A stretch of DNA of 64,000 nt, taken from the NCBI RefSeq assembly GCF_006442545.2, contig NZ_CP083952.1, positions 3,759,501-3,823,500 of the forward strand. The letters run 5' to 3'. The DNA is from Mesorhizobium sp. B2-1-8. Lineage in GTDB: Bacteria > Pseudomonadota > Alphaproteobacteria > Rhizobiales > Rhizobiaceae. This document shows positions 1 to 64,000 of the stretch, one piece after another. The notes below the pieces were generated by a model. That model did not search any database. It saw only the letters and a program-made list of their open reading frames with translations, and was not told the origin of the DNA. Positions within the stretch are counted from its first letter, which is position 1; each line of letters starts with the position of its first letter. Position numbers and translations under genes: made by a program.

Positions 1-1032
1 AAGGCGGCGGGCATCGCGTTGGACGGATGGGATCCGACGATGAGCTGGATGATCGCCGAGGTCGAGATGGCGGAGGAACCAGCATTGGGCTTTCGCAGCG
101 ACGCCCATGGTATTCATGCGATTGGCAAGGTCGAGGAAGGTGGCCGGCTGGGTGTCGTGCTGACCGAGAGACAACTGACCATTGGTGGCGAACCGACACT
201 GCGCGATCTCAGCGAGGCGCTCGTCGCGGTGTATGGCACCGATTACGGGGTCCACAGTCCGACCTGGATTTCGCGGTTCACCGACATGACGCGCCAGGCT
301 GCCGCTTACCGCGACAGACGTATTCTGCTGGCCGGCGACGCCGCGCACATCCATCCCCCGATGGGCGGACAGGGCCTCAACATCGGTGTGCAGGACGCAG
401 TCAACCTTGGATGGAAACTGGCACAGGTGGTCAAGCTGATATCACCGGACAGCCTGCTCGACAGCTACCATGCCGAACGCCATCCGGTCGCCGCCCGCGT
501 GCTGCGCAACGCGCTGGCGCAGGTTGCGCTCCGTCGCATGGATGCACGCACCAAGGCTCTGGGCGACACCTTTGCCGAACTGCTCGCCATGGATGGGCCA
601 CGCAAACGGATCGCCGCGGACATGTCCGGCCTGGGTGTCCATTACGACCTCGGCGAAGGCCACGCGCTGCTTGGGCGGCGAATGGCTGACCTCGACCTGC
701 TCACCGCCAACGGGCCGTTGCGGCTGTTTACCTTGCTGCACGACGCGCGGCCGGTGCTCCTCAATTTCGGTGAACCAGGCAGACTGGACATTGCGCCTTG
801 GACCGACAGGATTCGGCAGATCGACGCCGGGTATGCCGGCGCCTGGGAGCTTCCCGTACTGGGAACGGTCGCTGTGCCCGACGCTGTCTTGATCCGGCCC
901 GATGGATACGTGGCCTGGGTAGGAGTTGGGACGCAACAGGGATTGGCCGATGCGTTGACCAGATGGTTTGGGCCGGCTGCCGTGCATCCTTCCGAACATG
1001 GCGCTTCACAACCTCCTTGGGCCGAAGACTGA
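1..1032 (+). CDS. FAD-dependent aromatic monooxygenase, 5'-truncated
   Basis: The reading frame is open at base 1, so the N-terminal FAD dinucleotide-binding part lies outside the window; 343 residues are visible. It is a class A flavoprotein monooxygenase of the phenol hydroxylase / rifampicin monooxygenase (Rox, PgaE, MhpA) type, which uses NAD(P)H and O2 to hydroxylate an aromatic substrate. The diagnostic second FAD motif is present near the middle of the visible part (LAGDAAHIHPPMGGQGLN, followed by DAVNLGWKLA). The last 110 residues fit the thioredoxin-like C-terminal domain of this family (PDAVLIRPDGYVAWVG) and lack a CxxC pair. The substrate cannot be told from sequence. The gene ends 79 bases before the GntR gene and is probably a separate unit. 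Confidence 0.85.
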   Translation, partial: KAAGIALDGWDPTMSWMIAEVEMAEEPALGFRSDAHGIHAIGKVEEGGRLGVVLTERQLTIGGEPTLRDLSEALVAVYGTDYGVHSPTWISRFTDMTRQAAAYRDRRILLAGDAAHIHPPMGGQGLNIGVQDAVNLGWKLAQVVKLISPDSLLDSYHAERHPVAARVLRNALAQVALRRMDARTKALGDTFAELLAMDGPRKRIAADMSGLGVHYDLGEGHALLGRRMADLDLLTANGPLRLFTLLHDARPVLLNFGEPGRLDIAPWTDRIRQIDAGYAGAWELPVLGTVAVPDAVLIRPDGYVAWVGVGTQQGLADALTRWFGPAAVHPSEHGASQPPWAED

Positions 1033-1080
1033 AAGTCTCCTGACATGCGATTGACAGGAGGGCTTCATCTGTGCAGAAAT

Positions 1081-1099
1081 TGGTTGGACCATTGGACCA
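1081..1099 (+). promoter_or_regulatory. Putative GntR/FadR-family operator
   Basis: Bases 1081-1091 read TGGTTGGACCA, a TGGT-N3-ACCA inverted repeat. This is the core of the operators bound by FCD-type GntR regulators such as PdhR and LldR. The same stretch also holds two adjacent direct copies of TTGGACCA (1084-1091 and 1092-1099). It lies 13 bases upstream of the GTG start of the FadR-like regulator and overlaps the region just before its ribosome binding site, as expected for autoregulation. Assignment to this regulator is inference from position and consensus. Confidence 0.5.
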
Positions 1100-1111
1100 C
1101 TTGGAGGAAAT

Positions 1112-1846
1112 GTGGACCAGAACAGCCTGCCACCCATTCAGACGACGGCGCGCGACGACGCCGTGCTGAAGGCATTGGTGGGCTTCGTCCGCGCCGAGGC
1201 CTTGCAGCCTGGCGAGCGATTGCCGACCGAGCGCATCCTGGCCGAACGGCTCAAGGTCAGCCGCAACACGGTGCGCGAGGCGCTGACCCGGTGGGAGGGA
1301 TTGGGCCTGGTCGAACGTCGGCAAGGCAGCGGCACCTATCTCAAGGCGGCCGTCTCGCCCGACATGCTGCATCTGCCGCTGACGCTGGCGGGCGGCAACG
1401 ACTTCACCAGCCTGATGCAGACGCTGGAAATCCGCCGCGCGCTGGAAGCGGAAGCGGCGGCGCTGTGCGCCGAGCGGGCAAGCCCGGCCGACATTGCCGA
1501 GATCGAACGCAAGCTTGATATCATGGAGCAGGCGTTTCGCACCCTTGACGGCATGTCGTCGGAAGAGGACTGGGAATTCCACCAGGCGATCTACCGGGTC
1601 TCCGGCAATCCGCTGTTCGAACAGATCATCGCCGCCATGCACGAACTGTTCCATCGGTTCTGGGAACATCCGCTCGGTGTGCGCGATTTCGGCCATGCCA
1701 GCTTTCCCTATCACCGCACCATCTACGAGCGCATCGCGGCACGCGATCCGCAGGGCGCCCGCGCAGAGGCGCTGAAGCTCATCGCCACCGTCGAGGACGA
1801 CCTGAAGCGCGGTGCGGCCAAACTCAAACTTTCGGACCTGAGATGA
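1112..1846 (+). CDS. FadR-subfamily GntR transcriptional regulator
   Basis: A 244-residue repressor/activator of the GntR family. Residues 15-80 form the winged helix-turn-helix (RLPTERILAERLKVSRNTVREAL, then the wing RRQGSGTYL). The rest is an all-helical FCD ligand domain (ALEAEAAALCAERA, DWEFHQAIYRVSGNPL), which usually binds a carboxylate or sugar acid, often through a metal. The GTG start at 1112 is preceded by GGAGGAAA at 1103-1110. The stop codon overlaps the start of the PLP enzyme gene, so the regulator leads the operon through the ABC importer and probably senses its substrate. Confidence 0.9.
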   Translation: MDQNSLPPIQTTARDDAVLKALVGFVRAEALQPGERLPTERILAERLKVSRNTVREALTRWEGLGLVERRQGSGTYLKAAVSPDMLHLPLTLAGGNDFTSLMQTLEIRRALEAEAAALCAERASPADIAEIERKLDIMEQAFRTLDGMSSEEDWEFHQAIYRVSGNPLFEQIIAAMHELFHRFWEHPLGVRDFGHASFPYHRTIYERIAARDPQGARAEALKLIATVEDDLKRGAAKLKLSDLR

Positions 1847-3030
1847 ACGAGCAGCCAGCCGGTTTCGATCAAGACTATCTCGCCGAGGCGGCGACGCTCT
1901 TGGCGCATGACGAACCGTTCCCCGGTGGCGCCGTCGTGCCACCGATCTACCAGACCTCGCTGTTCACTTTCGCCAATTATGCGGAAATGGCCGAGACATT
2001 TGCCGGCAAGCGAAAGCAGCCGATCTATTCGCGCGGCGACAATCCGACGGTCATGGAGTTCGAGGCGCGTGTCGCGGCTCTCGAAGGCGCCGAGGCCGCA
2101 CGTGGGTTCTCCAGCGGCATGGCGGCGATCAGCGCCACCGTGCTTGCCTTTGTCGGGGCAGGCGAGCGCATCGTTGCGGTGCGCAATTGTTATGGCGATG
2201 CCTACCGGCTGTTCGAACGCCTCCTGCCGCGGCTCGACATCAAGGTCGACTACGTCGAGGGCTCCGACCCGGACGCGGTCGCGGCGGCATTGCCCGGCGC
2301 CAAGCTGCTCTACCTGGAAAGCCCGACCTCGATGGTGTTCGAGCTCCAGGACCTGCCGCATCTGACCCGGCTGGCAAAAGAGCAGGGCATCGTCACCACC
2401 ATCGACAATTCCTGGGCGACGCCGGTTTTCCAGAAGCCGATCACGCACGGCGTCGACCTGGTGCTGCACTCGGCCTCGAAATATCTCGGTGGCCACAGCG
2501 ACACGGTCGCCGGCGTGGTCGCAGGCTCGGCCGCTCATATCAAGCACATCAACGAGCAGACCTATTCCTATCTCGGTGGCAAGCTATCGCCTTTCGAGGC
2601 CTGGCTTTTGCTGCGCGGCCTGCGCACGCTGCCGCTGCGCCTGCCGCACCACATGAAGAGCGGGCTCGCCATCGCCGAGCGGCTGAAGGCGCATGGCAAT
2701 GTCGAGCGGGTCAACCACCCCGCCTATTCCAACCATCCGGGCAAGGCGACGCTTGCCGGCTATGGCGGGTTGTTCTCCTTCGAGGTGACGGACGACATCG
2801 ACATTCCCGTCTTCGTCGACGCGCTGAGATATTTCCGCATCGGCGTCAGCTGGGGCGGGCATGAGAGCCTGGTCGTACCGGCCAAGGCGTCGCTAGAGCA
2901 GACGCCGGGACTGAATTCGATGGCGCGCTTCGGCGTCAGCCCCCGAACCATCCGCTTCAATGTCGGATTGGAAAATGTCGAGGATCTCTGGGCGGATGTC
3001 GCTCAGGCCTTCGAAAAAGCCAGAAAATAA
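1843..3030 (+). CDS. PLP-dependent Cys/Met metabolism (trans-sulfuration family) enzyme
   Basis: A 395-residue fold-type I PLP enzyme of the cystathionine gamma-synthase / beta-lyase / methionine gamma-lyase family, full length for the family. Visible marks are the cofactor tyrosine motif IYSRGDNPT near residue 62, the SSGMAA turn near residue 89, and the Schiff-base lysine K213 in HSASKYLGGHSD. These enzymes cleave or replace substituents on sulfur amino acids or O-acylated homoserine. The start codon overlaps the regulator stop (ATGA), and 29 bases separate its stop from the binding-protein start. Its presence inside a sugar-importer operon suggests a catabolic lyase acting on the imported compound or its product rather than housekeeping methionine synthesis. 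The exact reaction is not decidable here. Confidence 0.85.
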   Translation: MNEQPAGFDQDYLAEAATLLAHDEPFPGGAVVPPIYQTSLFTFANYAEMAETFAGKRKQPIYSRGDNPTVMEFEARVAALEGAEAARGFSSGMAAISATVLAFVGAGERIVAVRNCYGDAYRLFERLLPRLDIKVDYVEGSDPDAVAAALPGAKLLYLESPTSMVFELQDLPHLTRLAKEQGIVTTIDNSWATPVFQKPITHGVDLVLHSASKYLGGHSDTVAGVVAGSAAHIKHINEQTYSYLGGKLSPFEAWLLLRGLRTLPLRLPHHMKSGLAIAERLKAHGNVERVNHPAYSNHPGKATLAGYGGLFSFEVTDDIDIPVFVDALRYFRIGVSWGGHESLVVPAKASLEQTPGLNSMARFGVSPRTIRFNVGLENVEDLWADVAQAFEKARK

Positions 3031-3059
3031 CAAGCGGGTTCAAAATGGGAGTCTTGAAC

Positions 3060-4337
3060 ATGAGAAAACTGACCGTCATGCTTGCCACCGTTGCGGGGCT
3101 GGCGATTTCCGCCGGAAGCGCGCTGGCCGATTCGACCCTGAAAATGGTCGAGGTGATCACCAGCCCGCCACGCACCGAATTCCTCAAGAAGCAGATCGCC
3201 GAGTTCGAGGCGGCCAATCCGGGCGTCAAGGTCGAGCTCGTCTCGCTGCCCTGGGGGCAGGCCTTCGAAAAATTCCTGACCATGGTGCAGGCCGGCGACA
3301 CGCCTGACGTGGTCGAGATGCCGGAACGCTGGATGGGGCTTTACGCCAACAATGCCCAGCTCGAGGATCTCGGCCCCTATATGGCCAAGTGGGACGACGC
3401 CAAGACGCTGGGCGAGCGTGCCAAACAGTTCGGCTCGACCGTGAACAACACCCAGTTCATGATCCCCTATGGCTACTATGTGAACGCGCTGTTCTGGAAC
3501 AAGAAGCTGTTCAAGGAGGCCGGTCTCGACGGCCCGCCGGCAACGCTCGAAGAATTCGTCGCCGATTCCAAGAAGATCTCGGCCATTCCCGGCAAATACG
3601 GCTACTGCCTGCGCGGCGGGCCGGGTGCCTTCAATGGCATGCACATGTTCATGAACATCGCCGCCGGCAAGGGCGGCTATTTCAACGAAGACGGCACCTC
3701 GACCATCAATGAAGAGGGCTCGGTCAAGGGCCTGCAGATGCTAGCCGACATGTACAAGAACGGTCTTGCGCCGAAGGATTCCGTGAGCTGGGGCTTCAAC
3801 GAGACCGTCACCGGCTTCTATTCCGGTACTTGCGCCATGCTTAACCAGGATCCGGACGCGCTGCTCGGCATCGCCGACAAGATGAGCGCCGACGATTTCG
3901 CCGTGGCGCCGCTGCCGGTCGGCCCAAGCGGCAAATCCTATCCGACGCTGGGCTATGCCGGCTGGGCGATGTTCGCCAATTCCCAGCACAAGGACGATGC
4001 CTGGAAGCTGATGGCGACCCTTCTGTCGCCAAAGGACAATCTGGAATGGGCCAAGGAAGTCGGGGTCGTGCCGATCCACAAGGGCGCCGACCAGGATCCC
4101 CATTTCAAGACCGAGCAGTTCAAGGGCTGGTTCACCGAGCTCAGCGACAGTTCCAAATACGAAATGGTGACGCCTCCGACGCATCTGGAAAACCTCGGCA
4201 ATTTCGTCGACCAGGTGGCCATCAAGAATTTTCAGGAAGTGCTGCTTGGCCAGAAGACGGCCAAGGACGTCGCCGACCAGTGGGCTGCCTTCCTGACAAA
4301 GGAGCAGCAGGACTGGCTGGCGAAGAACAAGAAGTAA
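3060..4337 (+). CDS. ABC importer solute-binding protein, family 1 (CUT1 type)
   Basis: A periplasmic extracellular solute-binding protein of 425 residues resembling MalE/UgpB-type sugar binders. I chose the ATG at 3060 because it is preceded by GGGAG at 3046-3050 and begins directly with a Sec signal peptide (MRKLTVMLATVAGLAISAGSA, cleavage near ALA-DS). An in-frame ATG at 3045 would add five residues. Typical family features are the early EFEAANPGVKVELV segment and a Gly/Trp-rich C-lobe (TLGYAGWAMF). Ligand is unknown; the fold family mainly binds oligosaccharides, polyols or glycerol phosphates. It lies 29 bases after the PLP enzyme and is separated from the permeases by a hairpin-rich element. 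Confidence 0.9.
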   Translation: MRKLTVMLATVAGLAISAGSALADSTLKMVEVITSPPRTEFLKKQIAEFEAANPGVKVELVSLPWGQAFEKFLTMVQAGDTPDVVEMPERWMGLYANNAQLEDLGPYMAKWDDAKTLGERAKQFGSTVNNTQFMIPYGYYVNALFWNKKLFKEAGLDGPPATLEEFVADSKKISAIPGKYGYCLRGGPGAFNGMHMFMNIAAGKGGYFNEDGTSTINEEGSVKGLQMLADMYKNGLAPKDSVSWGFNETVTGFYSGTCAMLNQDPDALLGIADKMSADDFAVAPLPVGPSGKSYPTLGYAGWAMFANSQHKDDAWKLMATLLSPKDNLEWAKEVGVVPIHKGADQDPHFKTEQFKGWFTELSDSSKYEMVTPPTHLENLGNFVDQVAIKNFQEVLLGQKTAKDVADQWAAFLTKEQQDWLAKNKK

Positions 4338-4346
4338 TTTTTCGTC

Positions 4347-4504
4347 CCTTCTCCCCGTTCACGGGGAGAAGGTGGCCCGATAGGGCCGGATGAGGGGCAG
4401 CGCCAAGTTCTGCCAGCCTAGCGCCGCCCCTCATCTGCCTGCCCGTCCTCCGCAGCAGCTGCGGAGGGTGGACCGGCATCTTCTCCCCGTTGAACGGGGA
4501 GAAG
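4347..4504. repeat. Mosaic palindromic repeat element (RIME/REP-like) within the ABC operon
   Basis: Three perfect hairpins and one wider inverted repeat fill most of the gap between the binding-protein and permease genes. Hairpin 1: CCTTCTCCCCGT at 4347-4358 pairs with 4361-4372 (12 bp, 2-nt loop). Hairpin 2: CCTCCGCAGC at 4447-4456 pairs with 4458-4467 (10 bp, 1-nt loop). Hairpin 3: CTTCTCCCCGTT at 4480-4491 pairs with 4493-4504 (12 bp, 1-nt loop). GATGAGGGGC at 4389-4398 also pairs with GCCCCTCATC at 4426-4435. Hairpins 1 and 3 share the same arm. This matches the style of mosaic intergenic elements known in rhizobia. There is no T-run after the hairpins, so it is more likely an mRNA-stability or attenuation element than a full terminator. 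Confidence 0.8.
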
Positions 4505-4550
4505 GACGCTTGTCGCCAACGCCGCACTCCCAGAGGACGTTCCACAGCCA

Positions 4551-5474
4551 ATGACCTATGCCGTGTCCGAAATACGATCTGTCGGCAAGCCGCGACGTAA
4601 GTGGCTCACACACGCTGCCATCGAGCCCTGGCTTTATCTCAGCCCGGCGATCATCCTGCTGGTCGTGGTGCTGCTCGTGCCGCTGGTCATCGGCATCAGC
4701 TACTCCTTCCGCAAATTCTCTGCCTTCAAGTCGGAATATGTCGGGCTCGGGCAGTATCAGGCGATGCTGTCGGATCAGGTGCTGGGCCAGGCGCTGATCA
4801 ACACGTTGTGGTGGACGGTGGCCAGCCTGTTCTTCCAATTCTTCCTCGGCCTTGGCCTGGCGCTGCTGCTCGACAAGCCGTTTCGGGGCCGCAAGGCCGT
4901 GCAGGCGCTGGTCTTCCTGCCCTGGGCGGTGCCCTCCTTCCTGTCGGGGCTGACCTGGGCCTGGTTGTTCAACCCGATCGTCGGGCCGCTGCCGCACTGG
5001 CTTTTCGCCTTGGGGCTGAAAGCCGAACCGACCAATGTGCTGTCCGATCCGGCCACCGCGATGTGGGGGCCGATCATCGCCAATGTCTGGTTCGGCATTC
5101 CGTTCTTCGCCATAACGTTGCTGGCGGCGCTGAAGTCTATCCCCTCGGAGCTGCATGAGGCGGCGGCGATCGACGGCGCTTCCCCGTTGCAACGTTTCAC
5201 CAAGGTCACGCTGCCGTTCCTGGCGCCGACCATCGCCATCACGGTGATGTTGCGCACCATCTGGATCGCCACCTTCGCCGATCTGATCTTCGTCATGACG
5301 GAGGGCGGACCGGCCGGCTCGACCAACACGGTGCCGGTCTACATCTATGTCAGCGCCTTCAAGTCACTGGACAAGGGCTATGCCTCGGCTGTGGCCGTGC
5401 TGCTGCTCGTCCTGCTCATCGCCTATGCGATCGGGCTGATCGCGATCCGCCGCTCCCTTGTGAGGCACGTCTGA
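4551..5474 (+). CDS. ABC sugar importer permease 1 (MalF/UgpA-like)
   Basis: A 307-residue inner-membrane permease with about six transmembrane segments. The first is near residues 28-50 (LYLSPAIILLVVVLLVPLVI), as usual for the MalF/UgpA group. The EAA loop that docks on the ATPase is visible near residue 202 (ELHEAAAIDGASPLQRF). It pairs with the second permease, whose start codon overlaps its stop. The ATG at 4551 begins 47 bases after the palindromic repeat, and no other start is as well placed. Confidence 0.92.
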   Translation: MTYAVSEIRSVGKPRRKWLTHAAIEPWLYLSPAIILLVVVLLVPLVIGISYSFRKFSAFKSEYVGLGQYQAMLSDQVLGQALINTLWWTVASLFFQFFLGLGLALLLDKPFRGRKAVQALVFLPWAVPSFLSGLTWAWLFNPIVGPLPHWLFALGLKAEPTNVLSDPATAMWGPIIANVWFGIPFFAITLLAALKSIPSELHEAAAIDGASPLQRFTKVTLPFLAPTIAITVMLRTIWIATFADLIFVMTEGGPAGSTNTVPVYIYVSAFKSLDKGYASAVAVLLLVLLIAYAIGLIAIRRSLVRHV

Positions 5475-6322
5475 TGATCGCTGGACGCTCAGCCCCGCAG
5501 CGCTTCTTCGGCGGCATCGGCCTTTACGCCGCGATCGCCGCCTATGTGGTCTTCGCCTTGTTCCCTATCTACTGGACGCTGAAGATCTCGGTCACGCCGG
5601 AGCGGCTGCTCTATTCCGAAGGCATCACCTTCTGGCCGTCGCACATGACGTTGCAGAATTTCGTCACCGTGCTGGAGGCCACCGATTTCCCGCGCTATTT
5701 CCTCAACAGCGTCATCGTCTCGGTGTCGACGGCGGCCCTGGTGACGATCATCTCCACGCTCGCCGGCTACGCGATGTCGCGCTTTACCTTTCGCGGCAAG
5801 GCGGCACTGGCGTTGATGCTGCTTTTGACCCAGACCTTTCCTCTGGTGATGGTCATTCCGCCGATCTATCGCGTGATGGGTCAGATCGGCCTGATCAATA
5901 GCCTGACCGGGCTGATCATCATCTACACCGCCTTCAACACCGCCTTCGCCACCTTCCTAATGCAGTCTTTCTTCGACGGCATCCCGAAGGACCTCGAAGA
6001 GGCCGCGATGATCGACGGCTGTACCCGCGCGCAAGCGATGCGCCGGGTGATCGTGCCGCTGACGCTGCCCGGCATGGGCGCGACACTGGGCTTCGTCTTC
6101 ACCGCCGCCTGGAGCGAGCTCTTGTTCGCGCTGATGCTGATTTCCAGCGACGACCAGAAGACCTTCGCGGTCGGCCTGCTCACCTTCATCGGCAAGTTCG
6201 CCGTCGACTGGGGGCAGATGATGGCGGCGTCCATCCTGGCGCTGATCCCGGTCTGCATCTTCTTCGCCTTCCTGCAACGTTATCTCGTCACCGGCCTGAC
6301 CGCCGGCGCCGTCAAAGGATAG
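5474..6322 (+). CDS. ABC sugar importer permease 2 (MalG/UgpE-like)
   Basis: A 282-residue inner-membrane permease of the MalG type with about six membrane helices. The cytoplasmic EAA motif is clear ([20 protein letters not shown] near residue 175). The start codon at 5474 overlaps the stop of permease 1 by one base, implying translational coupling and a 1:1 heterodimer. Four bases separate its stop from the ATPase gene. Confidence 0.92.
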
Positions 6323-6326
6323 ATCG

Positions 6327-7394
6327 ATGGCCTCTGTCACGCTCGAAAAGGTCCGTAAGGATTATGGCGCCGTCCGCGTCCTGCATGCGGTCGATCTCGA
6401 GATCGCCGACGGCGAGTTCGTCGTCCTTGTCGGACCGTCCGGCTGCGGCAAGTCCACGCTTTTGCGCATGATCGCCGGGCTCGAGGAAGCCTCGGGCGGC
6501 GAGATACGCATCGGCGATCGGGTGGTCAACGATGTCGCGCCCAAGGACCGCGACATCGCCATGGTGTTCCAGTCCTATGCTCTCTATCCGCATATGGACG
6601 TGTCGAAGAACATGGGCTTCAGCCTAATGCTGAAGAAGGCCGAGAAGCCAGCGATCGATGCTCGCGTCGATGGCGCGGCCAAGCGGCTGGGGCTCGATAC
6701 GTTCCTGCAACGCCTGCCGCGACAACTGTCCGGCGGCCAACGCCAGCGTGTCGCCATGGGCCGTGCCATCGTGCGCGATCCGAAAGTCTTCCTGTTTGAC
6801 GAGCCGCTGTCGAACCTCGACGCCAAGCTGCGTGTTCACATGCGCGCCGAGATCAAGGCGCTGCACCAGCAGTTGAAGACCACCTCTGTCTACGTCACCC
6901 ACGACCAGATCGAGGCTATGACCATGGCCGACCGCATCGTCGTCATGCATGACGGGCTGATCCAGCAGGTCGGCGCGCCGCTCGATCTCTATGACCGGCC
7001 GGCCAACATGTTCGTCGCCGGCTTCATCGGCTCTCCGGGGATGAATTTCCTGCCGGCGACGGTGGAGAAGGGCGGCCAGGCGGATGCCGTGTTGTCCGAT
7101 GGCCAGAAGCTTCGGCTGCCGGACGGCCTGCCGCTCAGGGATGGCGACGTCATCACCGTCGGGCTGCGCCCCGAGCATATCGGGCTCGCCGATGACGGCG
7201 CCCTGCAGGGCGAGGTGGGAGTGGTGGAGCCGCTCGGCCTGTCGACGCAGTTCTACGTCAAACTGGCCGGCCAGCAGCTTTGCGTCTTTGCCATGGGCCG
7301 CGCGGCCGTGAAGCCCGGCGACTTGGTGCGGCTGGCGGCGGATCCGGCGTCGCTGCATCTGTTCGATCCGAAAAGCGGCGATCGAATCGGCTGA
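6327..7394 (+). CDS. ABC sugar importer ATPase (UgpC/MalK-like)
   Basis: A 355-residue nucleotide-binding subunit with Walker A GPSGCGKST near residue 36, signature LSGGQRQRVAMGRA, Walker B VFLFDEPLSNLDAKLR and the switch histidine in YVTHDQIEAMTMA. After about residue 235 comes the regulatory TOBE-containing extension typical of UgpC/MalK (VGLRPEHIGL). It is the last gene of the operon; 60 bases after its stop lies a strong bidirectional hairpin terminator. Such ATPases are sometimes shared between CUT1 importers, but here the full set of subunits is present. Confidence 0.93.
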   Translation: MASVTLEKVRKDYGAVRVLHAVDLEIADGEFVVLVGPSGCGKSTLLRMIAGLEEASGGEIRIGDRVVNDVAPKDRDIAMVFQSYALYPHMDVSKNMGFSLMLKKAEKPAIDARVDGAAKRLGLDTFLQRLPRQLSGGQRQRVAMGRAIVRDPKVFLFDEPLSNLDAKLRVHMRAEIKALHQQLKTTSVYVTHDQIEAMTMADRIVVMHDGLIQQVGAPLDLYDRPANMFVAGFIGSPGMNFLPATVEKGGQADAVLSDGQKLRLPDGLPLRDGDVITVGLRPEHIGLADDGALQGEVGVVEPLGLSTQFYVKLAGQQLCVFAMGRAAVKPGDLVRLAADPASLHLFDPKSGDRIG

Positions 7395-7454
7395 ATGAAT
7401 TCATCCAGGGCCGAGGGAACTCAGCCCGCAGCCTTCCGCCTTGCAAACGAAACG

Positions 7455-7480
7455 AAAACGCCGCCCGATGGGCGGCGTTT
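7455..7480. terminator. Bidirectional rho-independent terminator
   Basis: AAACGCCGCCC at 7456-7466 pairs perfectly with GGGCGGCGTTT at 7470-7480, an 11-bp stem with a 3-nt loop. On the plus strand the stem ends in TTT; on the minus strand it is followed by a T-rich TTTTCGTTTCG tract. It lies between the convergent ABC ATPase gene and rpmG and can serve both. Confidence 0.8.
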
Positions 7481-7505
7481 CGGCATTCCAGAGGAAAAAC
7501 CCAGA

Positions 7506-7673
7506 TTACTTGATCTTGGTTTCCTTGAATTCGACGTGCTTCTTGGCGACCGGGTCGTACTTGCGGAACGACAGCTTGTCGGTCTTGGTACGGCTGTTCT
7601 TGCTGGTGACGTAGAAGAAACCAGTGTCGGCGGTCGACAGAAGCTTGATCTTGATGTTTGCGGCTTTGGCCAT
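7506..7673 (-). CDS. rpmG: 50S ribosomal protein L33
   Basis: This 55-residue ORF encodes ribosomal protein L33, a small component of the large ribosomal subunit. The protein begins [20 protein letters not shown] and ends [11 protein letters not shown], the standard proteobacterial L33 layout. It has no CxxC zinc pairs, so it is the zinc-independent C-minus form. The stop is TAA at 7506-7508 and the start ATG is at 7671-7673 on the complement. It is transcribed toward the bidirectional hairpin at 7455-7480. Confidence 0.95.
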
Positions 7674-7803
7674 GATCTCAGTCCGTTATGTTCGTGGAGT
7701 TTTGGCCGCTGGAGCACGGGGAAAACACCCGGACGCGGGAAACTTGGCGCGACACATAAAGAACGTGCCTGGAAAGTCAAGCCCGGCGTCCCCCATTGTC
7801 GTA

Positions 7804-7846
7804 AGCACATGAGTTGTCCGGATTAGGTAGCACATGAGTTGTCCGG
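7804..7846. repeat. Two 18-bp direct repeats, period 25
   Basis: AGCACATGAGTTGTCCGG occurs at 7804-7821 and again, identical, at 7829-7846, separated by ATTAGGT. It lies between rpmG and the convergent-side end of the NIF3/CutA-like gene. Paired copies of such a unit are seen at the ends of some insertion sequences, but no transposase is nearby. It may therefore be an IS-end remnant or a protein-binding site. The function is unknown. Confidence 0.6.
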
Positions 7847-7882
7847 TTTTTATCGCCAGCCAAAGGAGGCTGGGAACATAAA

Positions 7883-8341
7883 TCAGGCGGTTTCCACCTC
7901 TGATACCGCAACCCTCTTCCAGTCTCCGGTCGTGTTCCACCAGCGATTCGGATTGGCGCGGTCGTCCAGCCCCTTGGAGCGGCTGGCAAGGATCGGCTGG
8001 ATGCGGATCACCGGCTCCTGATAGGAATGCGCCTGGAAAATCGCCTCGACGACGCGGGCTGCCAGCGCTTGGTCATCAGGCAATTCGAATGAAACCTCGA
8101 CCGTGCCCGGGCGGCGGCGCAATTCGGTCTCGGCGCCGGCCGCGGCCCCTTCCAGCGGCCTGTAGCGCTCGATGCCATGCGCCGACTGATACGCATTGCG
8201 GTCATACTTGCCCATGGCGAGCGGTGCGATCGCCACCACCGCATCCATGATGCGGTCGACGTCGGCAGCCGGAGCCTGGAAGCTGACGAGCAGCAGGAGC
8301 GTCATTCGCAGCGAAGTGGTTTCAAAGCCGCTGTCGATCAT
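7883..8341 (-). CDS. NIF3/CutA-fold (PII-like) domain protein of unknown function
   Basis: A 152-residue protein that matches the pattern of the inserted/C-terminal PII-like domain found in NIF3-YqfO proteins and stand-alone relatives. It has a hydrophobic first strand (LLLLVSFQAPAADVDRIMDA), GKYDRNAYQSAHGIERYRPL, then a charged strand (VEVSFEL) and a final AHSYQEPVIRI segment where relatives read HPYEEP. Its start ATG at 8339-8341 is preceded on the complement by GAGGA. Family members form oligomers that may bind metal or small ligands; no enzymatic role is established. Some databases label similar proteins as RtxA toxin by error propagation, and nothing here supports a toxin. Confidence 0.6.
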   Translation of the reverse strand: MIDSGFETTSLRMTLLLLVSFQAPAADVDRIMDAVVAIAPLAMGKYDRNAYQSAHGIERYRPLEGAAAGAETELRRRPGTVEVSFELPDDQALAARVVEAIFQAHSYQEPVIRIQPILASRSKGLDDRANPNRWWNTTGDWKRVAVSEVETA

Positions 8342-8358
8342 CGGAGTGTCCTCGGTTC

Positions 8359-8416
8359 AGGGTGTTTTAGGACACCCTTTTAACCGGTGGCTGCTGACAC
8401 GGTTCTGTCAGCAGCC
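8359..8416. repeat. Two consecutive perfect hairpins downstream of the MFS gene
   Basis: AGGGTGT at 8359-8365 pairs with ACACCCT at 8372-8378, followed by TTT on the plus strand. GGCTGCTGACA at 8389-8399 pairs with TGTCAGCAGCC at 8406-8416, an 11-bp stem with a 6-nt loop. They lie in the 111-base gap after the minus-strand MFS gene and before the NIF3/CutA-like gene. On the minus strand neither stem has a proper T-tail, so they are probable 3'-end or processing structures rather than clean terminators. Confidence 0.55.
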
Positions 8417-8452
8417 TGCCGCTGCACAGTGCCGATAGACGATTGGTTGGGC

Positions 8453-9631
8453 CTACAGGAGGATCTTGCGGACGAGCCTGAAGCAGACCAGGGCGATGTA
8501 GGCGGCGAAGAACAGGCCGAGCGACCAGCCAAAGCCGGAAGGCCCGAAACTGTCCATGCCGATGCCGATCGCCTGCGGACCAAGCACCATGCCGACGCCG
8601 TAACATAGTACGAATGCGGCGTTGGCCGACGCCAGTTCGTGGCCGGAAAGCTGCGAACCGAGATGGGCGAGGCCAATCGTGTACATGGCCGCGACGAAAC
8701 CGCCCCAGACGAAAAGCAGGGCAGCCATCAAGTGCCAGTTCGCGGCAAAGAACGGCATGAACATCGTGCCGGCGAGACCGACCGCGGCGCATGCGAGCAG
8801 CAGATAGCGCCGGTCCGTGACGCGGTCGCTGATCATGCCGATCGGGATCTGCAGCAGCACATTGCCCAAGCCGATCATGGTCAGCAGCAGCGCCGCATCG
8901 GCCTCGGAGTAGCCGATGCGGTTGCCATAGACGGGGAACAGAGCGAAGCCGCCCGTCTCGACGGCGCCGAACACCAGCACGGCGAAAGTCGCGGTCGGCA
9001 CCAGCCAGATGTAGCGCAGGAAGTGGCTGGTTTCGCTGTTCGCCACGATGGTGGGGCTTTCGTTGCGCGCGGCCAACACCGGTATGGCGGCCAGTGTCAC
9101 CAGGGCGATGATGACACCGAACGGCCGGAAGCCGGAACTGCCGAGGTGGGCGAATAGCCACGGCCCCGCGGCAAAGCCGAGCGACAGGACGGTGGCGTAG
9201 ATGCCAAGCACTAGGCCTCGCCGGTGTGGCGGCGCCGACGTGCTGATCCAGAATTCGGACAGGATGAACAGCACGGTCAGCGCGATGTGCAGCACGATGC
9301 GCAGCGGGAACCACATCCAGAAATCGGGCGCGAAATGGAAACCGACGAAGGCCAGCGCGCCGGCGGCGATCATGGCGATCATGGTCCAGGCGACGCCGAA
9401 GCGCATGGCAAGCGGCGTGGCGAGCGGCGCTCCGGCGATCGAGGCGAGACCGGCGACGGCCGTGTTGAGGCCGATCATCGAGGCCGAATGGCCGCGTGTT
9501 TCCAGGATGACGCTGAGCAGCGGCATGCCGAGGCCGATGGCAATGCCGACGACGCTGATCGACGAGATCGCCGCCACCATCGGCAGCCAGTGTACGCGTT
9601 CGTCGCCCTTTGGTTGGGTATCGACCGTCAT
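8453..9631 (-). CDS. MFS transporter
   Basis: A 392-residue major facilitator with about 12 membrane helices (opening WLPMVAAISSISVVGIAIGL, closing ending in VCFRLVRKILL). I set the start at the ATG at 9629-9631, because the longer frame would extend through the conserved intergenic palindrome at 9664-9713. The cytoplasmic loop between helices 2 and 3 is weakly conserved (GAPLATPLAMRFG), and a second loop between helices 8 and 9 reads GMISDRVTDRR. The substrate is not predictable. It is a single gene on the minus strand downstream of the Nudix hydrolase gene. Confidence 0.8.
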   Translation of the reverse strand: MTVDTQPKGDERVHWLPMVAAISSISVVGIAIGLGMPLLSVILETRGHSASMIGLNTAVAGLASIAGAPLATPLAMRFGVAWTMIAMIAAGALAFVGFHFAPDFWMWFPLRIVLHIALTVLFILSEFWISTSAPPHRRGLVLGIYATVLSLGFAAGPWLFAHLGSSGFRPFGVIIALVTLAAIPVLAARNESPTIVANSETSHFLRYIWLVPTATFAVLVFGAVETGGFALFPVYGNRIGYSEADAALLLTMIGLGNVLLQIPIGMISDRVTDRRYLLLACAAVGLAGTMFMPFFAANWHLMAALLFVWGGFVAAMYTIGLAHLGSQLSGHELASANAAFVLCYGVGMVLGPQAIGIGMDSFGPSGFGWSLGLFFAAYIALVCFRLVRKILL

Positions 9632-9663
9632 GAGATGCTGAATACTCTGTCTGTTTGATCTTA

Positions 9664-9713
9664 CGCAATTCCGGACGGAAAACCGCGTCACACTTTTCCT
9701 GGAATTGCTCTAG
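9664..9713. repeat. Rhizobial intergenic palindrome, copy 1
   Basis: Read on the complement, it runs GCAATTCCAGGAAAAGTG, then CGGTTTTCCGTCCGGAATTGCG. The ends GCAATTCC/GGAATTGC and the inner GGAAAA/TTTTCC arms make a nested inverted repeat. A second copy at 24706-24750 differs at only a few bases in the centre. It abuts the 3' end of the Nudix gene, whose stop codon lies at its edge. Such short dispersed palindromes are common between genes in rhizobial genomes. Confidence 0.75.
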
Positions 9714-10450
9714 AGAAGTTCGCGGGTGAAGCGGTTGCGGACAAGCCTGTAGAAGGGGACAGGGCCGCCCGGACGCAGCAGTGGATCATTGGCGAGCCGC
9801 TTTTCAAGCTCGTCCAGGATCATTCGGGTGATGTCGGGTATGTCAGCCTGCTTGGCCTTGGCGAGAGGCAGCCAGACCAGTTCCTCCAGTTCGTTGGTCG
9901 GGCCGCCATCGGGCAATTCGATGGCGACGTCGCCACGCCAGGCACTGAAGAAGCGGGTATCGAAGCGGCGCACCCGGTTCGGCGGGGTGATGGCGCGCGC
10001 GACGAAGCGCAACGCCTCCAGCGACGGTGCCACGCCATGTTCGACGAAACCCTGCCAGTCGCGCCTGGTCGTGGCAAAGGCGCCTTTGCGGCCGATCAGC
10101 AGGCCGGCTTCCTCGTAGGTCTCGCGGACCGCCGACAAAGCAATGGCGCGGGCGCGGGCGTGACTGGTGCGGCCGGGGCCGGCCGTCAGCTTGGCTTCTT
10201 CGTGCTGGTTAAGTGCCGTCGCCGTCGGGATGCGGCTGTCGGCAGGGTCGGTGCGGCCGCCGGGGAAGACGAATTTCCCGGGCATGAAGGCGTGACCGGC
10301 ATGGCGGCGTCCCATCAGCACCAGGACGTCGTCGCCCTTGCGGTCGAGCAGGATCAGGGTCGCGGCGTCACGCGGACGCAAGGGCCGGCCGCCATGCGTG
10401 GCAAGACCCTTGTCGAGCTTGTCGGCATCCGCCTTGGTCATAGCTTCCAT
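9710..10450 (-). CDS. Nudix hydrolase with a split Nudix box
   Basis: A 246-residue Nudix pyrophosphohydrolase (243 if the second ATG is used). The box is interrupted: the glycine part is FPGGRTDPAD at residues 62-71, while the metal-binding part RETYEEAGLLIG begins at residue 109. About 30 extra residues therefore lie between them. A comparable insertion is known in NUDT19-type CoA diphosphatases, so a CoA or related nucleotide diphosphate is a reasonable guess, not a demonstrated one. It follows DUF983 by 73 bases on the same strand and probably ends the topA-rnr-DUF983 transcript. Confidence 0.82.
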   Translation of the reverse strand: MEAMTKADADKLDKGLATHGGRPLRPRDAATLILLDRKGDDVLVLMGRRHAGHAFMPGKFVFPGGRTDPADSRIPTATALNQHEEAKLTAGPGRTSHARARAIALSAVRETYEEAGLLIGRKGAFATTRRDWQGFVEHGVAPSLEALRFVARAITPPNRVRRFDTRFFSAWRGDVAIELPDGGPTNELEELVWLPLAKAKQADIPDITRMILDELEKRLANDPLLRPGGPVPFYRLVRNRFTRELL

Positions 10451-10523
10451 GCGCAGGACCTAGCGGAAACTTCTTGCATGCGAAAGTGGCCTTAACGATT
10501 GGCATGTTGCGCCAGCCAATACC

Positions 10524-10961
10524 TCAGGCCCCAGGATGCGGCTCGATCACATCCTTTTCGCCACCAAATCCGTGCATATAGAACGCCCATTGCAGTCCGA
10601 TGACGGCGCCTTTGACAGGCTGCAGCAGTGCAACCGACAGAAGGATGGTCAAGGGCACCCATATGGCAATGTGCTGCCAGGTGGAGAGCGTCGAGGTCGC
10701 TTCCACGCCCATGAAGGCACCGAGAACGATGTGGCCGACGATGACGATGACGAGATAGGCGGGCAGATCGTCGGCGCGATGGTGATGAACCTCCTCGCCG
10801 CAGACGCTGCAGGTTTCGACGGTCTTGGTGAAGCCGCGGAAGAGCTTGCCTTCGCCGCAATTCGGGCAGCGGCCTAGCAGACCGCGCTTCATCGCCGTCC
10901 ACAATGGGCGGGCAATCCGGCCCGAGTGATGTTCGCCACCAAAAACCTGTTGTTCCATCAT
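10524..10961 (-). CDS. DUF983 family membrane protein
   Basis: A 145-residue protein of family DUF983. The N-terminal half carries a zinc-ribbon-like pair of CxxC motifs (RCPNCGEG and CSVCGEE), followed by a His-rich HHHRADD segment. The C-terminal half has two transmembrane helices (AYLVIVIVGHIVLGAFMGV and IAIWVPLTILLSVALLQPV). Its start overlaps the stop of RNase R. In alphaproteobacteria the family commonly sits next to rnr and a Nudix gene, as here, but its role is unknown. The ATG at 10958 is an alternative start three bases in. Confidence 0.85.
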   Translation of the reverse strand: MMEQQVFGGEHHSGRIARPLWTAMKRGLLGRCPNCGEGKLFRGFTKTVETCSVCGEEVHHHRADDLPAYLVIVIVGHIVLGAFMGVEATSTLSTWQHIAIWVPLTILLSVALLQPVKGAVIGLQWAFYMHGFGGEKDVIEPHPGA

Positions 10962-13264
10962 CGTCTCCTGCCGCGCGACCCCGGTCGCGATTGCGACGCA
11001 CGGGCGCGGCCCTTGGCCTTGTGAAACGACCTGCTGGAGCCTGGCAGGGGCTTTGGGTCGGTCAACATCTCGAAGCGCATCGCCCCGGCCATCGGCGCCA
11101 CCTCGACGAGCCGGACCTCGACGCGGTCAGCGAGCTGGTAGCCCTTGCCCGAGCGTTCCCCGAACAGGGAGCGGGCCGTTTCGTCGTATATATAATAATC
11201 GCCGCCCAGAGTTGACACAGGGATGAAACCATCGGCGCCATACTGCGGCAATTGGACAAAAAGTCCTGATTTGGTGACTCCGGAGATGCGGGCGTCGAAG
11301 CGGTCGTCGATGCGCTCGGCGAGATAGGCGGAGATCAGCCGGTCGACCGTGTCGCGCTCGGCTGCCATTGCGCGCCGTTCGGTGCCGGAGATCAGCACGG
11401 CGACGTCTTCGAGGCGAGCCTCCTCATCTTGCGTCAGTCCGCCTGGACCGAGGCCGAGCGCGGCAATAAGCCCGCGATGCACGATCAGGTCGGCGTAGCG
11501 GCGGATCGGCGAGGTGAAATGCGCGTAACGCCTGAGGTTGAGGCCGAAATGGCCGATGTTCTTGGGTGAATATTCGGCCTGGCTCTGCGAGCGCAGCACC
11601 ACTTCGTTGACCAGCGCCTCGTTGTCGGCGCCGCGCACGCGCTCCAGAATGCCGTTGAACTGGCTGGGCCGCATCTGGGCGCCGCGCGCCAATGACAGGC
11701 TGAGCGTCTGCAGGAATTCGCGCAGCGATTCCTGCTTGGCCAGCGACGGCGCGTCGTGGATGCGATAGACCAGCGCCTGCTTCTTGCCCTCCAGCGTTTC
11801 GGCGGCCGCGACATTGGCCTGGATCATGAATTCTTCGATCAGCTTGTGGGCGTCGAGCCGCTCCGGCACGATGACGCGGTCGACCGTGCCATCCGGTTTG
11901 AGCAGGATCTTGCGCTCCGGCAGGTCGAGTTCGAGCGGCTGGCGGCTGTCGCGGCCGCGCTTGAGGATCGCATAGGCATCCCACAGCGGCCTCAGCACGG
12001 TGTCGAGGATCGGGCCGGTCTTGTCGTCCGGCACGCCGTCGATCGCTGCCTGGGCCTGGCTGTAGGCGAGCTTGGCCGCCGACTTCATCATGACGCGGTG
12101 AAAGGAATGCCTGATCTTGCGGCCGTCGGCGGAGAAGGTCATGCGCACCGCCAGCGCCGGCCGATCCTGGCCCTCGCGCAGCGAGCAGAGATCATTGGAG
12201 ATGCGCTCGGGCAGCATCGGCACGACGCGATCCGGGAAATAGACCGAATTGCCGCGCTTCAGTGCCTCGCGGTCGAGCGCAGTGCCATAGCGGACATAGG
12301 CGGCGACATCGGCGATCGCGACGGTGGCGATAAAGCCGCCGAGATTTTTCTCGTCGAGGTCAGGGGTGGCGAAGACGGCGTCGTCATGATCCTTGGCGTC
12401 GGTCGGATCGATGGTGACCAGCGGCAGGTCGCGCCAATCCTCGCGATGGGCAAGCGTCGCCGGCTTCACTGCCTCGGATTCGGCGATGACGTCGGCCGGA
12501 AAAATGTGCGGAATGTCATGCGCGTGGATGGCGATCATCGAGACCGCCTTTTCGCTGGTCAGCGAACCCAGCACGTTGAGCACCTTGGCGCGCGGCAGCC
12601 CATAGCGCGAGGCGCGCGCGGGCTCGACCTCGACCAGGTCGCCATTTTTGGCGCCGTTCTGGAATTCCTTGTCGACGATCAATTCCGGCTGGCGCCGTTC
12701 CACCGGCTCGATGCGGAAAGTGCCGTCCTGAAGCACGCGGAAGACACCGAGGACGGCGTCCGCGCGCTTCTCGAAGATCTTCATCACCCGGCCGGTATAG
12801 GCGGGGCCTGATGGATCATCGGTCGGAAACGTCTTGGCCAGCACGCGGTCGCCAATGCCTGGCGCCGGTCCGTTGCCCCCACGCGAAACGCGGATCGAGA
12901 CCACGGGAGGTTCGCCCGGACCAACGGGCTCGGCCGGATGCGCCAGCAAGATACCATCGGCGTCGCGGCCAAAAATGTCGAGCACGGCGACATGGGGCAG
13001 GGCGCCGACCCGGGCCAGCCGCTTGCGCTCCTTGGTCAGAACGCCTTCGTCCTGCAAGTCGCGCAGGAGATCCTTCAGCCAGATGCGGTCGTCGCCGCGC
13101 AGCGCGAACGCCTTGGCGATGTCGCGCTTTCCGGCGCGATCCGGGTTTTCGGCGATGTAGCGCAGGATTTCGTCACGCGAGGGCCGGTAGTCGTCCTTGA
13201 CCTTGGCCCGGGTGTCGGCGGTGCGCGGATCGCCGTGGCTTCGTCCGGTGATCCTGCGCGCCAC
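10958..13264 (-). CDS. rnr: Ribonuclease R
   Basis: A 768-residue 3'-5' exoribonuclease that degrades structured RNA and takes part in rRNA and tmRNA-linked turnover. Domain order: an N-terminal helix-turn-helix-like part (residues 1-90), cold-shock-type RNA-binding domains, the RNB catalytic domain with the metal-binding aspartates in TIDPTDAKDHDDAV near residue 287, an S1 domain (DARISGVTKSGLFVQL), and a short basic tail (KGRARASQSRPGSRGRRR). The start is GTG at 13262-13264, seven bases after the topA stop, showing co-transcription with topA. Confidence 0.95.
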   Translation of the reverse strand: MARRITGRSHGDPRTADTRAKVKDDYRPSRDEILRYIAENPDRAGKRDIAKAFALRGDDRIWLKDLLRDLQDEGVLTKERKRLARVGALPHVAVLDIFGRDADGILLAHPAEPVGPGEPPVVSIRVSRGGNGPAPGIGDRVLAKTFPTDDPSGPAYTGRVMKIFEKRADAVLGVFRVLQDGTFRIEPVERRQPELIVDKEFQNGAKNGDLVEVEPARASRYGLPRAKVLNVLGSLTSEKAVSMIAIHAHDIPHIFPADVIAESEAVKPATLAHREDWRDLPLVTIDPTDAKDHDDAVFATPDLDEKNLGGFIATVAIADVAAYVRYGTALDREALKRGNSVYFPDRVVPMLPERISNDLCSLREGQDRPALAVRMTFSADGRKIRHSFHRVMMKSAAKLAYSQAQAAIDGVPDDKTGPILDTVLRPLWDAYAILKRGRDSRQPLELDLPERKILLKPDGTVDRVIVPERLDAHKLIEEFMIQANVAAAETLEGKKQALVYRIHDAPSLAKQESLREFLQTLSLSLARGAQMRPSQFNGILERVRGADNEALVNEVVLRSQSQAEYSPKNIGHFGLNLRRYAHFTSPIRRYADLIVHRGLIAALGLGPGGLTQDEEARLEDVAVLISGTERRAMAAERDTVDRLISAYLAERIDDRFDARISGVTKSGLFVQLPQYGADGFIPVSTLGGDYYIYDETARSLFGERSGKGYQLADRVEVRLVEVAPMAGAMRFEMLTDPKPLPGSSRSFHKAKGRARASQSRPGSRGRRR

Positions 13265-13270
13265 GCCGTC

Positions 13271-15907
13271 CTATCCTTTCTTCTTTGCGGCCGGCTTCTT
13301 CGCAGCCGGCTTTTTGGCCGCCGTTTTCTTGGCTGCGGGCGCCTTGGCCGCCGCAGCCTTGCGGAACGGTTTCTTGCCGCCGGCGCCCTTGGCTTCCTTC
13401 TCGGCAATCAGCGCCAGCGCATCCTCGATCGTCACCGATTGCGGATCCTTGCCCTTGGGTAGCGTGGCGTTGACCTTGCCGAAATTGACGTAAGGGCCGT
13501 ATTTGCCGTCGCGCACGACGATCTTGCCGCCGCCGTCCGGATGGTCGCCGAGCTCCTTCAGGGCTGCCGGTGTGCCGCCGTTGCGGCCGCCCTTGCCCTT
13601 CGACTGCTTCTCGGCAATCACGGTGACGGCACGGTTGAGGCCGATCGAGAACACGTCCTCGATGCTGTCGAGATTGGCATAGGTGCCATCGTGCAGCACG
13701 AACGGACCGTAGCGGCCGAGCCCGGCCGAGATCATCTTTCCGCTTTCGGGATGCTTGCCCACGTCGCGCGGCAGCCCCAGCAAGGCGAGCGCCTTCTCAT
13801 GATCGATGGATTCAGGCGTCCAGCCCTTGGGCAGGCTCGAGCGCTTGGCTTCCTTGCCGTCGCCGCGCTGGATATAGGGGCCGAAGCGGCCCGAGCGCAG
13901 CGTGATTTCCTCGGCCGTGTAAGGATCCTTGCCGAGCACCCTGGTGCCGTCCTCGCCACCGCCATTCTCGCCATTGGGATTGGCGGCGTCGCCGAGCTGG
14001 CGGGTGAAGGAGCATTCCGGATAGTTCGAGCAGCCGACGAAGGCGCCGAACTTGCCGAGCTTCAGCGACAGATTGCCGGTGCCGCATTTCGGGCAGATGC
14101 GCGGATTGGAGCCGTCCTCGCGGGCGGGGAAAACCAGCGGCGCCAGTTCCTCGTTGAGCGCATCGAGCACATCGGTGACGCGCAGCTCCTTGATGTCGGC
14201 GACGGCGCCCGAAAAATCCTTCCAGAAATCGCGCAGCACGTCCTTCCAGGCGAGCTTGCCGTCGGAGATCTCGTCGAGCTTTTCCTCCAGCGATGCGGTG
14301 AAGTCGTACTCGACATAGCGCTCGAAGAAGCTTTCGAGGAAGGCCGACAGCAGGCGGCCCTTGGCCTGCGGCACCAGCCGGCGCTTGTCGATCGTGACAT
14401 AGTCGCGGTCCTCGAGTGTCTTCAGGATCGCCGTATAGGTCGACGGACGGCCAATGCCGAGCTCCTCCAGCTTCTTGATCAGCGACGCCTCCGAATAACG
14501 GGGCGGCGGCTCGGTGGTGTGCTGGGTGGCATTGATCGCGCGGCGGGCAAGCTGCTCGCCGGCGCGGATTTCGGGCAGGCGGCGGTTTTCCTCGTCTTCG
14601 GCGTCGTCGTCCTTCTGGTCGGTGTAGGCGGCGATGAAGCCGTCAAAACGGACGACCGAGCCGACGGCGCGAAGTTCGGCGGTGCGGGCGCCGTTCAGCG
14701 CCTCGATTTCGACGGTGGTGCGCTCGATCTCGGCCGACTGCATCTGGCTGGCGATTGCGCGCTTCCAGATCAGCTCATAGAGCCGCATCTGGTCGGCATC
14801 GAGATATTGCCTGACCGACGCCGGGGTGCGCATGAAATCCGTCGGGCGGATGGCTTCATGCGCTTCCTGGGCGTTCTTGGCCTTGGTGGTGTATTGGCGC
14901 GGCTTTTCCGGCAGGTATTTCGGGCCGAATTCCTTTGCGATGGCGTCGCGGGCGGCATCGATCGCCTCGGGGGCCATCTGCACGCCGTCGGTTCGCATAT
15001 AGGTGATCAGGCCGGTGGTTTCGCCGCCGATCTCCATGCCCTCATAGAGCCGCTGCGCCACCTGCATGGTGCGCGTGGCCGAGAAGCCGAGGCCCGATGA
15101 GGCGGCCTGCTGCAGCGTCGAGGTGGTGAAGGGTGGACCGGGGTTGCGCCTGGTCGGCTTGGCTTCGACGGACAGCGCCTTGAAGGTAGCACCCTCGAGC
15201 ATCGCCTTTATGTCGTCGGCCTGCGCCTTGTTGGAAATGTCGAGCTTTTGCAGCTTCTTGCGCTCGAATGCGGTCAGGCGGGCTTCGAAAGTCTCGTTGC
15301 GCGGTGTCCCGAGGATGGCAGCGATCTGCCAATATTCCTCGCGGATGAAGCGCTCGATCTCGGATTCGCGGTCGCAGACCAGACGCAATGCCACGGACTG
15401 GACACGGCCGGCGGAACGGGCGCCCGGCAATTTGCGCCACAGCACCGGCGACAGCGTGAAGCCGACGAGGTAATCCAACGCGCGGCGGGCGAGATAGGCA
15501 TCGACCAGCGGCGCATCGATCTGGCGCGGATTGGCCATCGCCTCCAGCACCGATGATTTGGTGATGGCATTGAAGACGACGCGGCTGACCGGCTTGTCCT
15601 TCAGCGCACGCTTCTGCTTCAGCACCTCCAGCACATGCCAGGAGATCGCTTCACCTTCGCGATCCGGGTCGGTGGCGAGGATCAGGCCGTCGGCATCCTT
15701 GACCGCCTTGGCGATGTCGGCGAGACGCTTGCCGGACGCGGTGTCGACCGCCCAGGACATAGCAAAATCTTCGTCCGGACGCACCGAGCCATCCTTGGCC
15801 GGCAAATCCCTGATATGGCCGAACGAGGCCAGAACCTTGTAGTTCCTGCCCAGATATTTGTTGATTGTCTTTGCCTTGGCCGGCGATTCGACGACGACGA
15901 CGTCCAT
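13271..15907 (-). CDS. topA: DNA topoisomerase I (type IA)
   Basis: An 878-residue enzyme that relaxes negative supercoils. The Toprim domain opens the protein (VVVVESPAKAKTINKYLG) and carries the acidic DPDREGEAI. The active-site tyrosine is Y303 in GLITYMRTD. One four-cysteine topoisomerase zinc finger is visible (CPKCGTG, then CSNYPEC), followed by zinc-less repeats of the same fold (YGPYV, LGRYGPFV). The end is a lysine/alanine-rich tail (KKTAAKKPAAKKPAAKKKG), typical of rhizobial TopA and likely to bind DNA. It is the first gene of a minus-strand transcript with rnr; dprA is not visible upstream. Confidence 0.96.
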   Translation of the reverse strand: MDVVVVESPAKAKTINKYLGRNYKVLASFGHIRDLPAKDGSVRPDEDFAMSWAVDTASGKRLADIAKAVKDADGLILATDPDREGEAISWHVLEVLKQKRALKDKPVSRVVFNAITKSSVLEAMANPRQIDAPLVDAYLARRALDYLVGFTLSPVLWRKLPGARSAGRVQSVALRLVCDRESEIERFIREEYWQIAAILGTPRNETFEARLTAFERKKLQKLDISNKAQADDIKAMLEGATFKALSVEAKPTRRNPGPPFTTSTLQQAASSGLGFSATRTMQVAQRLYEGMEIGGETTGLITYMRTDGVQMAPEAIDAARDAIAKEFGPKYLPEKPRQYTTKAKNAQEAHEAIRPTDFMRTPASVRQYLDADQMRLYELIWKRAIASQMQSAEIERTTVEIEALNGARTAELRAVGSVVRFDGFIAAYTDQKDDDAEDEENRRLPEIRAGEQLARRAINATQHTTEPPPRYSEASLIKKLEELGIGRPSTYTAILKTLEDRDYVTIDKRRLVPQAKGRLLSAFLESFFERYVEYDFTASLEEKLDEISDGKLAWKDVLRDFWKDFSGAVADIKELRVTDVLDALNEELAPLVFPAREDGSNPRICPKCGTGNLSLKLGKFGAFVGCSNYPECSFTRQLGDAANPNGENGGGEDGTRVLGKDPYTAEEITLRSGRFGPYIQRGDGKEAKRSSLPKGWTPESIDHEKALALLGLPRDVGKHPESGKMISAGLGRYGPFVLHDGTYANLDSIEDVFSIGLNRAVTVIAEKQSKGKGGRNGGTPAALKELGDHPDGGGKIVVRDGKYGPYVNFGKVNATLPKGKDPQSVTIEDALALIAEKEAKGAGGKKPFRKAAAAKAPAAKKTAAKKPAAKKPAAKKKG

Positions 15908-16258
15908 GAGGTCTCTTATCTGCGGTAATGCGCCAGAAGAATTCCGCTGCGCGCGACGAAATCTCGTTTCTGTTTGTCGCTCACATGGCCGCGCTTTTGC
16001 ATCCGGTCAAGGGGAAGAAGCCAAATTGCGGGGGCGCCGGCAGCAATACACTCTTAGAGTGTATGGAGAAAATCACAGAATTTCGGTCAGGGCGACAGCG
16101 GTCGCGAGTCGGCGGAAACGACCGCTTCAAACTCCGGCCGAGTCGTGGAAGCCGTTCAATGCCTCGCCGGGCAATGCCGCCGTTCGATGCTGGCCGCCGG
16201 CTGCGTGGAGGAATGCGGCGACCAGCTTGCCGACGGCAGGCGCAGAGCAGGGGCGGGC
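15908..16258. other. Intergenic region upstream of topA with a 19-bp palindrome
   Basis: No convincing gene is present in these 351 bases. The short plus-strand frames here have atypical composition and no ribosome binding site. ATACACTC at 16046-16053 pairs perfectly with GAGTGTAT at 16057-16064 around TTA, a plausible protein-binding operator about 140 bases upstream of topA. The rest presumably contains the topA promoter, but I cannot assign -35/-10 boxes with confidence. Confidence 0.45.
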
Positions 16259-16636
16259 CTAGTTGGCCTTGACGACGTGCCAGACACCGGCGACGCCATC
16301 ACCGCTCATGTCGCCGGCCTTCTTGTCCTTGATGAAGGTGTAGACGGGCTTGCCGTCATAGGCCCACATCTTGGTGCCGTCGGTGCGATCGACAACGCTC
16401 CATTCATTGTCGGACTTGGCGCCGGCCTTGGCCTTCAGCGCCGGCCAGTTGGCGGCGCATTTGTCGTAGCAATTGCTCTTGCCCTTCTCGTCCTTGTCAT
16501 AAGTGTAAAGCGTCATGCCTTTGGCATCGGTATAAATCTTGGTGCCGCCGACCTCGGCTTCCTTCCACGCCTCTGCGGCAAAGGAGGCGGCGGTGCTGAG
16601 CAGAAGCGCGGCCAGCGCTGCGGTTATCGTTTTCAT
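16259..16636 (-). CDS. Small secreted COG4315-type repeat protein
   Basis: A 125-residue exported protein. It has a clear Sec signal peptide (MKTITAALAALLLSTAASFA) and then two copies of the short motif of the COG4315 secreted-lipoprotein family. These are GMTLYTYDKDEKGKSNCYDKCAANWP and, later, GKPVYTFIKDKKAGDMSGDG, each around an aromatic Y-x-F/Y-x-x-D core; the first carries a CxxxC pair. No lipobox cysteine follows the signal. The ATG at 16634-16636 is preceded on the complement by GGAGA. The function is unknown. It is divergent from the ccdA-like gene. Confidence 0.75.
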   Translation of the reverse strand: MKTITAALAALLLSTAASFAAEAWKEAEVGGTKIYTDAKGMTLYTYDKDEKGKSNCYDKCAANWPALKAKAGAKSDNEWSVVDRTDGTKMWAYDGKPVYTFIKDKKAGDMSGDGVAGVWHVVKAN

Positions 16637-16806
16637 GGAAATCTCCGTGGCTGATATTCGAAGGCGCGCGGGAAATCGCGGCCTCGTTGTGTCAACGTCC
16701 TGCGCGGATGCTTTCTTCCCCGCCCGCGATGACTTGCCACACGATGGTGATTGGCGGACAGACGCCGGTGCCGCTATATCGTCGCCAACCAGACGGAGCT
16801 TTCGCA

Positions 16807-17553
16807 ATGGCATTGGATATCGGTTATGTCAGCGCGGTCGGGGCGGGGGCCATCTCGTTCCTGTCGCCATGCGTGCTGCCGCTGGTGCCGCCCTATCTCT
16901 GCTACATGGCCGGCATATCGGTCGACGATTTCCGCGGCAATGCGGGCGCGACCGCAAGTCAGGGCGCACGCGGTGCGCTGCTCTATTCCTCGATCGCATT
17001 CGTGCTCGGCTTTTCGACCGTGTTAGTCGCGCTCGGCGCCGGCGCCTCGACCATCGGCCGGCTGCTGCGCGTCTGGCAGGAGCCGCTGGCGATGGGCGCC
17101 GGCGTGCTGATCATCCTGATGGGCCTGAATTTCCTCGGCATTCTGCGCATTCCGCTGTTGTCACGCGAGGCGCGCTTCCAGTCGCAGGGCAAGCCGGCCA
17201 GCGCCGTCGCCGCCTATGTCATGGGCCTTGCCTTCGCCTTCGGCTGGACGCCCTGCATCGGCCCGGTACTGGGGCCAATCCTGACGCTGGCCGGCGGGCG
17301 CGAAACCGTGGGCGAGGGCGCGCTGCTGCTCGCCGCCTATTCGCTAGGGCTGGGCATCCCGTTCCTGATCGCCGCGCTGTTCTCCGGCGCCTTCATGCGC
17401 TTCCTCGGCAAATTCCGCGTGCATCTCGGCCGTGTCGAAAAGGCGATCGGCGCGCTGCTGGTGGTCGCCGGCGTGTTTTTCCTCACCGGCGGCGTGCAGA
17501 CGGTGTCCTACTGGCTGCTGGAGAATTTCCCGGTGCTGGGGCGGCTGGGGTAG
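16807..17553 (+). CDS. ccdA: CcdA-type cytochrome c biogenesis / thiol-disulfide transporter
   Basis: A 248-residue inner-membrane protein of the CcdA/DsbD-beta family, which passes electrons from cytoplasmic thioredoxin to periplasmic thiol carriers. Six or so membrane helices are visible. The two functional cysteines lie in SFLSPCVLPLVPPYL near residue 20 and in FGWTPCIGPVLG near the middle, the CcdA signature. I start at the ATG at 16807 (MALDIGYVSAVG), with GGAGC just upstream. No thioredoxin-like partner or ccm gene is adjacent. Confidence 0.9.
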   Translation: MALDIGYVSAVGAGAISFLSPCVLPLVPPYLCYMAGISVDDFRGNAGATASQGARGALLYSSIAFVLGFSTVLVALGAGASTIGRLLRVWQEPLAMGAGVLIILMGLNFLGILRIPLLSREARFQSQGKPASAVAAYVMGLAFAFGWTPCIGPVLGPILTLAGGRETVGEGALLLAAYSLGLGIPFLIAALFSGAFMRFLGKFRVHLGRVEKAIGALLVVAGVFFLTGGVQTVSYWLLENFPVLGRLG

Positions 17554-17680
17554 GCCTACTGATTAAAAGTCAGTTGCTCTTCCTCCCGCCGATCTCACCG
17601 GAATTTAACCGCATTGGTGCAGCATGGGGCCACTGCTATCCTGTCGTGATTCCCAACGCATTTCATATGGTTGCCTTTCC

Positions 17681-19057
17681 ATGAGCCAGAGATCCTGCCT
17701 GTCCGTCATCCTCGCCGCCGGCGAAGGCACGCGCATGAAGAGCGCGCTGCCGAAGGTGCTCCACCAGATCGCGGGGTTGCCGATGGTGGCTCATGTGGTG
17801 AGGGCGGCCGAGGCCGCTGGCGCCAGCAGCCAGGCGCTGGTCATCGGATATGGCGCGGATGAGATGCGCAAGGCGGCGGCGAAGTTTGCGCCGAAGGCAG
17901 AGACCTTCGTGCAGGAAAAGCGCTTGGGAACGGCGCATGCTGTCTTGGCTGCTCGCGAAGCGATATCAAGGGGTTATGACGATGTGCTGGTGATGTTCGG
18001 CGACACGCCGCTGATCGACGCGGATGCGCTGATGGCAGCGCGGTTTAGGCTCGCGGAAGGTGCGGCTGTCGTGGTTATCGGCTTCCGTCCGCCCAATCCG
18101 ACCGGCTATGGCCGGCTGATCGAAAAAGGCGGCAAGCTGACCGCCATCCGGGAGGAAAAGGACTGCAGCGCGGAGGAACGGAAGATTGGTTTCTGCAATG
18201 CCGGCATGATGGCGGTGGCCGGCGCGCATGCGCTGAAGCTGCTTGACGCCGTCGGCAACAAGAATGCCAAGGGCGAGTATTATCTGACCGACATTGTCGA
18301 GATCGCCAGAGCCCAGGGCCTCGATGTGGTTGCCACCGAAGCCAGCTTCGAAAGCGCGCTCGGCATCAACAATCGCATCGACCTAGCGCAGGCCGAGGCC
18401 GTCTGGCAACAGCGCCGACGCCATGCGGCGATGCTGTCGGGCGTGACCCTGATTGCCCCCGAGACGGTTTATTTCTCGTACGACACCGAAATCGGCGCCG
18501 ACACGATCGTCGAGTCGAATGTCTGGTTCGGCCCAGGTGTGAAGATCGCCAATGGCGCCAAGATTCACGCCTTCAGCCATATCGAAGGGGCCACTATCGG
18601 GTCCAATTGCGATGTCGGGCCGTTCGCGCGGCTGCGGCCAGGTGCCGACCTCAGGACCAAGGCCAAGGTCGGCAATTTCTGCGAGGTCAAGCAGGCCGTT
18701 ATCGAGGAGGGCGCCAAGGTCAATCACCTGACCTATATTGGCGACGCGCGCGTCGGCGCCAGGGCCAATATCGGCGCCGGCACCATCACCTGCAACTACG
18801 ACGGCTATTCGAAATTCTTCACCGACATCGGCGAGGGCGCCTTCATCGGCTCCAATTCCTCGCTCGTGGCGCCAATCACCATCGGCAATGGCGGCTATAT
18901 CGCCTCGGGCAGTGTCATCACCGAAAGCGTACCCGACGAAGCGCTGGCCTTCGGCCGGGCTCGCCAGAAGACGATCCCCGGCAAGGGCAAGGAACTGCGC
19001 GAACGGCTTGCTTCCGCGGCTGCGGCAAAGAAGAAGGCGGCCGGCGCCGACAATTAG
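17681..19057 (+). CDS. glmU: Bifunctional GlcNAc-1-P uridylyltransferase / GlcN-1-P acetyltransferase
   Basis: A 458-residue enzyme making UDP-GlcNAc for peptidoglycan and lipid A. The N-terminal uridylyltransferase begins with the nucleotide-binding [11 protein letters not shown] near residue 11. From about residue 255 the left-handed beta-helix of hexapeptide repeats begins ([32 protein letters not shown]), with the acetyl-CoA site region [14 protein letters not shown] use the ATG at 17681, giving [16 protein letters not shown]; the longer frame adds an atypical N-terminus. It is followed after about 200 bases by glmS. Confidence 0.96.
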
Positions 19058-19258
19058 CGATAGTAGACAGGTCTGCTTTCTTGTTGGAGCAATCGAAAAA
19101 CCGAACGATTGCAGTAACCGGATTGCAAGAGCGGTCTGTCATAGTGCATGCGTGCGCAAGCGTCCGTTACACCGGACGAAATGCAATGTGACTTTCGCGG
19201 CGGGCCGGCTACCCCTAAAATAACGCTGGTTTTCCATGGGCAATCGGGGACTGTCTGC

Positions 19259-21082
19259 ATGTGCGGTATCGTTGGAATCGTCGGCCGCTCGCAGGTTGCG
19301 CCGCTCATCGTCGATGCGCTGAAACGGCTCGAATATCGCGGTTATGACTCGGCAGGCGTCGCCACCATCGAGAAGGGCGAGCTCGGCCGCCGCCGTGCCG
19401 AGGGTAAGCTGGTCAACCTCGAACGCCGGCTCAAGGATGAGCCGCTCGACGGCACGATCGGTATCGGCCATACACGCTGGGCGACCCACGGCGTGCCCAA
19501 TGAGGCCAATGCGCACCCGCATTTTTCCGACGGCGTCGCCATCGTCCATAACGGCATCATCGAGAATTTCGCCGAACTGCGCGACGAACTGATCCGCGAC
19601 GGTTATTCTTTCTCGTCGCAGACCGACACAGAAGTCGTGGCGCATCTGGTGGCGCGCGAACTCGCCAAGGGGCTGAATCCGGTCGAGGCGGCGCACAAGG
19701 CGCTGAAGAGGCTGGAAGGCGCTTTTGCGCTGGCGATCATGTTCAAGGGCGACGAGGACCTGATCGTTGGCGCCCGCAACGGTCCGCCTCTGGCCGTCGG
19801 CCATGGCGATGGCGAGATGTTCCTGGGCTCGGACGCGATCGCGCTCGCTCCGTTCACCAATTCGATCACCTATCTCGAGGACGGCGACTGGGCGGTGGTT
19901 CGCCGCGACGCCGTCGCCATCTTCGACATCGACGGCAAAACGGTCGACCGCAAGCGCCAGCAGTCGCTGTCGACCAGCTTCATGGTCGACAAGGGCAATC
20001 GCCGCCATTTCATGGAGAAGGAGATCCATGAGCAGCCCGAGGTGATTTCGCACACGCTGGCTCATTATGTGGATTTCGTCTCCGGCGTCTCCAAACCGCT
20101 CGATCTGCCGTTCGATTTCGCAAGGATTGGCCGGCTGGCGATCTCGGCCTGCGGCACTGCCTATCTCGCCGGCCTGATCGGCAAATACTGGTTCGAGCGC
20201 TATGCGCGGCTCCCGGTCGATATCGATGTCGCGTCGGAATTCCGCTACCGCGAGATGCCGCTGTCGGCCAGCGATGCCGCCTTCTTCATCTCGCAGTCGG
20301 GCGAGACCGCCGATACGCTGGCTTCGCTGCGCTATTGCCGCAAGGCCGGCATGAAGATCGGCGCCGTCGTCAACGTGCGCGAATCGACCATGGCGCGCGA
20401 ATCCGACGTCGTGCTGCCGACGCTGGCCGGCCCCGAGATCGGCGTCGCCTCGACCAAGGCTTTTACTTGCCAGCTCTCAGTACTGGCCTCGCTCGCGGTG
20501 CGGGCGGGCGTGGCACGCGGCACGATCTCGAAAGAGCAGGAGAAAACCCTGGTGCGGGAGCTCTCCGAAGCGCCGCGCTATGCCAACCAGGTGCTGAAGC
20601 TCGAAGAGCAGATCGAGCGGGTCGCGCGTGAGATATCGCGCTACTCCGATGTGCTCTATCTCGGCCGCGACACCAATTTCCCGCTGGCCATGGAAGGCGC
20701 GCTAAAACTCAAGGAAATCTCCTACATCCATGCCGAGGGCTATGCCGCGGGCGAGTTGAAGCATGGGCCGATCGCGCTGATCGACGAGAACATGCCCGTC
20801 ATCGTCATTGCGCCGCACGACCGCATCTTCGAGAAAACCGTGTCCAACATGCAGGAAGTAGCGGCTCGCGGCGGCAAGATCATCCTGATCACCGACGCCA
20901 AGGGCGCGGCACAGGTGAGCGTGAAGACGATGGAGACGATCGTGCTTCCGGATGTGCCGGAAATCATCTCGCCCATCATCTACGCGCTGCCGATCCAGAT
21001 GCTCGCCTATTTCGCCGCCGTGTTCATGGGCACCGACGTCGACCAGCCGCGCAATCTGGCGAAATCGGTGACGGTGGAGTAA
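19259..21082 (+). CDS. glmS: Glutamine-fructose-6-phosphate aminotransferase
   Basis: A 607-residue enzyme converting fructose-6-P and glutamine to glucosamine-6-P. The ATG at 19259 is fixed by the family rule that the catalytic cysteine directly follows Met (MCGIVGIVG). The glutaminase domain spans about residues 1-235 (GHTRWATHG), and two SIS domains follow (SACGTAYLAG, SQSGETADTL, GRDTNFPLAMEGALKLKE, HAEGYAAGELKHGPIALID). The C-terminus ends KSVTVE as usual. The 201-base gap after glmU could hold its own promoter; I see no glmS ribozyme, which is not expected in this group. Confidence 0.96.
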   Translation: MCGIVGIVGRSQVAPLIVDALKRLEYRGYDSAGVATIEKGELGRRRAEGKLVNLERRLKDEPLDGTIGIGHTRWATHGVPNEANAHPHFSDGVAIVHNGIIENFAELRDELIRDGYSFSSQTDTEVVAHLVARELAKGLNPVEAAHKALKRLEGAFALAIMFKGDEDLIVGARNGPPLAVGHGDGEMFLGSDAIALAPFTNSITYLEDGDWAVVRRDAVAIFDIDGKTVDRKRQQSLSTSFMVDKGNRRHFMEKEIHEQPEVISHTLAHYVDFVSGVSKPLDLPFDFARIGRLAISACGTAYLAGLIGKYWFERYARLPVDIDVASEFRYREMPLSASDAAFFISQSGETADTLASLRYCRKAGMKIGAVVNVRESTMARESDVVLPTLAGPEIGVASTKAFTCQLSVLASLAVRAGVARGTISKEQEKTLVRELSEAPRYANQVLKLEEQIERVAREISRYSDVLYLGRDTNFPLAMEGALKLKEISYIHAEGYAAGELKHGPIALIDENMPVIVIAPHDRIFEKTVSNMQEVAARGGKIILITDAKGAAQVSVKTMETIVLPDVPEIISPIIYALPIQMLAYFAAVFMGTDVDQPRNLAKSVTVE

Positions 21083-21114
21083 GTTTTGCCTCCCAAATTG
21101 AGAGGTCGAGCCGA

Positions 21115-21417
21115 GTGACATCGAAATTCGCACGTCCAGTTCATCCTGGAGAATTCCTGCGTGAAGAATATCTCGTCCCGCTCGGCATGAGTGCAGGCGC
21201 GCTGGCGAAAAAGCTCAATCTTCCGCGCACCCGTATTGAACGCATCGTCAAGGAGGAGATCGGCCTGACTCCCGACACGGCCCTTCGCCTCGCGAGGTTT
21301 TTCAATACCACGCCTGAATTCTGGATGAATTTTCAGCAGGCTTACGAGCTTGAGACCGAGGCGAAGAAGTTGGCGCCGGAACTTGAGAAGATCGCGCCGC
21401 TGGAAGCAGCCGCATAA
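21115..21417 (+). CDS. HigA-like antitoxin/XRE regulator without adjacent toxin
   Basis: A 100-residue helix-turn-helix protein of the HigA/VapI addiction-module antidote family. It opens FARPVHPGEFLREEYLVPLGMS; the HTH covers ALAKKLNLPRTRIERIVKEE, and the family motif FFNTTPEFWMNFQQAYEL follows. The start is GTG at 21115 with GAGAGG upstream. HigB toxins usually lie directly upstream, but only 32 bases separate it from glmS and 89 from the next gene, so no partner toxin fits. It may be a solitary regulator or the survivor of a decayed module. Confidence 0.82.
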   Translation: MTSKFARPVHPGEFLREEYLVPLGMSAGALAKKLNLPRTRIERIVKEEIGLTPDTALRLARFFNTTPEFWMNFQQAYELETEAKKLAPELEKIAPLEAAA

Positions 21418-21506
21418 CAGAACCTTTAAAAACTTTTAAAAACTTCGCAGTTCCAAAGCGCCTTCCGGTTCACTAGTGTCGCGCTGCAACCCGCGCCCGG
21501 TGAACC

Positions 21507-22259
21507 ATGTCAGACGCTCCGAAGACTTCCGGCATGACCCGGCTGAGGAACTATTTCCTCACGGGCTTCGTCGTCTGCGCGCCGCTGGCGATCACCGCTT
21601 ACATCGCCTGGTCCTTCATCGGCTGGGTCGATTCCTGGGTCAAACCCTATATTCCGTTGCGCTACAGCCCCGACACCTACCTGCCGTTCCCGGTGCCGGG
21701 GTTCGGGCTGATCGTCGCCTTGATCCTGATCACGCTGATCGGGTTCCTGACCGCCAACATCGTCGGCCGCGCCATCGTCGGCTTTGGCGAGCGCCTGCTT
21801 GGCCGCATGCCCTTGGTGCGCGGCATCTATGGCTCGCTGAAGCAGATTTTCGAGACCGTGCTGTCGAACAAGGGCGACATGTTCCGCCAGGTTGGGTTGG
21901 TCGAATATCCACGCAAGGGCGTATGGTCGCTGGTGTTTGTCGCCAGTGAGAAGGAAACCGAGATCAACCTGAAGCTCGACCGGGAAGGCGATCCGCTGAT
22001 CGCGGTGTTCATGCCGTGCACGCCGAACCCGACGACTGGCTTCCTGATGTATGTCCTGAGGTCGGACATCGTGCTGCTCGACATGACGATCGAGGACGGC
22101 GCCAAGCTGATCGTGTCGGCCGGGTTGGTGGCGCCCGAGGTGAAGACGAAATTGGTGACGCTGAACGGTGAGCCGATCAACGGAACCCTGGCCAATCCGC
22201 CGCTAGGGCCTCATCCGGCGCGCAGGAGCCGCACGGCCTCGTCGCGGCCGAACAAGTAG
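21507..22259 (+). CDS. DUF502 membrane protein
   Basis: A 250-residue protein of family DUF502. Two N-terminal membrane helices are clear (FLTGFVVCAPLAITAYIAWSF and FGLIVALILITLIGFLTANIV). They are followed by a conserved soluble domain with GRMPLVRGIYGSLKQ and PNPTTGFLMYV. Plant relatives (COV proteins) act in membrane trafficking; the bacterial role is unknown. An AT-rich doublet (CTTTAAAAA / CTTTTAAAAA, 21424-21443) lies upstream and could be part of the promoter. The last 49 bases overlap the 3' end of recG on the opposite strand. Confidence 0.88.
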   Translation: MSDAPKTSGMTRLRNYFLTGFVVCAPLAITAYIAWSFIGWVDSWVKPYIPLRYSPDTYLPFPVPGFGLIVALILITLIGFLTANIVGRAIVGFGERLLGRMPLVRGIYGSLKQIFETVLSNKGDMFRQVGLVEYPRKGVWSLVFVASEKETEINLKLDREGDPLIAVFMPCTPNPTTGFLMYVLRSDIVLLDMTIEDGAKLIVSAGLVAPEVKTKLVTLNGEPINGTLANPPLGPHPARRSRTASSRPNK

Positions 22260-24319
22260 AGCAGGAGCCGCAGCGCCTCGCCGCGATCCGATTGCAGTTC
22301 GGGGTCGCGCGACAGAATCAGCCTGGCGTCGTCTCGGGCGGCCTCCAGCAGGTCGGCATGTGCCTCGATGCGCGCCACCTGGAAACCAGGCGTGCCGGAC
22401 TGACGGGTACCCAACAACTCGCCTTCGCCGCGCAATTTCAGGTCCTCCTCGGCGATCAGGAAGCCATCCTCTGTGTCACGCATCACCGACAGCCTGCGTT
22501 TGGCGGTTTCGCCAAGCGGGTCCTTGTAGAGCAGCACGCAGGATGACTTGATGTCGCCGCGCCCGACCCGACCGCGCAGCTGGTGCAACTGGGCGAGACC
22601 GAAGCGCTCGGCATGCTCGATGACCATGATCGTGGCGTCGGGCACGTCGACGCCGACTTCGATGACGGTGGTGGCGATCAGGATGCGCGTCTCGCCTTGC
22701 TTGAAGGCGCGCATCGCCTCGTCCTTCTCGGCACCGTTCATGCGGCCGTGGACAAGGCCGATGCGATCGCCGAACAGTGGCTTCAGCGAAGCGAAGCGAT
22801 CCTCGGCCGACATCAGTTTTATCTCCTCGGATTCCTCGACCAGCGGGCAAATCCAGTAGATCTTTTGGCCATCCGCGACGGCATCGAGCATGCGGCCGAC
22901 CAGTTCGTCGAGCCGTTCGAGCGGTAGCGTGACGGTGCGGATCGGCTGGCGGCCGGCCGGCTTTTCCGTCAGCTTCGACACGTCCATGTCGCCGAAGGCG
23001 GTCAGCACCAGCGTGCGCGGGATGGGGGTCGCGGTCATCACCAGCATGTCGGGCGCATCGCCCTTGGCGGTGATGGCGAGCCGCTGATGGACGCCGAAGC
23101 GATGCTGCTCATCGATGACGGCCAGGACCAGGTCGTGGAAGCTGACCGTTTCCTGAAACAGCGCGTGGGTGCCGACGACAATATCGATCTCGCCGCTGGC
23201 AAGACCAGCCAGCGTTTCGGCTCGCTCGCGGCCCTTTTCGCGGCCGGTCAGGATAGAGACGCGCAAGCCGACCTTGGCTGCAAGCGGAGTGATCGTCGCC
23301 AGATGCTGGCGCGCCAGGATTTCGGTCGGCGCCATCAGCGCCGCCTGGCCGCCGGCCTCTACGGCGCGTGCCATTGCAAGCAGCGCCACCACCGTCTTGC
23401 CGGAGCCGACGTCGCCTTGCAGCAGCCGCAGCATGCGCTCGGGGTCAGCGAGATCGGCGTTGATTTCGGCGAGCGCGAATTCCTGCGAGGGAGTGAGCGA
23501 ATAGGGCAGGGCCGTGCGCAGTTTCTCGACGATGCGGCCATCGCCGACGAGAGGGCGGCCTGACAGGCGTCGCACCTTCGCCCGCACCAGCGCCAGCGAG
23601 ACCTGGCCGGCAAGCAATTCATCATAGGCGAGGCGACGCCATGCAGGCCCTTCGACCGCGACATCGATCGGATCGGCGGGATAATGGATGCGGGTCAGCG
23701 CGTCTCCAAAGGATGGAAAGCTCTGACGGCGCATGAAGGCACCATCCTGCCATTCCGGCAGTTCCGGCAGGCGGCCGAGCGCCTGGCCGATCGCACGCCG
23801 CAAAACCTTGCCGGAGAGCCCCGCCGTCAGCGGATAGACCGGCTCGACCAGCGGCAGGTTCTCGGCTTCGCTGGCGAGTGCGATATGGTCGGGATGGACC
23901 ATGGTCGGGCGTCCGTTGAACCATTCCATACGGCCCGACACCACGACATGCTCGCCCACCGGCATTGCTTTTTCGAGATAGGCGGCATGGGCATGGAAGA
24001 AGGTCAGGCCGATTTCGCCGGTATCGTCATGGGCGTATACCCGGTAGGGCACCGACCTGTTGCCGCGCGGCGGCGGCTGGTGGCGGTCTATGCGCAGCTC
24101 GAGCGTCACGATGGCGCCTTCCGCGGCAAGCGCGATGCCAGGCCGGCTGCGGCGGTCGATGACGGTGTGCGGCAGCACGAACAGAAGATCGCCGGCGCGC
24201 GCGGCGCGATCGCCGAGATCGGCCACAACCACCTTTTCGATAAGCACGCCAACTTTCGGCCCGACGCCGGCAAGCGAGGTGATCGGGACAAACAGGGGAT
24301 CGAGGATGGAAGGACGCAT
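22211..24319 (-). CDS. recG: ATP-dependent DNA helicase RecG
   Basis: A 702-residue branched-DNA helicase acting at stalled replication forks. The N-terminal wedge/OB region starts LDPLFVPITSLAGVGPKVG and includes VVVSGRMEWFNGRPTMVHPD. Helicase motifs are Walker A LQGDVGSGKT, motif II VIDEQHRFGV, motif III VMTATPIPRTL, and motif VI QLRGRVGRG. The conserved tail follows (FLIAEEDLKLRGEGELLGTRQSG). The gene is divergent from sdhE with a 92-base gap, and its 3' end overlaps the DUF502 gene by 49 bases. Confidence 0.96.
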   Translation of the reverse strand: MRPSILDPLFVPITSLAGVGPKVGVLIEKVVVADLGDRAARAGDLLFVLPHTVIDRRSRPGIALAAEGAIVTLELRIDRHQPPPRGNRSVPYRVYAHDDTGEIGLTFFHAHAAYLEKAMPVGEHVVVSGRMEWFNGRPTMVHPDHIALASEAENLPLVEPVYPLTAGLSGKVLRRAIGQALGRLPELPEWQDGAFMRRQSFPSFGDALTRIHYPADPIDVAVEGPAWRRLAYDELLAGQVSLALVRAKVRRLSGRPLVGDGRIVEKLRTALPYSLTPSQEFALAEINADLADPERMLRLLQGDVGSGKTVVALLAMARAVEAGGQAALMAPTEILARQHLATITPLAAKVGLRVSILTGREKGRERAETLAGLASGEIDIVVGTHALFQETVSFHDLVLAVIDEQHRFGVHQRLAITAKGDAPDMLVMTATPIPRTLVLTAFGDMDVSKLTEKPAGRQPIRTVTLPLERLDELVGRMLDAVADGQKIYWICPLVEESEEIKLMSAEDRFASLKPLFGDRIGLVHGRMNGAEKDEAMRAFKQGETRILIATTVIEVGVDVPDATIMVIEHAERFGLAQLHQLRGRVGRGDIKSSCVLLYKDPLGETAKRRLSVMRDTEDGFLIAEEDLKLRGEGELLGTRQSGTPGFQVARIEAHADLLEAARDDARLILSRDPELQSDRGEALRLLLYLFGRDEAVRLLRAG

Positions 24320-24411
24320 GATGTCAGCTTATGTCGCGACGGCCGCAGCGCAAGGCTGACACCGCCCACTATCCACGCTATATGCGCCGCTTGAAGCGAG
24401 GATGCGGCACA

Positions 24412-24699
24412 ATGACCGGAACGAAACGATCAAGCGAGGGGCTGGACGCCCACCGCCGCAAGCTGTTGTTCCGTTCCTGGCATCGCGGCATGCGCGAGAT
24501 GGACCTCATCCTCGGCACCTTCGCCGATGCCGAGATCGGCACCTTGACCGCCGAGGAAATCGACCAATATGAGAGGCTCCTCGATATTGTCGACACAGAT
24601 TTCCTGCCGCTGGTCACGGGCGAACGCCCGGTGCCGGCGGAGATCGATTGTGCCGTCCTGCAAAAAATCCTGGCGTCCCGCCGGACCATGACATTCTGA
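24412..24699 (+). CDS. sdhE: FAD assembly factor SdhE (succinate dehydrogenase)
   Basis: A 95-residue protein of the SdhE/Sdh5 (DUF339) family, which promotes covalent flavinylation of SdhA. The family RGxRE motif appears as HRGMREMDLILG at about residues 23-34, followed by LTAEEIDQYERLLD. The ATG at 24412 gives the expected length. The recG / sdhE / mfd arrangement is typical of Rhizobiales. Confidence 0.9.
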   Translation: MTGTKRSSEGLDAHRRKLLFRSWHRGMREMDLILGTFADAEIGTLTAEEIDQYERLLDIVDTDFLPLVTGERPVPAEIDCAVLQKILASRRTMTF

Positions 24700-24705
24700 A
24701 CAAAA

Positions 24706-24750
24706 GCAATTCCAGGAAAAGTGCGAAGCGGTTTTCCGTCCGGAATTGCG
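24706..24750. repeat. Rhizobial intergenic palindrome, copy 2
   Basis: GCAATTCCAGGAAAAGTG at 24706-24723 and CGGTTTTCCGTCCGGAATTGCG at 24729-24750 form a nested inverted repeat (GCAATTCC/GGAATTGC and GGAAAA/TTTTCC). It matches the inverted copy at 9664-9713 except in the short centre. It sits in the 71-base gap between sdhE and mfd and leaves only about 20 bases before the mfd start. Confidence 0.75.
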
Positions 24751-24770
24751 ATAAACAAGACCGTGATTTG

Positions 24771-27700
24771 ATGGCTCTCATTCCCACCATTGGCTTGCCG
24801 AAGGGCCGCGCCGGCCAGTTCATCGTCGACGGTGTCGCCGACGGCTACGAGGCCTTCGCGCTGGTACAGACGGCGCTCGAGATCGCACCCGACAAGCCGG
24901 TGTTGTTCGTGGCCCGCGACGGTCAGCGCCTGCCTTCCATCGTCGAGGCGCTGTCCTTCGTCGCGCCCGGCCTGCCTGTGCTGGAGCTGCCTGCCTGGGA
25001 CTGCCTGCCATACGATCGTGTGTCGCCCGGTTCCGATGCCGCCGCCAAGCGCCTCGATGCGCTGACCGCCATGATCGCGCTGGCGAAGAAACCGCACCGT
25101 GCCGTCATTCTCACCACCGCCAATGCGCTGCTGCAGCGCATCCCGCCCGCTGAGCTTGTCGAGGCGCAGACCTTCCACGCCAGACCCGGCAACCAGATCG
25201 ACATGAATGCGCTGATCGCGCGGCTGGAGACGTCGGGATTCGAGCGGGTGCCGACCGTGCGCGGCATCGGCGAATTCGCGGTGCGCGGCGGCATTCTCGA
25301 CCTCTTCGCACCCGGCTGGACCGAGGCGCTGAGGCTCGATTTCTTCGGCGACACGCTGGAATCGATCCGCGTCTTCGACGCCGCCACGCAGCGCACCACC
25401 GGCCAGCGCAAGTCGATGGCGCTGCAGGCGATGAGCGAAGTGGCGCTGACGCCCGAAACCATCAGCCGCTTCCGCCGCGCCTATATCGAAGCCTTTGGTG
25501 CGCCATCGCGTGACGACGGGCTCTACGCGGCGGTCAGCGAAGGGCGGCGCTTCGCCGGCATGGAGCATTGGCTGCCGTTCTTCTATGAGCGGCTGGAGAC
25601 GGTTTTCGACTACCTGCCCGACGCACCTGTGGTTTTCGACCATCTGGCGCATGAGGCGCTTGCCGAACGCCATACGCTGATCCTCGACCACTACGAGGCG
25701 CGCAAAAAGCAGGCTGAAGGGGCGCTTAGGGATGCGGTGCCCTACAAGCCTGTTGCGCCGGACCTGCTCTATCTCTCGCCGGAGAATCTCAAGGCATCGC
25801 TTGGCGAGCGCGAGGACATCGACTTTACCGTGTTCGATGCGCCCGACGTTGGGGGTAAGAAAGTCTTCCACGCCGGCTCGCGCCACGGTCGCAGCTTCGT
25901 CGAGGAGCGAGCCGATCCGAACGTCAATGTCTTCGATGTCGTCGTCCGGCACATAGCCGACGAGCGCGCGGCGCGCCGCCGGGTCGTCATTGCCGGCTGG
26001 ACCGAAGGCTCGCTCGACCGGCTTGGCCAGATCCTGGCCGAGCACCATCTCGGCAATCTCAAACAGGTCGGGACGCTGGCGGAGGCAGAACAGCTCGAGC
26101 CGGGACAGGCCGCATTGGCGGTTTTGCCACTGGAATCCGGCTTTGAGACTGAAAAGCTGGTCGTTGTCGCCGAACAGGACATTCTGGGCGACCGGCTGAT
26201 CCGCCGCTCGAAGCGCAAGAAGCGTGCTTCCGATTTCATTGCCGAGGCCTCGGCGCTGTCGGCCGGTGACATTGTCGTCCATACCGACCACGGCATTGGC
26301 CGTTTTATCGGCCTGCGCACCATCGAAGCGGTCGGCGCGCCCCATGACTGCCTGGAAATCCACTATGCCGGCGACGACCGGCTGTTCCTGCCGGTGGAAA
26401 ACATCGAGCTGCTGTCGCGCTATGGCTCCGACACAGCCGAGGCAACGCTGGACAAGCTCGGCGGCGGCGCCTGGCAGTCGCGCAAAGCCAAGCTGAAACG
26501 GCGCCTGCTCGACATGGCCGGACAGCTGATCCGCATCGCCGCCGAGCGGCAGATGCGCGCCGCACCGCCGCTGGTGCCAGCCGAAGGCCTCTATGACGAG
26601 TTTGCCGCCCGTTTCCCCTACGAGGAAACTGACGACCAGCAGACGGCGATCGACTCGGTGCGCGATGACCTTGGCGCCGGCAAGCCGATGGACCGGCTGA
26701 TCTGTGGCGACGTCGGCTTCGGCAAGACCGAAGTGGCGCTGCGCGCCGCCTTCATCGCGGCGATGGAAGGGTTTCAGGTCGCGGTGGTGGTGCCCACGAC
26801 ACTGTTGTCGCGCCAGCATTTCAAGACATTCTCGCAGCGTTTCTCAGGGCTTCCCATCCGTGTCGCCCAGGCCTCGCGGCTGGTCGGTGCCAAGGACCTG
26901 GCCGAGACCAAGAAGGGCATTGCCGAAGGGCAGGTCGACATCGTCGTCGGTACCCATGCGCTGCTGGGCGCCGCGATCTCGTTCAAGAATCTCGGCCTGC
27001 TGATCATCGACGAGGAGCAGCATTTCGGTGTCAAGCACAAGGAGCGGCTGAAGGACCTGAAGACCGACGTCCACGTGCTGACGCTGTCGGCGACGCCAAT
27101 TCCGCGCACGCTGCAACTGGCCCTGACCGGCGTGCGCGAACTGTCGCTGATCGCCACGCCACCGGTTGACCGCATGGCGGTGCGGACCTTCATCTCACCG
27201 TTCGATCCGTTGGTCATTCGCGAGACGCTGCTGCGCGAGCGCTATCGCGGCGGCCATTCCTTCTATGTGGTTCCGCGTATCAGCGATCTCTCGGAAATCC
27301 ATGATTTCCTGAAGGAATCCGTGCCTGAACTGAAAGTCGCGGTGGCCCACGGCCAGATGCCTCCGGGCGAACTCGACGACATCATGAACGCCTTCTACGA
27401 CGGCCAGTACGATGTGCTTCTGTCGACCACCATCGTCGAATCCGGTCTCGACATCCCGACCGCCAACACGCTGATCATCCACCGCGCCGACATGTTCGGC
27501 CTGTCGCAACTCTACCAGTTGCGCGGCCGCGTCGGGCGCTCGAAGGTGCGCGCCTATGCGCTGTTCACCCTGCCGGCCAACCGCAAGCTGACCGACACGG
27601 CCGAGCGCCGGCTGAAGGTGCTGCAATCGCTCGACACGCTCGGTGCCGGCTTCCAACTCGCCAGCCATGACCTCGACATCAGGGGCGCCGGCAATCTTCT

Positions 27701-28268
27701 CGGAGAAGAACAGTCCGGGCATATCAAGGAGGTCGGCTTCGAGCTCTACCAGCAGATGCTGGAGGAAGCGGTGGCCGAGGTGAAGGACACCGGCGAGGTC
27801 CAGGATGGCGGCTGGTCGCCGCAGATCGCCGTCGGCACCGCCGTGATGATCCCGGAAGGCTACGTGCCGGACCTGCAGCTCAGGCTGGCTCTTTATCGCC
27901 GTCTCGGCGATCTCGAAACCACCGAGGAGATCGACGCCTTCGGCGCCGAGCTGATCGACCGTTTCGGACCGCTGCCGGACGAGGTGAAGCATCTCCTCAA
28001 GATCGTCTTCATCAAAGCCCTCTGCCGCAAGGCCAATGTCGAGAAGCTCGACGCCGGGCCGAAGGGCGTCGTCATCCATTTCCGCATGCGCGAGTTTTCG
28101 AACCCGGTCGGACTGGTCAAGTATATTGGCGAGCAGGGTTCGCTGGCCAAGATCCGGGCCGATCATAGCGTGGTCTTCATCCGCGACTGGCCGACGGCTG
28201 AGAAGCGCCTGGCGGGCTCGGCTGTCGTCATGACGCAACTGGCGAAGTTGGCGGAGAAGGCGGCCTGA
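24771..28268 (+). CDS. mfd: Transcription-repair coupling factor
   Basis: A 1165-residue ATPase that removes RNA polymerase stalled at DNA lesions and recruits UvrA. The UvrB-like module lies at the N-terminus (LELPAWDCLPYDRVSP, GIGEFAVRGGILDLFAPG). The CarD-like polymerase-interaction domain is near residue 500 (GDIVVHTDHGIGRFIGL). The RecG-like translocase has Walker A CGDVGFGKTEVALRA, motif II IIDEEQHFGV, LSATPIPRTL and QLRGRVGRS, and is followed by the TRCF C-terminal domain. I use the ATG at 24771 (MALIPTIGLPKG), which begins after the palindromic repeat. Confidence 0.96.
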   Translation: MALIPTIGLPKGRAGQFIVDGVADGYEAFALVQTALEIAPDKPVLFVARDGQRLPSIVEALSFVAPGLPVLELPAWDCLPYDRVSPGSDAAAKRLDALTAMIALAKKPHRAVILTTANALLQRIPPAELVEAQTFHARPGNQIDMNALIARLETSGFERVPTVRGIGEFAVRGGILDLFAPGWTEALRLDFFGDTLESIRVFDAATQRTTGQRKSMALQAMSEVALTPETISRFRRAYIEAFGAPSRDDGLYAAVSEGRRFAGMEHWLPFFYERLETVFDYLPDAPVVFDHLAHEALAERHTLILDHYEARKKQAEGALRDAVPYKPVAPDLLYLSPENLKASLGEREDIDFTVFDAPDVGGKKVFHAGSRHGRSFVEERADPNVNVFDVVVRHIADERAARRRVVIAGWTEGSLDRLGQILAEHHLGNLKQVGTLAEAEQLEPGQAALAVLPLESGFETEKLVVVAEQDILGDRLIRRSKRKKRASDFIAEASALSAGDIVVHTDHGIGRFIGLRTIEAVGAPHDCLEIHYAGDDRLFLPVENIELLSRYGSDTAEATLDKLGGGAWQSRKAKLKRRLLDMAGQLIRIAAERQMRAAPPLVPAEGLYDEFAARFPYEETDDQQTAIDSVRDDLGAGKPMDRLICGDVGFGKTEVALRAAFIAAMEGFQVAVVVPTTLLSRQHFKTFSQRFSGLPIRVAQASRLVGAKDLAETKKGIAEGQVDIVVGTHALLGAAISFKNLGLLIIDEEQHFGVKHKERLKDLKTDVHVLTLSATPIPRTLQLALTGVRELSLIATPPVDRMAVRTFISPFDPLVIRETLLRERYRGGHSFYVVPRISDLSEIHDFLKESVPELKVAVAHGQMPPGELDDIMNAFYDGQYDVLLSTTIVESGLDIPTANTLIIHRADMFGLSQLYQLRGRVGRSKVRAYALFTLPANRKLTDTAERRLKVLQSLDTLGAGFQLASHDLDIRGAGNLLGEEQSGHIKEVGFELYQQMLEEAVAEVKDTGEVQDGGWSPQIAVGTAVMIPEGYVPDLQLRLALYRRLGDLETTEEIDAFGAELIDRFGPLPDEVKHLLKIVFIKALCRKANVEKLDAGPKGVVIHFRMREFSNPVGLVKYIGEQGSLAKIRADHSVVFIRDWPTAEKRLAGSAVVMTQLAKLAEKAA

Positions 28269-28358
28269 TCTCGCCTTTCGGGCCGTGCTGGGGGCGTCAA
28301 GCCATTCGCCACCACCGAAATTCCAGTCTAGAATAGGAAATCGGCTTCGTGTATGGAG

Positions 28359-28389
28359 CCGCCACCCCATTTAGGGGCTGAAATGGCGG
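28359..28389 (+). promoter_or_regulatory. Hairpin in the leader of the DAHP synthase gene
   Basis: CCGCCA (28359-28364) pairs with TGGCGG (28384-28389), enclosing CCCC (28365-28368) paired with GGGG (28374-28377) around ATTTA. It lies 38 bases before the ATG of the class II DAHP synthase gene. No leader peptide rich in aromatic codons was found, so a regulatory role is only a possibility. Confidence 0.3.
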
Positions 28390-28426
28390 GCAAGGGTGTT
28401 CGCCGGAAAGAGCGTTGGGTGCAGCG

Positions 28427-29800
28427 ATGACGAAATGGTCGCCGAATTCGTGGAGAGCAAAGCCGATCAAGCAGGTTCCCGCTTATCCGGACCTTGCCGC
28501 GCTGAAGAACACGGAAGCCCAACTCGCCACCTTTCCGCCGCTGGTCTTCGCCGGCGAGGCGCGCAAGCTGAAGAAGCAACTCGCGGCTGTCGCCGCCGGT
28601 GACGCCTTCCTGCTCCAGGGCGGCGACTGCGCCGAGAGTTTTGCCGAACATGGCGCGGACAACATCCGCGACTTCTTCCGCGTCTTCCTGCAGATGTCGG
28701 TCGTGCTGACCTTTGCCGGTGCGCAGCCGGTGGTGAAGGTGGGCCGCGTCGCCGGCCAATTCGCCAAGCCGCGCTCGTCCGACAACGAGACCAAGGGCGG
28801 CGTGACGCTGCCGAGCTACCGCGGCGACATCATCAACGGCATCGAGTTCGACGCCAAGTCGCGTATTCCCGATCCGGCGCGCCAGGAAATGGCCTACCGC
28901 CAGTCCGCGGCGACGCTCAACCTTTTGCGCGCCTTCGCGCAAGGCGGCTATGCCAACCTGGAGAATGTGCATAGCTGGATGCTCGGTTTCGTCTCCGATA
29001 GCCCGCAGGGCGAAAAATACGAGTCGCTCGCCAACCGCATCACCGAGACGATGGATTTCATGCGCGCGGTCGGCATTACGTCCGAAACCAATTTCGCGCT
29101 GCGCGAAACCGACTTCTACACCAGCCACGAGGCGCTACTGCTCGGCTACGAGGAGGCGCTGACCCGTGTCGATTCGACCTCCGGCGACTGGTACGCCACG
29201 TCGGGCCATATGATCTGGATCGGCGACCGCACGCGCCAGCCCGACCACGCGCATGTCGAATATTGCCGCGGCATCAAGAACCCGCTCGGCCTGAAATGCG
29301 GTCCGTCGCTGACGCCGGACGGCCTGCTGGAACTGATCGACCTGTTGAACCCCGAGAACGAGCCGGGGCGGCTGACACTGATCGCCCGCTTCGGTTCGGA
29401 CAAGGTTGCCGACCATCTGCCGAAGCTGGTGCGCGCGGTGCAGAAGGAAGGCCGCAGCGTGGTCTGGTCGTCGGATCCGATGCATGGCAACACGATCGAA
29501 GCGGCCGGCTACAAGACACGGCCCTTCGACCGCATCCTGAAGGAGGTGCAGACCTTTTTCGAGGTGCACCGCGCCGAAGGCACCCATCCGGGCGGCATCC
29601 ATGTCGAGATGACCGGCAAGAACGTCACCGAATGCACCGGTGGCGCGCGTGCCATCACCGCCGAGGAGTTGCAGGACCGCTACCACACCCATTGCGATCC
29701 GCGCCTCAACGCCGACCAGGCGATCGAACTGGCCTTCCTGGTCTCGGACTTGTTGAAGAAGAGCCACCCGGTGCAGCACAGGCAAGTCGCGAACGGCTGA
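28427..29800 (+). CDS. Class II 3-deoxy-7-phosphoheptulonate (DAHP) synthase
   Basis: A 457-residue type II DAHP synthase, the first enzyme of the shikimate pathway (phosphoenolpyruvate plus erythrose-4-phosphate). Characteristic motifs are [11 protein letters not shown] near residue 65, [48 protein letters not shown] and [20 protein letters not shown] start at the ATG at 28427 (MTKWSPNSW), which matches the usual N-terminus. It is a single gene between mfd and a hairpin terminator. Feedback control cannot be read from the sequence. Confidence 0.95.
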
Positions 29801-29825
29801 GCCTGGCCAATTGGATCGATAAAGG

Positions 29826-29854
29826 AAAGGCGCCTGGGAAACCCGGCGCCTTTT
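29826..29854 (+). terminator. Rho-independent terminator after DAHP synthase
   Basis: AAAGGCGCC (29826-29834) pairs with GGCGCCTTT (29845-29853), and the inner GGG/CCC closes a short AAA loop. TTTT follows at 29851-29854. It begins 25 bases after the stop codon. Confidence 0.85.
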
Positions 29855-29918
29855 CCATTTTCAGCTTTTTTGTTTGTTCCTTCGACCGCGCTGGCGCGAC
29901 CGGAAAAAAGCAAAGGCT

Positions 29919-31040
29919 TCAGTCTTGCTTGTAGAGCAGCCAGCTCTTGCCGGTGCGCCCTGCCATGGCCGAATGCCTGGTAATGCGGTTGCGGCCACCG
30001 ACTTTCGAGCGATAGAGCGCGCGATCCGCCTTGGTGTAGAGGTCTTCGGGGCCTTCGGCCTCGGACGCCATGCAGATGCCCATCGACACCGTCACCGTGC
30101 CGTAGTTCATCCCGGTCTGGCTACTGGTGAACGGCGTCTGCTCGATCAGGGCACGAATGCGTTCCGCGATCTCGTAGGTTGCGTCCTCGCTGGCGCCCTC
30201 GATGATCAGCGCGAACTCCTCGCCGCCGGTGCGGGCGACGAACATGTCGCTGCGAATGCTGGTCTGGAAAATCTCGGCGATGATTTGGATGATCTTGTCG
30301 CCGACAGGATGGCCGTAGCGGTCGTTGATGTCCTTGAACCGATCGATATCGACAAGAACCAGGGCATTGAACAGGATACCCTTGGTGCTGTTGTAGATCC
30401 TGGTGATTTCCTTGTCGAAGGCGCGGCGGTTCCAGATCTGGGTCAACGGATCCGTGTCGGCCAGCCGCTTGTATTCCTCGAGCTTCGACTTGACGCTCTC
30501 GAGCTCTGCCGTCTTGTCGCTGAGCGTCGAGGCGATCTGCCGGCCGTGATCGATCGTCGAATTGGTCGCGGTCGTCATTGCGTTGGCGATCTTTTGCAGA
30601 AGATCCTGGGAGAGAAGGCTGCGGTTGCTCAGGCCGCTCGATGTCTCGTCGAGGATTCTGCCGTATTTTTCGATGTGGCTGCGCTCGCTGCGCAGGAGCG
30701 ACGCGACCTCCTCGAGTTCTCGGGCGATGATGTCTCTGGCATGCTCGACGATGCCAGGGCCATGGTTATGGGCGAAGAAGGTGCGCCCGATCTGGTCGAT
30801 CTCGTCCTGCGTCGGCCGGTTGCTCAGCGATACGACGGCGAGGCTGAGCTCGCGGTTGGTACCGCTCAAGGCCTCATAGAAAATCTCGTAGTTGCGTGGC
30901 ACACCGAGTACGCCAAGTTGGCGCATGGTGGCGACAACGGTGGTTGCGATATCGGTGCTTCGTTCGGTCGGGGCTGCTGCCGGCTGCATGTCTGATTCAC
31001 TCTTCCCGTCGGATCCCGACGCAGAATTCGCGGGTTCCAT
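29919..31040 (-). CDS. GGDEF-family diguanylate cyclase
   Basis: A 373-residue cytosolic protein. Residues 190-360 form a GGDEF domain with an intact GGEEF active site (ARTGGEEFALI), DIDRFKDINDRYGHPVGD and a terminal YRSKVGGRNRI, so c-di-GMP synthesis is expected. The inhibitory RxxD site usually found just before GGEEF is not in register here (SIRSDMFVARTGGEEF). The N-terminal 170 residues are helical, without membrane segments, and match no sensor I can name. Two starts are possible: the ATG at 31040, or the one 17 codons later, preceded by GGAAGAG on the complement. Confidence 0.9.
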   Translation of the reverse strand: MEPANSASGSDGKSESDMQPAAAPTERSTDIATTVVATMRQLGVLGVPRNYEIFYEALSGTNRELSLAVVSLSNRPTQDEIDQIGRTFFAHNHGPGIVEHARDIIARELEEVASLLRSERSHIEKYGRILDETSSGLSNRSLLSQDLLQKIANAMTTATNSTIDHGRQIASTLSDKTAELESVKSKLEEYKRLADTDPLTQIWNRRAFDKEITRIYNSTKGILFNALVLVDIDRFKDINDRYGHPVGDKIIQIIAEIFQTSIRSDMFVARTGGEEFALIIEGASEDATYEIAERIRALIEQTPFTSSQTGMNYGTVTVSMGICMASEAEGPEDLYTKADRALYRSKVGGRNRITRHSAMAGRTGKSWLLYKQD

Positions 31041-31401
31041 TGATCGCCGACCTGGGGAGCGCTACCCAATGCTCCAGAACAACTTGCGAAGAGGCGCGGC
31101 CCCATCCGCACCCTTCGCTTGTGAGATCATAGTTGCGTCAGCGCTAAAGTTTCCTTAATTCGCACGACTTCCACAGATTTTCTCTACGTGTCGCTGTACG
31201 CGCGTAAAGTTTTGCATTGCCATCGCGGGACAGCACTCAGTTTGGTGGTCTTGAATTCGAAGTTCCGCGGTGTGCTGTCGCAAATGAAACTGAATTTCGA
31301 ATTCGTCACGCCAGTCGATGTCGTATTTGCTTGCGCGTAATCACGGCGAAGCTGGAATCCTGACAGTGATGCTGGAAGAGGTTTCTTCGAGGAGTGGCGA
31401 A
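31041..31401. other. Intergenic region, no gene seen
   Basis: These 361 bases separate the divergent diguanylate cyclase and GFA-family genes and must carry both promoters. The short frames present on either strand have no good start signals or recognisable protein. I see no strong hairpin or repeat. Confidence 0.4.
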
Positions 31402-31824
31402 ATGAGCAACAGTCACCAGGGATCATGTCTGTGCGGAGCGGTCCGCTTCCGCACAAGTGGCGCGCTGCGTGGGGTTGTCTACTGCCATTGTTCGCAATGC
31501 CGTAAACAGAGCGGGCATTTCTATGCCGCGACCAATGTCGCCGACCCCGACATCGTGATCGACGGCACGGAAAGCATCACTTGGTACGAGGCTTCTTCCT
31601 TTGCCAAGCGCGGCTTTTGCAAGACATGCGGCTCGCTGCTGTTCTGGAAGCCACGGGACGACGCTTATATCTCGGTCCTGGCGGGATCGTTCGACACGCC
31701 GACAGAGCTCAAGGGCGAATGCCATATCTTCGTCGGCGACAAAGGCGACTACTATTCGATCGACGACGGGCTGCCCCAGTTTGAAATGTCGACACCGTCG
31801 ATCAAGGTACTGTCGGGCAAATGA
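31402..31824 (+). CDS. GFA (glutathione-dependent formaldehyde-activating) fold protein
   Basis: A 140-residue zinc protein of the GFA/CENP-V family. The ligands appear as three pairs: GSCLCGAV (CxC) near residue 8, HCSQCRK (CxxC) and FCKTCGS (CxxC). Most members are not proven to act on formaldehyde, so the name denotes fold only. The ATG at 31402 follows GAGGAG. It is followed 78 bases later by dgkA. Confidence 0.88.
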   Translation: MSNSHQGSCLCGAVRFRTSGALRGVVYCHCSQCRKQSGHFYAATNVADPDIVIDGTESITWYEASSFAKRGFCKTCGSLLFWKPRDDAYISVLAGSFDTPTELKGECHIFVGDKGDYYSIDDGLPQFEMSTPSIKVLSGK

Positions 31825-31902
31825 ATTTTGGGCGATCAGCCTTATTCCATTGATCGGGGCATTGCTTTATCCCGGGCCGGTGATTCCGAGAGGGGCCTTG
31901 GC

Positions 31903-32262
31903 ATGCAGCGGCTGATCGATGCTTTTATCAATTCGGTGCGGGCATTTCGCAAGCTTGCGGTCAGCGAGAAGGCTTTCCAGCAGGAACTGATGCTCCTGGT
32001 GCTGGCCTTGCCCGCTGGCTGGTTCGTCTCGGTCTCCTGGCGCGGTTACGCCTTGCTCATCGGTGCGGTGCTGCTGCTGATCATGGTGGAGGTGCTGAAC
32101 ACCGGCATCGAGGCGGCCTGCGACGCGTTCAGCCGCGAGTTCAATGTCGATATCCAGTTGGCCAAGGACTGCGGCTCGCTGGCGGTGCTGATTTCGGTCG
32201 TGATCGTTGCCGGCGTCTGGAGTATCGCTCTCATCGAGCGGATCACCGGCGCTTCCATCTGA
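31903..32262 (+). CDS. dgkA: Diacylglycerol kinase (prokaryotic DgkA)
   Basis: A 119-residue integral membrane kinase with three helices, which recycles diacylglycerol to phosphatidic acid. The signature is present: E in the first amphipathic part (QQELMLLVLAL), then VEVLNTGIEAACDAFS and AKDCGSLAVLI. In rhizobia diacylglycerol arises when phospholipid head groups are donated to membrane glycans. I use the ATG at 31903. It converges with the DedA gene across 25 bases that contain the palindrome TCCTCGCGAGGA (32266-32277). Confidence 0.92.
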   Translation: MQRLIDAFINSVRAFRKLAVSEKAFQQELMLLVLALPAGWFVSVSWRGYALLIGAVLLLIMVEVLNTGIEAACDAFSREFNVDIQLAKDCGSLAVLISVVIVAGVWSIALIERITGASI

Positions 32263-32287
32263 TTTTCCTCGCGAGGAGAGAAGCGGT

Positions 32288-32875
32288 TCACTGCTCCCGG
32301 TCGCGCTCCCGCTTGGCGATGTGGCGGGCGACAAGCCAGGCAAGCACGGCCACGGCAAGGCCGATGCCAAGCCCGACGAACAGCCGCTCGTGGCGCAGCA
32401 GCGCCTGGCCAATCAACTGTTCGGCTCCCAGTCCGAAGACATAGCCGATCGTGCTGAACAGCACCGCCCAGATCACCGATGAAATGGCGTTGAGAACGAC
32501 GAAGCGCGGCGCCGCTATGGTCGAAAGGCCGGCCGCGACGCCGCCGACCAGGCGCATGCCGTAGACGTAGCGGTTCGACAGCACGAAGATGTTGGGATGG
32601 GTGTTGAGCAGGCGGTAGGCGCGGCGAAAGCCTGGCCGCCGGCGCAGTTTCACGACATGGCGATTATCGGCGAAACTCCTGCCGAGGATGAAGAAGAAGG
32701 TGTCGCCGGCGAAGGCGCCCAGCGCCGCCGCGACAAAGGCATGCCACAGCACGAAGACATGCTGGTGAGCGAAGAAGCCGCCCAGGATCGCGGCACTTTC
32801 GCCTTCGGCCACGCAACCGAGAAAAACCGCCAGCAACCCGTATTGTTCGATGAAATGGTGGATCGTCTCGGTCAT
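32288..32875 (-). CDS. DedA family membrane protein
   Basis: A 195-residue protein of the DedA/SNARE-associated (VTT) family. It shows the E-rich re-entrant motif (GCVAEGESAAILGGFFAHQ), the family glycines GDTFFFILGR and the arginine segment FVLSNRYVYGMRLVGGVAAG. Members contribute to undecaprenyl-phosphate or lipid recycling and membrane-potential homeostasis. Its start overlaps the end of the DUF1003 gene by four bases, so the two are co-transcribed. Confidence 0.9.
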   Translation of the reverse strand: MTETIHHFIEQYGLLAVFLGCVAEGESAAILGGFFAHQHVFVLWHAFVAAALGAFAGDTFFFILGRSFADNRHVVKLRRRPGFRRAYRLLNTHPNIFVLSNRYVYGMRLVGGVAAGLSTIAAPRFVVLNAISSVIWAVLFSTIGYVFGLGAEQLIGQALLRHERLFVGLGIGLAVAVLAWLVARHIAKRERDREQ

Positions 32876-33444
32876 GACGCCGACTGTTGCGACAGTCTTT
32901 CATCGATCCGCTTGACCACTTCCGCCAGCCGCACGATCTCGTCGCGCATGCCGATGATCTGGCTGTGGCGCAGCTCATCCATTTTCTCATGCAGCGCCAT
33001 GATCTCGATCTCGGCTTTCAGATTGACCTCGTAGTCGTGGGCGGCATCGATGCGGTCGCGTTCGGTCTGGCGGTTCTGCGCCATCATGATCACCGGCGCC
33101 TGCAAGGCGGCGACCATAGAGAGCACGAGGTTGAGGAAGATGAAGGGGTAGGGGTCGAACGCATCGCGCGACAACAGCCAGACATTGCCTGATGTCCACA
33201 CGATCAGGAAGGCGACAAAGGTCAGGATGAAGGACCAGGAGCCGCCGATGCGGGCGATCGCATCGGCAAGGCGGTCACCAAAGGTCTGGTGGAAGGCGAC
33301 GGCCTTGTTGATGTCCCTGGTGATGGTGGTACGCTCGATGGTGCTTTGCAGCACCCGGCTTTCGAGTTGGCTCAGCCCATCGGGCTTTCGCCTCAGCCAG
33401 CGGTTCGCCAGATCGTCGATCGTCTTGTTCATGGCCGTCTCCAA
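32872..33444 (-). CDS. DUF1003 membrane protein
   Basis: A 190-residue member of DUF1003. The conserved core GDRLADAIARIGGSWSFIL is followed by two membrane helices (FIFLNLVLSMVAALQAPVIMM) and the cytosolic tail AQNRQTERDRIDAAHDYEVNLKAE. A later ATG (33432) is an alternative start. It overlaps and precedes dedA on the minus strand. The function of the family is unknown. Confidence 0.88.
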   Translation of the reverse strand: METAMNKTIDDLANRWLRRKPDGLSQLESRVLQSTIERTTITRDINKAVAFHQTFGDRLADAIARIGGSWSFILTFVAFLIVWTSGNVWLLSRDAFDPYPFIFLNLVLSMVAALQAPVIMMAQNRQTERDRIDAAHDYEVNLKAEIEIMALHEKMDELRHSQIIGMRDEIVRLAEVVKRIDERLSQQSAS

Positions 33445-33519
33445 GCGCTTTGCTGCGCTAGAGGTAGAGGCTGCCGGTCCGGGCGGGAAGTGCTAGATTG
33501 AAGCGAACCGAGGGGACCG

Positions 33520-34236
33520 ATGGCCGACTTCAAGAAAATTCGCGATCGCGCGGCAAATCGCAAGGGCGGTGAGGCGGAACTGACCTCCCTGTTGGGGCCG
33601 ATGCCCGACAATGCGGCGGTGGCCGACATCACCGATGACCGTATCCTCTCGACGATGACCGAGCGGGTCTTCGCGGCCGGCTTCGTCTGGCGGGTCATCG
33701 AGCAGAAATGGCCTGGATTCGAAGAGGCGTTCCTACGCTTCGAGCCCAAGCGGCTGTTGTTCCAGCCTGACGATTTCTGGCACGACCTGGCGTCGGATCA
33801 ACGCATCGTGCGCAATCCGCAAAAGATCAAATCCGTTCGCGACAACGCCGCTTTCGTCGAACGCGTGTCCAGGGAACATGGCGGCTTCGGCAATTTTCTC
33901 GCCGAATGGCCCGCCGATGATCAGGTCGGGCTGATGGCCTATCTGGGCAAGCATGGCAGCCGGCTCGGCGGCAACACCGGCCAGTATTTCCTGCGTTGGC
34001 TGGGCTGGGATGCTTTCGTCATTTCGGCCGACATGGCGGCCGCCCTTCGCGACGCGGACCTCGACATCGCCGAAAATCCGACATCGAAGAAGGACCTCGA
34101 CAAGATCCAGATCCAGATCAACCGATGGGTGGCCGACACGGGCCTGCCGCGCCGGCACATCTCGCGTATCCTGGCGATGTCGATCGGCGAAAACCACTCT
34201 CCGCAATCGTTGCGCGACTATATGGGCGACGATTGA
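33520..34236 (+). CDS. Divergent DNA-3-methyladenine glycosylase I (Tag)-family protein
   Basis: A 238-residue member of the Tag superfamily. The helix-hairpin-helix base-excision core is visible: ILSTMTERVFAAGFVW aligns with the Tag block that holds the base-recognition Glu and Trp, and both are kept. IVRNPQKIKSVRDNA matches the conserved VRN-x-KI segment. The N-terminal Cys/Trp block (CxW...YHDxEWG) and the C-terminal His/Cys zinc ligands of classical Tag are absent. Repair of alkylated bases is therefore plausible but unproven. It stands 63 bases before nadE on the same strand. Confidence 0.75.
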   Translation: MADFKKIRDRAANRKGGEAELTSLLGPMPDNAAVADITDDRILSTMTERVFAAGFVWRVIEQKWPGFEEAFLRFEPKRLLFQPDDFWHDLASDQRIVRNPQKIKSVRDNAAFVERVSREHGGFGNFLAEWPADDQVGLMAYLGKHGSRLGGNTGQYFLRWLGWDAFVISADMAAALRDADLDIAENPTSKKDLDKIQIQINRWVADTGLPRRHISRILAMSIGENHSPQSLRDYMGDD

Positions 34237-34299
34237 CGGCCTGAATTGGTCCAAGCGAACGCCATTGCGAGGTGAATTCTGCCGCGCTAAGTCAGCAGC

Positions 34300-35976
34300 A
34301 TGATCAGGAAGCTCGACATACTGCGTATCGCCATCGCCCAGCTCAACCCGACCGTCGGCGACGTCGCCGGCAATCTCGCCAAGGCGCGCGAGGCGAGGGC
34401 GGATGCCGCCCGGCAGGGCGCCGATCTCGTGCTCTACACCGAGCTTTTCCTTGCAGGCTATCCGCCGGAGGATCTGGTGCTGAAGCCGGCCTTCCTCAGG
34501 GCATGCGAGCGCGCCGCCGAGGACTTTGCAGCCGATACCGCCGATGGCGGTCCTGGCGTCATCATCGGCACGCCGCTGAAGCGCAAGAGCGGCACGCATA
34601 ATTCCATCGTCTTCGCCGATGGCGGCAAGATCATCGCCGAACGCTACAAGCTCGACCTGCCGAACTACGGTGAGTTCGATGAGAAGCGCGTCTTCCAGGC
34701 CGGGCCTGAGATACAGGGGCCGGTCAACTTCCGTGGCGTGCGCATCGGCATACCGATCTGCGAGGACATCTGGGGCGAAGTCGGCATCTGCGAGACGCTG
34801 GCCGAAAGCGGCGCGGAAATCCTGCTGGTGCCGAACGGTTCGCCTTACTATCGCGCCAAGATCGACGTTCGCCACCAGGTCGTCATCAAGCAAGTCATCG
34901 AATGCGGCTTACCGATGATCTATGCCAACCAGCTCGGCGGCCAGGACGAGCTGATCTTCGACGGCGCCTCCTTCGCTATCGGGGCCGACAAGACGCTCGC
35001 CTTCCAGATGAGCCAGTTCGAGGACGCGGTCGACATCACCACCTGGAAACGTACTGATAGCGGCTGGATCTGTTCGCAAGGACCGATGTCGAAAATCCCG
35101 GACAAGGAGGAGGCCGACTATCGCGCCTGCATGCTCGGCCTGCGCGACTACGTCAACAAGAACGGCTTCAAGAATGTGGTGCTTGGCCTGTCCGGCGGCA
35201 TCGATTCGGCGATCTGTGCCGCCCTTGCGGTCGACGCGCTCGGCGAGGAGCGGCTGCGTGCCGTCATGATGCCTTATCGCTACACCTCGAAGGACTCGCT
35301 GAGGGATGCCGAGGACTGCGCCCGTGCGCTCGGCTGCCGCTATGACATCGTGCCGATCTTCGAGCCGGTCGAAGGATTTCTGCACACGCTGACGCAGTTG
35401 TTCGAAGGCACCAAGGAAGGCATCACCGAGGAGAATTTGCAGAGCCGCGCGCGCGGCACCATCCTGATGGCGATCTCCAACAAGTTCGGCTCGATGGTGG
35501 TCACCACGGGCAACAAGAGCGAGATGTCGGTCGGCTACGCCACACTCTATGGCGACATGAATGGCGGCTTCAATCCGATCAAGGACCTTTACAAGATGCA
35601 GGTCTATGCGCTGTCGCGCTGGCGCAACAGCCATGTGCCGCCGGGCGCGCTCGGACCTTCGGGCGAGGTGATCCCGAAGAACATCATCGACAAGGCGCCG
35701 TCGGCCGAACTGCGCGAGAACCAGACCGACCAGGATTCGCTGCCGCCCTATCCGGTGCTGGACGATATTCTGGAATGCCTGGTCGAGAACGAGATGGGCG
35801 TCGACGACATCGTCGCACGCGGCCATGACCGGGCGACGGTGACGCGCATCGAGCACTTGCTCTACATCGCCGAATACAAGCGCCGGCAGGCGGCGCCGGG
35901 TGTGAAGATCACCAGGAAGAATTTTGGCCGCGACCGCCGCTATCCCATCACCAACCGTTTCAGGGATCGTGGATAG
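34300..35976 (+). CDS. nadE: Glutamine-dependent NAD+ synthetase
   Basis: A 558-residue two-domain enzyme that amidates deamido-NAD+. The N-terminal nitrilase-type glutaminase carries its Glu in YTELFLAGYPPEDL (E48), Lys in ERYKLDLPNYGEFDEKR and Cys in GIPICEDIWG. The C-terminal synthetase has the ATP-pyrophosphatase loop GLSGGIDSA near residue 300 and TTGNKSEMSVGYATLYGD. The sequence is complete, and the ATG at 34300 is the only sensible start. Confidence 0.96.
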   Translation: MIRKLDILRIAIAQLNPTVGDVAGNLAKAREARADAARQGADLVLYTELFLAGYPPEDLVLKPAFLRACERAAEDFAADTADGGPGVIIGTPLKRKSGTHNSIVFADGGKIIAERYKLDLPNYGEFDEKRVFQAGPEIQGPVNFRGVRIGIPICEDIWGEVGICETLAESGAEILLVPNGSPYYRAKIDVRHQVVIKQVIECGLPMIYANQLGGQDELIFDGASFAIGADKTLAFQMSQFEDAVDITTWKRTDSGWICSQGPMSKIPDKEEADYRACMLGLRDYVNKNGFKNVVLGLSGGIDSAICAALAVDALGEERLRAVMMPYRYTSKDSLRDAEDCARALGCRYDIVPIFEPVEGFLHTLTQLFEGTKEGITEENLQSRARGTILMAISNKFGSMVVTTGNKSEMSVGYATLYGDMNGGFNPIKDLYKMQVYALSRWRNSHVPPGALGPSGEVIPKNIIDKAPSAELRENQTDQDSLPPYPVLDDILECLVENEMGVDDIVARGHDRATVTRIEHLLYIAEYKRRQAAPGVKITRKNFGRDRRYPITNRFRDRG

Positions 35977-36474
35977 GCGTCCTTTCGCTTGCTGAGCGCG
36001 ATTGCGCGATGCCGCGGGCGAGTGTGCAACCATGCCGACTGTCGCGGATCGATTTCCGAGCGACCTGCGACCTGCTGATGGCGTGCGGGGTGAACACCCT
36101 GCAACGACGATAGGCACAAGCCTCGACTGTTGCAAAATCGCCTCATCGGCTGGGCCAGAAGTGCTTTTGGCCGTGGCTTGCCTTGGCGAGCGATCGAAGC
36201 ATCCCTATAAGGGCATTTCCGCGATTCCCTTCAGGGAGGACCGAATGCCAGGATTTGACATCGTTATGCGAGGCCGCGAGGCCTAGGTCTGCGCCGGTGT
36301 TCCGAAGTATCGGAACCATACCGGACGCAGAAAAGGCATTTGCCGCTGCCGGTCGCCGCCCATGGGCAGGCAACCTACCATAGTCGAACCTCCGCATTCA
36401 CGGGCAACTAGCCCCGCGCGGTTTTCAACTTTCGACCTTACTGGGATCGGGCTCGTTTGCGCCCGGATGACATC
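35977..36474. other. Long intergenic region
   Basis: These 498 bases between nadE and the ABC exporter hold no recognisable protein gene apart from the tiny candidate at 36245-36286. The longer frame leading into that candidate (from about 36002) has no ribosome binding site and atypical composition. The region probably holds the exporter promoter. Confidence 0.4.
36245..36286 (+). CDS. Candidate 13-residue leader ORF
   Basis: ATG at 36245 is preceded by GGGAGGACCGA, an unusually strong ribosome binding site for this window. It encodes MPGFDIVMRGREA, then TAG. The end of the ORF lies in a small hairpin (AGGCC-GCGA-GGCCT). It lies 188 bases upstream of the ABC exporter. It could be a leader peptide, or chance; there is no other support. 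Confidence 0.2.
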   Translation: MPGFDIVMRGREA

Positions 36475-38280
36475 ATGGCTCGTTTCAAGATCGATTTGCG
36501 CGCGAGCGCCTTTCGCAGCGTTCTTGGCTTCACACTAACCCATTGGCGGCGCCAGCCCTGGCGGCTTTCGCTGATCATGGGCGGTTTCCTGCTGTCGACA
36601 CTGGCCGACGTGCTGACACCGCTCTATTCCGGCCGGCTGGTCGACGCCGTCGCCAGCAGCGCCGGAGCGGATACCATTGCCTGGAACGCCGCGATGACGG
36701 CATTTTTCATCTTGATGGCCCTGGCGCTGACTGGTGTCGTGTTGCGCAATCTTGCCTTCATGGGCATCGTTGAGTTGACACTCAAGATGATGGCCGACAT
36801 CGCGGCGGACGCCTTCCATCGCGTTCAGCGCTTTTCGACCGATTGGCATGCCAACAGTTTTGCCGGCTCGACGGTGCGCAAGGTGACGCGCGGCATGTGG
36901 GCGCTCGACCTGCTCAACGACACCGTCCTGATCGCGCTGTTGCCGTCGGTGGTGATGCTTGCTGGTTCGACGCTGCTGCTCGGCTGGTTCTGGCCGCTGA
37001 TGGGCGCGGTCGTTGCTGCCGGCTCGGTGCTGTTCATCGTGGTGACGGCGATGCTGTCGCTCGGCTATGTCGCGCCGGCGGCAAGGCTTGCCAACACCTG
37101 GGACACGCGTCTCGGTGGCTCGCTGGCCGACGCAGTGAGCTGCAACGCCGTGGTCAAGGGCTTTGGCGCAGAGGAACGCGAGGAGCGCCGCCTCGCCAGG
37201 GTGGTCGCCAAATGGCGCGCCCGCACACGGCGGACCTGGGTGCGCGGCACCATCAACGGCACCACGCAAGGGGCGCTGCTGCTGGTCATGCGGGCCGCGG
37301 TGATCGGCCTGGCGCTGATGCTGTGGTCATGGGGGCAGGCGAGCGCCGGCGATGTCGCTTTCGTACTGACCTCGTTCTTCGTCCTGCAAGGCTATCTCAG
37401 GGATATCGGCACGCATATCCGCAATTTGCAGCGTTCGATCAACGACATGGAGGAACTGGTCGATTTCCAGTCGGAACCGCTGGGCATTGAGGATCAGCCC
37501 GGCGCCGGACCGATTGCCATCACGCAGGGCCACATTGCCTTCGACGACGTCACCTTTCACTACGGTAATCACCGGTCGCCGCTCTACCACGACTTTTCGG
37601 TCGACATCGCGCCGGGTGAGCGTGTCGGGCTGGTCGGTCACTCGGGTTCGGGCAAGACGACATTCGTCAAGCTCATCCAGCGGCTCTATGACGTCGGCGC
37701 GGGCAAGATCGTGATCGACGGCCAGGATATCTCGCAGGTCGCCCAGGCGTCGCTGCGCGGCCAGATCGCGATCGTCCAGCAGGAACCGATCCTGTTCCAC
37801 CGTTCCCTGGCGGAAAACATCGCCTATGGCAGGCCAGGCGCAACGCAGGACGAGATCGAGCATGCCGCCAGGCTGGCGAGCGCGCACGACTTCATCGCCA
37901 ACCTGCCGAAGGGCTATGGCACGCTGGTCGGCGAGCGTGGCGTGAAGCTGTCGGGCGGCGAGCGGCAGCGTGTGGCGATTGCCCGCGCTTTCCTGGCCGA
38001 TGCGCGCATCCTGATCCTGGACGAGGCGACGTCGAGCCTCGATTCGGAATCCGAGGTGCTGATCCAGCAGGCGATGGAACGGCTGATGGTCGGCCGCACG
38101 ACGCTGGTCATCGCGCATCGGCTTTCGACGGTGAGGGCGCTCGACAGGCTGTTGGTCTTCGATCGCGGCAAGATCGTCGAGGAAGGCTCGCATGACGATT
38201 TGATCCGCCTGAAGGGCGGCATCTACCGCCGCCTGTTCGAGCGCCAGGCGCTGGAGCTGACCAAAGGTCTGGTCAGCTGA
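36475..38280 (+). CDS. ABC exporter, fused membrane and ATPase domains
   Basis: A 601-residue half-transporter of the MsbA/multidrug type. The first 320 residues form six membrane helices (LIMGGFLLSTLADVLTPLYSGRLVDAV). The nucleotide-binding domain has Walker A GHSGSGKTT, signature KLSGGERQRVAIARAFL, Walker B ILILDEATSSLD and switch IAHRLSTVRALD. It would act as a homodimer. I prefer the ATG at 36475; a TTG six codons earlier is possible. The substrate is unknown and no partner gene is adjacent. Confidence 0.92.
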   Translation: MARFKIDLRASAFRSVLGFTLTHWRRQPWRLSLIMGGFLLSTLADVLTPLYSGRLVDAVASSAGADTIAWNAAMTAFFILMALALTGVVLRNLAFMGIVELTLKMMADIAADAFHRVQRFSTDWHANSFAGSTVRKVTRGMWALDLLNDTVLIALLPSVVMLAGSTLLLGWFWPLMGAVVAAGSVLFIVVTAMLSLGYVAPAARLANTWDTRLGGSLADAVSCNAVVKGFGAEEREERRLARVVAKWRARTRRTWVRGTINGTTQGALLLVMRAAVIGLALMLWSWGQASAGDVAFVLTSFFVLQGYLRDIGTHIRNLQRSINDMEELVDFQSEPLGIEDQPGAGPIAITQGHIAFDDVTFHYGNHRSPLYHDFSVDIAPGERVGLVGHSGSGKTTFVKLIQRLYDVGAGKIVIDGQDISQVAQASLRGQIAIVQQEPILFHRSLAENIAYGRPGATQDEIEHAARLASAHDFIANLPKGYGTLVGERGVKLSGGERQRVAIARAFLADARILILDEATSSLDSESEVLIQQAMERLMVGRTTLVIAHRLSTVRALDRLLVFDRGKIVEEGSHDDLIRLKGGIYRRLFERQALELTKGLVS

Positions 38281-38469
38281 CCTGACATGGCCTCCGGCTT
38301 CGGCCGGGGGCCATCTTCATCGTCGGCGCTGCCAGACTGGCCGCTGCCCATGTGCGCCGCCAGAGACGCATCCGGCCGGTCTTTTCATTCCAGCCGCCAT
38401 GTTCTATGTCTGCGGCACGGCGCGGGGGCGCATCTTGTCAATCACAAAGGCATCCGGTACGCCCCGCTC

Positions 38470-39843
38470 ATGACAGTTACCGTTCGTTTCGCCCCGTCAC
38501 CGACCGGCCGCATCCATATCGGCAATGCGCGCACCGCTCTGTTCAACTGGTTGTTTGCCCTCAACAACAAGGGCCGCTTCATCCAGCGCTTCGACGACAC
38601 CGACATCGCCCGCTCGAAGCAGGAATTCGCCGACGCCATCCTTTACGACCTGCACTGGCTGGGGATTTTCCCGGATGCCACCGAGTATCAGTCGCGGCGC
38701 TTCGAAATCTATGACGCGGCGGTCGAGCGGCTGAAGGCGGCGGGTGTCCTCTACGCCTGCTACGAAACGCCGGAAGAACTCGATCTCAGGCGCAAGGTGC
38801 GCCGCACGCGAGGCCTGCCGCCGGTCTATGGCCGCGAGGCGTTGGCGCTGACGACAGAGCAGGTGGCCGAATATCAGGCCGACGGGCGCCGGCCCCACTG
38901 GCGTTTCCTGCTGCCCAATTTCTCCAGCGATCCGCTGCAGCCGGTGCGTACCGATATCCACTGGGACGATCTGGTGCGTGGCGAGGAGACGGTGGATCTG
39001 GCTTCGCTGTCCGATCCGGTTCTGGTGCGTGAGGACGGCACTTATCTCTACACGCTGCCCTCCGTCGTCGACGACATCGAGATGGGCGTCAGCCACGTCA
39101 TCCGCGGCGACGATCATGTCACGAACACCGGCGTGCAGATCGCGCTGTTCAAGGCGCTGGGTGCCGAGCCGCCGGTCTTCGGCCACCACAATCTCCTGAC
39201 CACCGTCTCGGGCGAGGGGCTGTCGAAGCGCACCGGCGCGCTTTCCATCGAGAGCCTGCGCGAGGACGGCATCGAGCCGATGGCCGTCGCTTCGCTGGCC
39301 GTGCTGGTCGGCACGTCGGAGAATGTCGCGGCCGCGCATGACTTGGCCGAACTCGCCGGCCATTTCGACCCGGCCGCGACCTCGAAATCGTCGTCCAAGT
39401 TCGATCCGGCCGAATTGTTCGTGCTCAACCGGGTGCTGCTGCATCGTATGCCGTTCGACGAGGCGCGGGACCGGCTGATGGTGCTGGGTATTTCCGGCGA
39501 ACACGCCGAACCGTTCTGGCTGGCGGTGCGCGGCAATATCGACCGGCTGGCCGATGCGGTTGCCTGGTGGCGTGTCCTGCGCGAAGGGCCGCAGGAGAAG
39601 CCCGAATTTTCCGACGACGACCGCGATTTTCTGCACCATGCGCTCGATCTCCTGCCTGAGGAGCCATGGAACGGGACGGTCTGGAAGGATTGGACCGGCA
39701 AGATCAGGGAAGCGACCGGCCGCAAGGGCAAATCGCTGTTCATGCCGCTCAGGCTTGCCCTTACCGGACTGCCTTCGGGGCCGGAGCTTGCAGATCTATT
39801 GCCGCTGATGGGTCGGGAAGGAACGTTGGCCCGACGACCCTGA
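38470..39843 (+). CDS. gltX: Glutamyl-tRNA synthetase (GltX2-like)
   Basis: A 457-residue class I synthetase with the HIGH-type motif [20 protein letters not shown] near residue 8. The KMSKS-type motif appears as GLSKR in [11 protein letters not shown], where the usual first lysine is glycine. Rhizobia commonly carry two gltX genes, and this shorter form resembles the second copy. It might charge tRNA-Glu, tRNA-Gln (for amidation by GatCAB), or both. I use the ATG at 38470. The last 83 bases overlap the convergent DUF2865 gene. Confidence 0.93.
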
Positions 39844-40963
39844 CCTTGCGCTGTTCCGGGGGCACGGCCGAAACGGGCGATGCCACCGGCTTGGCCGAAA
39901 GGCGCTTGATGGCTTCACGATCGAGCCCGCCATCCATATTGGCCAAGGTCTCGGGGTCGGCACCCGGATCAGGCTTCGAGGCCGGCACCGGAACAATCGG
40001 CGCCGTATCCGGTTCGGGCGGTGATTGTTGCTGGCTTGGCGGGTTGCCGCCAATGATCTGGAAATTCTGCGCGGCATTGCAGCCGCAAGCGGGTGGCCGC
40101 GACATGTTGGCCTGTTTGTAGAGATAGGCGGTCGGCAGTTCGCCATAGGGCCTGCCGGTGACCGATGACGTCATCGATGCCGAATCGTCGTCCATGCCGC
40201 GCGAATAGAAGACCTGCATCTCCGTGCCGGGGCAGGCCGATTCGCAATTCTTCTGGTCGCGCTCGAAATCGCCGGCCGAGGCTGCGTTCGACATGGGGAA
40301 GAAATAGCCGTCGCAAGTGCGCACGCAACTGGTGTGGAATTCGCCGCCGTTGCTCGCAACGTCAGGAATGCCGGGCTGGTTGAGGACGCGGCTGACATCG
40401 CGTTCCTCGCCGGAATCGTCAGGCTGGTCCAGCGTATCGATCTGCCGGTTGCCGCCGAAAAGCTGGTCGAAGAGGTTGGCATTACCCCCTTCTTCACGAT
40501 TGGCTTCCTGCGGAGGCGCGCGGCGGGGTGCCGCCGCATCGTCACGGCAGTCATTGGCATCGAGCGCCGCCAGGATGCGGCCCCGGTCGCGGCGTGAACC
40601 GCCGCCGCCGGCGAGTTGGGCACGCTTGGTTTGCAAACTGTCGAGATTGGCGTTCATGCGCTCGATGGTGGCATTCAGCCCGGCACACTGGTTGATGTTG
40701 CGCGAAAACAACGAGAACCCGCAGCCGGCATTGTTCGCCTGACCGCGAGCCTTCGAGATCTGTTCGCGCTGCCTTTCGATCGCGGCGTCATATTTCCGGA
40801 CCAGTGCCGGGCCACCGCCACCGCCGCGTGAGGCCGCGGCGAGGTCGGCCTCCAGTTGCCGGCAGATCCGTGAAGCGGCCTGCGGCTCGCTGACCGCTGC
40901 GCCGGACAGCAGGATGCCGAGCAGCACGGCAGCATGCGCCTGCTTCAAACCTCCGCTTGCCAT
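39761..40963 (-). CDS. DUF2865 exported cysteine-containing protein
   Basis: A 400-residue exported protein. Starting at the ATG at 40963 gives a signal peptide ([20 protein letters not shown]). Next comes a coiled segment ([41 protein letters not shown]), then a low-complexity linker, then the DUF2865 block with paired cysteines ([36 protein letters not shown]) and a proline-rich tail. A cell-envelope role is likely but unknown. Its 3' end overlaps gltX by 83 bases on the opposite strand. Confidence 0.82.
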
Positions 40964-41107
40964 CCGTCTCGATCCCGCTTGTCTTCTGGTCGCCAAGGCT
41001 AACCCGTTCGCGGTTAATCGTCCATTTCGGAAGTCGCCTTGTCGCCGGCTGAGAAGCGGCGCGCATTGGATGGCGCCCATCAGTCCCGGCAATGGCCGGG
41101 CGGGCCG

Positions 41108-41785
41108 TCAGAACTTGTAGTTCATCCCGATTCTGACGGTACTGAACGTGTTGTCGAAGGTCGTATTGGAGTTGGGTCCGTAGTTGATGGTCTGGTCCCG
41201 CAGATCGACATATCGATATTCGGCATTTGCCGACCAATGATCGGTGATTGCCTGCTCCAGCCCCGCGCCAATCGTCCAGCCAACCTTGGTGTTCTTTTCG
41301 GAATAGCTGTTGGCGGGCCCATCGAGATATTGGTTCTCGACACCTCCGAAAGCGAGGCCGCCGGTCCCGTAAACAAGGGTGCTGTCGAACGCGTAGCCCG
41401 CCCTGGCACGGATCGTTCCGAACCAATCCACCTTGGTGTCGTAGACATCGCCTCCGCCTACATTGACCTCGTCGGAATGTCCCTTGATATCGGCGCCCGA
41501 AATATCGGCCTCGATCCCCAGAACCGCGGAGTTGACCTGGTAATTGTAGCCGATCTGGACGCCGCCCAGAAAGCCGTCGATGTCGTAATCCTGCGTGCCC
41601 CGGATCGTTGGCGTGTTTGGCAGGTTGTAGGTCCCGTCGGTGCTGCCAAAACCATAGCCAAGATGCCCGCCGACATAGACGCCGGACCAGTCATACACGG
41701 CCGGCTCCAACCCGATGGCGTCGGCGGCGAACGCCTCTACGCCAGTCACAGTCAGCATTGCCGAAGCGAGCAACAGGGCTCTCAT
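41108..41785 (-). CDS. Outer-membrane beta-barrel protein (Omp25/OmpA-like barrel)
   Basis: A 225-residue outer membrane protein of the eight-stranded Omp25/Omp31-type group of rhizobia and Brucella. The signal peptide ends AFA-ADA. The first strand reads YDWSGVYVGGHLGYGFG. Alternating amphipathic strands follow (GIEADISGADIKG, ARAGYAFDSTLVYGTGGLAFGG, SANAEYRYVDL), and the chain ends RIGMNYKF with the C-terminal phenylalanine required for outer-membrane assembly. It is downstream of maeB by 192 bases and is likely transcribed alone. Confidence 0.9.
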   Translation of the reverse strand: MRALLLASAMLTVTGVEAFAADAIGLEPAVYDWSGVYVGGHLGYGFGSTDGTYNLPNTPTIRGTQDYDIDGFLGGVQIGYNYQVNSAVLGIEADISGADIKGHSDEVNVGGGDVYDTKVDWFGTIRARAGYAFDSTLVYGTGGLAFGGVENQYLDGPANSYSEKNTKVGWTIGAGLEQAITDHWSANAEYRYVDLRDQTINYGPNSNTTFDNTFSTVRIGMNYKF

Positions 41786-41977
41786 GACACTCTCACCGCC
41801 TAATCAGACGGCGTGACCATATCAAATTGCTCCTTCCCGTGAAATCCGCATTCGTTCGATGCCGGACTTCACGGTTAAGAGTTGTTGGTTCGCAACACTC
41901 AATCCGGCCAACGCGGTCCGCGGCGCTACCTAGCTTTGATCAACTGGGGCTGGACCAATCCGGTCGCGAGAGCCGGT

Positions 41978-44302
41978 TCAGTCCAGATTGGCGATCGCCT
42001 GCGCCTTGTGTGCGGCTTCGACCACTGCCAGCGCCGTCATGTTGACGACGCCGCGCGAGGTTACCGAGGGCGTCAATATGTGGGCCGGCTTGTCGGTGCC
42101 GAGAAGGATGGGGCCGACATGCAGGGCATCCATCATGGCTCGCAGCGCCGTCAGCGTGATGTTGGCCGAATCGAGGTTCGGGAACACCAGGAGATTGGCT
42201 TCGCCCTTCAGACGCGAATGCGGATAGACGCGCTGGCGCAGATGCTCCGACAAAGCGGAATCGGCATGCATTTCGCCGTCGCACTGCAGCTCCGGCGCGA
42301 TGCGCGCCAGAATGGCCGCGGCCTGACGCATCTTCAGCGCGCTCGGCGAATCGCGCGAGCCGAAATCCGAATGCGACAGCAGTGCCGCCTTCGGCTCGAT
42401 GCCGAAACGCTGGATTTCTTCCGCCGCCAGCACGGTCATCTCGGCGATTTCATCCGCCGTCGGGTCGACGGAGACGTGGGTGTCGGTGAGGAAGATGATG
42501 CCGCGCTGCGAGATCAGCATGGAAAGGGTCGACAGGTCCCGGTCCTTGATGCCGGTGCGCGGCCCGATGATCAGCGTCACGTTGCGCAAATGCCGCTCGA
42601 AACGGCCTTCGAGGCCGCAGACCATGGCGTCGGCATCGCCGCGCTTCAGTGCCAACGCCGCGATCACTGTGTTGTCGGTGCGCACCATGGTACGCGCGGC
42701 CTCCGTCGTCACGCCGCGGCGGCCGGCGAGCTCGATCAGGAGATCGACATAGTAGCGGTAGCGCGGATCGTCCTCTGGATTGATCAGGCCGAAATCGACA
42801 CCAGGCTTGATGCGCAAGCCATAACGCTTCAGCCTGACTTCGATGACATGCGGCCGGCCGATCAGGATCGGCTCGGCGATGCCTTCCTCAAGCACAACCT
42901 GGGCGGCACGCAGGACACGCTCGTCCTCGCCGTCGGCGTAGATGACGCGTTTGGCACTGGAAGCCTTGGCGGAGGAGAACACCGGCTTCATCACCAGGCC
43001 GGAGCGGAAGACGAAGCGGTTGAGCTTGTCGATATAGGCGGCGAAGTCGGTGATCGGCCGCGTCGCCACACCGGTCTCGCAGGCTGCCCTGGCGACGGCC
43101 GGCGCGATGCGCAGGATGAGGCGCGGGTCGAAGGGCGAGGGGATCAGGAATTCGGGTCCGAAGATCGGTGTCTCGCCCGAATAGGCGCGCGCGGCGACAT
43201 CGGAAGGTTCTTCGCGGGCAAGGGCGGCGATCGCCCGCACCGCCGCCATCTTCATCTCCTCATTGATGGCGCTGGCGCCGCAGTCGAGCGCGCCACGGAA
43301 GATGTAAGGAAAGCAAAGGACGTTGTTGACCTGATTGGGAAAATCGGAGCGGCCGGTGCAGATCATGGCGTCAGGACGCGCCGCGCGCGCCACTTCCGGC
43401 ATGATCTCCGGATTGGGATTGGCCAGCGCCAGGATCAACGGCTTCGGCGCCATGTGTTGGAGCAGCTCCGGCTTCAGCACGCCGGCGGCCGAGAGGCCGA
43501 GAAAGACATCGGCGCCGGCAATGACGTCGGCCAGCGTGCGCGCCTCGGTGTCCTTTACATAAGGGTCTTTCCAGCGGTCCATCTCGTCGACACGACCCTT
43601 GTAGGCGACGCCGAAACGGTCGGTGACCCAGATGTTCTCGACGCGCACTCCGAGCGAAACGAGCAGGTTGAGGCAGGCAAGGGCGGCGGCACCCGCGCCG
43701 GAGGTGACGACCTTGATGTCCGAAATGGTCTTGCCGGCGAATTCCAGCCCGTTGAGCACGGCGGCGGCGACGATGATGGCGGTGCCGTGCTGGTCGTCAT
43801 GGAACACCGGTATGCTCATGCGAGCCTTGAGGCGTTCTTCGACTTCAAAACACTCCGGCGCCTTGATGTCCTCGAGGTTGATGCCGCCGAAGGTCGGTTC
43901 CAGTGCGGCAACCGTTTCGACCATGCGCTCTATTTCCGGCGCGTCGATCTCGATGTCGAAGACGTCGATGCCGGCGAACTTCTTGAACAGGACCGCCTTG
44001 CCCTCCATCACCGGTTTGGACGCCAGCGGCCCGATATTGCCGAGGCCGAGCACGGCCGAGCCGTTCGAAACGACGCCGACCAGGTTGGCGCGCGCCGTGT
44101 AGTCGGCGGCGGTCGCCGGATTGTCGCGGATCTCGAGGCAAGGGGCGGCGACGCCGGGCGAATAGGCGAGCGCCAGGTCGCGCTGGTTGCCGAGCGGCTT
44201 GGTCGCCTGAATCTCGAGCTTTCCCGGCGTCGGGTGCTTGTGGAAGTAGAGGGCGGCTTCGTCGAGGTCCGAACGTGCCGTCTTCTTGTTCTCGCCTTCC
44301 AT
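41978..44302 (-). CDS. maeB: Malic enzyme fused to phosphotransacetylase-like domain (MaeB type)
   Basis: A 774-residue chimeric malic enzyme. The N-terminal half converts malate to pyruvate and CO2 ([29 protein letters not shown], then the dinucleotide fold [21 protein letters not shown]). The C-terminal 320 residues resemble phosphotransacetylase ([32 protein letters not shown]) and probably bind acetyl-CoA as an allosteric effector. In rhizobia both NAD+ (Dme) and NADP+ (Tme) enzymes have this layout, and cofactor choice cannot be read safely here. Start at the ATG at 44302. Confidence 0.93.
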
Positions 44303-44374
44303 GCGGCCGCTCCTCGAAACCTGCTTTGGGAGTCCTTTTAGCATGAGGCCAAGGTTTTTCGCGACGCTAATTGA

Positions 44375-44402
44375 CGCGCCGGCAGCTTTAAATGCCGGCG
44401 CG
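44375..44402. terminator. GC-rich hairpin between SDR and maeB, possible weak terminator
   Basis: CGCGCCGGCA (44375-44384) pairs with TGCCGGCGCG (44393-44402), a 10-bp stem with an 8-nt A/T-rich loop. It begins 77 bases past the SDR stop in the direction of transcription. There is no T-run after it on the minus strand, so termination is uncertain. A second hairpin, GCGCGCC/GGCGCGC, lies at 44456-44475. Confidence 0.4.
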
Positions 44403-44478
44403 CAAAAATCGGATATTTATCAGGTTGTTACGGTTGTTTCATGCGAAATCAGGTTGCGCGCCTTCGCAGGCGCGCCGG

Positions 44479-45258
44479 TCAAAAGGCGCTGACGTAGAGA
44501 CCGCCATCGACGGGTATGTTCTGCCCGGTCAGATAGCCGGCGTGGACAGAGCACAGGAAGGCGCAGATCTGGCCGAATTCCTCGGGCGTGCCGAGCCGCT
44601 TGGCCGGTACGTCGGCACTGATGCGGGTCTTGCGCGCCGCGGCCGCCTTCGGATCCTCTGGCGTACCGGCCTCATGCGGGCCGCGCAGCCGGTCGGTGTC
44701 GAGCTTGCCCGGCAGCAGGCTGTTGATGGTCACGTTGCGCTCGATCACCGTGCGCGCCACACCGGCAAGGAACGACGTCAGGCCGGCGCGCGCGCCCGAT
44801 GAGAGGTCAAGGCCGGGAATCGGGACATAGACCGACAGCGAGGTGATGTTGACGATGCGCCCGAAGCCGCGCGTCGCCATACCATCGATGACCGCCTGCA
44901 CCAGTTCGATTGGCGTCACCATGTTCTGGGTAACGCCTTCGAGGATTTTTCCACGATCGAGCTCGCGGAAATCGCGAAGCGGCGGCCCGCCATTGTTGTT
45001 GACGAGGATGTCGGGTTCCGGACAGGCGGCAAGCAACGCCTTCTGTACCTCCGGCTTCGAAACGTCGCCGACGACTTCCGTCACCGTCACGCCATGGCGC
45101 TGGCGCAGCTCCGCGGCGGTTTTGGCGACCAGCTCCGCATTGCGCCCATTGACGACGATGTCGCAGCCTGCTTCGGCCAGCGCCATGGCGCAGCCACGCC
45201 CGAGCCCCTTGCTCGAAGCGCAGACGATGGCCTTCTTTCCGCGGATACCGAGATCCAT
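44479..45258 (-). CDS. SDR-fold protein lacking canonical catalytic residues
   Basis: A 259-residue short-chain dehydrogenase/reductase fold. The nucleotide motif is CASSKGLGRGCA rather than TGxxxGxG, NNNGGPP replaces NNAG, and where YxxxK should lie after the catalytic serine the sequence reads LDLSSGARAGLTSF, with neither Tyr nor Lys. This matches the known subgroup of FabG-like SDRs with a degenerate tetrad. It may bind a nucleotide without standard oxidoreduction, or use another chemistry. The C-terminus (TGQNIPVDGGLYVSAF) is normal. It is divergent from the phosphoesterase gene. Confidence 0.85.
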   Translation of the reverse strand: MDLGIRGKKAIVCASSKGLGRGCAMALAEAGCDIVVNGRNAELVAKTAAELRQRHGVTVTEVVGDVSKPEVQKALLAACPEPDILVNNNGGPPLRDFRELDRGKILEGVTQNMVTPIELVQAVIDGMATRGFGRIVNITSLSVYVPIPGLDLSSGARAGLTSFLAGVARTVIERNVTINSLLPGKLDTDRLRGPHEAGTPEDPKAAAARKTRISADVPAKRLGTPEEFGQICAFLCSVHAGYLTGQNIPVDGGLYVSAF

Positions 45259-45376
45259 GACGATTTCTCCTTTGATTTGCCCGGCAGGCTAGCGCCAGCG
45301 CTGGACCAATCGCAACCGTCATACGGTTGTTGCATGAATCGGGGCATAGGCTGCTCGAAAGCAAGGGTGATCCGCG

Positions 45377-46192
45377 ATGCCAGGCCAAGAGCCCCGCACT
45401 TTCCGCAGCATGTTCATTTCCGATGTCCATCTGGGCTCGAAGGCGGCGAAGGCCGATTTCCTGATCGATTTCCTGCGCTACCACGATGCCGACATCATCT
45501 ACCTTGTCGGCGATATCGTCGACGGTTGGCGCCTGAGGCGCAGCTGGCACTGGCCGCAAAGCCACAATGACGTGGTGCAGAAACTGTTGCGCAAGGCGCG
45601 CAAGGGAGCCTCGATCACCTATATCGCCGGCAATCACGACGAATTCGCCCGCCAGTTCCAGGGCGTGCATTTCGGCGGCATCGTCGTTGCCGACCGTGCT
45701 ATCCACGAAACCGCCGATGGCCGGCGGCTGCTGGTCATCCATGGCGACCAGTTCGACACCGTCGTCCACAACCAGCGTTGGCTAGCCTATCTCGGCGACC
45801 ATGCCTATGACGCCGCCATGCAGGTCAACCGGGTGATCACGCGGCTGCGACAGCTGCTCGGCCTGCCTTACTGGTCGTTTTCGTCCTGGGCCAAGGTCAA
45901 GGTCAAGAAGGCGGTGAACTTCATCGGCTCGTTCCAGACGGTGCTCAGCGAGGAAGCGCGACGCTCGCATGTCGACGGCGTCATCTGCGGGCACATCCAC
46001 CATGCCGCCATCGAAAGCTATGGCGACGTGCAATATATCAACACCGGTGACTGGGTGGAGAGCTGCACCGCCGTGGTCGAGCATTTCGACGGCCGCATGG
46101 AAATCCTGACATGGGCGCATATCCTGCCTGAAGCGCCTGACGAGCCCTTCATCCCGATGCTCATCGAGGACAGGGTAGTGCAGGCCGCCTGA
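45377..46192 (+). CDS. UDP-2,3-diacylglucosamine diphosphatase-like metallophosphoesterase
   Basis: A 271-residue calcineurin-fold phosphoesterase with all metal motifs: SDVHLGS near residue 15, GDIVDGW, GNHDEF, HGDQFD and GHIHHA. It resembles the LpxH-like group that releases lipid X from UDP-diacylglucosamine, but it is longer than E. coli LpxH. Related rhizobial proteins are of uncertain specificity. The ATG at 45377 is clear. It stands 91 bases upstream of the next MFS gene. Confidence 0.82.
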   Translation: MPGQEPRTFRSMFISDVHLGSKAAKADFLIDFLRYHDADIIYLVGDIVDGWRLRRSWHWPQSHNDVVQKLLRKARKGASITYIAGNHDEFARQFQGVHFGGIVVADRAIHETADGRRLLVIHGDQFDTVVHNQRWLAYLGDHAYDAAMQVNRVITRLRQLLGLPYWSFSSWAKVKVKKAVNFIGSFQTVLSEEARRSHVDGVICGHIHHAAIESYGDVQYINTGDWVESCTAVVEHFDGRMEILTWAHILPEAPDEPFIPMLIEDRVVQAA

Positions 46193-46295
46193 GGCGGAAG
46201 CCGGCCCTGAACTTTCTGGTGCCAATCGACTGGTCCAGCCGGTTTCGCCCGGTTTTTCCTCATGTTAAGGATCGGTTTGCGCCTTGGATCGATTC

Positions 46296-47510
46296 ATGCC
46301 GCTGCCACCGCTTTCGCCCGAACAACTCGTGAAGCCGAGCCGTTTTGAGCTGCGCATGAGCCTGATCTTCGGCACGTTGTTCATATCGCTTGGCACCCAT
46401 TTGCCCTATTTCCCGCTTTGGCTGCAGGCTAAGGGATTTCACGCCGAACAGATCGCGGTCATCCTGTCGGCGCCGATGTTCCTGCGCGTTGTGACGACGC
46501 CGCTGCTGACGACGCTCGCCGATCGAGCCAGGGACCGCGCCGATGTCTATGTCGTGCTGGTCGCGGCCTCGCTGCTGCTCTCCGCGGGGTATTTCCTGAC
46601 ACCGACCTATGCGACTGTGCTGGCAGTGTCGTTGTTGCTGACCATTGTCTGGACGCCGCATTCGCCGATCGCCGATTCGCTGGCGCTTTCGGGCGTGCGC
46701 CGCTTCGGCTCCAATTATGCGAGCATGCGCAAATGGGGGTCGATCTGCTATCTCCTGGCCAATGTCGCGGGCGGCTTCATCCTGGCGGCCAGCGGCCCTC
46801 AAGCCGTTCCGGTGATCATATTCCTTGCCCTTGGCGCGGCACTTGTCGCAGGCCTCATGGCGCCGCGCCTGGGGCGGCCGCGCAAGGCATCGCCGTTGTC
46901 GGCGGCGGAAATCCAGCACGCGGCGCCGGGGCTATTCAATGCTTATTTTCTGTATTTCACGCTTGGCGTTGGCATCATCACCGCCAGCCATGCCTTCCTC
47001 TACGGCTTCGTCTCGATCTACTGGAAATCGATCGGCATCAGCGATTCCCTCGTCGGTTTGCTATGGGCATGGGGCGTGGTGTCCGAGGTCTGCATGTTCC
47101 TGTTTTTCAATCGCATATTCGCCTCCGTACCCGTCGTCCGGGTCATGCTCATTGCCGGAATCGGTTCGATCGTGCGTTGGATCGCTTTTCCGCTGGTGTG
47201 GCCGCTCGGCTTTGGCGTCGGCGGCTTCTTCGCCGTGCAGTCGCTGCATTCGGTGTCTGTCGCAATGGTGCTGATCGGCCTGCAGAAGATGATCGCCGAG
47301 ACCGTCTCCGAAGAGCGCACGGGTGCCGCGCAAGGCGTTGCCTACTTCTTCAACGGCTTCTTCATGGCCGCCGTCACGCTTGTGTCCGGTCCGCTCTATG
47401 ACCGCCTTGGCGTCGACGGGTTCCTGGCGATGATCCCGATCGCGATCATTGGCCTCGTGCTGATCGGGCTTGCCGCACGCTCAGCCCCACAACGCCCGAT
47501 CCGGGGGTGA
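46296..47510 (+). CDS. MFS transporter, HcaT/MFS_1-like
   Basis: A 404-residue permease with 12 predicted membrane helices. The N-terminal LFISLGTHLPYFPLWLQAKGF and the sparse loop motifs fit the MFS_1-like group, which contains the phenylpropionate permease HcaT and nucleoside-type carriers. The ATG at 46296 is chosen; a TTG four codons earlier (46284) is possible. The 3' end overlaps the convergent epimerase gene by 30 bases. The substrate is unknown. Confidence 0.8.
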   Translation: MPLPPLSPEQLVKPSRFELRMSLIFGTLFISLGTHLPYFPLWLQAKGFHAEQIAVILSAPMFLRVVTTPLLTTLADRARDRADVYVVLVAASLLLSAGYFLTPTYATVLAVSLLLTIVWTPHSPIADSLALSGVRRFGSNYASMRKWGSICYLLANVAGGFILAASGPQAVPVIIFLALGAALVAGLMAPRLGRPRKASPLSAAEIQHAAPGLFNAYFLYFTLGVGIITASHAFLYGFVSIYWKSIGISDSLVGLLWAWGVVSEVCMFLFFNRIFASVPVVRVMLIAGIGSIVRWIAFPLVWPLGFGVGGFFAVQSLHSVSVAMVLIGLQKMIAETVSEERTGAAQGVAYFFNGFFMAAVTLVSGPLYDRLGVDGFLAMIPIAIIGLVLIGLAARSAPQRPIRG

Positions 47511-48464
47511 GACGAGCGATCCCTGGTAAACGAGGCCCGGCACACGATCCCGGGCAAGCAGCAGCGGACCGTCGAGGTCGACGAAATCGGCTCCTTGCGC
47601 GAGCAGCACCGCCGGCGCCATTGCCAGTGACGTGCCGACCATGCAGCCGACCATGACGCCAAAACCCAGTTCACGGGCGCGGTCGCGCAAGGTGAGCGCC
47701 GCTGTCAGCCCGCCGGACTTGTCGAGCTTGATGTTGACGGCGTCGTAGAGACCGACAAGCGCTTCGAGGTTGCTTGCTTCATGAACGCTCTCGTCGGCGC
47801 AGATCGGCACCGGATGCGCTATGTGGCGCAGAATGCCGTCCCGGCCCGCCGGTAGCGGCTGCTCGATCAGGGCGATTCCCTGTTCGGCGGCAAAGGCGAA
47901 GTTGCCAACAATGTTGTCGTCGGTCCAACCCTCATTGGCATCGAGGATCAGTCGGCTCTCGGGCGCGGCCTGTCTCACCGCCCGGATGCGGGCGATGTCG
48001 TCGTCGCCGCCGATCTTGACCTTGAGCAGCGGCCGGCCGGCATTGGCGCGAGCCTGTGCCGCCATCGCCTCGGGTTCGCCGAGCGACAGCGTGTAGGCGG
48101 TCTCGAGTTGATGCAACGGGGCCGGCCAGATTGCGTCCGCCACCGGATTGCCGCTGATCTTGGCTTCAAGGTCCCAAAGGGCACAGTCTATGGCGTTGCG
48201 CGCCGCTCCGGCAGGCATTGCGTCAAGCAGTGCGGTCCGGTCCATCCCGCCGGCGATCCGGTCGCGCATCGCCTCTATCGCGTCACGGACATCGTCCATG
48301 GTCTCACCATAGCGCTTATAAGGAACGCATTCGCCGCGCCCGCTATGACTACCCTGGCTGATCGTGCAGGTGATCACCTCGGCCTCGGTCTTGGAGCCGC
48401 GCGAAATGGTGAAGGTTCCGGCGATCGGAAACCGCTCGGCCTCGACCGAAATGACACGCGCCAT
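47481..48464 (-). CDS. L-Ala-D/L-Glu (dipeptide) epimerase
   Basis: A 327-residue enolase-superfamily enzyme of the muconate-lactonizing subgroup. It has the KxK acid/base pair (LLKVKIG), the three metal carboxylates (LILDANEGW, LIEQPLP, ICADESVH), and a C-terminal lysine in VNIKLDKSGGL. The tail MVGCMVGTSLAMAPAVLLAQ is typical of dipeptide epimerases, which recycle murein L-Ala-D-Glu. Its MFS neighbour converges on it with a 30-base overlap. Confidence 0.85.
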   Translation of the reverse strand: MARVISVEAERFPIAGTFTISRGSKTEAEVITCTISQGSHSGRGECVPYKRYGETMDDVRDAIEAMRDRIAGGMDRTALLDAMPAGAARNAIDCALWDLEAKISGNPVADAIWPAPLHQLETAYTLSLGEPEAMAAQARANAGRPLLKVKIGGDDDIARIRAVRQAAPESRLILDANEGWTDDNIVGNFAFAAEQGIALIEQPLPAGRDGILRHIAHPVPICADESVHEASNLEALVGLYDAVNIKLDKSGGLTAALTLRDRARELGFGVMVGCMVGTSLAMAPAVLLAQGADFVDLDGPLLLARDRVPGLVYQGSLVSPPDRALWG

Positions 48465-48541
48465 ATTTTTCTGCTCCGGCTATGCGAGAAGGGTTGTCGG
48501 CAAATCGACAAGGTCGGACCCATCAGGTTAAACAGGACGCC

Positions 48542-49729
48542 ATGTTGACCATCGGCAAACGCGACGCAAGCGGCACGGCCGCCTCGGGGGCTGACCACGA
48601 CCCGCGCGTGGCGGTCGGCGAGGAGGGTGATGTCCTCGGCTGCGCGTTCTCCGGTATCTGGACGACACGGACCGTGGCATCGATCGACGCCGACATGCGC
48701 AAAATCGAGAAGCGAAGCGGTTTCAAGACTTTGGCGCTCGATCTTTCGAAAATCGAGAAGATCGATACCGCCGGCGCCTGGCTGATTGACCGGCTGGTCA
48801 GCGCCTTCGAGAAGAAGAACGTCGAGGTCCGGCTGCAAGGCCAGAGCGAGATCGCTTCCATCCTGCTCGACGCGGTCAACGAAGCTGTCCGGCGCGAACC
48901 CGAATCCGGACCGGCGCGGCCGCCAAACATCGTCATTCGGGCGCTGGAGGCGGTTGGCCGGCGCGTCTACGAGATGCGCGACGATTTCCTCGCCTCGATG
49001 AACATATTGGGTGCCACCATCCGTGGCGCGCAGATGAAGCTCGGCCGCGGTCATGCCGTCAACCCTGCGGCGATCTTCAACCAGATCGATCGCATGGGCG
49101 TCGGCGCGATACCCGTGGTGGTGCTGATGTCGGCGATCGTCGGCGCCATCGTTGCCCAGCAGGGCGCCTATCAGCTCAGCTATTTCGGCGCCGACATCTT
49201 CGTCGTCGATCTCGTCGGCGTGCTGATCCTGCGCGAACTCGGCGTGCTGATGACGGCAATCATGATCGCCGGCCGCTCAGGCAGCGCCATCACCGCCGAA
49301 ATCGGCTCGATGAAGATGCGCGAGGAGGTGGACGCGCTGAAGGTCATCGGCCTCAATCCGATCGGCGTCCTGGTCTTCCCACGTCTGGTTGCCCTGGTGA
49401 TCGCCTTGCCTTGCCTGACGATCATCGCCAATTTCGCCGCACTCGGCGGCGGCATTGTCGCCGCCTGGCTCTACTCCGATATCCCACCCGCCGCATTCAT
49501 CGACAGGTTGCGTGTCGCAATCGATCTCAGCACGATTTTCGCCGGGCTGATCAAGGCGCCATTCATGGCGATGATCATCGGCACGATCGCCTCCGTCGAG
49601 GGAATGAAGGTCGGCGGCAGTGCCGAATCGCTCGGCCAGCACGTGACCGCTTCGGTGGTGAAATCGATCTTCGTCGTCATCATCCTCGATGGGCTTTTTG
49701 CCATGTTCTACGCAGCGATCCAGTTCTAG
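48542..49729 (+). CDS. mlaE: MlaE-type lipid-transport permease with fused N-terminal STAS-like domain
   Basis: A 395-residue protein. Residues 25-120 look like a STAS domain (LALDLSKIEKIDTAGAWLIDRLV), the role played by separate MlaB in enterobacteria. The remainder is the MlaE permease with its conserved helices (VVLMSAIVGAIVAQQGAYQL, GRSGSAITAEIGSMKMREEVDALKVIG). It transports phospholipids between membranes together with the next genes. The ATG at 48542 lies 77 bases from the divergent epimerase gene. The MlaF gene follows after four bases. Confidence 0.92.
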   Translation: MLTIGKRDASGTAASGADHDPRVAVGEEGDVLGCAFSGIWTTRTVASIDADMRKIEKRSGFKTLALDLSKIEKIDTAGAWLIDRLVSAFEKKNVEVRLQGQSEIASILLDAVNEAVRREPESGPARPPNIVIRALEAVGRRVYEMRDDFLASMNILGATIRGAQMKLGRGHAVNPAAIFNQIDRMGVGAIPVVVLMSAIVGAIVAQQGAYQLSYFGADIFVVDLVGVLILRELGVLMTAIMIAGRSGSAITAEIGSMKMREEVDALKVIGLNPIGVLVFPRLVALVIALPCLTIIANFAALGGGIVAAWLYSDIPPAAFIDRLRVAIDLSTIFAGLIKAPFMAMIIGTIASVEGMKVGGSAESLGQHVTASVVKSIFVVIILDGLFAMFYAAIQF

Positions 49730-49733
49730 TAAC

Positions 49734-50543
49734 ATGGCAAAAGGCAACGGAGTCACGAGTGAGGTGCCGGACGAGAGCGAGATCGTGCTTTCGGTGCGCG
49801 ACGTCACCGTTGCCATCGATGACAAGCTGATCCTCGACAAGCTGTCGCTCGACATCGCGCGCGGCGAGATACTGGGGTTCGTCGGTGCCTCGGGCGCGGG
49901 CAAGTCCGTGCTGTTGCGCACCATTCTCGGGTTGATGCCCAAGCAGTCGGGAACAATCAAACTGTTCGGCGTCGACGTCGACAAGGCAAGCGATATGGAG
50001 CGGCTGCGCATCGACATGCGCCTTGGCGTGCTGTTCCAGCATGGTGCGCTGTTTTCGTCGCTGACCGTGATGGAGAACGTGCAGGTGCCGATGCGCGAAT
50101 ATCTCGATTTGCCCAGGAAGCTGATGGACGAGTTGGCGCTGCTCAAGGTCGAACTTGTCGGGCTACCGCCGGACGCGGCCCTGAAATTCCCCTCCGAGCT
50201 CTCTGGCGGCATGATCAAGCGTGCCGCCCTTGCCAGGGCGCTGGCGCTCGATCCGGACATCGTCTTTCTCGACGAGCCGACATCAGGCCTCGATCCGATC
50301 AGCGCGGCCGAGTTCGACGAGCTCGTCGTCAAGCTGCGCGACACCATGGACCTGACCGTTTACATGGTGACCCATGACCTCGACACGCTGTTTACCGCCT
50401 GCGACCACGTGGCGGTGCTCGGCAAGAAAAAGGTGCTGGTCGAAGGCACTATCGACGACATGCTGAAGAGCGAGGAACCGTGGGTGAAATCCTATTTCCG
50501 CGGAAAACGCGCCCGGCAACTTGATCTTGCCGCACGTGCATAG
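49734..50543 (+). CDS. mlaF: MlaF-type ABC ATPase for lipid transport
   Basis: A 269-residue ATPase. It shows Walker A GASGAGKSVLLR, signature ELSGGMIKRAALARAL, Walker B IVFLDEPTSGLDP and the switch VTHDLDTLFTACD. The C-terminal tail (SYFRGKRARQ) matches MlaF-type subunits. It partners MlaE and lies four bases after it; the MCE gene follows after 14 bases. I chose the ATG at 49734 over an upstream in-frame start inside mlaE. Confidence 0.93.
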   Translation: MAKGNGVTSEVPDESEIVLSVRDVTVAIDDKLILDKLSLDIARGEILGFVGASGAGKSVLLRTILGLMPKQSGTIKLFGVDVDKASDMERLRIDMRLGVLFQHGALFSSLTVMENVQVPMREYLDLPRKLMDELALLKVELVGLPPDAALKFPSELSGGMIKRAALARALALDPDIVFLDEPTSGLDPISAAEFDELVVKLRDTMDLTVYMVTHDLDTLFTACDHVAVLGKKKVLVEGTIDDMLKSEEPWVKSYFRGKRARQLDLAARA

Positions 50544-50557
50544 CCATAAGTGAAGCA

Positions 50558-51931
50558 ATGGAAACCAGAGCCAACTACGTCATTGTCGGCATTTTCACGC
50601 TGGTTGCGATCCTGGCGGCTTTCGGCTTCGTCTATTGGACGGCCGCGATCGGCAACAGGGGTGAGACGACGCTGCTTCGGGTGCGCATTCCGGGCTCGGC
50701 CTCTGGTCTCGGCCGCGGCAGCTTCGTGCTGTTCAACGGCGTCAAAGTCGGCGACGTCAAGCGCGTCTATATCGACGTCGACAATCCGACCGTCGCCATC
50801 GCCGACACCGAGATCGACCGGATGACGCCGATCACCAAGTCGACGCAGGCCGATATCGGCCTTGCCGGCCTCACAGGGCAGGCCAATATCGAGCTCAAGG
50901 GCGCCGACCCCAAGGAAGTGAAGCTGCTCGACCAGGCCGAAAAGGAAGGCAAGGTCGCCGAGATCGTCGCCAATCCATCGGCGGTGACCAATTTGCTGCA
51001 GACGGCGCAGAACATCTTCACCCGCGCCGACAAGGTGCTGACGGAGCTGGAAGGCTTCACCAAGGACGTCCGCGGGCCGCTGACGCAGACCGTGCACAAC
51101 GTGCAGACGTTTTCCGATGCACTGGCCAGGAATTCCGACGGTATCGACAAATTCCTGTCCGCCGTCAGCGCGCTGTCCGATGAGCTGAAAGGCGTTTCAG
51201 GAAAGCTCGACGGCACGCTGAAGGCGGCGGAAGGCCTGCTCAACGCGGTCGACAAGGACAAGATCAAGAGCATCGTTGCCAATGTCGATACGGTGACGGG
51301 GAACCTCAAGGAAACCTCGCGGCAGCTCGACGGTGTGATCAAGAACGTCGATACGGCGGTGGGATCGGTCAACGATTTCGCCAAGCAGACGCAAGGCACA
51401 CTGGCCAAGGTCGACGGCGTGCTCGACGGTATCGACCCGGCGCAGGTCCGCACGGCCCTAGCCAACATCCAGAAGGCCAGCGACAGCGCCAACAAGGCGG
51501 CAGCCGATATCGCGCAGGTGACCGGCAAGATCGCCAATCGGGCCGACGACATCGACCAGACGATCAAGGACGCCAGGCACCTGGCGCAACGGCTCAACGA
51601 CGCCTCGGTGCGGGTCGACGGCATCCTCGCCAAGGTCGACAAGCTGCTCGGCTCGGGCCAGGCCGACGGCGTGTTGGCCGACGCAAGGGATACGCTGAAA
51701 TCGTTCAAGCAGGTCGCCGATACGCTGAATGCCCGCCTTGGGGTCATCACCGACAATCTGGCGCGCTTCTCCGGTCAGGGGCTGCAGAATGTCGAGGCGC
51801 TGGTGCAGGACAGCCGCCGCTCGATCAATCGCATCGAGGAGGCGGTGACGGATCTCAGCCGAAATCCGCAGCGCATCCTTTCGGGTGGCGAAGGCGAGGT
51901 TCGGCAGTTCGACGGCAGGGCGCGGCGTTGA
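50558..51931 (+). CDS. mlaD: MCE/MlaD-family lipid-binding protein with long coiled-coil tail
   Basis: A 457-residue protein anchored by one N-terminal helix (NYVIVGIFTLVAILAAFGFVY). Residues 40-118 are the MCE domain (GLGRGSFVLFNGVKVGDVKRV). The remaining 330 residues are helical repeats with regular hydrophobic spacing (LEGFTKDVRGPL, NVDTVTGNLKETSRQLDGVIKNVDTAVGS). This is much longer than E. coli MlaD (183 residues) and closer to the needle-forming MCE proteins such as PqiB/YebT or LetB in style. It probably spans part of the periplasm. Confidence 0.9.
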   Translation: METRANYVIVGIFTLVAILAAFGFVYWTAAIGNRGETTLLRVRIPGSASGLGRGSFVLFNGVKVGDVKRVYIDVDNPTVAIADTEIDRMTPITKSTQADIGLAGLTGQANIELKGADPKEVKLLDQAEKEGKVAEIVANPSAVTNLLQTAQNIFTRADKVLTELEGFTKDVRGPLTQTVHNVQTFSDALARNSDGIDKFLSAVSALSDELKGVSGKLDGTLKAAEGLLNAVDKDKIKSIVANVDTVTGNLKETSRQLDGVIKNVDTAVGSVNDFAKQTQGTLAKVDGVLDGIDPAQVRTALANIQKASDSANKAAADIAQVTGKIANRADDIDQTIKDARHLAQRLNDASVRVDGILAKVDKLLGSGQADGVLADARDTLKSFKQVADTLNARLGVITDNLARFSGQGLQNVEALVQDSRRSINRIEEAVTDLSRNPQRILSGGEGEVRQFDGRARR

Positions 51932-52010
51932 CTTCGGCGCCGGCCCGCCGCAAGAACATTGCTCGCGAATGCGGGTTGATCTTACGATCCGGGGACAACG
52001 GGGATCACGC

Positions 52011-52619
52011 GTGACTTTGAGTAGGCTTGGAACGGGCGGGTTGAAATCAGCCGCGGCGCTGCTTGTCCTGGCGGTTGCCGGTTGTGCGGTGCTGGGCGCC
52101 AAGCCGACACCGCTCGACACGTTCGAACTGTCAGCGCCATCCGTCGACGCGCATAGCCATAGCCGCAAGCAAATCCTGATCGCGCAGCCTTCGGCGCTGA
52201 AGGCGCTGGACAGCCAGAACATCGTCATCAAACCCTCGGATCACTCGATCCAGTATTTGAAGGGCGCGCAATGGGCCGACCGCCTGCCGCTGGTCGTGCA
52301 GGCGCGGCTGGCCGAGACGTTCCAGCGCTCGGGCAGCTTTGCCGGCGTCGGGAAGCCGGGCGAGGGGCTGGCGATCGACTATCAGGTGATCGTCGAGGTC
52401 CGGTCCTTCGAAGTGCGTGTCGACGGCGGCGAACATGCCGAGGTCGAGCTGTTCGTGCGCGTGCTCAACGATCGAAACGGCGAAGTGAAGGCTTCCAAGA
52501 GTTTCACTGCATCGGCACCGGTATCGGGCAGCGGCAACCCGGCCTATGTCGGCGCTCTCGACGCGGCCTTCGGCGATGCTGCCAAACAGATCGTCCGGTG
52601 GACCGATTCGGTGATCTGA
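52011..52619 (+). CDS. ABC-type transport auxiliary lipoprotein (PqiC-like)
   Basis: A 202-residue lipoprotein. I choose GTG at 52011 because GGGGA lies six bases upstream and it gives a compact lipoprotein signal (LKSAAALLVLAVAGC, lipobox cysteine near residue 25). Earlier in-frame starts (51969 or 51885) would overlap the MCE gene or add an atypical tail. The fold matches the PqiC/DUF330 family (YLKGAQWADRLPLVVQARLAETFQRSG, DYQVIVEVRSFEV). It likely caps the MCE tube at the outer membrane. No mlaC gene follows. Confidence 0.85.
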   Translation: MTLSRLGTGGLKSAAALLVLAVAGCAVLGAKPTPLDTFELSAPSVDAHSHSRKQILIAQPSALKALDSQNIVIKPSDHSIQYLKGAQWADRLPLVVQARLAETFQRSGSFAGVGKPGEGLAIDYQVIVEVRSFEVRVDGGEHAEVELFVRVLNDRNGEVKASKSFTASAPVSGSGNPAYVGALDAAFGDAAKQIVRWTDSVI

Positions 52620-52657
52620 GCGTCAGGCGCGCAGGGATTCCACCAAACTCTTTCAGG

Positions 52658-53272
52658 CTACGGACGGTCAAAGACGTCCGGCCGCAGCTTTCCAGTCTTC
52701 ATCAGGTGCTGCAGGGTGTAAGTCACGGACAGCGCATCGTCGAGCGCGTCATGTCCCTGCAATGGCGGGTGTTCGACGCCGTAGTAATCCGCAAGCTTGT
52801 TGCTCGGCGTCCTTGCCAGGTCCTCGATCGGCATGCCGGCCGCGATCAGCAACTTGACCGCGTTGTCGAACCGGTTGGCCGGGATGGAAGGCTCGATGCC
52901 CGCGACATAGCAACTGATGGCGATCATGTTCAATTCGTCCTTGCCCCAGGACCAGAACCGAGCCCCATCGGAAAAACGATCGATGCCGGCAAGAGCTTCT
53001 TCCAGCTCGACGCCCTCGGCCTCGATGACTTCTTCGGTGATTCCGGTCAGCCTGGTGAAGAACGGATCGAGCGCGTATCTCTCGCCAAATCGGTCGATCG
53101 GCCTGATGTAGGCCTTGTGCGTGCCCAGCACGGGGAAGTCGCCTTCGAGGCCGAGCCTTGCCGCGCCGATTTGTGCGATGATCGGATCGGGGTCATGCGC
53201 CGCGCACCAGAATCTGCGTTGTGAGCCCTCGAGGCAGAGAAACTCGCAGTCGAAGATGATTGCCGTCTTCAC
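52658..53272 (-). CDS. DEDD-family 3'-5' exonuclease
   Basis: A 204-residue DnaQ-fold exonuclease. Catalytic residues are visible: IFDCEFL (DxE) at residues 7-13, the D in WSWGKDELN, and the HxxxxD pair in GHDALDDALSV. The family trims RNA or DNA; the substrate is unknown. It is downstream of GPR on the minus strand but separated by a strong terminator. It converges with the lipoprotein gene after a 38-base gap. Confidence 0.82.
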   Translation of the reverse strand: MKTAIIFDCEFLCLEGSQRRFWCAAHDPDPIIAQIGAARLGLEGDFPVLGTHKAYIRPIDRFGERYALDPFFTRLTGITEEVIEAEGVELEEALAGIDRFSDGARFWSWGKDELNMIAISCYVAGIEPSIPANRFDNAVKLLIAAGMPIEDLARTPSNKLADYYGVEHPPLQGHDALDDALSVTYTLQHLMKTGKLRPDVFDRP

Positions 53273-53348
53273 AACTCAGGATCCGGTTCCGGGAAAACGA
53301 GACAAAACCCGGATGCGTCTTCCGGGTGGCGACATCAGCGCCTTCAAG

Positions 53349-53371
53349 AAAAAAGGCGGGAGTCCCCCGCC
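53349..53371 (-). terminator. Rho-independent terminator of the giant GPR gene
   Basis: On the minus strand GGCGGG (from 53371) pairs with CCCGCC (to 53355) across a 5-nt loop, followed by TTTTTT (53354-53349). It begins 25 bases after the GPR stop and separates it from the exonuclease gene. Confidence 0.85.
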
Positions 53372-53396
53372 ATTTTCGTTTTGGCTCGTCGACCGC

Positions 53397-56300
53397 TTAG
53401 TGCAGGCGGCCGCTGGCATGGGCCAGCATGGTGTAGACCTTGCCGGTGTCCGACGTGAGATAGGTCTGCGCCATGATGTTGTCGCGGTCGTTGCGCGAGA
53501 CATCCTTGAGCAGCTTCTCGAAATCGTCGCAATAGCGGTCGACGGCGGCTCGGAATTCGGCCTCCGCCTGGTACTTACGGCGGATTTCGTCGAACGTCTG
53601 CTGGCCCTTCAGCGTGTAGAGCCTGCGTGTGAACACGTCACGCTCGCCACGCCGGTAGCGGTTCCACAGCTCGATCGAGGCATCGTGATCGATCGCCCGT
53701 GCGATATCGACGGACAGCGAGTTCAGCGATTCCACGACATGCAGCGGCGAACGCTGGGCAGGGGTCGGGCGCGGGGCTTCGGCAGGCGCCTGGGGGGCCG
53801 CCGGCTGGAGGTCGGCATCGTTCGACGCGGCGGTCAGCAGATCACGCACCCAGCCGCCTTGCGGCGCGCGGGCAGTGGTGTCGGCGGCACGCTGGCGCGG
53901 TGCCGCCTCCGCCGGACGCTCCAGATCGAGCGTGCCACGCAGTCCCGCGCCGCCCAGCGGTGCCTGCGGCGGGCGCAAATCCGCCTGCGGCGGTGCCGGG
54001 GCGCGACGGGGCGGCTCGGCGGCCCGTGCGGCCGGTGCCTGCGGGGCCGGGCGCAAGGGGCGCGGTTCCGAGGAGTCGCCGCCACGACCGGATTTCGCAA
54101 CGATATCCGAAAGCTCCTTCAAGGCGTTTATCTGCTCGGAAACGGCGCGGCGGATGGCCGAGGTCGATTCCTTGGCCTCTTCCGGCATCTCGATGACGCC
54201 TTTCTTGAGTTCGGCCCGGGTGAGGTCGAGTTCGCTCTTGATCGAGCCCGCTGTGCGCCGCATTTCCTCGGTCGCATCGGCGAAGCGCTTGGTTGCCGAC
54301 TCGACGACATCGGTGATGGCGTTGCGGATCTTGTCGGCAGATTCCAGCGTCTTGCCTTCGGCGTTCTGCAGCGTCTGGCCGACGAGGTTTTCGAAAGAAC
54401 GCATGACCCTCTCGAGATCTTCCGACTTCTTGACCAGGCCAACGGCGAGATCCTCGAGCGACGACTGTCTTTCCAGCGTGTGTTCGAGGTTGCTCTGGGC
54501 CGAGCTCAGGAGGTCGGAAGCGCCGGCGAGCAGGCGGCTGTGTTCGTCGAACTTGGTGGCGATCGAGGCGACTTCACGCAAGGTCGACGACGACAGTTCC
54601 GTCAGCCTTGTCGTGTTCGAATCGACCAGACGAGCCGAGCTGGCAAAGGTCTGCGCCGCCTTTTCGGTGGTCGCCGCGAAGCTTTGCGTGCTGCCGGTCA
54701 GGCGTTGGTCGACCTCGCCGAGGTTGACCGCGGCCTGCTCGATCAGCTGACCGAGCTGCGAACTGGACTTGGTCATACGGCCGATGAGATCGGCGACGCT
54801 GTCGGACAGCGACGAACGGGCGCCTTCGACCGCCGACAGGGTTTCGGCGGTACGGTTGGCGAGCGCGTTGACCAGGGTCGCATTCTCGCTGCGCAGCTTC
54901 TCGGTCGCGCGTTCGGTGACCTCTTCCATGCTCTTTTGCAGTTCCGAGCCGCCCTGGGCGAAGCGCTCGACCAAAGGCCGCGCGGTTTCGTCGAGGATCT
55001 TCGACATCTCGGCGGACCGCGCCGCGAGCATGGTGTTGAGCTCGCGGGTGTTGGCGCCGATCGTCTTGGCGGCGTCGTTGGTGCTCTGGCCGATATGCTG
55101 GCCGACCGCGGTGAAGGTCTCCGCGATCACGTTGGCACGCGATACGAGTTGCGCCTCGGCGGTCGATACCTGCTCGTTGAGCTTCTGGCCCATCGTCTCG
55201 GCAGTGTAGGCAAGCCGGTTTTCGACACCGGCGATCTGCTCTTCGACCCGGGCGGCCGCAGCCGCCGCGCTCGACGCGAGACGCTCGTCGGCGCCGGCAA
55301 GCGCCTGCTCGATTTCGCGGGCATGCACGGCCAGTTCCTGGCCGGTCTGGCGCGCGCGATCGGCGACCCTCTGTTCGGTGCTTGCGAAGGCGCCGACAAT
55401 GGTCTGCGCATGCTCGCCGATCGTCGAGGTGCTGTCGGCGATGCGCGAAACCAGGCGCTGGTCGGCGTCGTCGAAGATGCGGGCGATTTCGGATGCCCGG
55501 CTGGACAGCGCGTCCGAGCCTTCGGCGATGCGCGAGACCAAGTGCTGGTCGGCGGCATCGAAGATGCGGCCGAGATCCGACGCGCGGGCGGCGAGCGCCT
55601 CGGCGGATTCGCCGATGCGCATGCCGAGCCGCTGGTCGGCGCTTTCGAAGTTGCGCAGGATGTCGCCGGCGCGGGCGGCCAGCGACTGCGCCGTCTCCAC
55701 GGCCCGGGCGACGAGCTTCTGGTCGGCCGCGTCGAACGTGCCGGCAATCTCGCTAGCGCGGGCGGCAAGCTGATCGGCGGCCTCCTGAGCCCGAGCGGCC
55801 AGTTGATCAGTGGTTGCTTGTGTGCGGGCGGCCAGCTTCTGGTCGGCCATATCGAAGGCGCCGGCGATCTCGCCAGCGCGAGCGGCGAGCTGATCGGCGG
55901 TTTCATGGGCGCGGGCCAGCAACGAGCTGGAGGTGTCGTCGGCGTGGGCGAGCAAGGCGTTCGTCGTATCTTCCGCACGGGCGTGGAGGCGACGATCGGC
56001 CTCCTCGAAAGTGCGGGCAATGTCTTCGGCCCGTGCCAGCAGGGCAGCGGACGTCTGTTCTGCGCGCTCGGCGATCTTGCGATCGGCGTCGCTGAAGGCC
56101 GCCCCCGCCTGTTCGTGCAGCGTGCTGGTGACTTCCAGCACCTTTTCGCGCAAGGCGCCGGCGACGAAGACCGCGCTCTTCTCGAGCACGCTGCGAACGT
56201 TGTCGACACCGGTCGACAGCGCGCGCTCCATGGTGCCGGCGCGTTCCTCGATGATGCCGGTCTGGCGGCTGAACGCCTGCTCGATCTTGTCGACATCGGC

Positions 56301-59300
56301 AGCGATCGCGGCGGAAATGTCCGTGCTCCTGGCGGCGATCTGGTCGATGTGGCCCGACAGCGAGCGATCGACGTCCTTGCGGGTCTCGGCGAGCTTGCCG
56401 AGATCGTCTTCCAGCGCGCGGCTGAGCATATTGCGGCCTTCGGACAACTTGCCGACATGTCCGGCGATGATGTCGTCGATATCGCCGCGGCTTTCGGTCA
56501 GCTTCTGCAGGTCGGCTTCGAGAGCGCGCTTGAGAATGTCGCGGCCTTCGGCCAGCTTCTCGACCTGGCCGGCGACCAGACCGTCGATGCTGGAGCGGCT
56601 TTCGGCCAGCTTGGCAAGATCGGCCTCCAGCGCCCGCTTGAGGACATCGCGGCCTTCGGCCAGCTTCTCGACCTGACCGGCGACCAGACCGTCGATGCTG
56701 GAGCGGCTTTCGGCCAGCTTGGCAAGATCGGCCTCCAGCGCCCGCTTGAGGACATCGCGGCCTTCGGCCAGCTTCTCGACCTGACCGGCGACCAGACCGT
56801 CGATGCTGGAACGGCTCTCGGCCAGCTTGGCAAGGTCGTCCTCAAGGGCCTTCGACAAGGTCGAACGCTCCTGGACAAGCCGTTCCGCATGGTTGTTGAC
56901 GTGTCCGCTAACGGTCAGCAGGTCGGCCTCGAGAGCTCTCGACAAGGTCGAACGCTCCTGGGCAAGCCGCTCGGTGTGGCTGTCGACGTGGTTGCCGACA
57001 GCTTCGAGGTCGGCTTCCAGCGCTTTCGATAGTGTCGAACGCTCCTGGACAAGCCGGTCCGAGTGGCTGTTGACAAGGCTGTTGACGGTTTCGAGATCGG
57101 CCTCCAGCGCACGGGCGAACTGGGTGCGGTCGTCGACCAGTTTCTGGGACTGATCGGCAACGGTGTTTCTGACCGTGTTGAGGTCGGCTTCCAATGCGCG
57201 GCGCAGGATGTCGCGACCTTCGGCGAGTTTCTCCACCTGGCCGGCGACCAGCCCGTCGATGCTGGAGCGGCTTTCGGCCAGCTTGGCGAGATCGTCCTCC
57301 AGCGCTTTCGACAGGGTCGAGCGATCCTGAACCAGCCTGTTCATGTGGTCGGCGATGACGCTGTTCACATTCTGCAGATCGGCTTCCAGAACGCGCGAGA
57401 GCTGTCCGCGATCCTCCGCCAGTTTGTCCGACTGGCTCGATATGACGTTCTTGATTGTGTTGAGATCGGATTCCAGGGCGCGCTTGAGAATGTCGCGGCC
57501 CTCGGCCAGTTTCTCGACCTGGCCGGCGACCAGACCGTCGATGCTGGAGCGGCTTTCGGCCAGCTTGGTGAGGTCGGCTTCAAGCGTCTGCGACAGCAGG
57601 CTACGGTCTTCCGCCAGGCGCCCGGAATGGCTGTCGATCAGGCCACGTATGCCCGACAGGTCGCTTTCAAGCGAACGGCCTAGCTGCGTGCGGTCTTCGG
57701 CCAGCTTTGCCGAATGCGCCTCGATGAGGTTCTTGATACCGGCAATGTCGTTTTCCAGCGCCTTGGCGAGCACCGCGCGGCCCTCGGCGATCTTCTCGAC
57801 CTGGCCGGCGACGAGGCCGTCTATGTCGGCGCGGCTGTCGGACAGTTTGCCGAGATCAGCTTCCAGCGCACGCGACAGGATGTTGCGGCCTTCTGCCAAT
57901 TTTCCGACATGTCCGGCGACCATTTCATCAATGATCGTACGAGCTTGCACCAGTTTACCAGAGTCTTCGTTGAGAGCCAGAGAGAGCCGGTTGCGGCCTT
58001 CCTCCAATCGTTCGAGATGGCTGCCGAGCGACGCATCGATGGCGGCGCGCGATTCGTTGACCTTGCGCAGATCTTCTTCGAGCGCACGCGCTATCAGGCT
58101 GCGGCCTTCGGCCAGCTTCTGCACCTGATTGGTCACGGCGGCATCGATGCCGGCGCGGCCCTCGGCGAATTTCTCCAGGTCCGCCTCCATGGCGGCAGCC
58201 ATGCGCTCGCGGCTCTCGGAGAGCTTGCGGCTGTGGTTTTCGACGGCTTCCTCGATGCCGACGCGGGCATCGGCAAGCCTCTGGATATCGGCGTCGAAGG
58301 AACGCGACACGACGTGGCGGGCTGCCTCCATGCGGCCGGCGAAATCGCTGGCGCGCGCTTCGAGCATGGATGAGGTCGAGGTGACGATGTCGGCCATGTC
58401 GGTGCCGATCTGGGTCTTGCCCTGATCGATCATGGCCGACAACGTGTCCTTGCTCTCGGCGAAGGTGTGGGCGATTTCACGCGCACGCTCGACCAGCGTT
58501 TCGTTGATCTGGCGGGCACGGGCCTCAAGCGCGGCATTGAGCTTCTGCGTGCCGGTATCCAGCGCTTCCGCGCGGGTCTGGAACTCGCTGATCAGCGCCT
58601 GGCCGCGTTCGGCCAAGGTACGCTCGATGCCGTCGAGGCTAGCCTCGAACTCGGAATTGAGGGTGCGCGCGGCGCCGCCGAGCAGCGACACCATGCCGGT
58701 GGTGCGGTCGTCGAGCAGGTCGGTCAACGAGCGGGTCAAGCCGTCCGTGGTGTCCGTCAGCTTGGCGATACGGGTGTCGAGCAGGCTGGCGAAAGCCTCG
58801 CCGGAGGTCGAAAGCCGGTCGGTGATGTTGTCGAGGCGGCCCTCCACCGAGTCGAAGATCGACAGCGAGCTTTCGTTGATGCGGTCGATCAGCGTGTCGC
58901 CGGAATTGGTGATCGTCATCGACAGTTTGGTCGACGCATTGAGGATGCTGTCGCGGATGATGTCGCTTGCCGCGCCGATTTCATCGCGCAACGTCTCGTG
59001 CGCGCCGGAGATCGAGGCGCGGACGCGTTCGGCATGGGTGACCACCGCTTCGCGTTCGCTGCCCAGTCCGTCGACCAGCGACCTGATCCGGGTTTCGTTT
59101 TCCGAATAGGAGCGCTCGATCTGGTTGACCTCGCTGTGAACCAGCGTTTCCAGTTCCACGGCACGGGCAAGGGTGCGTTCGATGCCTTCACCCATGGCGG
59201 CCACCTCGCGGCGGACGGCCTGGCCGATCATCATGACGCGATCCTGAGCCATGTTTTCCGGCTCGGTCAGGCGGAAGGCCACTTCCGTCATCGATTGCGC

Positions 59301-59897
59301 GGCGATGCGCATGTCCTGGGCGCGGCGAATCATCGCCGCGAAGGCCCAGAACAGGATGACGGGCACGATTGCCGCGACGGCCAGGCCGATCAGTTCGGGG
59401 CGGGCAAAGAACTGGTCCAGCGTGCCTATCCGCCAGATGCTCGGTCCAAAAAGCAGGTTGGCCAGTCCGCCGGCGCCGGCGATCCAGGCGAGCGAGACAA
59501 AGGCGATGACCCAGTAGATGGTGTTGGAGGCGCGCCTGTTCAGGCTGTGCAGAAGGGTCTTGTAATCTTTCTGGCGATCGTCGTTGGCTGGCGCGAAGCC
59601 GGCGGGCTGGCCACCATTGCGCGTCTCTACCGGGCGAAGTTCGGCCGGCTTGGCCTTTGGCGCGGGCTTCTCGGCCTGAGCCTGATTGACGACGGGCGCC
59701 GCCGGCTGCTGATTGCGTCCCTCGCGTGCCAGCTCGTCGGCGGCCTGCGATATCTGCGCTTCCAGATCTTCCATCGAAGCCGCGATATCGAGGTCGCCAC
59801 TGTCGGTATCGCCGCTCAGGTCGAGATCGAGCGCTTTTTCGAGTTCCCTGGCTACGTCGCTGTCGAGATTTCTGGTCGTATTTGGTTTCTTCGCCAT
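53397..59897 (-). CDS. Giant coiled-coil membrane protein, GPR (growth pole ring) homologue
   Basis: A 2166-residue protein. Order: a disordered acidic N-terminus (1-120); two membrane helices near 125-150 and 168-190; about 1700 residues of helix; a Pro/Ala-rich linker near 1940-2040; and a conserved C-terminal domain of roughly 130 residues ending TMLAHASGRLH. Size and layout match the GPR protein of Agrobacterium tumefaciens (about 2100 residues), which forms a ring at the growing pole and is needed for polar growth and rod shape; older annotations say apolipoprotein-like or kinesin-like. The central repeats are described separately. Identity as GPR is inferred from size, order and repeat style. 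Confidence 0.8.
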   Translation of the reverse strand: MAKKPNTTRNLDSDVARELEKALDLDLSGDTDSGDLDIAASMEDLEAQISQAADELAREGRNQQPAAPVVNQAQAEKPAPKAKPAELRPVETRNGGQPAGFAPANDDRQKDYKTLLHSLNRRASNTIYWVIAFVSLAWIAGAGGLANLLFGPSIWRIGTLDQFFARPELIGLAVAAIVPVILFWAFAAMIRRAQDMRIAAQSMTEVAFRLTEPENMAQDRVMMIGQAVRREVAAMGEGIERTLARAVELETLVHSEVNQIERSYSENETRIRSLVDGLGSEREAVVTHAERVRASISGAHETLRDEIGAASDIIRDSILNASTKLSMTITNSGDTLIDRINESSLSIFDSVEGRLDNITDRLSTSGEAFASLLDTRIAKLTDTTDGLTRSLTDLLDDRTTGMVSLLGGAARTLNSEFEASLDGIERTLAERGQALISEFQTRAEALDTGTQKLNAALEARARQINETLVERAREIAHTFAESKDTLSAMIDQGKTQIGTDMADIVTSTSSMLEARASDFAGRMEAARHVVSRSFDADIQRLADARVGIEEAVENHSRKLSESRERMAAAMEADLEKFAEGRAGIDAAVTNQVQKLAEGRSLIARALEEDLRKVNESRAAIDASLGSHLERLEEGRNRLSLALNEDSGKLVQARTIIDEMVAGHVGKLAEGRNILSRALEADLGKLSDSRADIDGLVAGQVEKIAEGRAVLAKALENDIAGIKNLIEAHSAKLAEDRTQLGRSLESDLSGIRGLIDSHSGRLAEDRSLLSQTLEADLTKLAESRSSIDGLVAGQVEKLAEGRDILKRALESDLNTIKNVISSQSDKLAEDRGQLSRVLEADLQNVNSVIADHMNRLVQDRSTLSKALEDDLAKLAESRSSIDGLVAGQVEKLAEGRDILRRALEADLNTVRNTVADQSQKLVDDRTQFARALEADLETVNSLVNSHSDRLVQERSTLSKALEADLEAVGNHVDSHTERLAQERSTLSRALEADLLTVSGHVNNHAERLVQERSTLSKALEDDLAKLAESRSSIDGLVAGQVEKLAEGRDVLKRALEADLAKLAESRSSIDGLVAGQVEKLAEGRDVLKRALEADLAKLAESRSSIDGLVAGQVEKLAEGRDILKRALEADLQKLTESRGDIDDIIAGHVGKLSEGRNMLSRALEDDLGKLAETRKDVDRSLSGHIDQIAARSTDISAAIAADVDKIEQAFSRQTGIIEERAGTMERALSTGVDNVRSVLEKSAVFVAGALREKVLEVTSTLHEQAGAAFSDADRKIAERAEQTSAALLARAEDIARTFEEADRRLHARAEDTTNALLAHADDTSSSLLARAHETADQLAARAGEIAGAFDMADQKLAARTQATTDQLAARAQEAADQLAARASEIAGTFDAADQKLVARAVETAQSLAARAGDILRNFESADQRLGMRIGESAEALAARASDLGRIFDAADQHLVSRIAEGSDALSSRASEIARIFDDADQRLVSRIADSTSTIGEHAQTIVGAFASTEQRVADRARQTGQELAVHAREIEQALAGADERLASSAAAAAARVEEQIAGVENRLAYTAETMGQKLNEQVSTAEAQLVSRANVIAETFTAVGQHIGQSTNDAAKTIGANTRELNTMLAARSAEMSKILDETARPLVERFAQGGSELQKSMEEVTERATEKLRSENATLVNALANRTAETLSAVEGARSSLSDSVADLIGRMTKSSSQLGQLIEQAAVNLGEVDQRLTGSTQSFAATTEKAAQTFASSARLVDSNTTRLTELSSSTLREVASIATKFDEHSRLLAGASDLLSSAQSNLEHTLERQSSLEDLAVGLVKKSEDLERVMRSFENLVGQTLQNAEGKTLESADKIRNAITDVVESATKRFADATEEMRRTAGSIKSELDLTRAELKKGVIEMPEEAKESTSAIRRAVSEQINALKELSDIVAKSGRGGDSSEPRPLRPAPQAPAARAAEPPRRAPAPPQADLRPPQAPLGGAGLRGTLDLERPAEAAPRQRAADTTARAPQGGWVRDLLTAASNDADLQPAAPQAPAEAPRPTPAQRSPLHVVESLNSLSVDIARAIDHDASIELWNRYRRGERDVFTRRLYTLKGQQTFDEIRRKYQAEAEFRAAVDRYCDDFEKLLKDVSRNDRDNIMAQTYLTSDTGKVYTMLAHASGRLH
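56298..58289 (-). repeat. Quantized 36/29-residue repeat array inside GPR (residues 537-1200)
   Basis: The array resolves by eye into 20 units with no leftover residues: twelve of 36 and eight of 29 (664 residues, equal to 1992 bases). The 36-residue type reads DLAKLAESRSSIDGLVAGQV, then EKLAEGRDVLKRALEA. The 29-residue type reads like DLETVNSLVNSHSDRLVQER, then STLSKALEA. The order from the N-terminal side is 36 x5, 29 x2, 36, 29 x2, 36, 29 x4, 36 x5. The two lengths differ by exactly one heptad. A 29-residue period continues downstream in other sequence. Confidence 0.85.
56533..56856. repeat. 108-bp near-identical tandem repeat within GPR
   Basis: Three successive 108-bp units (56533-56640, 56641-56748, 56749-56856) correspond to three 36-residue protein units. 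The stretch 56569-56702 recurs without a mismatch at 56677-56810 (134 bases at an offset of 108). This is much higher identity than elsewhere in the array, pointing to a recent duplication or ongoing conversion. Confidence 0.9.
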
Positions 59898-59972
59898 GCC
59901 TTCGCTACCCTGTACTAGCTGCCGCGGGGGCTTATAATTCTGTTTGTCTTACCCCCGCGCAGGAGGCTGAAA

Positions 59973-60044
59973 ATGGACCCTCGTATCGTAATGACACAGG
60001 GGGGTAAAGAAAACATGCATTCCGCGGGATACGTAAAACTTTAA
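59973..60044 (+). CDS. Candidate 23-residue small protein
   Basis: ATG at 59973 follows AGGAGG at 59961-59966, the best ribosome binding site in this part of the window. The frame encodes MDPRIVMTQGGKENMHSAGY, then VKL and TAA. It lies in the divergent gap between GPR and the Hpt gene. There is no hydrophobic helix. It could be a small protein or a leader; support is limited to its translation signal. Confidence 0.4.
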   Translation: MDPRIVMTQGGKENMHSAGYVKL

Positions 60045-60157
60045 ATATAAGGTTAACGGAAGCGTGATTTGGGCGCCGCTTTGGCAACATTTTTCCGGGC
60101 CATTCATTAACCCGTTGTCCACTGGAATCGCCTAGTTTTTTCAGGCGGCCGAAGAAA

Positions 60158-60541
60158 ATGGAGTTCGAGTTCATGCGTGGCGAAAGCGGCATTGCCTTCT
60201 CAATGCCGGGGGGCGACGTGTCGGGAACGAGGCAGTCCCGGCCGGTCGATTTGGCACACCTTGCCCGGCAAACGATGGGCGACCGCGCCCTTGAGCAAGA
60301 GGTGCTGGCGCTGTTTGTACAGCAGGCATTGTCGGTGCGCGACAAAATAGTCGATGCCGACATCAAGGACCGGCTTCTGCTGGCTCATGGCTTGAAAGGA
60401 TCGGCCCGCGGCGTGGGCGCCTTCGCCATCGCCGATTGCACCACCGATATCGAGCACCAGCCGGAGAACCTCCAGACGCTCAATCGGCTCGGCAAGCTTA
60501 TCGACGAAGTGCGCGACTTCATCGCCGCCATCAATCGCTGA
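60158..60541 (+). CDS. Orphan Hpt (histidine phosphotransfer) protein
   Basis: A 127-residue single-domain Hpt protein. The phospho-accepting histidine is H77 in LLLAHGLKGSARGVGA, in the expected four-helix context. No histidine kinase or response regulator is adjacent, so its partners lie elsewhere. It is divergent from GPR across a 260-base gap, and a role in polar development signalling is possible but speculative. The alternative ATG at 60173 would remove five residues. Confidence 0.85.
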   Translation: MEFEFMRGESGIAFSMPGGDVSGTRQSRPVDLAHLARQTMGDRALEQEVLALFVQQALSVRDKIVDADIKDRLLLAHGLKGSARGVGAFAIADCTTDIEHQPENLQTLNRLGKLIDEVRDFIAAINR

Positions 60542-60615
60542 TTCCGGTTTGCGACAAAAACGTCACGGAGCGGCGCTTTCGCGCGGCAGTTGACTTGTTT
60601 GCCGGAGTGATTATC

Positions 60616-60678
60616 TCGGGCGAAACTCGCTTTCGTCCCGGGCGAAATTCCTTTCGTCTCGGGCGAAACTCCCTTCAG
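60616..60678 (+). repeat. Three imperfect 21-22-bp direct repeats upstream of ferredoxin
   Basis: Units begin at 60616, 60638 and 60659, each starting (T/C)CGGGCGAAA(C/T)TC and ending with a pyrimidine-rich CTTTCGTC-like or CCCTTCAG part. The last unit ends seven bases before the ferredoxin ATG at 60686. The near-helical period (21-22 bp) fits cooperative binding of a regulator on one face of DNA, or a repeated leader structure. Confidence 0.7.
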
Positions 60679-60685
60679 GTGACAA

Positions 60686-61006
60686 ATGACCAAACTGACC
60701 TTCATCGCCCATGACGGCACACATTTCGACATGGATGCCGAAAACGGCTCGACGGTCATGGAAAATGCCATCCGCAACGCCGTGCCTGGCATAGAGGCGG
60801 AGTGCGGCGGCGCCTGCGCCTGCGCGACCTGCCATGTCTATGTCGATGAGGCATGGACGGCAGAAGTCGGTGAGCCCGAGGCGATGGAAGAAGACATGCT
60901 GGACTTCGCCTATGAGGTCCAGCCGAACTCGCGCCTGTCGTGCCAGATCAAGGTGCGCGACGCACTCGACGGCCTGATCGTGCGGGTGCCCGAACGTCAG
61001 GGCTGA
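60686..61006 (+). CDS. [2Fe-2S] ferredoxin, adrenodoxin type
   Basis: A 106-residue ferredoxin. Its four cluster cysteines are C40, C46, C49 and C86 ([15 protein letters not shown], and SRLSCQIKV), with the ISC/adrenodoxin-type C-x5-C-x2-C-x36-C spacing. Such ferredoxins feed P450s, FeS assembly or dioxygenases. The ferredoxin-NADP reductase-like gene follows 90 bases later, so the two are plausible partners. Confidence 0.93.
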
Positions 61007-62128
<1,122 letters not shown>

Positions 62129-63610
62129 TTATTCCGGCAGGATCGGCGCCGGATCGTCGACGTGGCCTCGAAGTTCTTTCTCGGGCATCAGGGTCAGCGT
62201 GATAAGGCCCAGTACCAGAGTGCCGGCCGCGACGAGAAAGATCATCACGAAGGGCTCGGCCGATACGACATGTCCAGCCACCTCGATGCCTTCGCCGGCC
62301 AGCGGCAACCCAAATCCGAGAGCGACGGCGCCGAGCATCGCGACCCCCAATGCACTGCCGAGCGAACGTAGAAAGGTCAGCACTCCCGTCGCTACGCCAA
62401 GATGCATGCGGTCGACGGCGTTCTGCACGGATACGGTGGTTACCGGAAATGTCGTCCCCGTCCCCAGTCCGATACAGATGGTCAGGACTTCGACGATAAG
62501 CAGCGATGCATCGCCGGCGACAAAGGCCAGCAGGCCCATGCACAGGATGGCGAAGATGACGCCGACCATGGCGATGCGCTTGTAGTGGATGAAGCGCGGT
62601 ATCAGGCGGCCGCTGGAAGCGGCGCCGGCCACGGTTCCAAGCAGAAGGCCAAGCATTGCAATGCCCGATTCGCTGGCCGTCAGGCCAAGGATCGATTGCA
62701 GATAGACGGGCAGATAGACGGCGAGGCCGACGCTGGAGGCCTGGAGCAGGAACATCGACAGAGTGCCAGCCAGGACGATCGGGTTGCCCAGTACCTCGAG
62801 CGAAATGAGCGGTTCGGCCGCCCGCGTCAGCCGCAGGGCAAAGGCGCCCCAGAAAAGCACGGAGCACGCCAGGACGCCAATGACTTCCGGCGATGACCAG
62901 GGATAGGCGCTGCCGCCCCAGTTCAGCGCCAGCAGCAACAGCGCCGTGGCGACGATGAGCAGCAATGCGCCGAGACCATCGATGCTGTGATTCTTGGCCA
63001 CGATCGGCAGCTTCTTGAGCGGCTTGTTGATGATCGCCATCGCAACAAAGCCCAGCGGGATATTGATCCAGAAGATGAGTGACCAGTGCAGATGCTCGGC
63101 AAAAGTGCCGCCCAGCAGCGGACCGGCGACGCTGGCGACGGCCCAGGTGCCTGAGAACCACGCTGCATAGCGCGCCCGCTCGCGCGGCGGGACGAGGTCT
63201 CCGACCACGGTCTGCGTCAGCGCGAAAAGGCCACCGCCACCGGCCCCCTGGATCGCGCGCCCCAGGATAAGGACGAACATGTTGGGGGCCAGTGCGCTGA
63301 CCAGCGATCCGGCGAGAAAGATGAGGATTGCCGCGTAGACGGTCGGCCGACGCCCATGGACGTCGGAAATCTTACCGTAGAGCGGTGCCACGGCGGTTGC
63401 GGTCAAGAGATAACCGGTGACGATCCATGGCAGATATTCGGCATGGCCGAGCGAGCGCCCGATGGTCGGCATGGCGGGCGCGACGATGGTCTGGTCGAGG
63501 GCTGCCAGCAGCATCGACAGGAGAACGCCGCCGATGATGGCGTTCTTTTCGCTTTCTGTCAGCGGCGCGCTCGCTGCCGCCACGGCCTGCTTGTCGACAG
63601 CCTGGTCCAT
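62129..63610 (-). CDS. DHA2-family (EmrB/QacA-like) drug efflux MFS transporter
   Basis: A 493-residue proton antiporter with 14 predicted membrane helices. It carries motif A-like GKISDVHGRRPTV, the DHA2 motif LDQTIVAPAMPTIGRSLG at the first helix, and motif C-like GPLLGGTFAEHLHWSLIFWINIPLG. I prefer the ATG at 63610 (MDQAVDKQ); the frame extends another 20 codons upstream to 63670. The stop directly abuts the FNR stop on the opposite strand. No regulator is adjacent. Confidence 0.9.
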   Translation of the reverse strand: MDQAVDKQAVAAASAPLTESEKNAIIGGVLLSMLLAALDQTIVAPAMPTIGRSLGHAEYLPWIVTGYLLTATAVAPLYGKISDVHGRRPTVYAAILIFLAGSLVSALAPNMFVLILGRAIQGAGGGGLFALTQTVVGDLVPPRERARYAAWFSGTWAVASVAGPLLGGTFAEHLHWSLIFWINIPLGFVAMAIINKPLKKLPIVAKNHSIDGLGALLLIVATALLLLALNWGGSAYPWSSPEVIGVLACSVLFWGAFALRLTRAAEPLISLEVLGNPIVLAGTLSMFLLQASSVGLAVYLPVYLQSILGLTASESGIAMLGLLLGTVAGAASSGRLIPRFIHYKRIAMVGVIFAILCMGLLAFVAGDASLLIVEVLTICIGLGTGTTFPVTTVSVQNAVDRMHLGVATGVLTFLRSLGSALGVAMLGAVALGFGLPLAGEGIEVAGHVVSAEPFVMIFLVAAGTLVLGLITLTLMPEKELRGHVDDPAPILPE

Positions 63611-63832
63611 GTCTTCTCGTCCACGCGCTTTGCGCTGCCGCATCGGGTCTGCCTGGTGCATCCGCGTCACGATCGATCGTGATGCCCGTGCTTCCAGTTC
63701 GTGCCCGTGGCAACCCTGGATATGTCGTTCCGTATAGGCCGATTTCGCCTGGTGCTCGAAAAAAAATCGAAACTGGCTCTACGCTTCCACCCGGTTGGCT
63801 TGGACCCTGGCGAATGGAGGCGGCGAGGAAAT

Positions 63833-64000
63833 TCAGGTCGGCGGCTGCAATTGGCCACTTCCGATGCGTTCCATCCGGTAGCGCATCAGCCGCAGGATGC
63901 GGCTTTCGAAATTGACACCTTCGACACGGTCGAACCGCAGTTGGTCCTGATCGTGTCTGGCAAGCTCAGCCGCCGTGATCTCGGCGGCCTTGGCCTTTGC
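63833..64000 (-). CDS. Hypothetical protein, C-terminal 55 residues only
   Basis: A minus-strand frame is open from the right edge to a TGA at 63833-63835. It has good codon use for this genome and encodes AKAKAAEITAAELARHDQDQ, then LRFDRVEGVNFESRILRLMR, then YRMERIGSGQLQPPT. The gene starts outside the window. I do not recognise the family. Confidence 0.6.
   Translation of the reverse strand, partial: AKAKAAEITAAELARHDQDQLRFDRVEGVNFESRILRLMRYRMERIGSGQLQPPT

Follow-up and report, generated by a model that had tools for sequence, protein, structure and literature searches.

How does a very long predicted helix change its length? The window, a 64,000-nucleotide stretch of the Mesorhizobium sp. 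B2-1-8 genome, carries an open reading frame for a giant protein (Table 1) in which an earlier note had recognized repeats of 36 and 29 residues. The repeats belong to a pattern, found across the family, in which helix blocks measure whole helical turns, so that length is free to change while a hydrophobic stripe stays aligned. We consider a helical scaffold that keeps its phase, is free in length and is built from whole-turn repeats to be the probable explanation overall.

The protein and its likely family

The protein most likely represents the GPR/RgsE family of polar-growth scaffolds in Mesorhizobium. The length of 2166 amino acids compares with 2115 for GPR (Atu1348) of Agrobacterium and 2089 for RgsE (SMc00190) of Sinorhizobium, and the protein has the size (~2000 amino acids), N-terminal membrane segments and long predicted helix that characterize both. 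As described in PMC8262873 and PMC7327166, GPR and RgsE share with it the membrane segments, the long helix and family-wide conservation, and they have apolipoprotein-type matches. Hydropathy peaks lie near residues 127-145 and 163-192, and the match to Apolipoprotein PF01442 has an E value of 3.9e-21 (76.1 bits, under the Pfam gathering score of 90). A search with the 127-residue C-terminal domain gave one match each in 99 of the 101 family genomes and none in two.

The identification as GPR suggested in the earlier note fits in size, the two hydrophobic segments, the PF01442-type match and copy number. The likeness is one of description, and among the matches listed in our protein searches, most of which lack names, none was labelled as a GPR from Agrobacterium or Sinorhizobium. 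A search of solved-structure sequences (E 0.01) and a fold search gave no match. AlphaFold modelling of a 374-residue part predicted a helix with one break near residues 642-648, at modest confidence (pLDDT 77, pTM 0.25). Outside this part the helix is predicted from the sequence period and the lack of proline.

Table 1. Features of the giant helical protein and their positions in the window.
Feature	Position	Strand	Basis
Giant membrane-anchored helical protein of GPR/RgsE type (predicted), 2166 aa	53397..59897	-	ORF, PF01442 match, C-terminal domain distribution
Residues 1-110 at the N-terminus, assumed to be disordered; internal control, with numerous indels of any length	59568..59897	-	
Two hydrophobic, probably transmembrane segments, ~residues 127-190	59328..59519	-	Hydropathy peaks
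Helix upstream of array, residues 214-537	58287..59258	-	Indel comparison
Repeat array in the junction phase, residues 538-1201: 12 units of 36 aa, 8 units of 29 aa	56295..58286	-	
Three successive near-identical 36-aa units, residues 1022-1129	56511..56834	-	Base identity
Second 29-aa period, different sequence, four units, residues 1395-1510	55368..55715	-	
Helix downstream of array, residues 1202-1935; all indel classes found are in helical register	54093..56294	-	
Linker rich in Pro/Ala, residues 1937-2045; internal control, with indels of any length	53763..54089	-	
Conserved C-terminal domain, residues 2040-2166	53400..53780	-	Family genome search

Repeat units and the hydrophobic stripe

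Residues 537-1200, which had been said to divide exactly into twelve 36-residue and eight 29-residue units, begin at 58289 and finish at 56298 on the minus strand. This division is recovered with zero remainder (12x36 + 8x29 = 664 residues). In the junction phase, where a unit starts after 'LE.D', the 36-residue units begin at residues 538, 574, 610, 646, 682, 776, 870, 1022, 1058, 1094, 1130 and 1166, and the 29-residue units at 718, 747, 812, 841, 906, 935, 964 and 993. Judged by eye, the units at the two ends of the array match less well. A 7-residue block sets the two kinds of unit apart; it falls in the first third, but where precisely is ambiguous. Recent tandem amplification is the apparent source of the 36-residue units at residues 1022-1129, whose pairwise identities are 106, 97 and 99 of 108 bases. 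The 29-residue period does resume in unrelated sequence, with a fourth unit (LVSRIADSTS, residue 1482) besides the three named earlier (LVARAVETAQ, 1395; LGMRIGESAE, 1424; LVSRIAEGSD, 1453), giving spacings of 29, 29 and 29. The two spacings just ahead of residue 1395 are 51 and 40.

The 18 junctions of the window were used to train a profile whose sole spacing assumption was a 15-residue minimum, and this profile was applied to 81 sequences (80 Mesorhizobium/Aminobacter loci and the window). Of the 1327 spacings, 1310 are 36 (720 cases) or 29 (590 cases), 16 are 58, and a single spacing of 34 lies in locus L070, which contains Ns. These spacings support the reading of two unit lengths one heptad apart as combinations of 11 and 7. 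Array length spans 455-867 residues among related species in the sample. For indel and tree counts, loci with Ns or truncations (L054, L070, L072, L075 and L077) were dropped and 75 of the 80 kept, and residues 110-609 carry zero indels among these 75 orthologues. On a tree of 76 sequences, one most-parsimonious reconstruction among possible ones places 39 changes in array length, of which 36 are sums of whole units and three have a net size of 7.

The hydrophobic phase of all 20 units lies between -22 and -69 degrees, with no drift. Taken with the spacings and the tree changes, this supports the earlier proposal that the array grows and shrinks by whole units while keeping its helical register. 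Across the helix the hydrophobic period is 3.6225 (3.61-3.665 in 94 family loci), and the Mesorhizobium array is nearer 3.61 than 3.667. The stripe is narrow: L/I/V/M/F account for a fraction of 0.46-0.75 inside an arc of 120 degrees, whereas outside it the fraction does not exceed 0.19.

The helix lacks the 3.5 period of a canonical heptad coiled coil and has one of ~3.61-3.65 instead. Hydrophobic power over the whole helix is 1.1 at 3.5, versus 19.2, and in the parts tested it is 0.1-2.7 at 3.5, versus 12-50 at 3.615-3.65.

Whole helical turns across the family

Length differences among orthologues had been expected to be multiples of 29, 36 or 7. This expectation is too narrow, as helix indels outside the array or in other genera also measure 11, 18, 22, 33, 40, 44, 51 and so on, and none of the helix indel classes of 66 residues or fewer is a multiple of 7. 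We replaced it with a rule of whole turns, under which a length fits an integer number of turns at 3.60-3.667 residues per turn, a range chosen post hoc with the data already seen and bounded by 18/5 and 11/3. Just 16 of the 59 integers from 8 to 66 satisfy the rule, which excludes little above ~66 residues.

The family set comprises 94 loci, including one that belongs to the same genus as the window and some cut by contig ends, taken from the 99 family genomes with a match; outside it are G067, G008, G049 and G080, whose match lies at a contig end, and G000, which is the window. Repeat lengths obey the rule in 246 of 249 genus-offset classes, the three others measuring 35, 43 and 48, and repeats in many genera are pure multiples of 11. 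Recent DNA duplications are in frame in 50 of 50 cases and in register in 49; the lone exception (68 residues, L112), the one record inspected individually for Ns, spans a run of N. At 24144 of 24253 positions the nearest self-match keeps the register. A pattern-preserving shuffle (one per locus, 94 loci) gave 18 self-matches in total, and these were also in register, indicating that the hydrophobic pattern alone biases toward register.

Indels provide a comparison with the disordered flanks. Among classes of 8-66 residues in four genus-level sets, 30 of 30 in the helix are in register, versus 10 of 55 in the flanks (Fisher p 1e-14, the classes being not fully independent). In three further genera the helix counts are 6/6, 18/19 and 14/14, where the exception, in g46, is an ambiguous 3-residue gap class that adds to a neighbouring 95- or 106-residue gap to give 98 or 109, in register. 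Coiled coils are reported to tolerate 3- and 4-residue insertions (PMC4786415), whereas the aligned helix shows none but this ambiguous class. The genera analysed in depth were g72 (16 of 16 genomes), g46 (31 of 33) and g84 (nine genomes, of which eight were read and four were usable, those set aside missing the anchor motif). Two further genera, neither among those analysed, were searched for members (one genome for the genus of G100 and four for that of G080).

Phase, length and possible function

In the mechanism that we favour, the two N-terminal hydrophobic segments would anchor the protein at the inner membrane, and the predicted helix of ~1700 residues bears one narrow hydrophobic stripe near the period of an undistorted alpha-helix (~3.61-3.65 residues per turn). 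New length would arise by tandem duplication and loss, and copies would be retained just when their length is a whole number of turns (11a+7b with b small, for example 22, 29, 33, 36, 40 and 62). The Mesorhizobium lineage has two of these quanta, 36 (10 turns) and 29 (8 turns), and recombination would then copy or remove them whole. Selection would hold the phase of the stripe and leave length free. Identical chains might lie side by side and in register, a single stripe joining them into long bundles that are almost straight; an out-of-phase insertion would then break packing beyond the insertion, whereas an in-phase unit would merely lengthen the rod. The sequences themselves show the quanta, the phase rule and the variable length; selection as the cause, assembly into bundles and a role at the pole are what we infer from the pattern. 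Our confidence is evenly balanced on the full proposal that GPR is a phase-locked, length-free scaffold, with selection on the angular phase of the stripe over ~1700 residues at 3.60-3.667 and with length an evolvable, lineage-chosen number of whole-turn quanta.

The same phase rule could instead keep a continuous nonpolar face on a membrane or lipid surface, like that of perilipin 4 and apolipoproteins, with no helix-helix bundle. The PF01442-type match and the pure 11-multiples of many genera suit such a lipid-coating helix, as does perilipin 4, a very long amphipathic helix of 29 tandem 33-mers that is indel-free between repeats and readable as a 3-11 helix (PMC5889406). However, perilipin 4 has a single 33-residue unit and is described as weakly hydrophobic (PMC5889406, PMC8064757), whereas here one array combines two quanta, L/I/V/M/F make up 26% of residues, and the stripe is narrow, rich in Leu/Ile and closer to a period of 3.61 than to 3.667. 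We regard this reading as credible but rather doubtful. Unlikely to a slightly greater degree is an origin with no phase selection, in which the quanta come about simply because existing repeats recombine unequally, while any other indel is lost for breaking a coiled coil. Recombination in tandem arrays does yield whole-unit changes without phase selection, which counts against our preferred explanation, and units here are up to 106/108 bases alike. Indels are also depleted in synaptonemal complex coiled coils (PMC8598163), and the restriction to whole turns could stem in part from an ancestral repeat of 11 residues. By itself, such recombination leaves unexplained the near-universal whole-turn repeat lengths in many genera, given how few integers qualify.

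The earlier note had further proposed a ring-forming molecular ruler. On this reading, unit number would set the diameter or reach of a ring, and species would tune it to cell size. Length does shift by whole units, and a GPR ring of ~200 nm is described for Agrobacterium (PMC8262873). A size-fixing ruler is nevertheless unsupported, as array length varies among related species within the range given above and the open frames of different genera show a more than two-fold spread in length; a variable ruler that tracks cell size is conceivable, but a ruler of either kind seems quite improbable. SMC, a long rod chosen for comparison, has 1152 or 1153 amino acids at every one of 30 loci from the same genus. 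Variable length with constant phase supports growth that keeps register and argues against a fixed ruler.

For the phase-locked scaffold, the three net-7 tree changes, the three repeat classes off the rule, the 3-residue gap class, the in-register shuffle matches, the modest AlphaFold model with its helix break and the post hoc range also count as weaknesses. Coiled-coil deletions of 20-21 residues in GPR caused severe defects in an interference assay (PMC8262873), and one reading is that these lengths are out of phase, but either deletion protein, expressed by itself, still gave paired foci, which also weighs against our explanation.

Neither the 36/29 quanta nor the phase rule was met in the portions of the GPR and RgsE accounts that were available (PMC8262873, PMC7327166), and the word 'repeat' is absent from the main text of the former. 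Hendecad and mixed-period coiled coils, with 11/3 = 3.67 residues per turn, come close to a straight helix (PMC4786415). Small indels are scarce in the helical rod of SMC and in the coiled coils of the synaptonemal complex (PMC8598163), as they are in this protein, but in those data length is conserved, whereas this protein conserves phase and varies in length.

If the explanation is true, a phase-locked scaffold would represent a distinct mode of rod evolution, the opposite of length-locked rods such as SMC, and GPR would function as a single unbroken bundle, almost straight and with its chains in register. The presence of the phase rule in many genera constrains the structure to a continuous stripe and a nearly straight geometry for which a fixed length is unneeded. 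The rule also predicts which helix deletions should be tolerated, and natural length variants offer material for testing ring size against helix length.

Probable identity of the giant protein

Hydropathy places two hydrophobic segments around residues 127-190 of the protein, which also has a long predicted helix that is nearly proline-free (two prolines in residues 214-1935). After the helix come a linker rich in Pro and Ala and then a conserved C-terminal domain, which gives one match per genome in 99 of the 101 genomes of the family. A Pfam apolipoprotein model matches with E 3.9e-21, below the gathering score of the model, and no NCBIfam model matches at E 0.001. In the published accounts, GPR of Agrobacterium has 2115 amino acids and RgsE of Sinorhizobium has 2089, and the window protein is like them in size, hydrophobic segments, long helix and family-wide C-terminal domain, and perhaps in its sub-threshold apolipoprotein match (PMC8262873, PMC7327166). 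This fit to the described traits strongly argues for membership in the GPR/RgsE family, as the earlier note had proposed.

An antisense open frame overlies the repeats; rather than being a gene, it probably arises incidentally from the repetitive, GC-rich nature of the coding sequence. Contigs of several loci and genomes (L008, L010, L024, L033, L040, L043, L064, G067, G008, G049 and G080) stop in or near the linker or C-terminal domain and not in the repeat array; those of L072 and L077 stop earlier, past the array.

Features of the GPR/RgsE-like locus in the window
Feature	Position	Strand	Extent
GPR/RgsE-like ORF	53397-59897	minus	2166 residues
Antisense open frame	53115-57032	plus	1305 aa
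Predicted helix break	~57954-57974		residues 642-648

Units of the repeat array

The division of residues 537-1200 into twelve 36-residue and eight 29-residue units without remainder is exact. A junction profile trained on 18 window junctions was applied to the window and 80 Mesorhizobium/Aminobacter loci, the best 80 of 168 confirmed relatives. The 1327 resulting spacings comprise 720 of 36 residues, 590 of 29, 16 of 58, which we interpret as pairs of 29-residue units whose shared junction is weak, and one of 34, from a locus containing Ns. The 76 usable sequences show 30 different unit strings. Because the arrays of four loci whose records are titled complete also differ, at 491, 462, 455 and 549 residues, draft assembly is not the only source of the length variation. 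The N-terminal part (36 36 36 29 29 36 29 29 ...; window residues 574-910) is identical in most scanned sequences, and unit number varies in the C-terminal half.

On a tree built from mostly non-repeated parts, array length changed 39 times. One most-parsimonious reconstruction gives steps of 29, 36, 65, 72, 94, 101, 159 and 188 residues, and of 7 in three cases. All steps from 29 to 188 equal whole-unit sums, although such sums are weak evidence for the largest. Of the helix indel classes of up to 66 residues, none is a multiple of 7.

Helical phase across the family

The hydrophobic period is 3.6225 residues across the helix and 3.615 within the array, and power at 3.5 is low; peaks in 94 family loci, about one per genus, fall at 3.61-3.665 (median 3.6525). 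In all 20 units the hydrophobic residues face a direction of -22 to -69 degrees; the stripe therefore runs without rotation over 664 residues. For a 374-residue part, AlphaFold predicts, with modest confidence, helices at 2-104 and 112-373 that span 36/29 junctions. The single break falls in the only S-initial unit of the array (SGKL) and could possibly be a hinge.

We call a length in register when it can be divided into whole turns of 3.600-3.667 residues each (18/5 to 11/3). The range was picked after data inspection, and it admits 16 of the 59 whole numbers between 8 and 66 inclusive. In the 94 loci, 24144 of 24253 positions have a nearest self-match offset (8-66) that is in register, and the same holds for 246 of 249 genus-offset classes. 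The exceptions are 35, 43 and 48, the clearest being the 43- and 48-residue repeats of loci L144 (~613-745) and L170 (~2110-2200), respectively. One shuffle per sequence that preserved the hydrophobic pattern yielded 18 hits in total, also in register, indicating that this pattern alone biases toward register but does not by itself produce the self-match signal. Among recent DNA duplications (at least 88% over 75 bases), each of the 50 gene-offset records keeps the reading frame and 49 are in register; the remaining one spans Ns. All 34 records of up to 66 residues are in register, against a local-null expectation of 0.24 for each; inheritance limits their independence.

Among 75 Mesorhizobium/Aminobacter orthologues, no indel was found in residues 110-609, all twelve gap classes in residues 1166-1936 are in register, and the N-terminus and linker carry many indels of 1-10 residues. 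Three further genera gave 6/6 (16 genomes), 18/19 (31) and 14/14 (4 usable of 8) in-register helix classes; the lone exception is a 3-residue gap adjoining one of 95 or 106, and added together the two gaps come to 98 or 109, both in-register lengths. For indel classes of 8-66 residues, 30/30 are in register in the helix versus 10/55 in the flanks, and for 1-66 residues 30/31 versus 10/223. By comparison, all 30 SMC loci read, out of 41 genomes searched, encode this long-rod protein at 1152 or 1153 residues; its alignment shows two gaps, each of one residue, at columns 506 and 588, taken to be the hinge.

Possible roles of selection and recombination, and the proposed ruler

The word 'repeat' is absent from the main text of the GPR paper (PMC8262873), and no title or abstract opening among the matches listed names such a phase rule, in a search that covered mainly open-access literature. 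That paper describes coiled-coil deletions of 20-21 residues that cause severe defects beside wild type, and paired foci still formed when the deletion proteins were expressed alone (PMC8262873). These lengths are out of phase, and the results point both ways as to mechanism.

The earlier suggestion of a molecular ruler is weakened by the free variation in length. Three small genomes (1.2-1.5 Mb; loci L171, L177 and L178) retain the gene with a shorter protein of 1338-1525 aa in which no internal repeats are detectable, and thus the repeats are dispensable for its persistence. Recombination between repeats accounts for whole-unit changes inside the array, but alone it leaves unexplained the near-universal phase of differing repeat lengths in many genera. 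The simplest account is purifying selection on the phase of a single stripe. Judged from its sequence, this narrow Leu/Ile stripe favours helix-helix packing rather than a helix lying on lipid.
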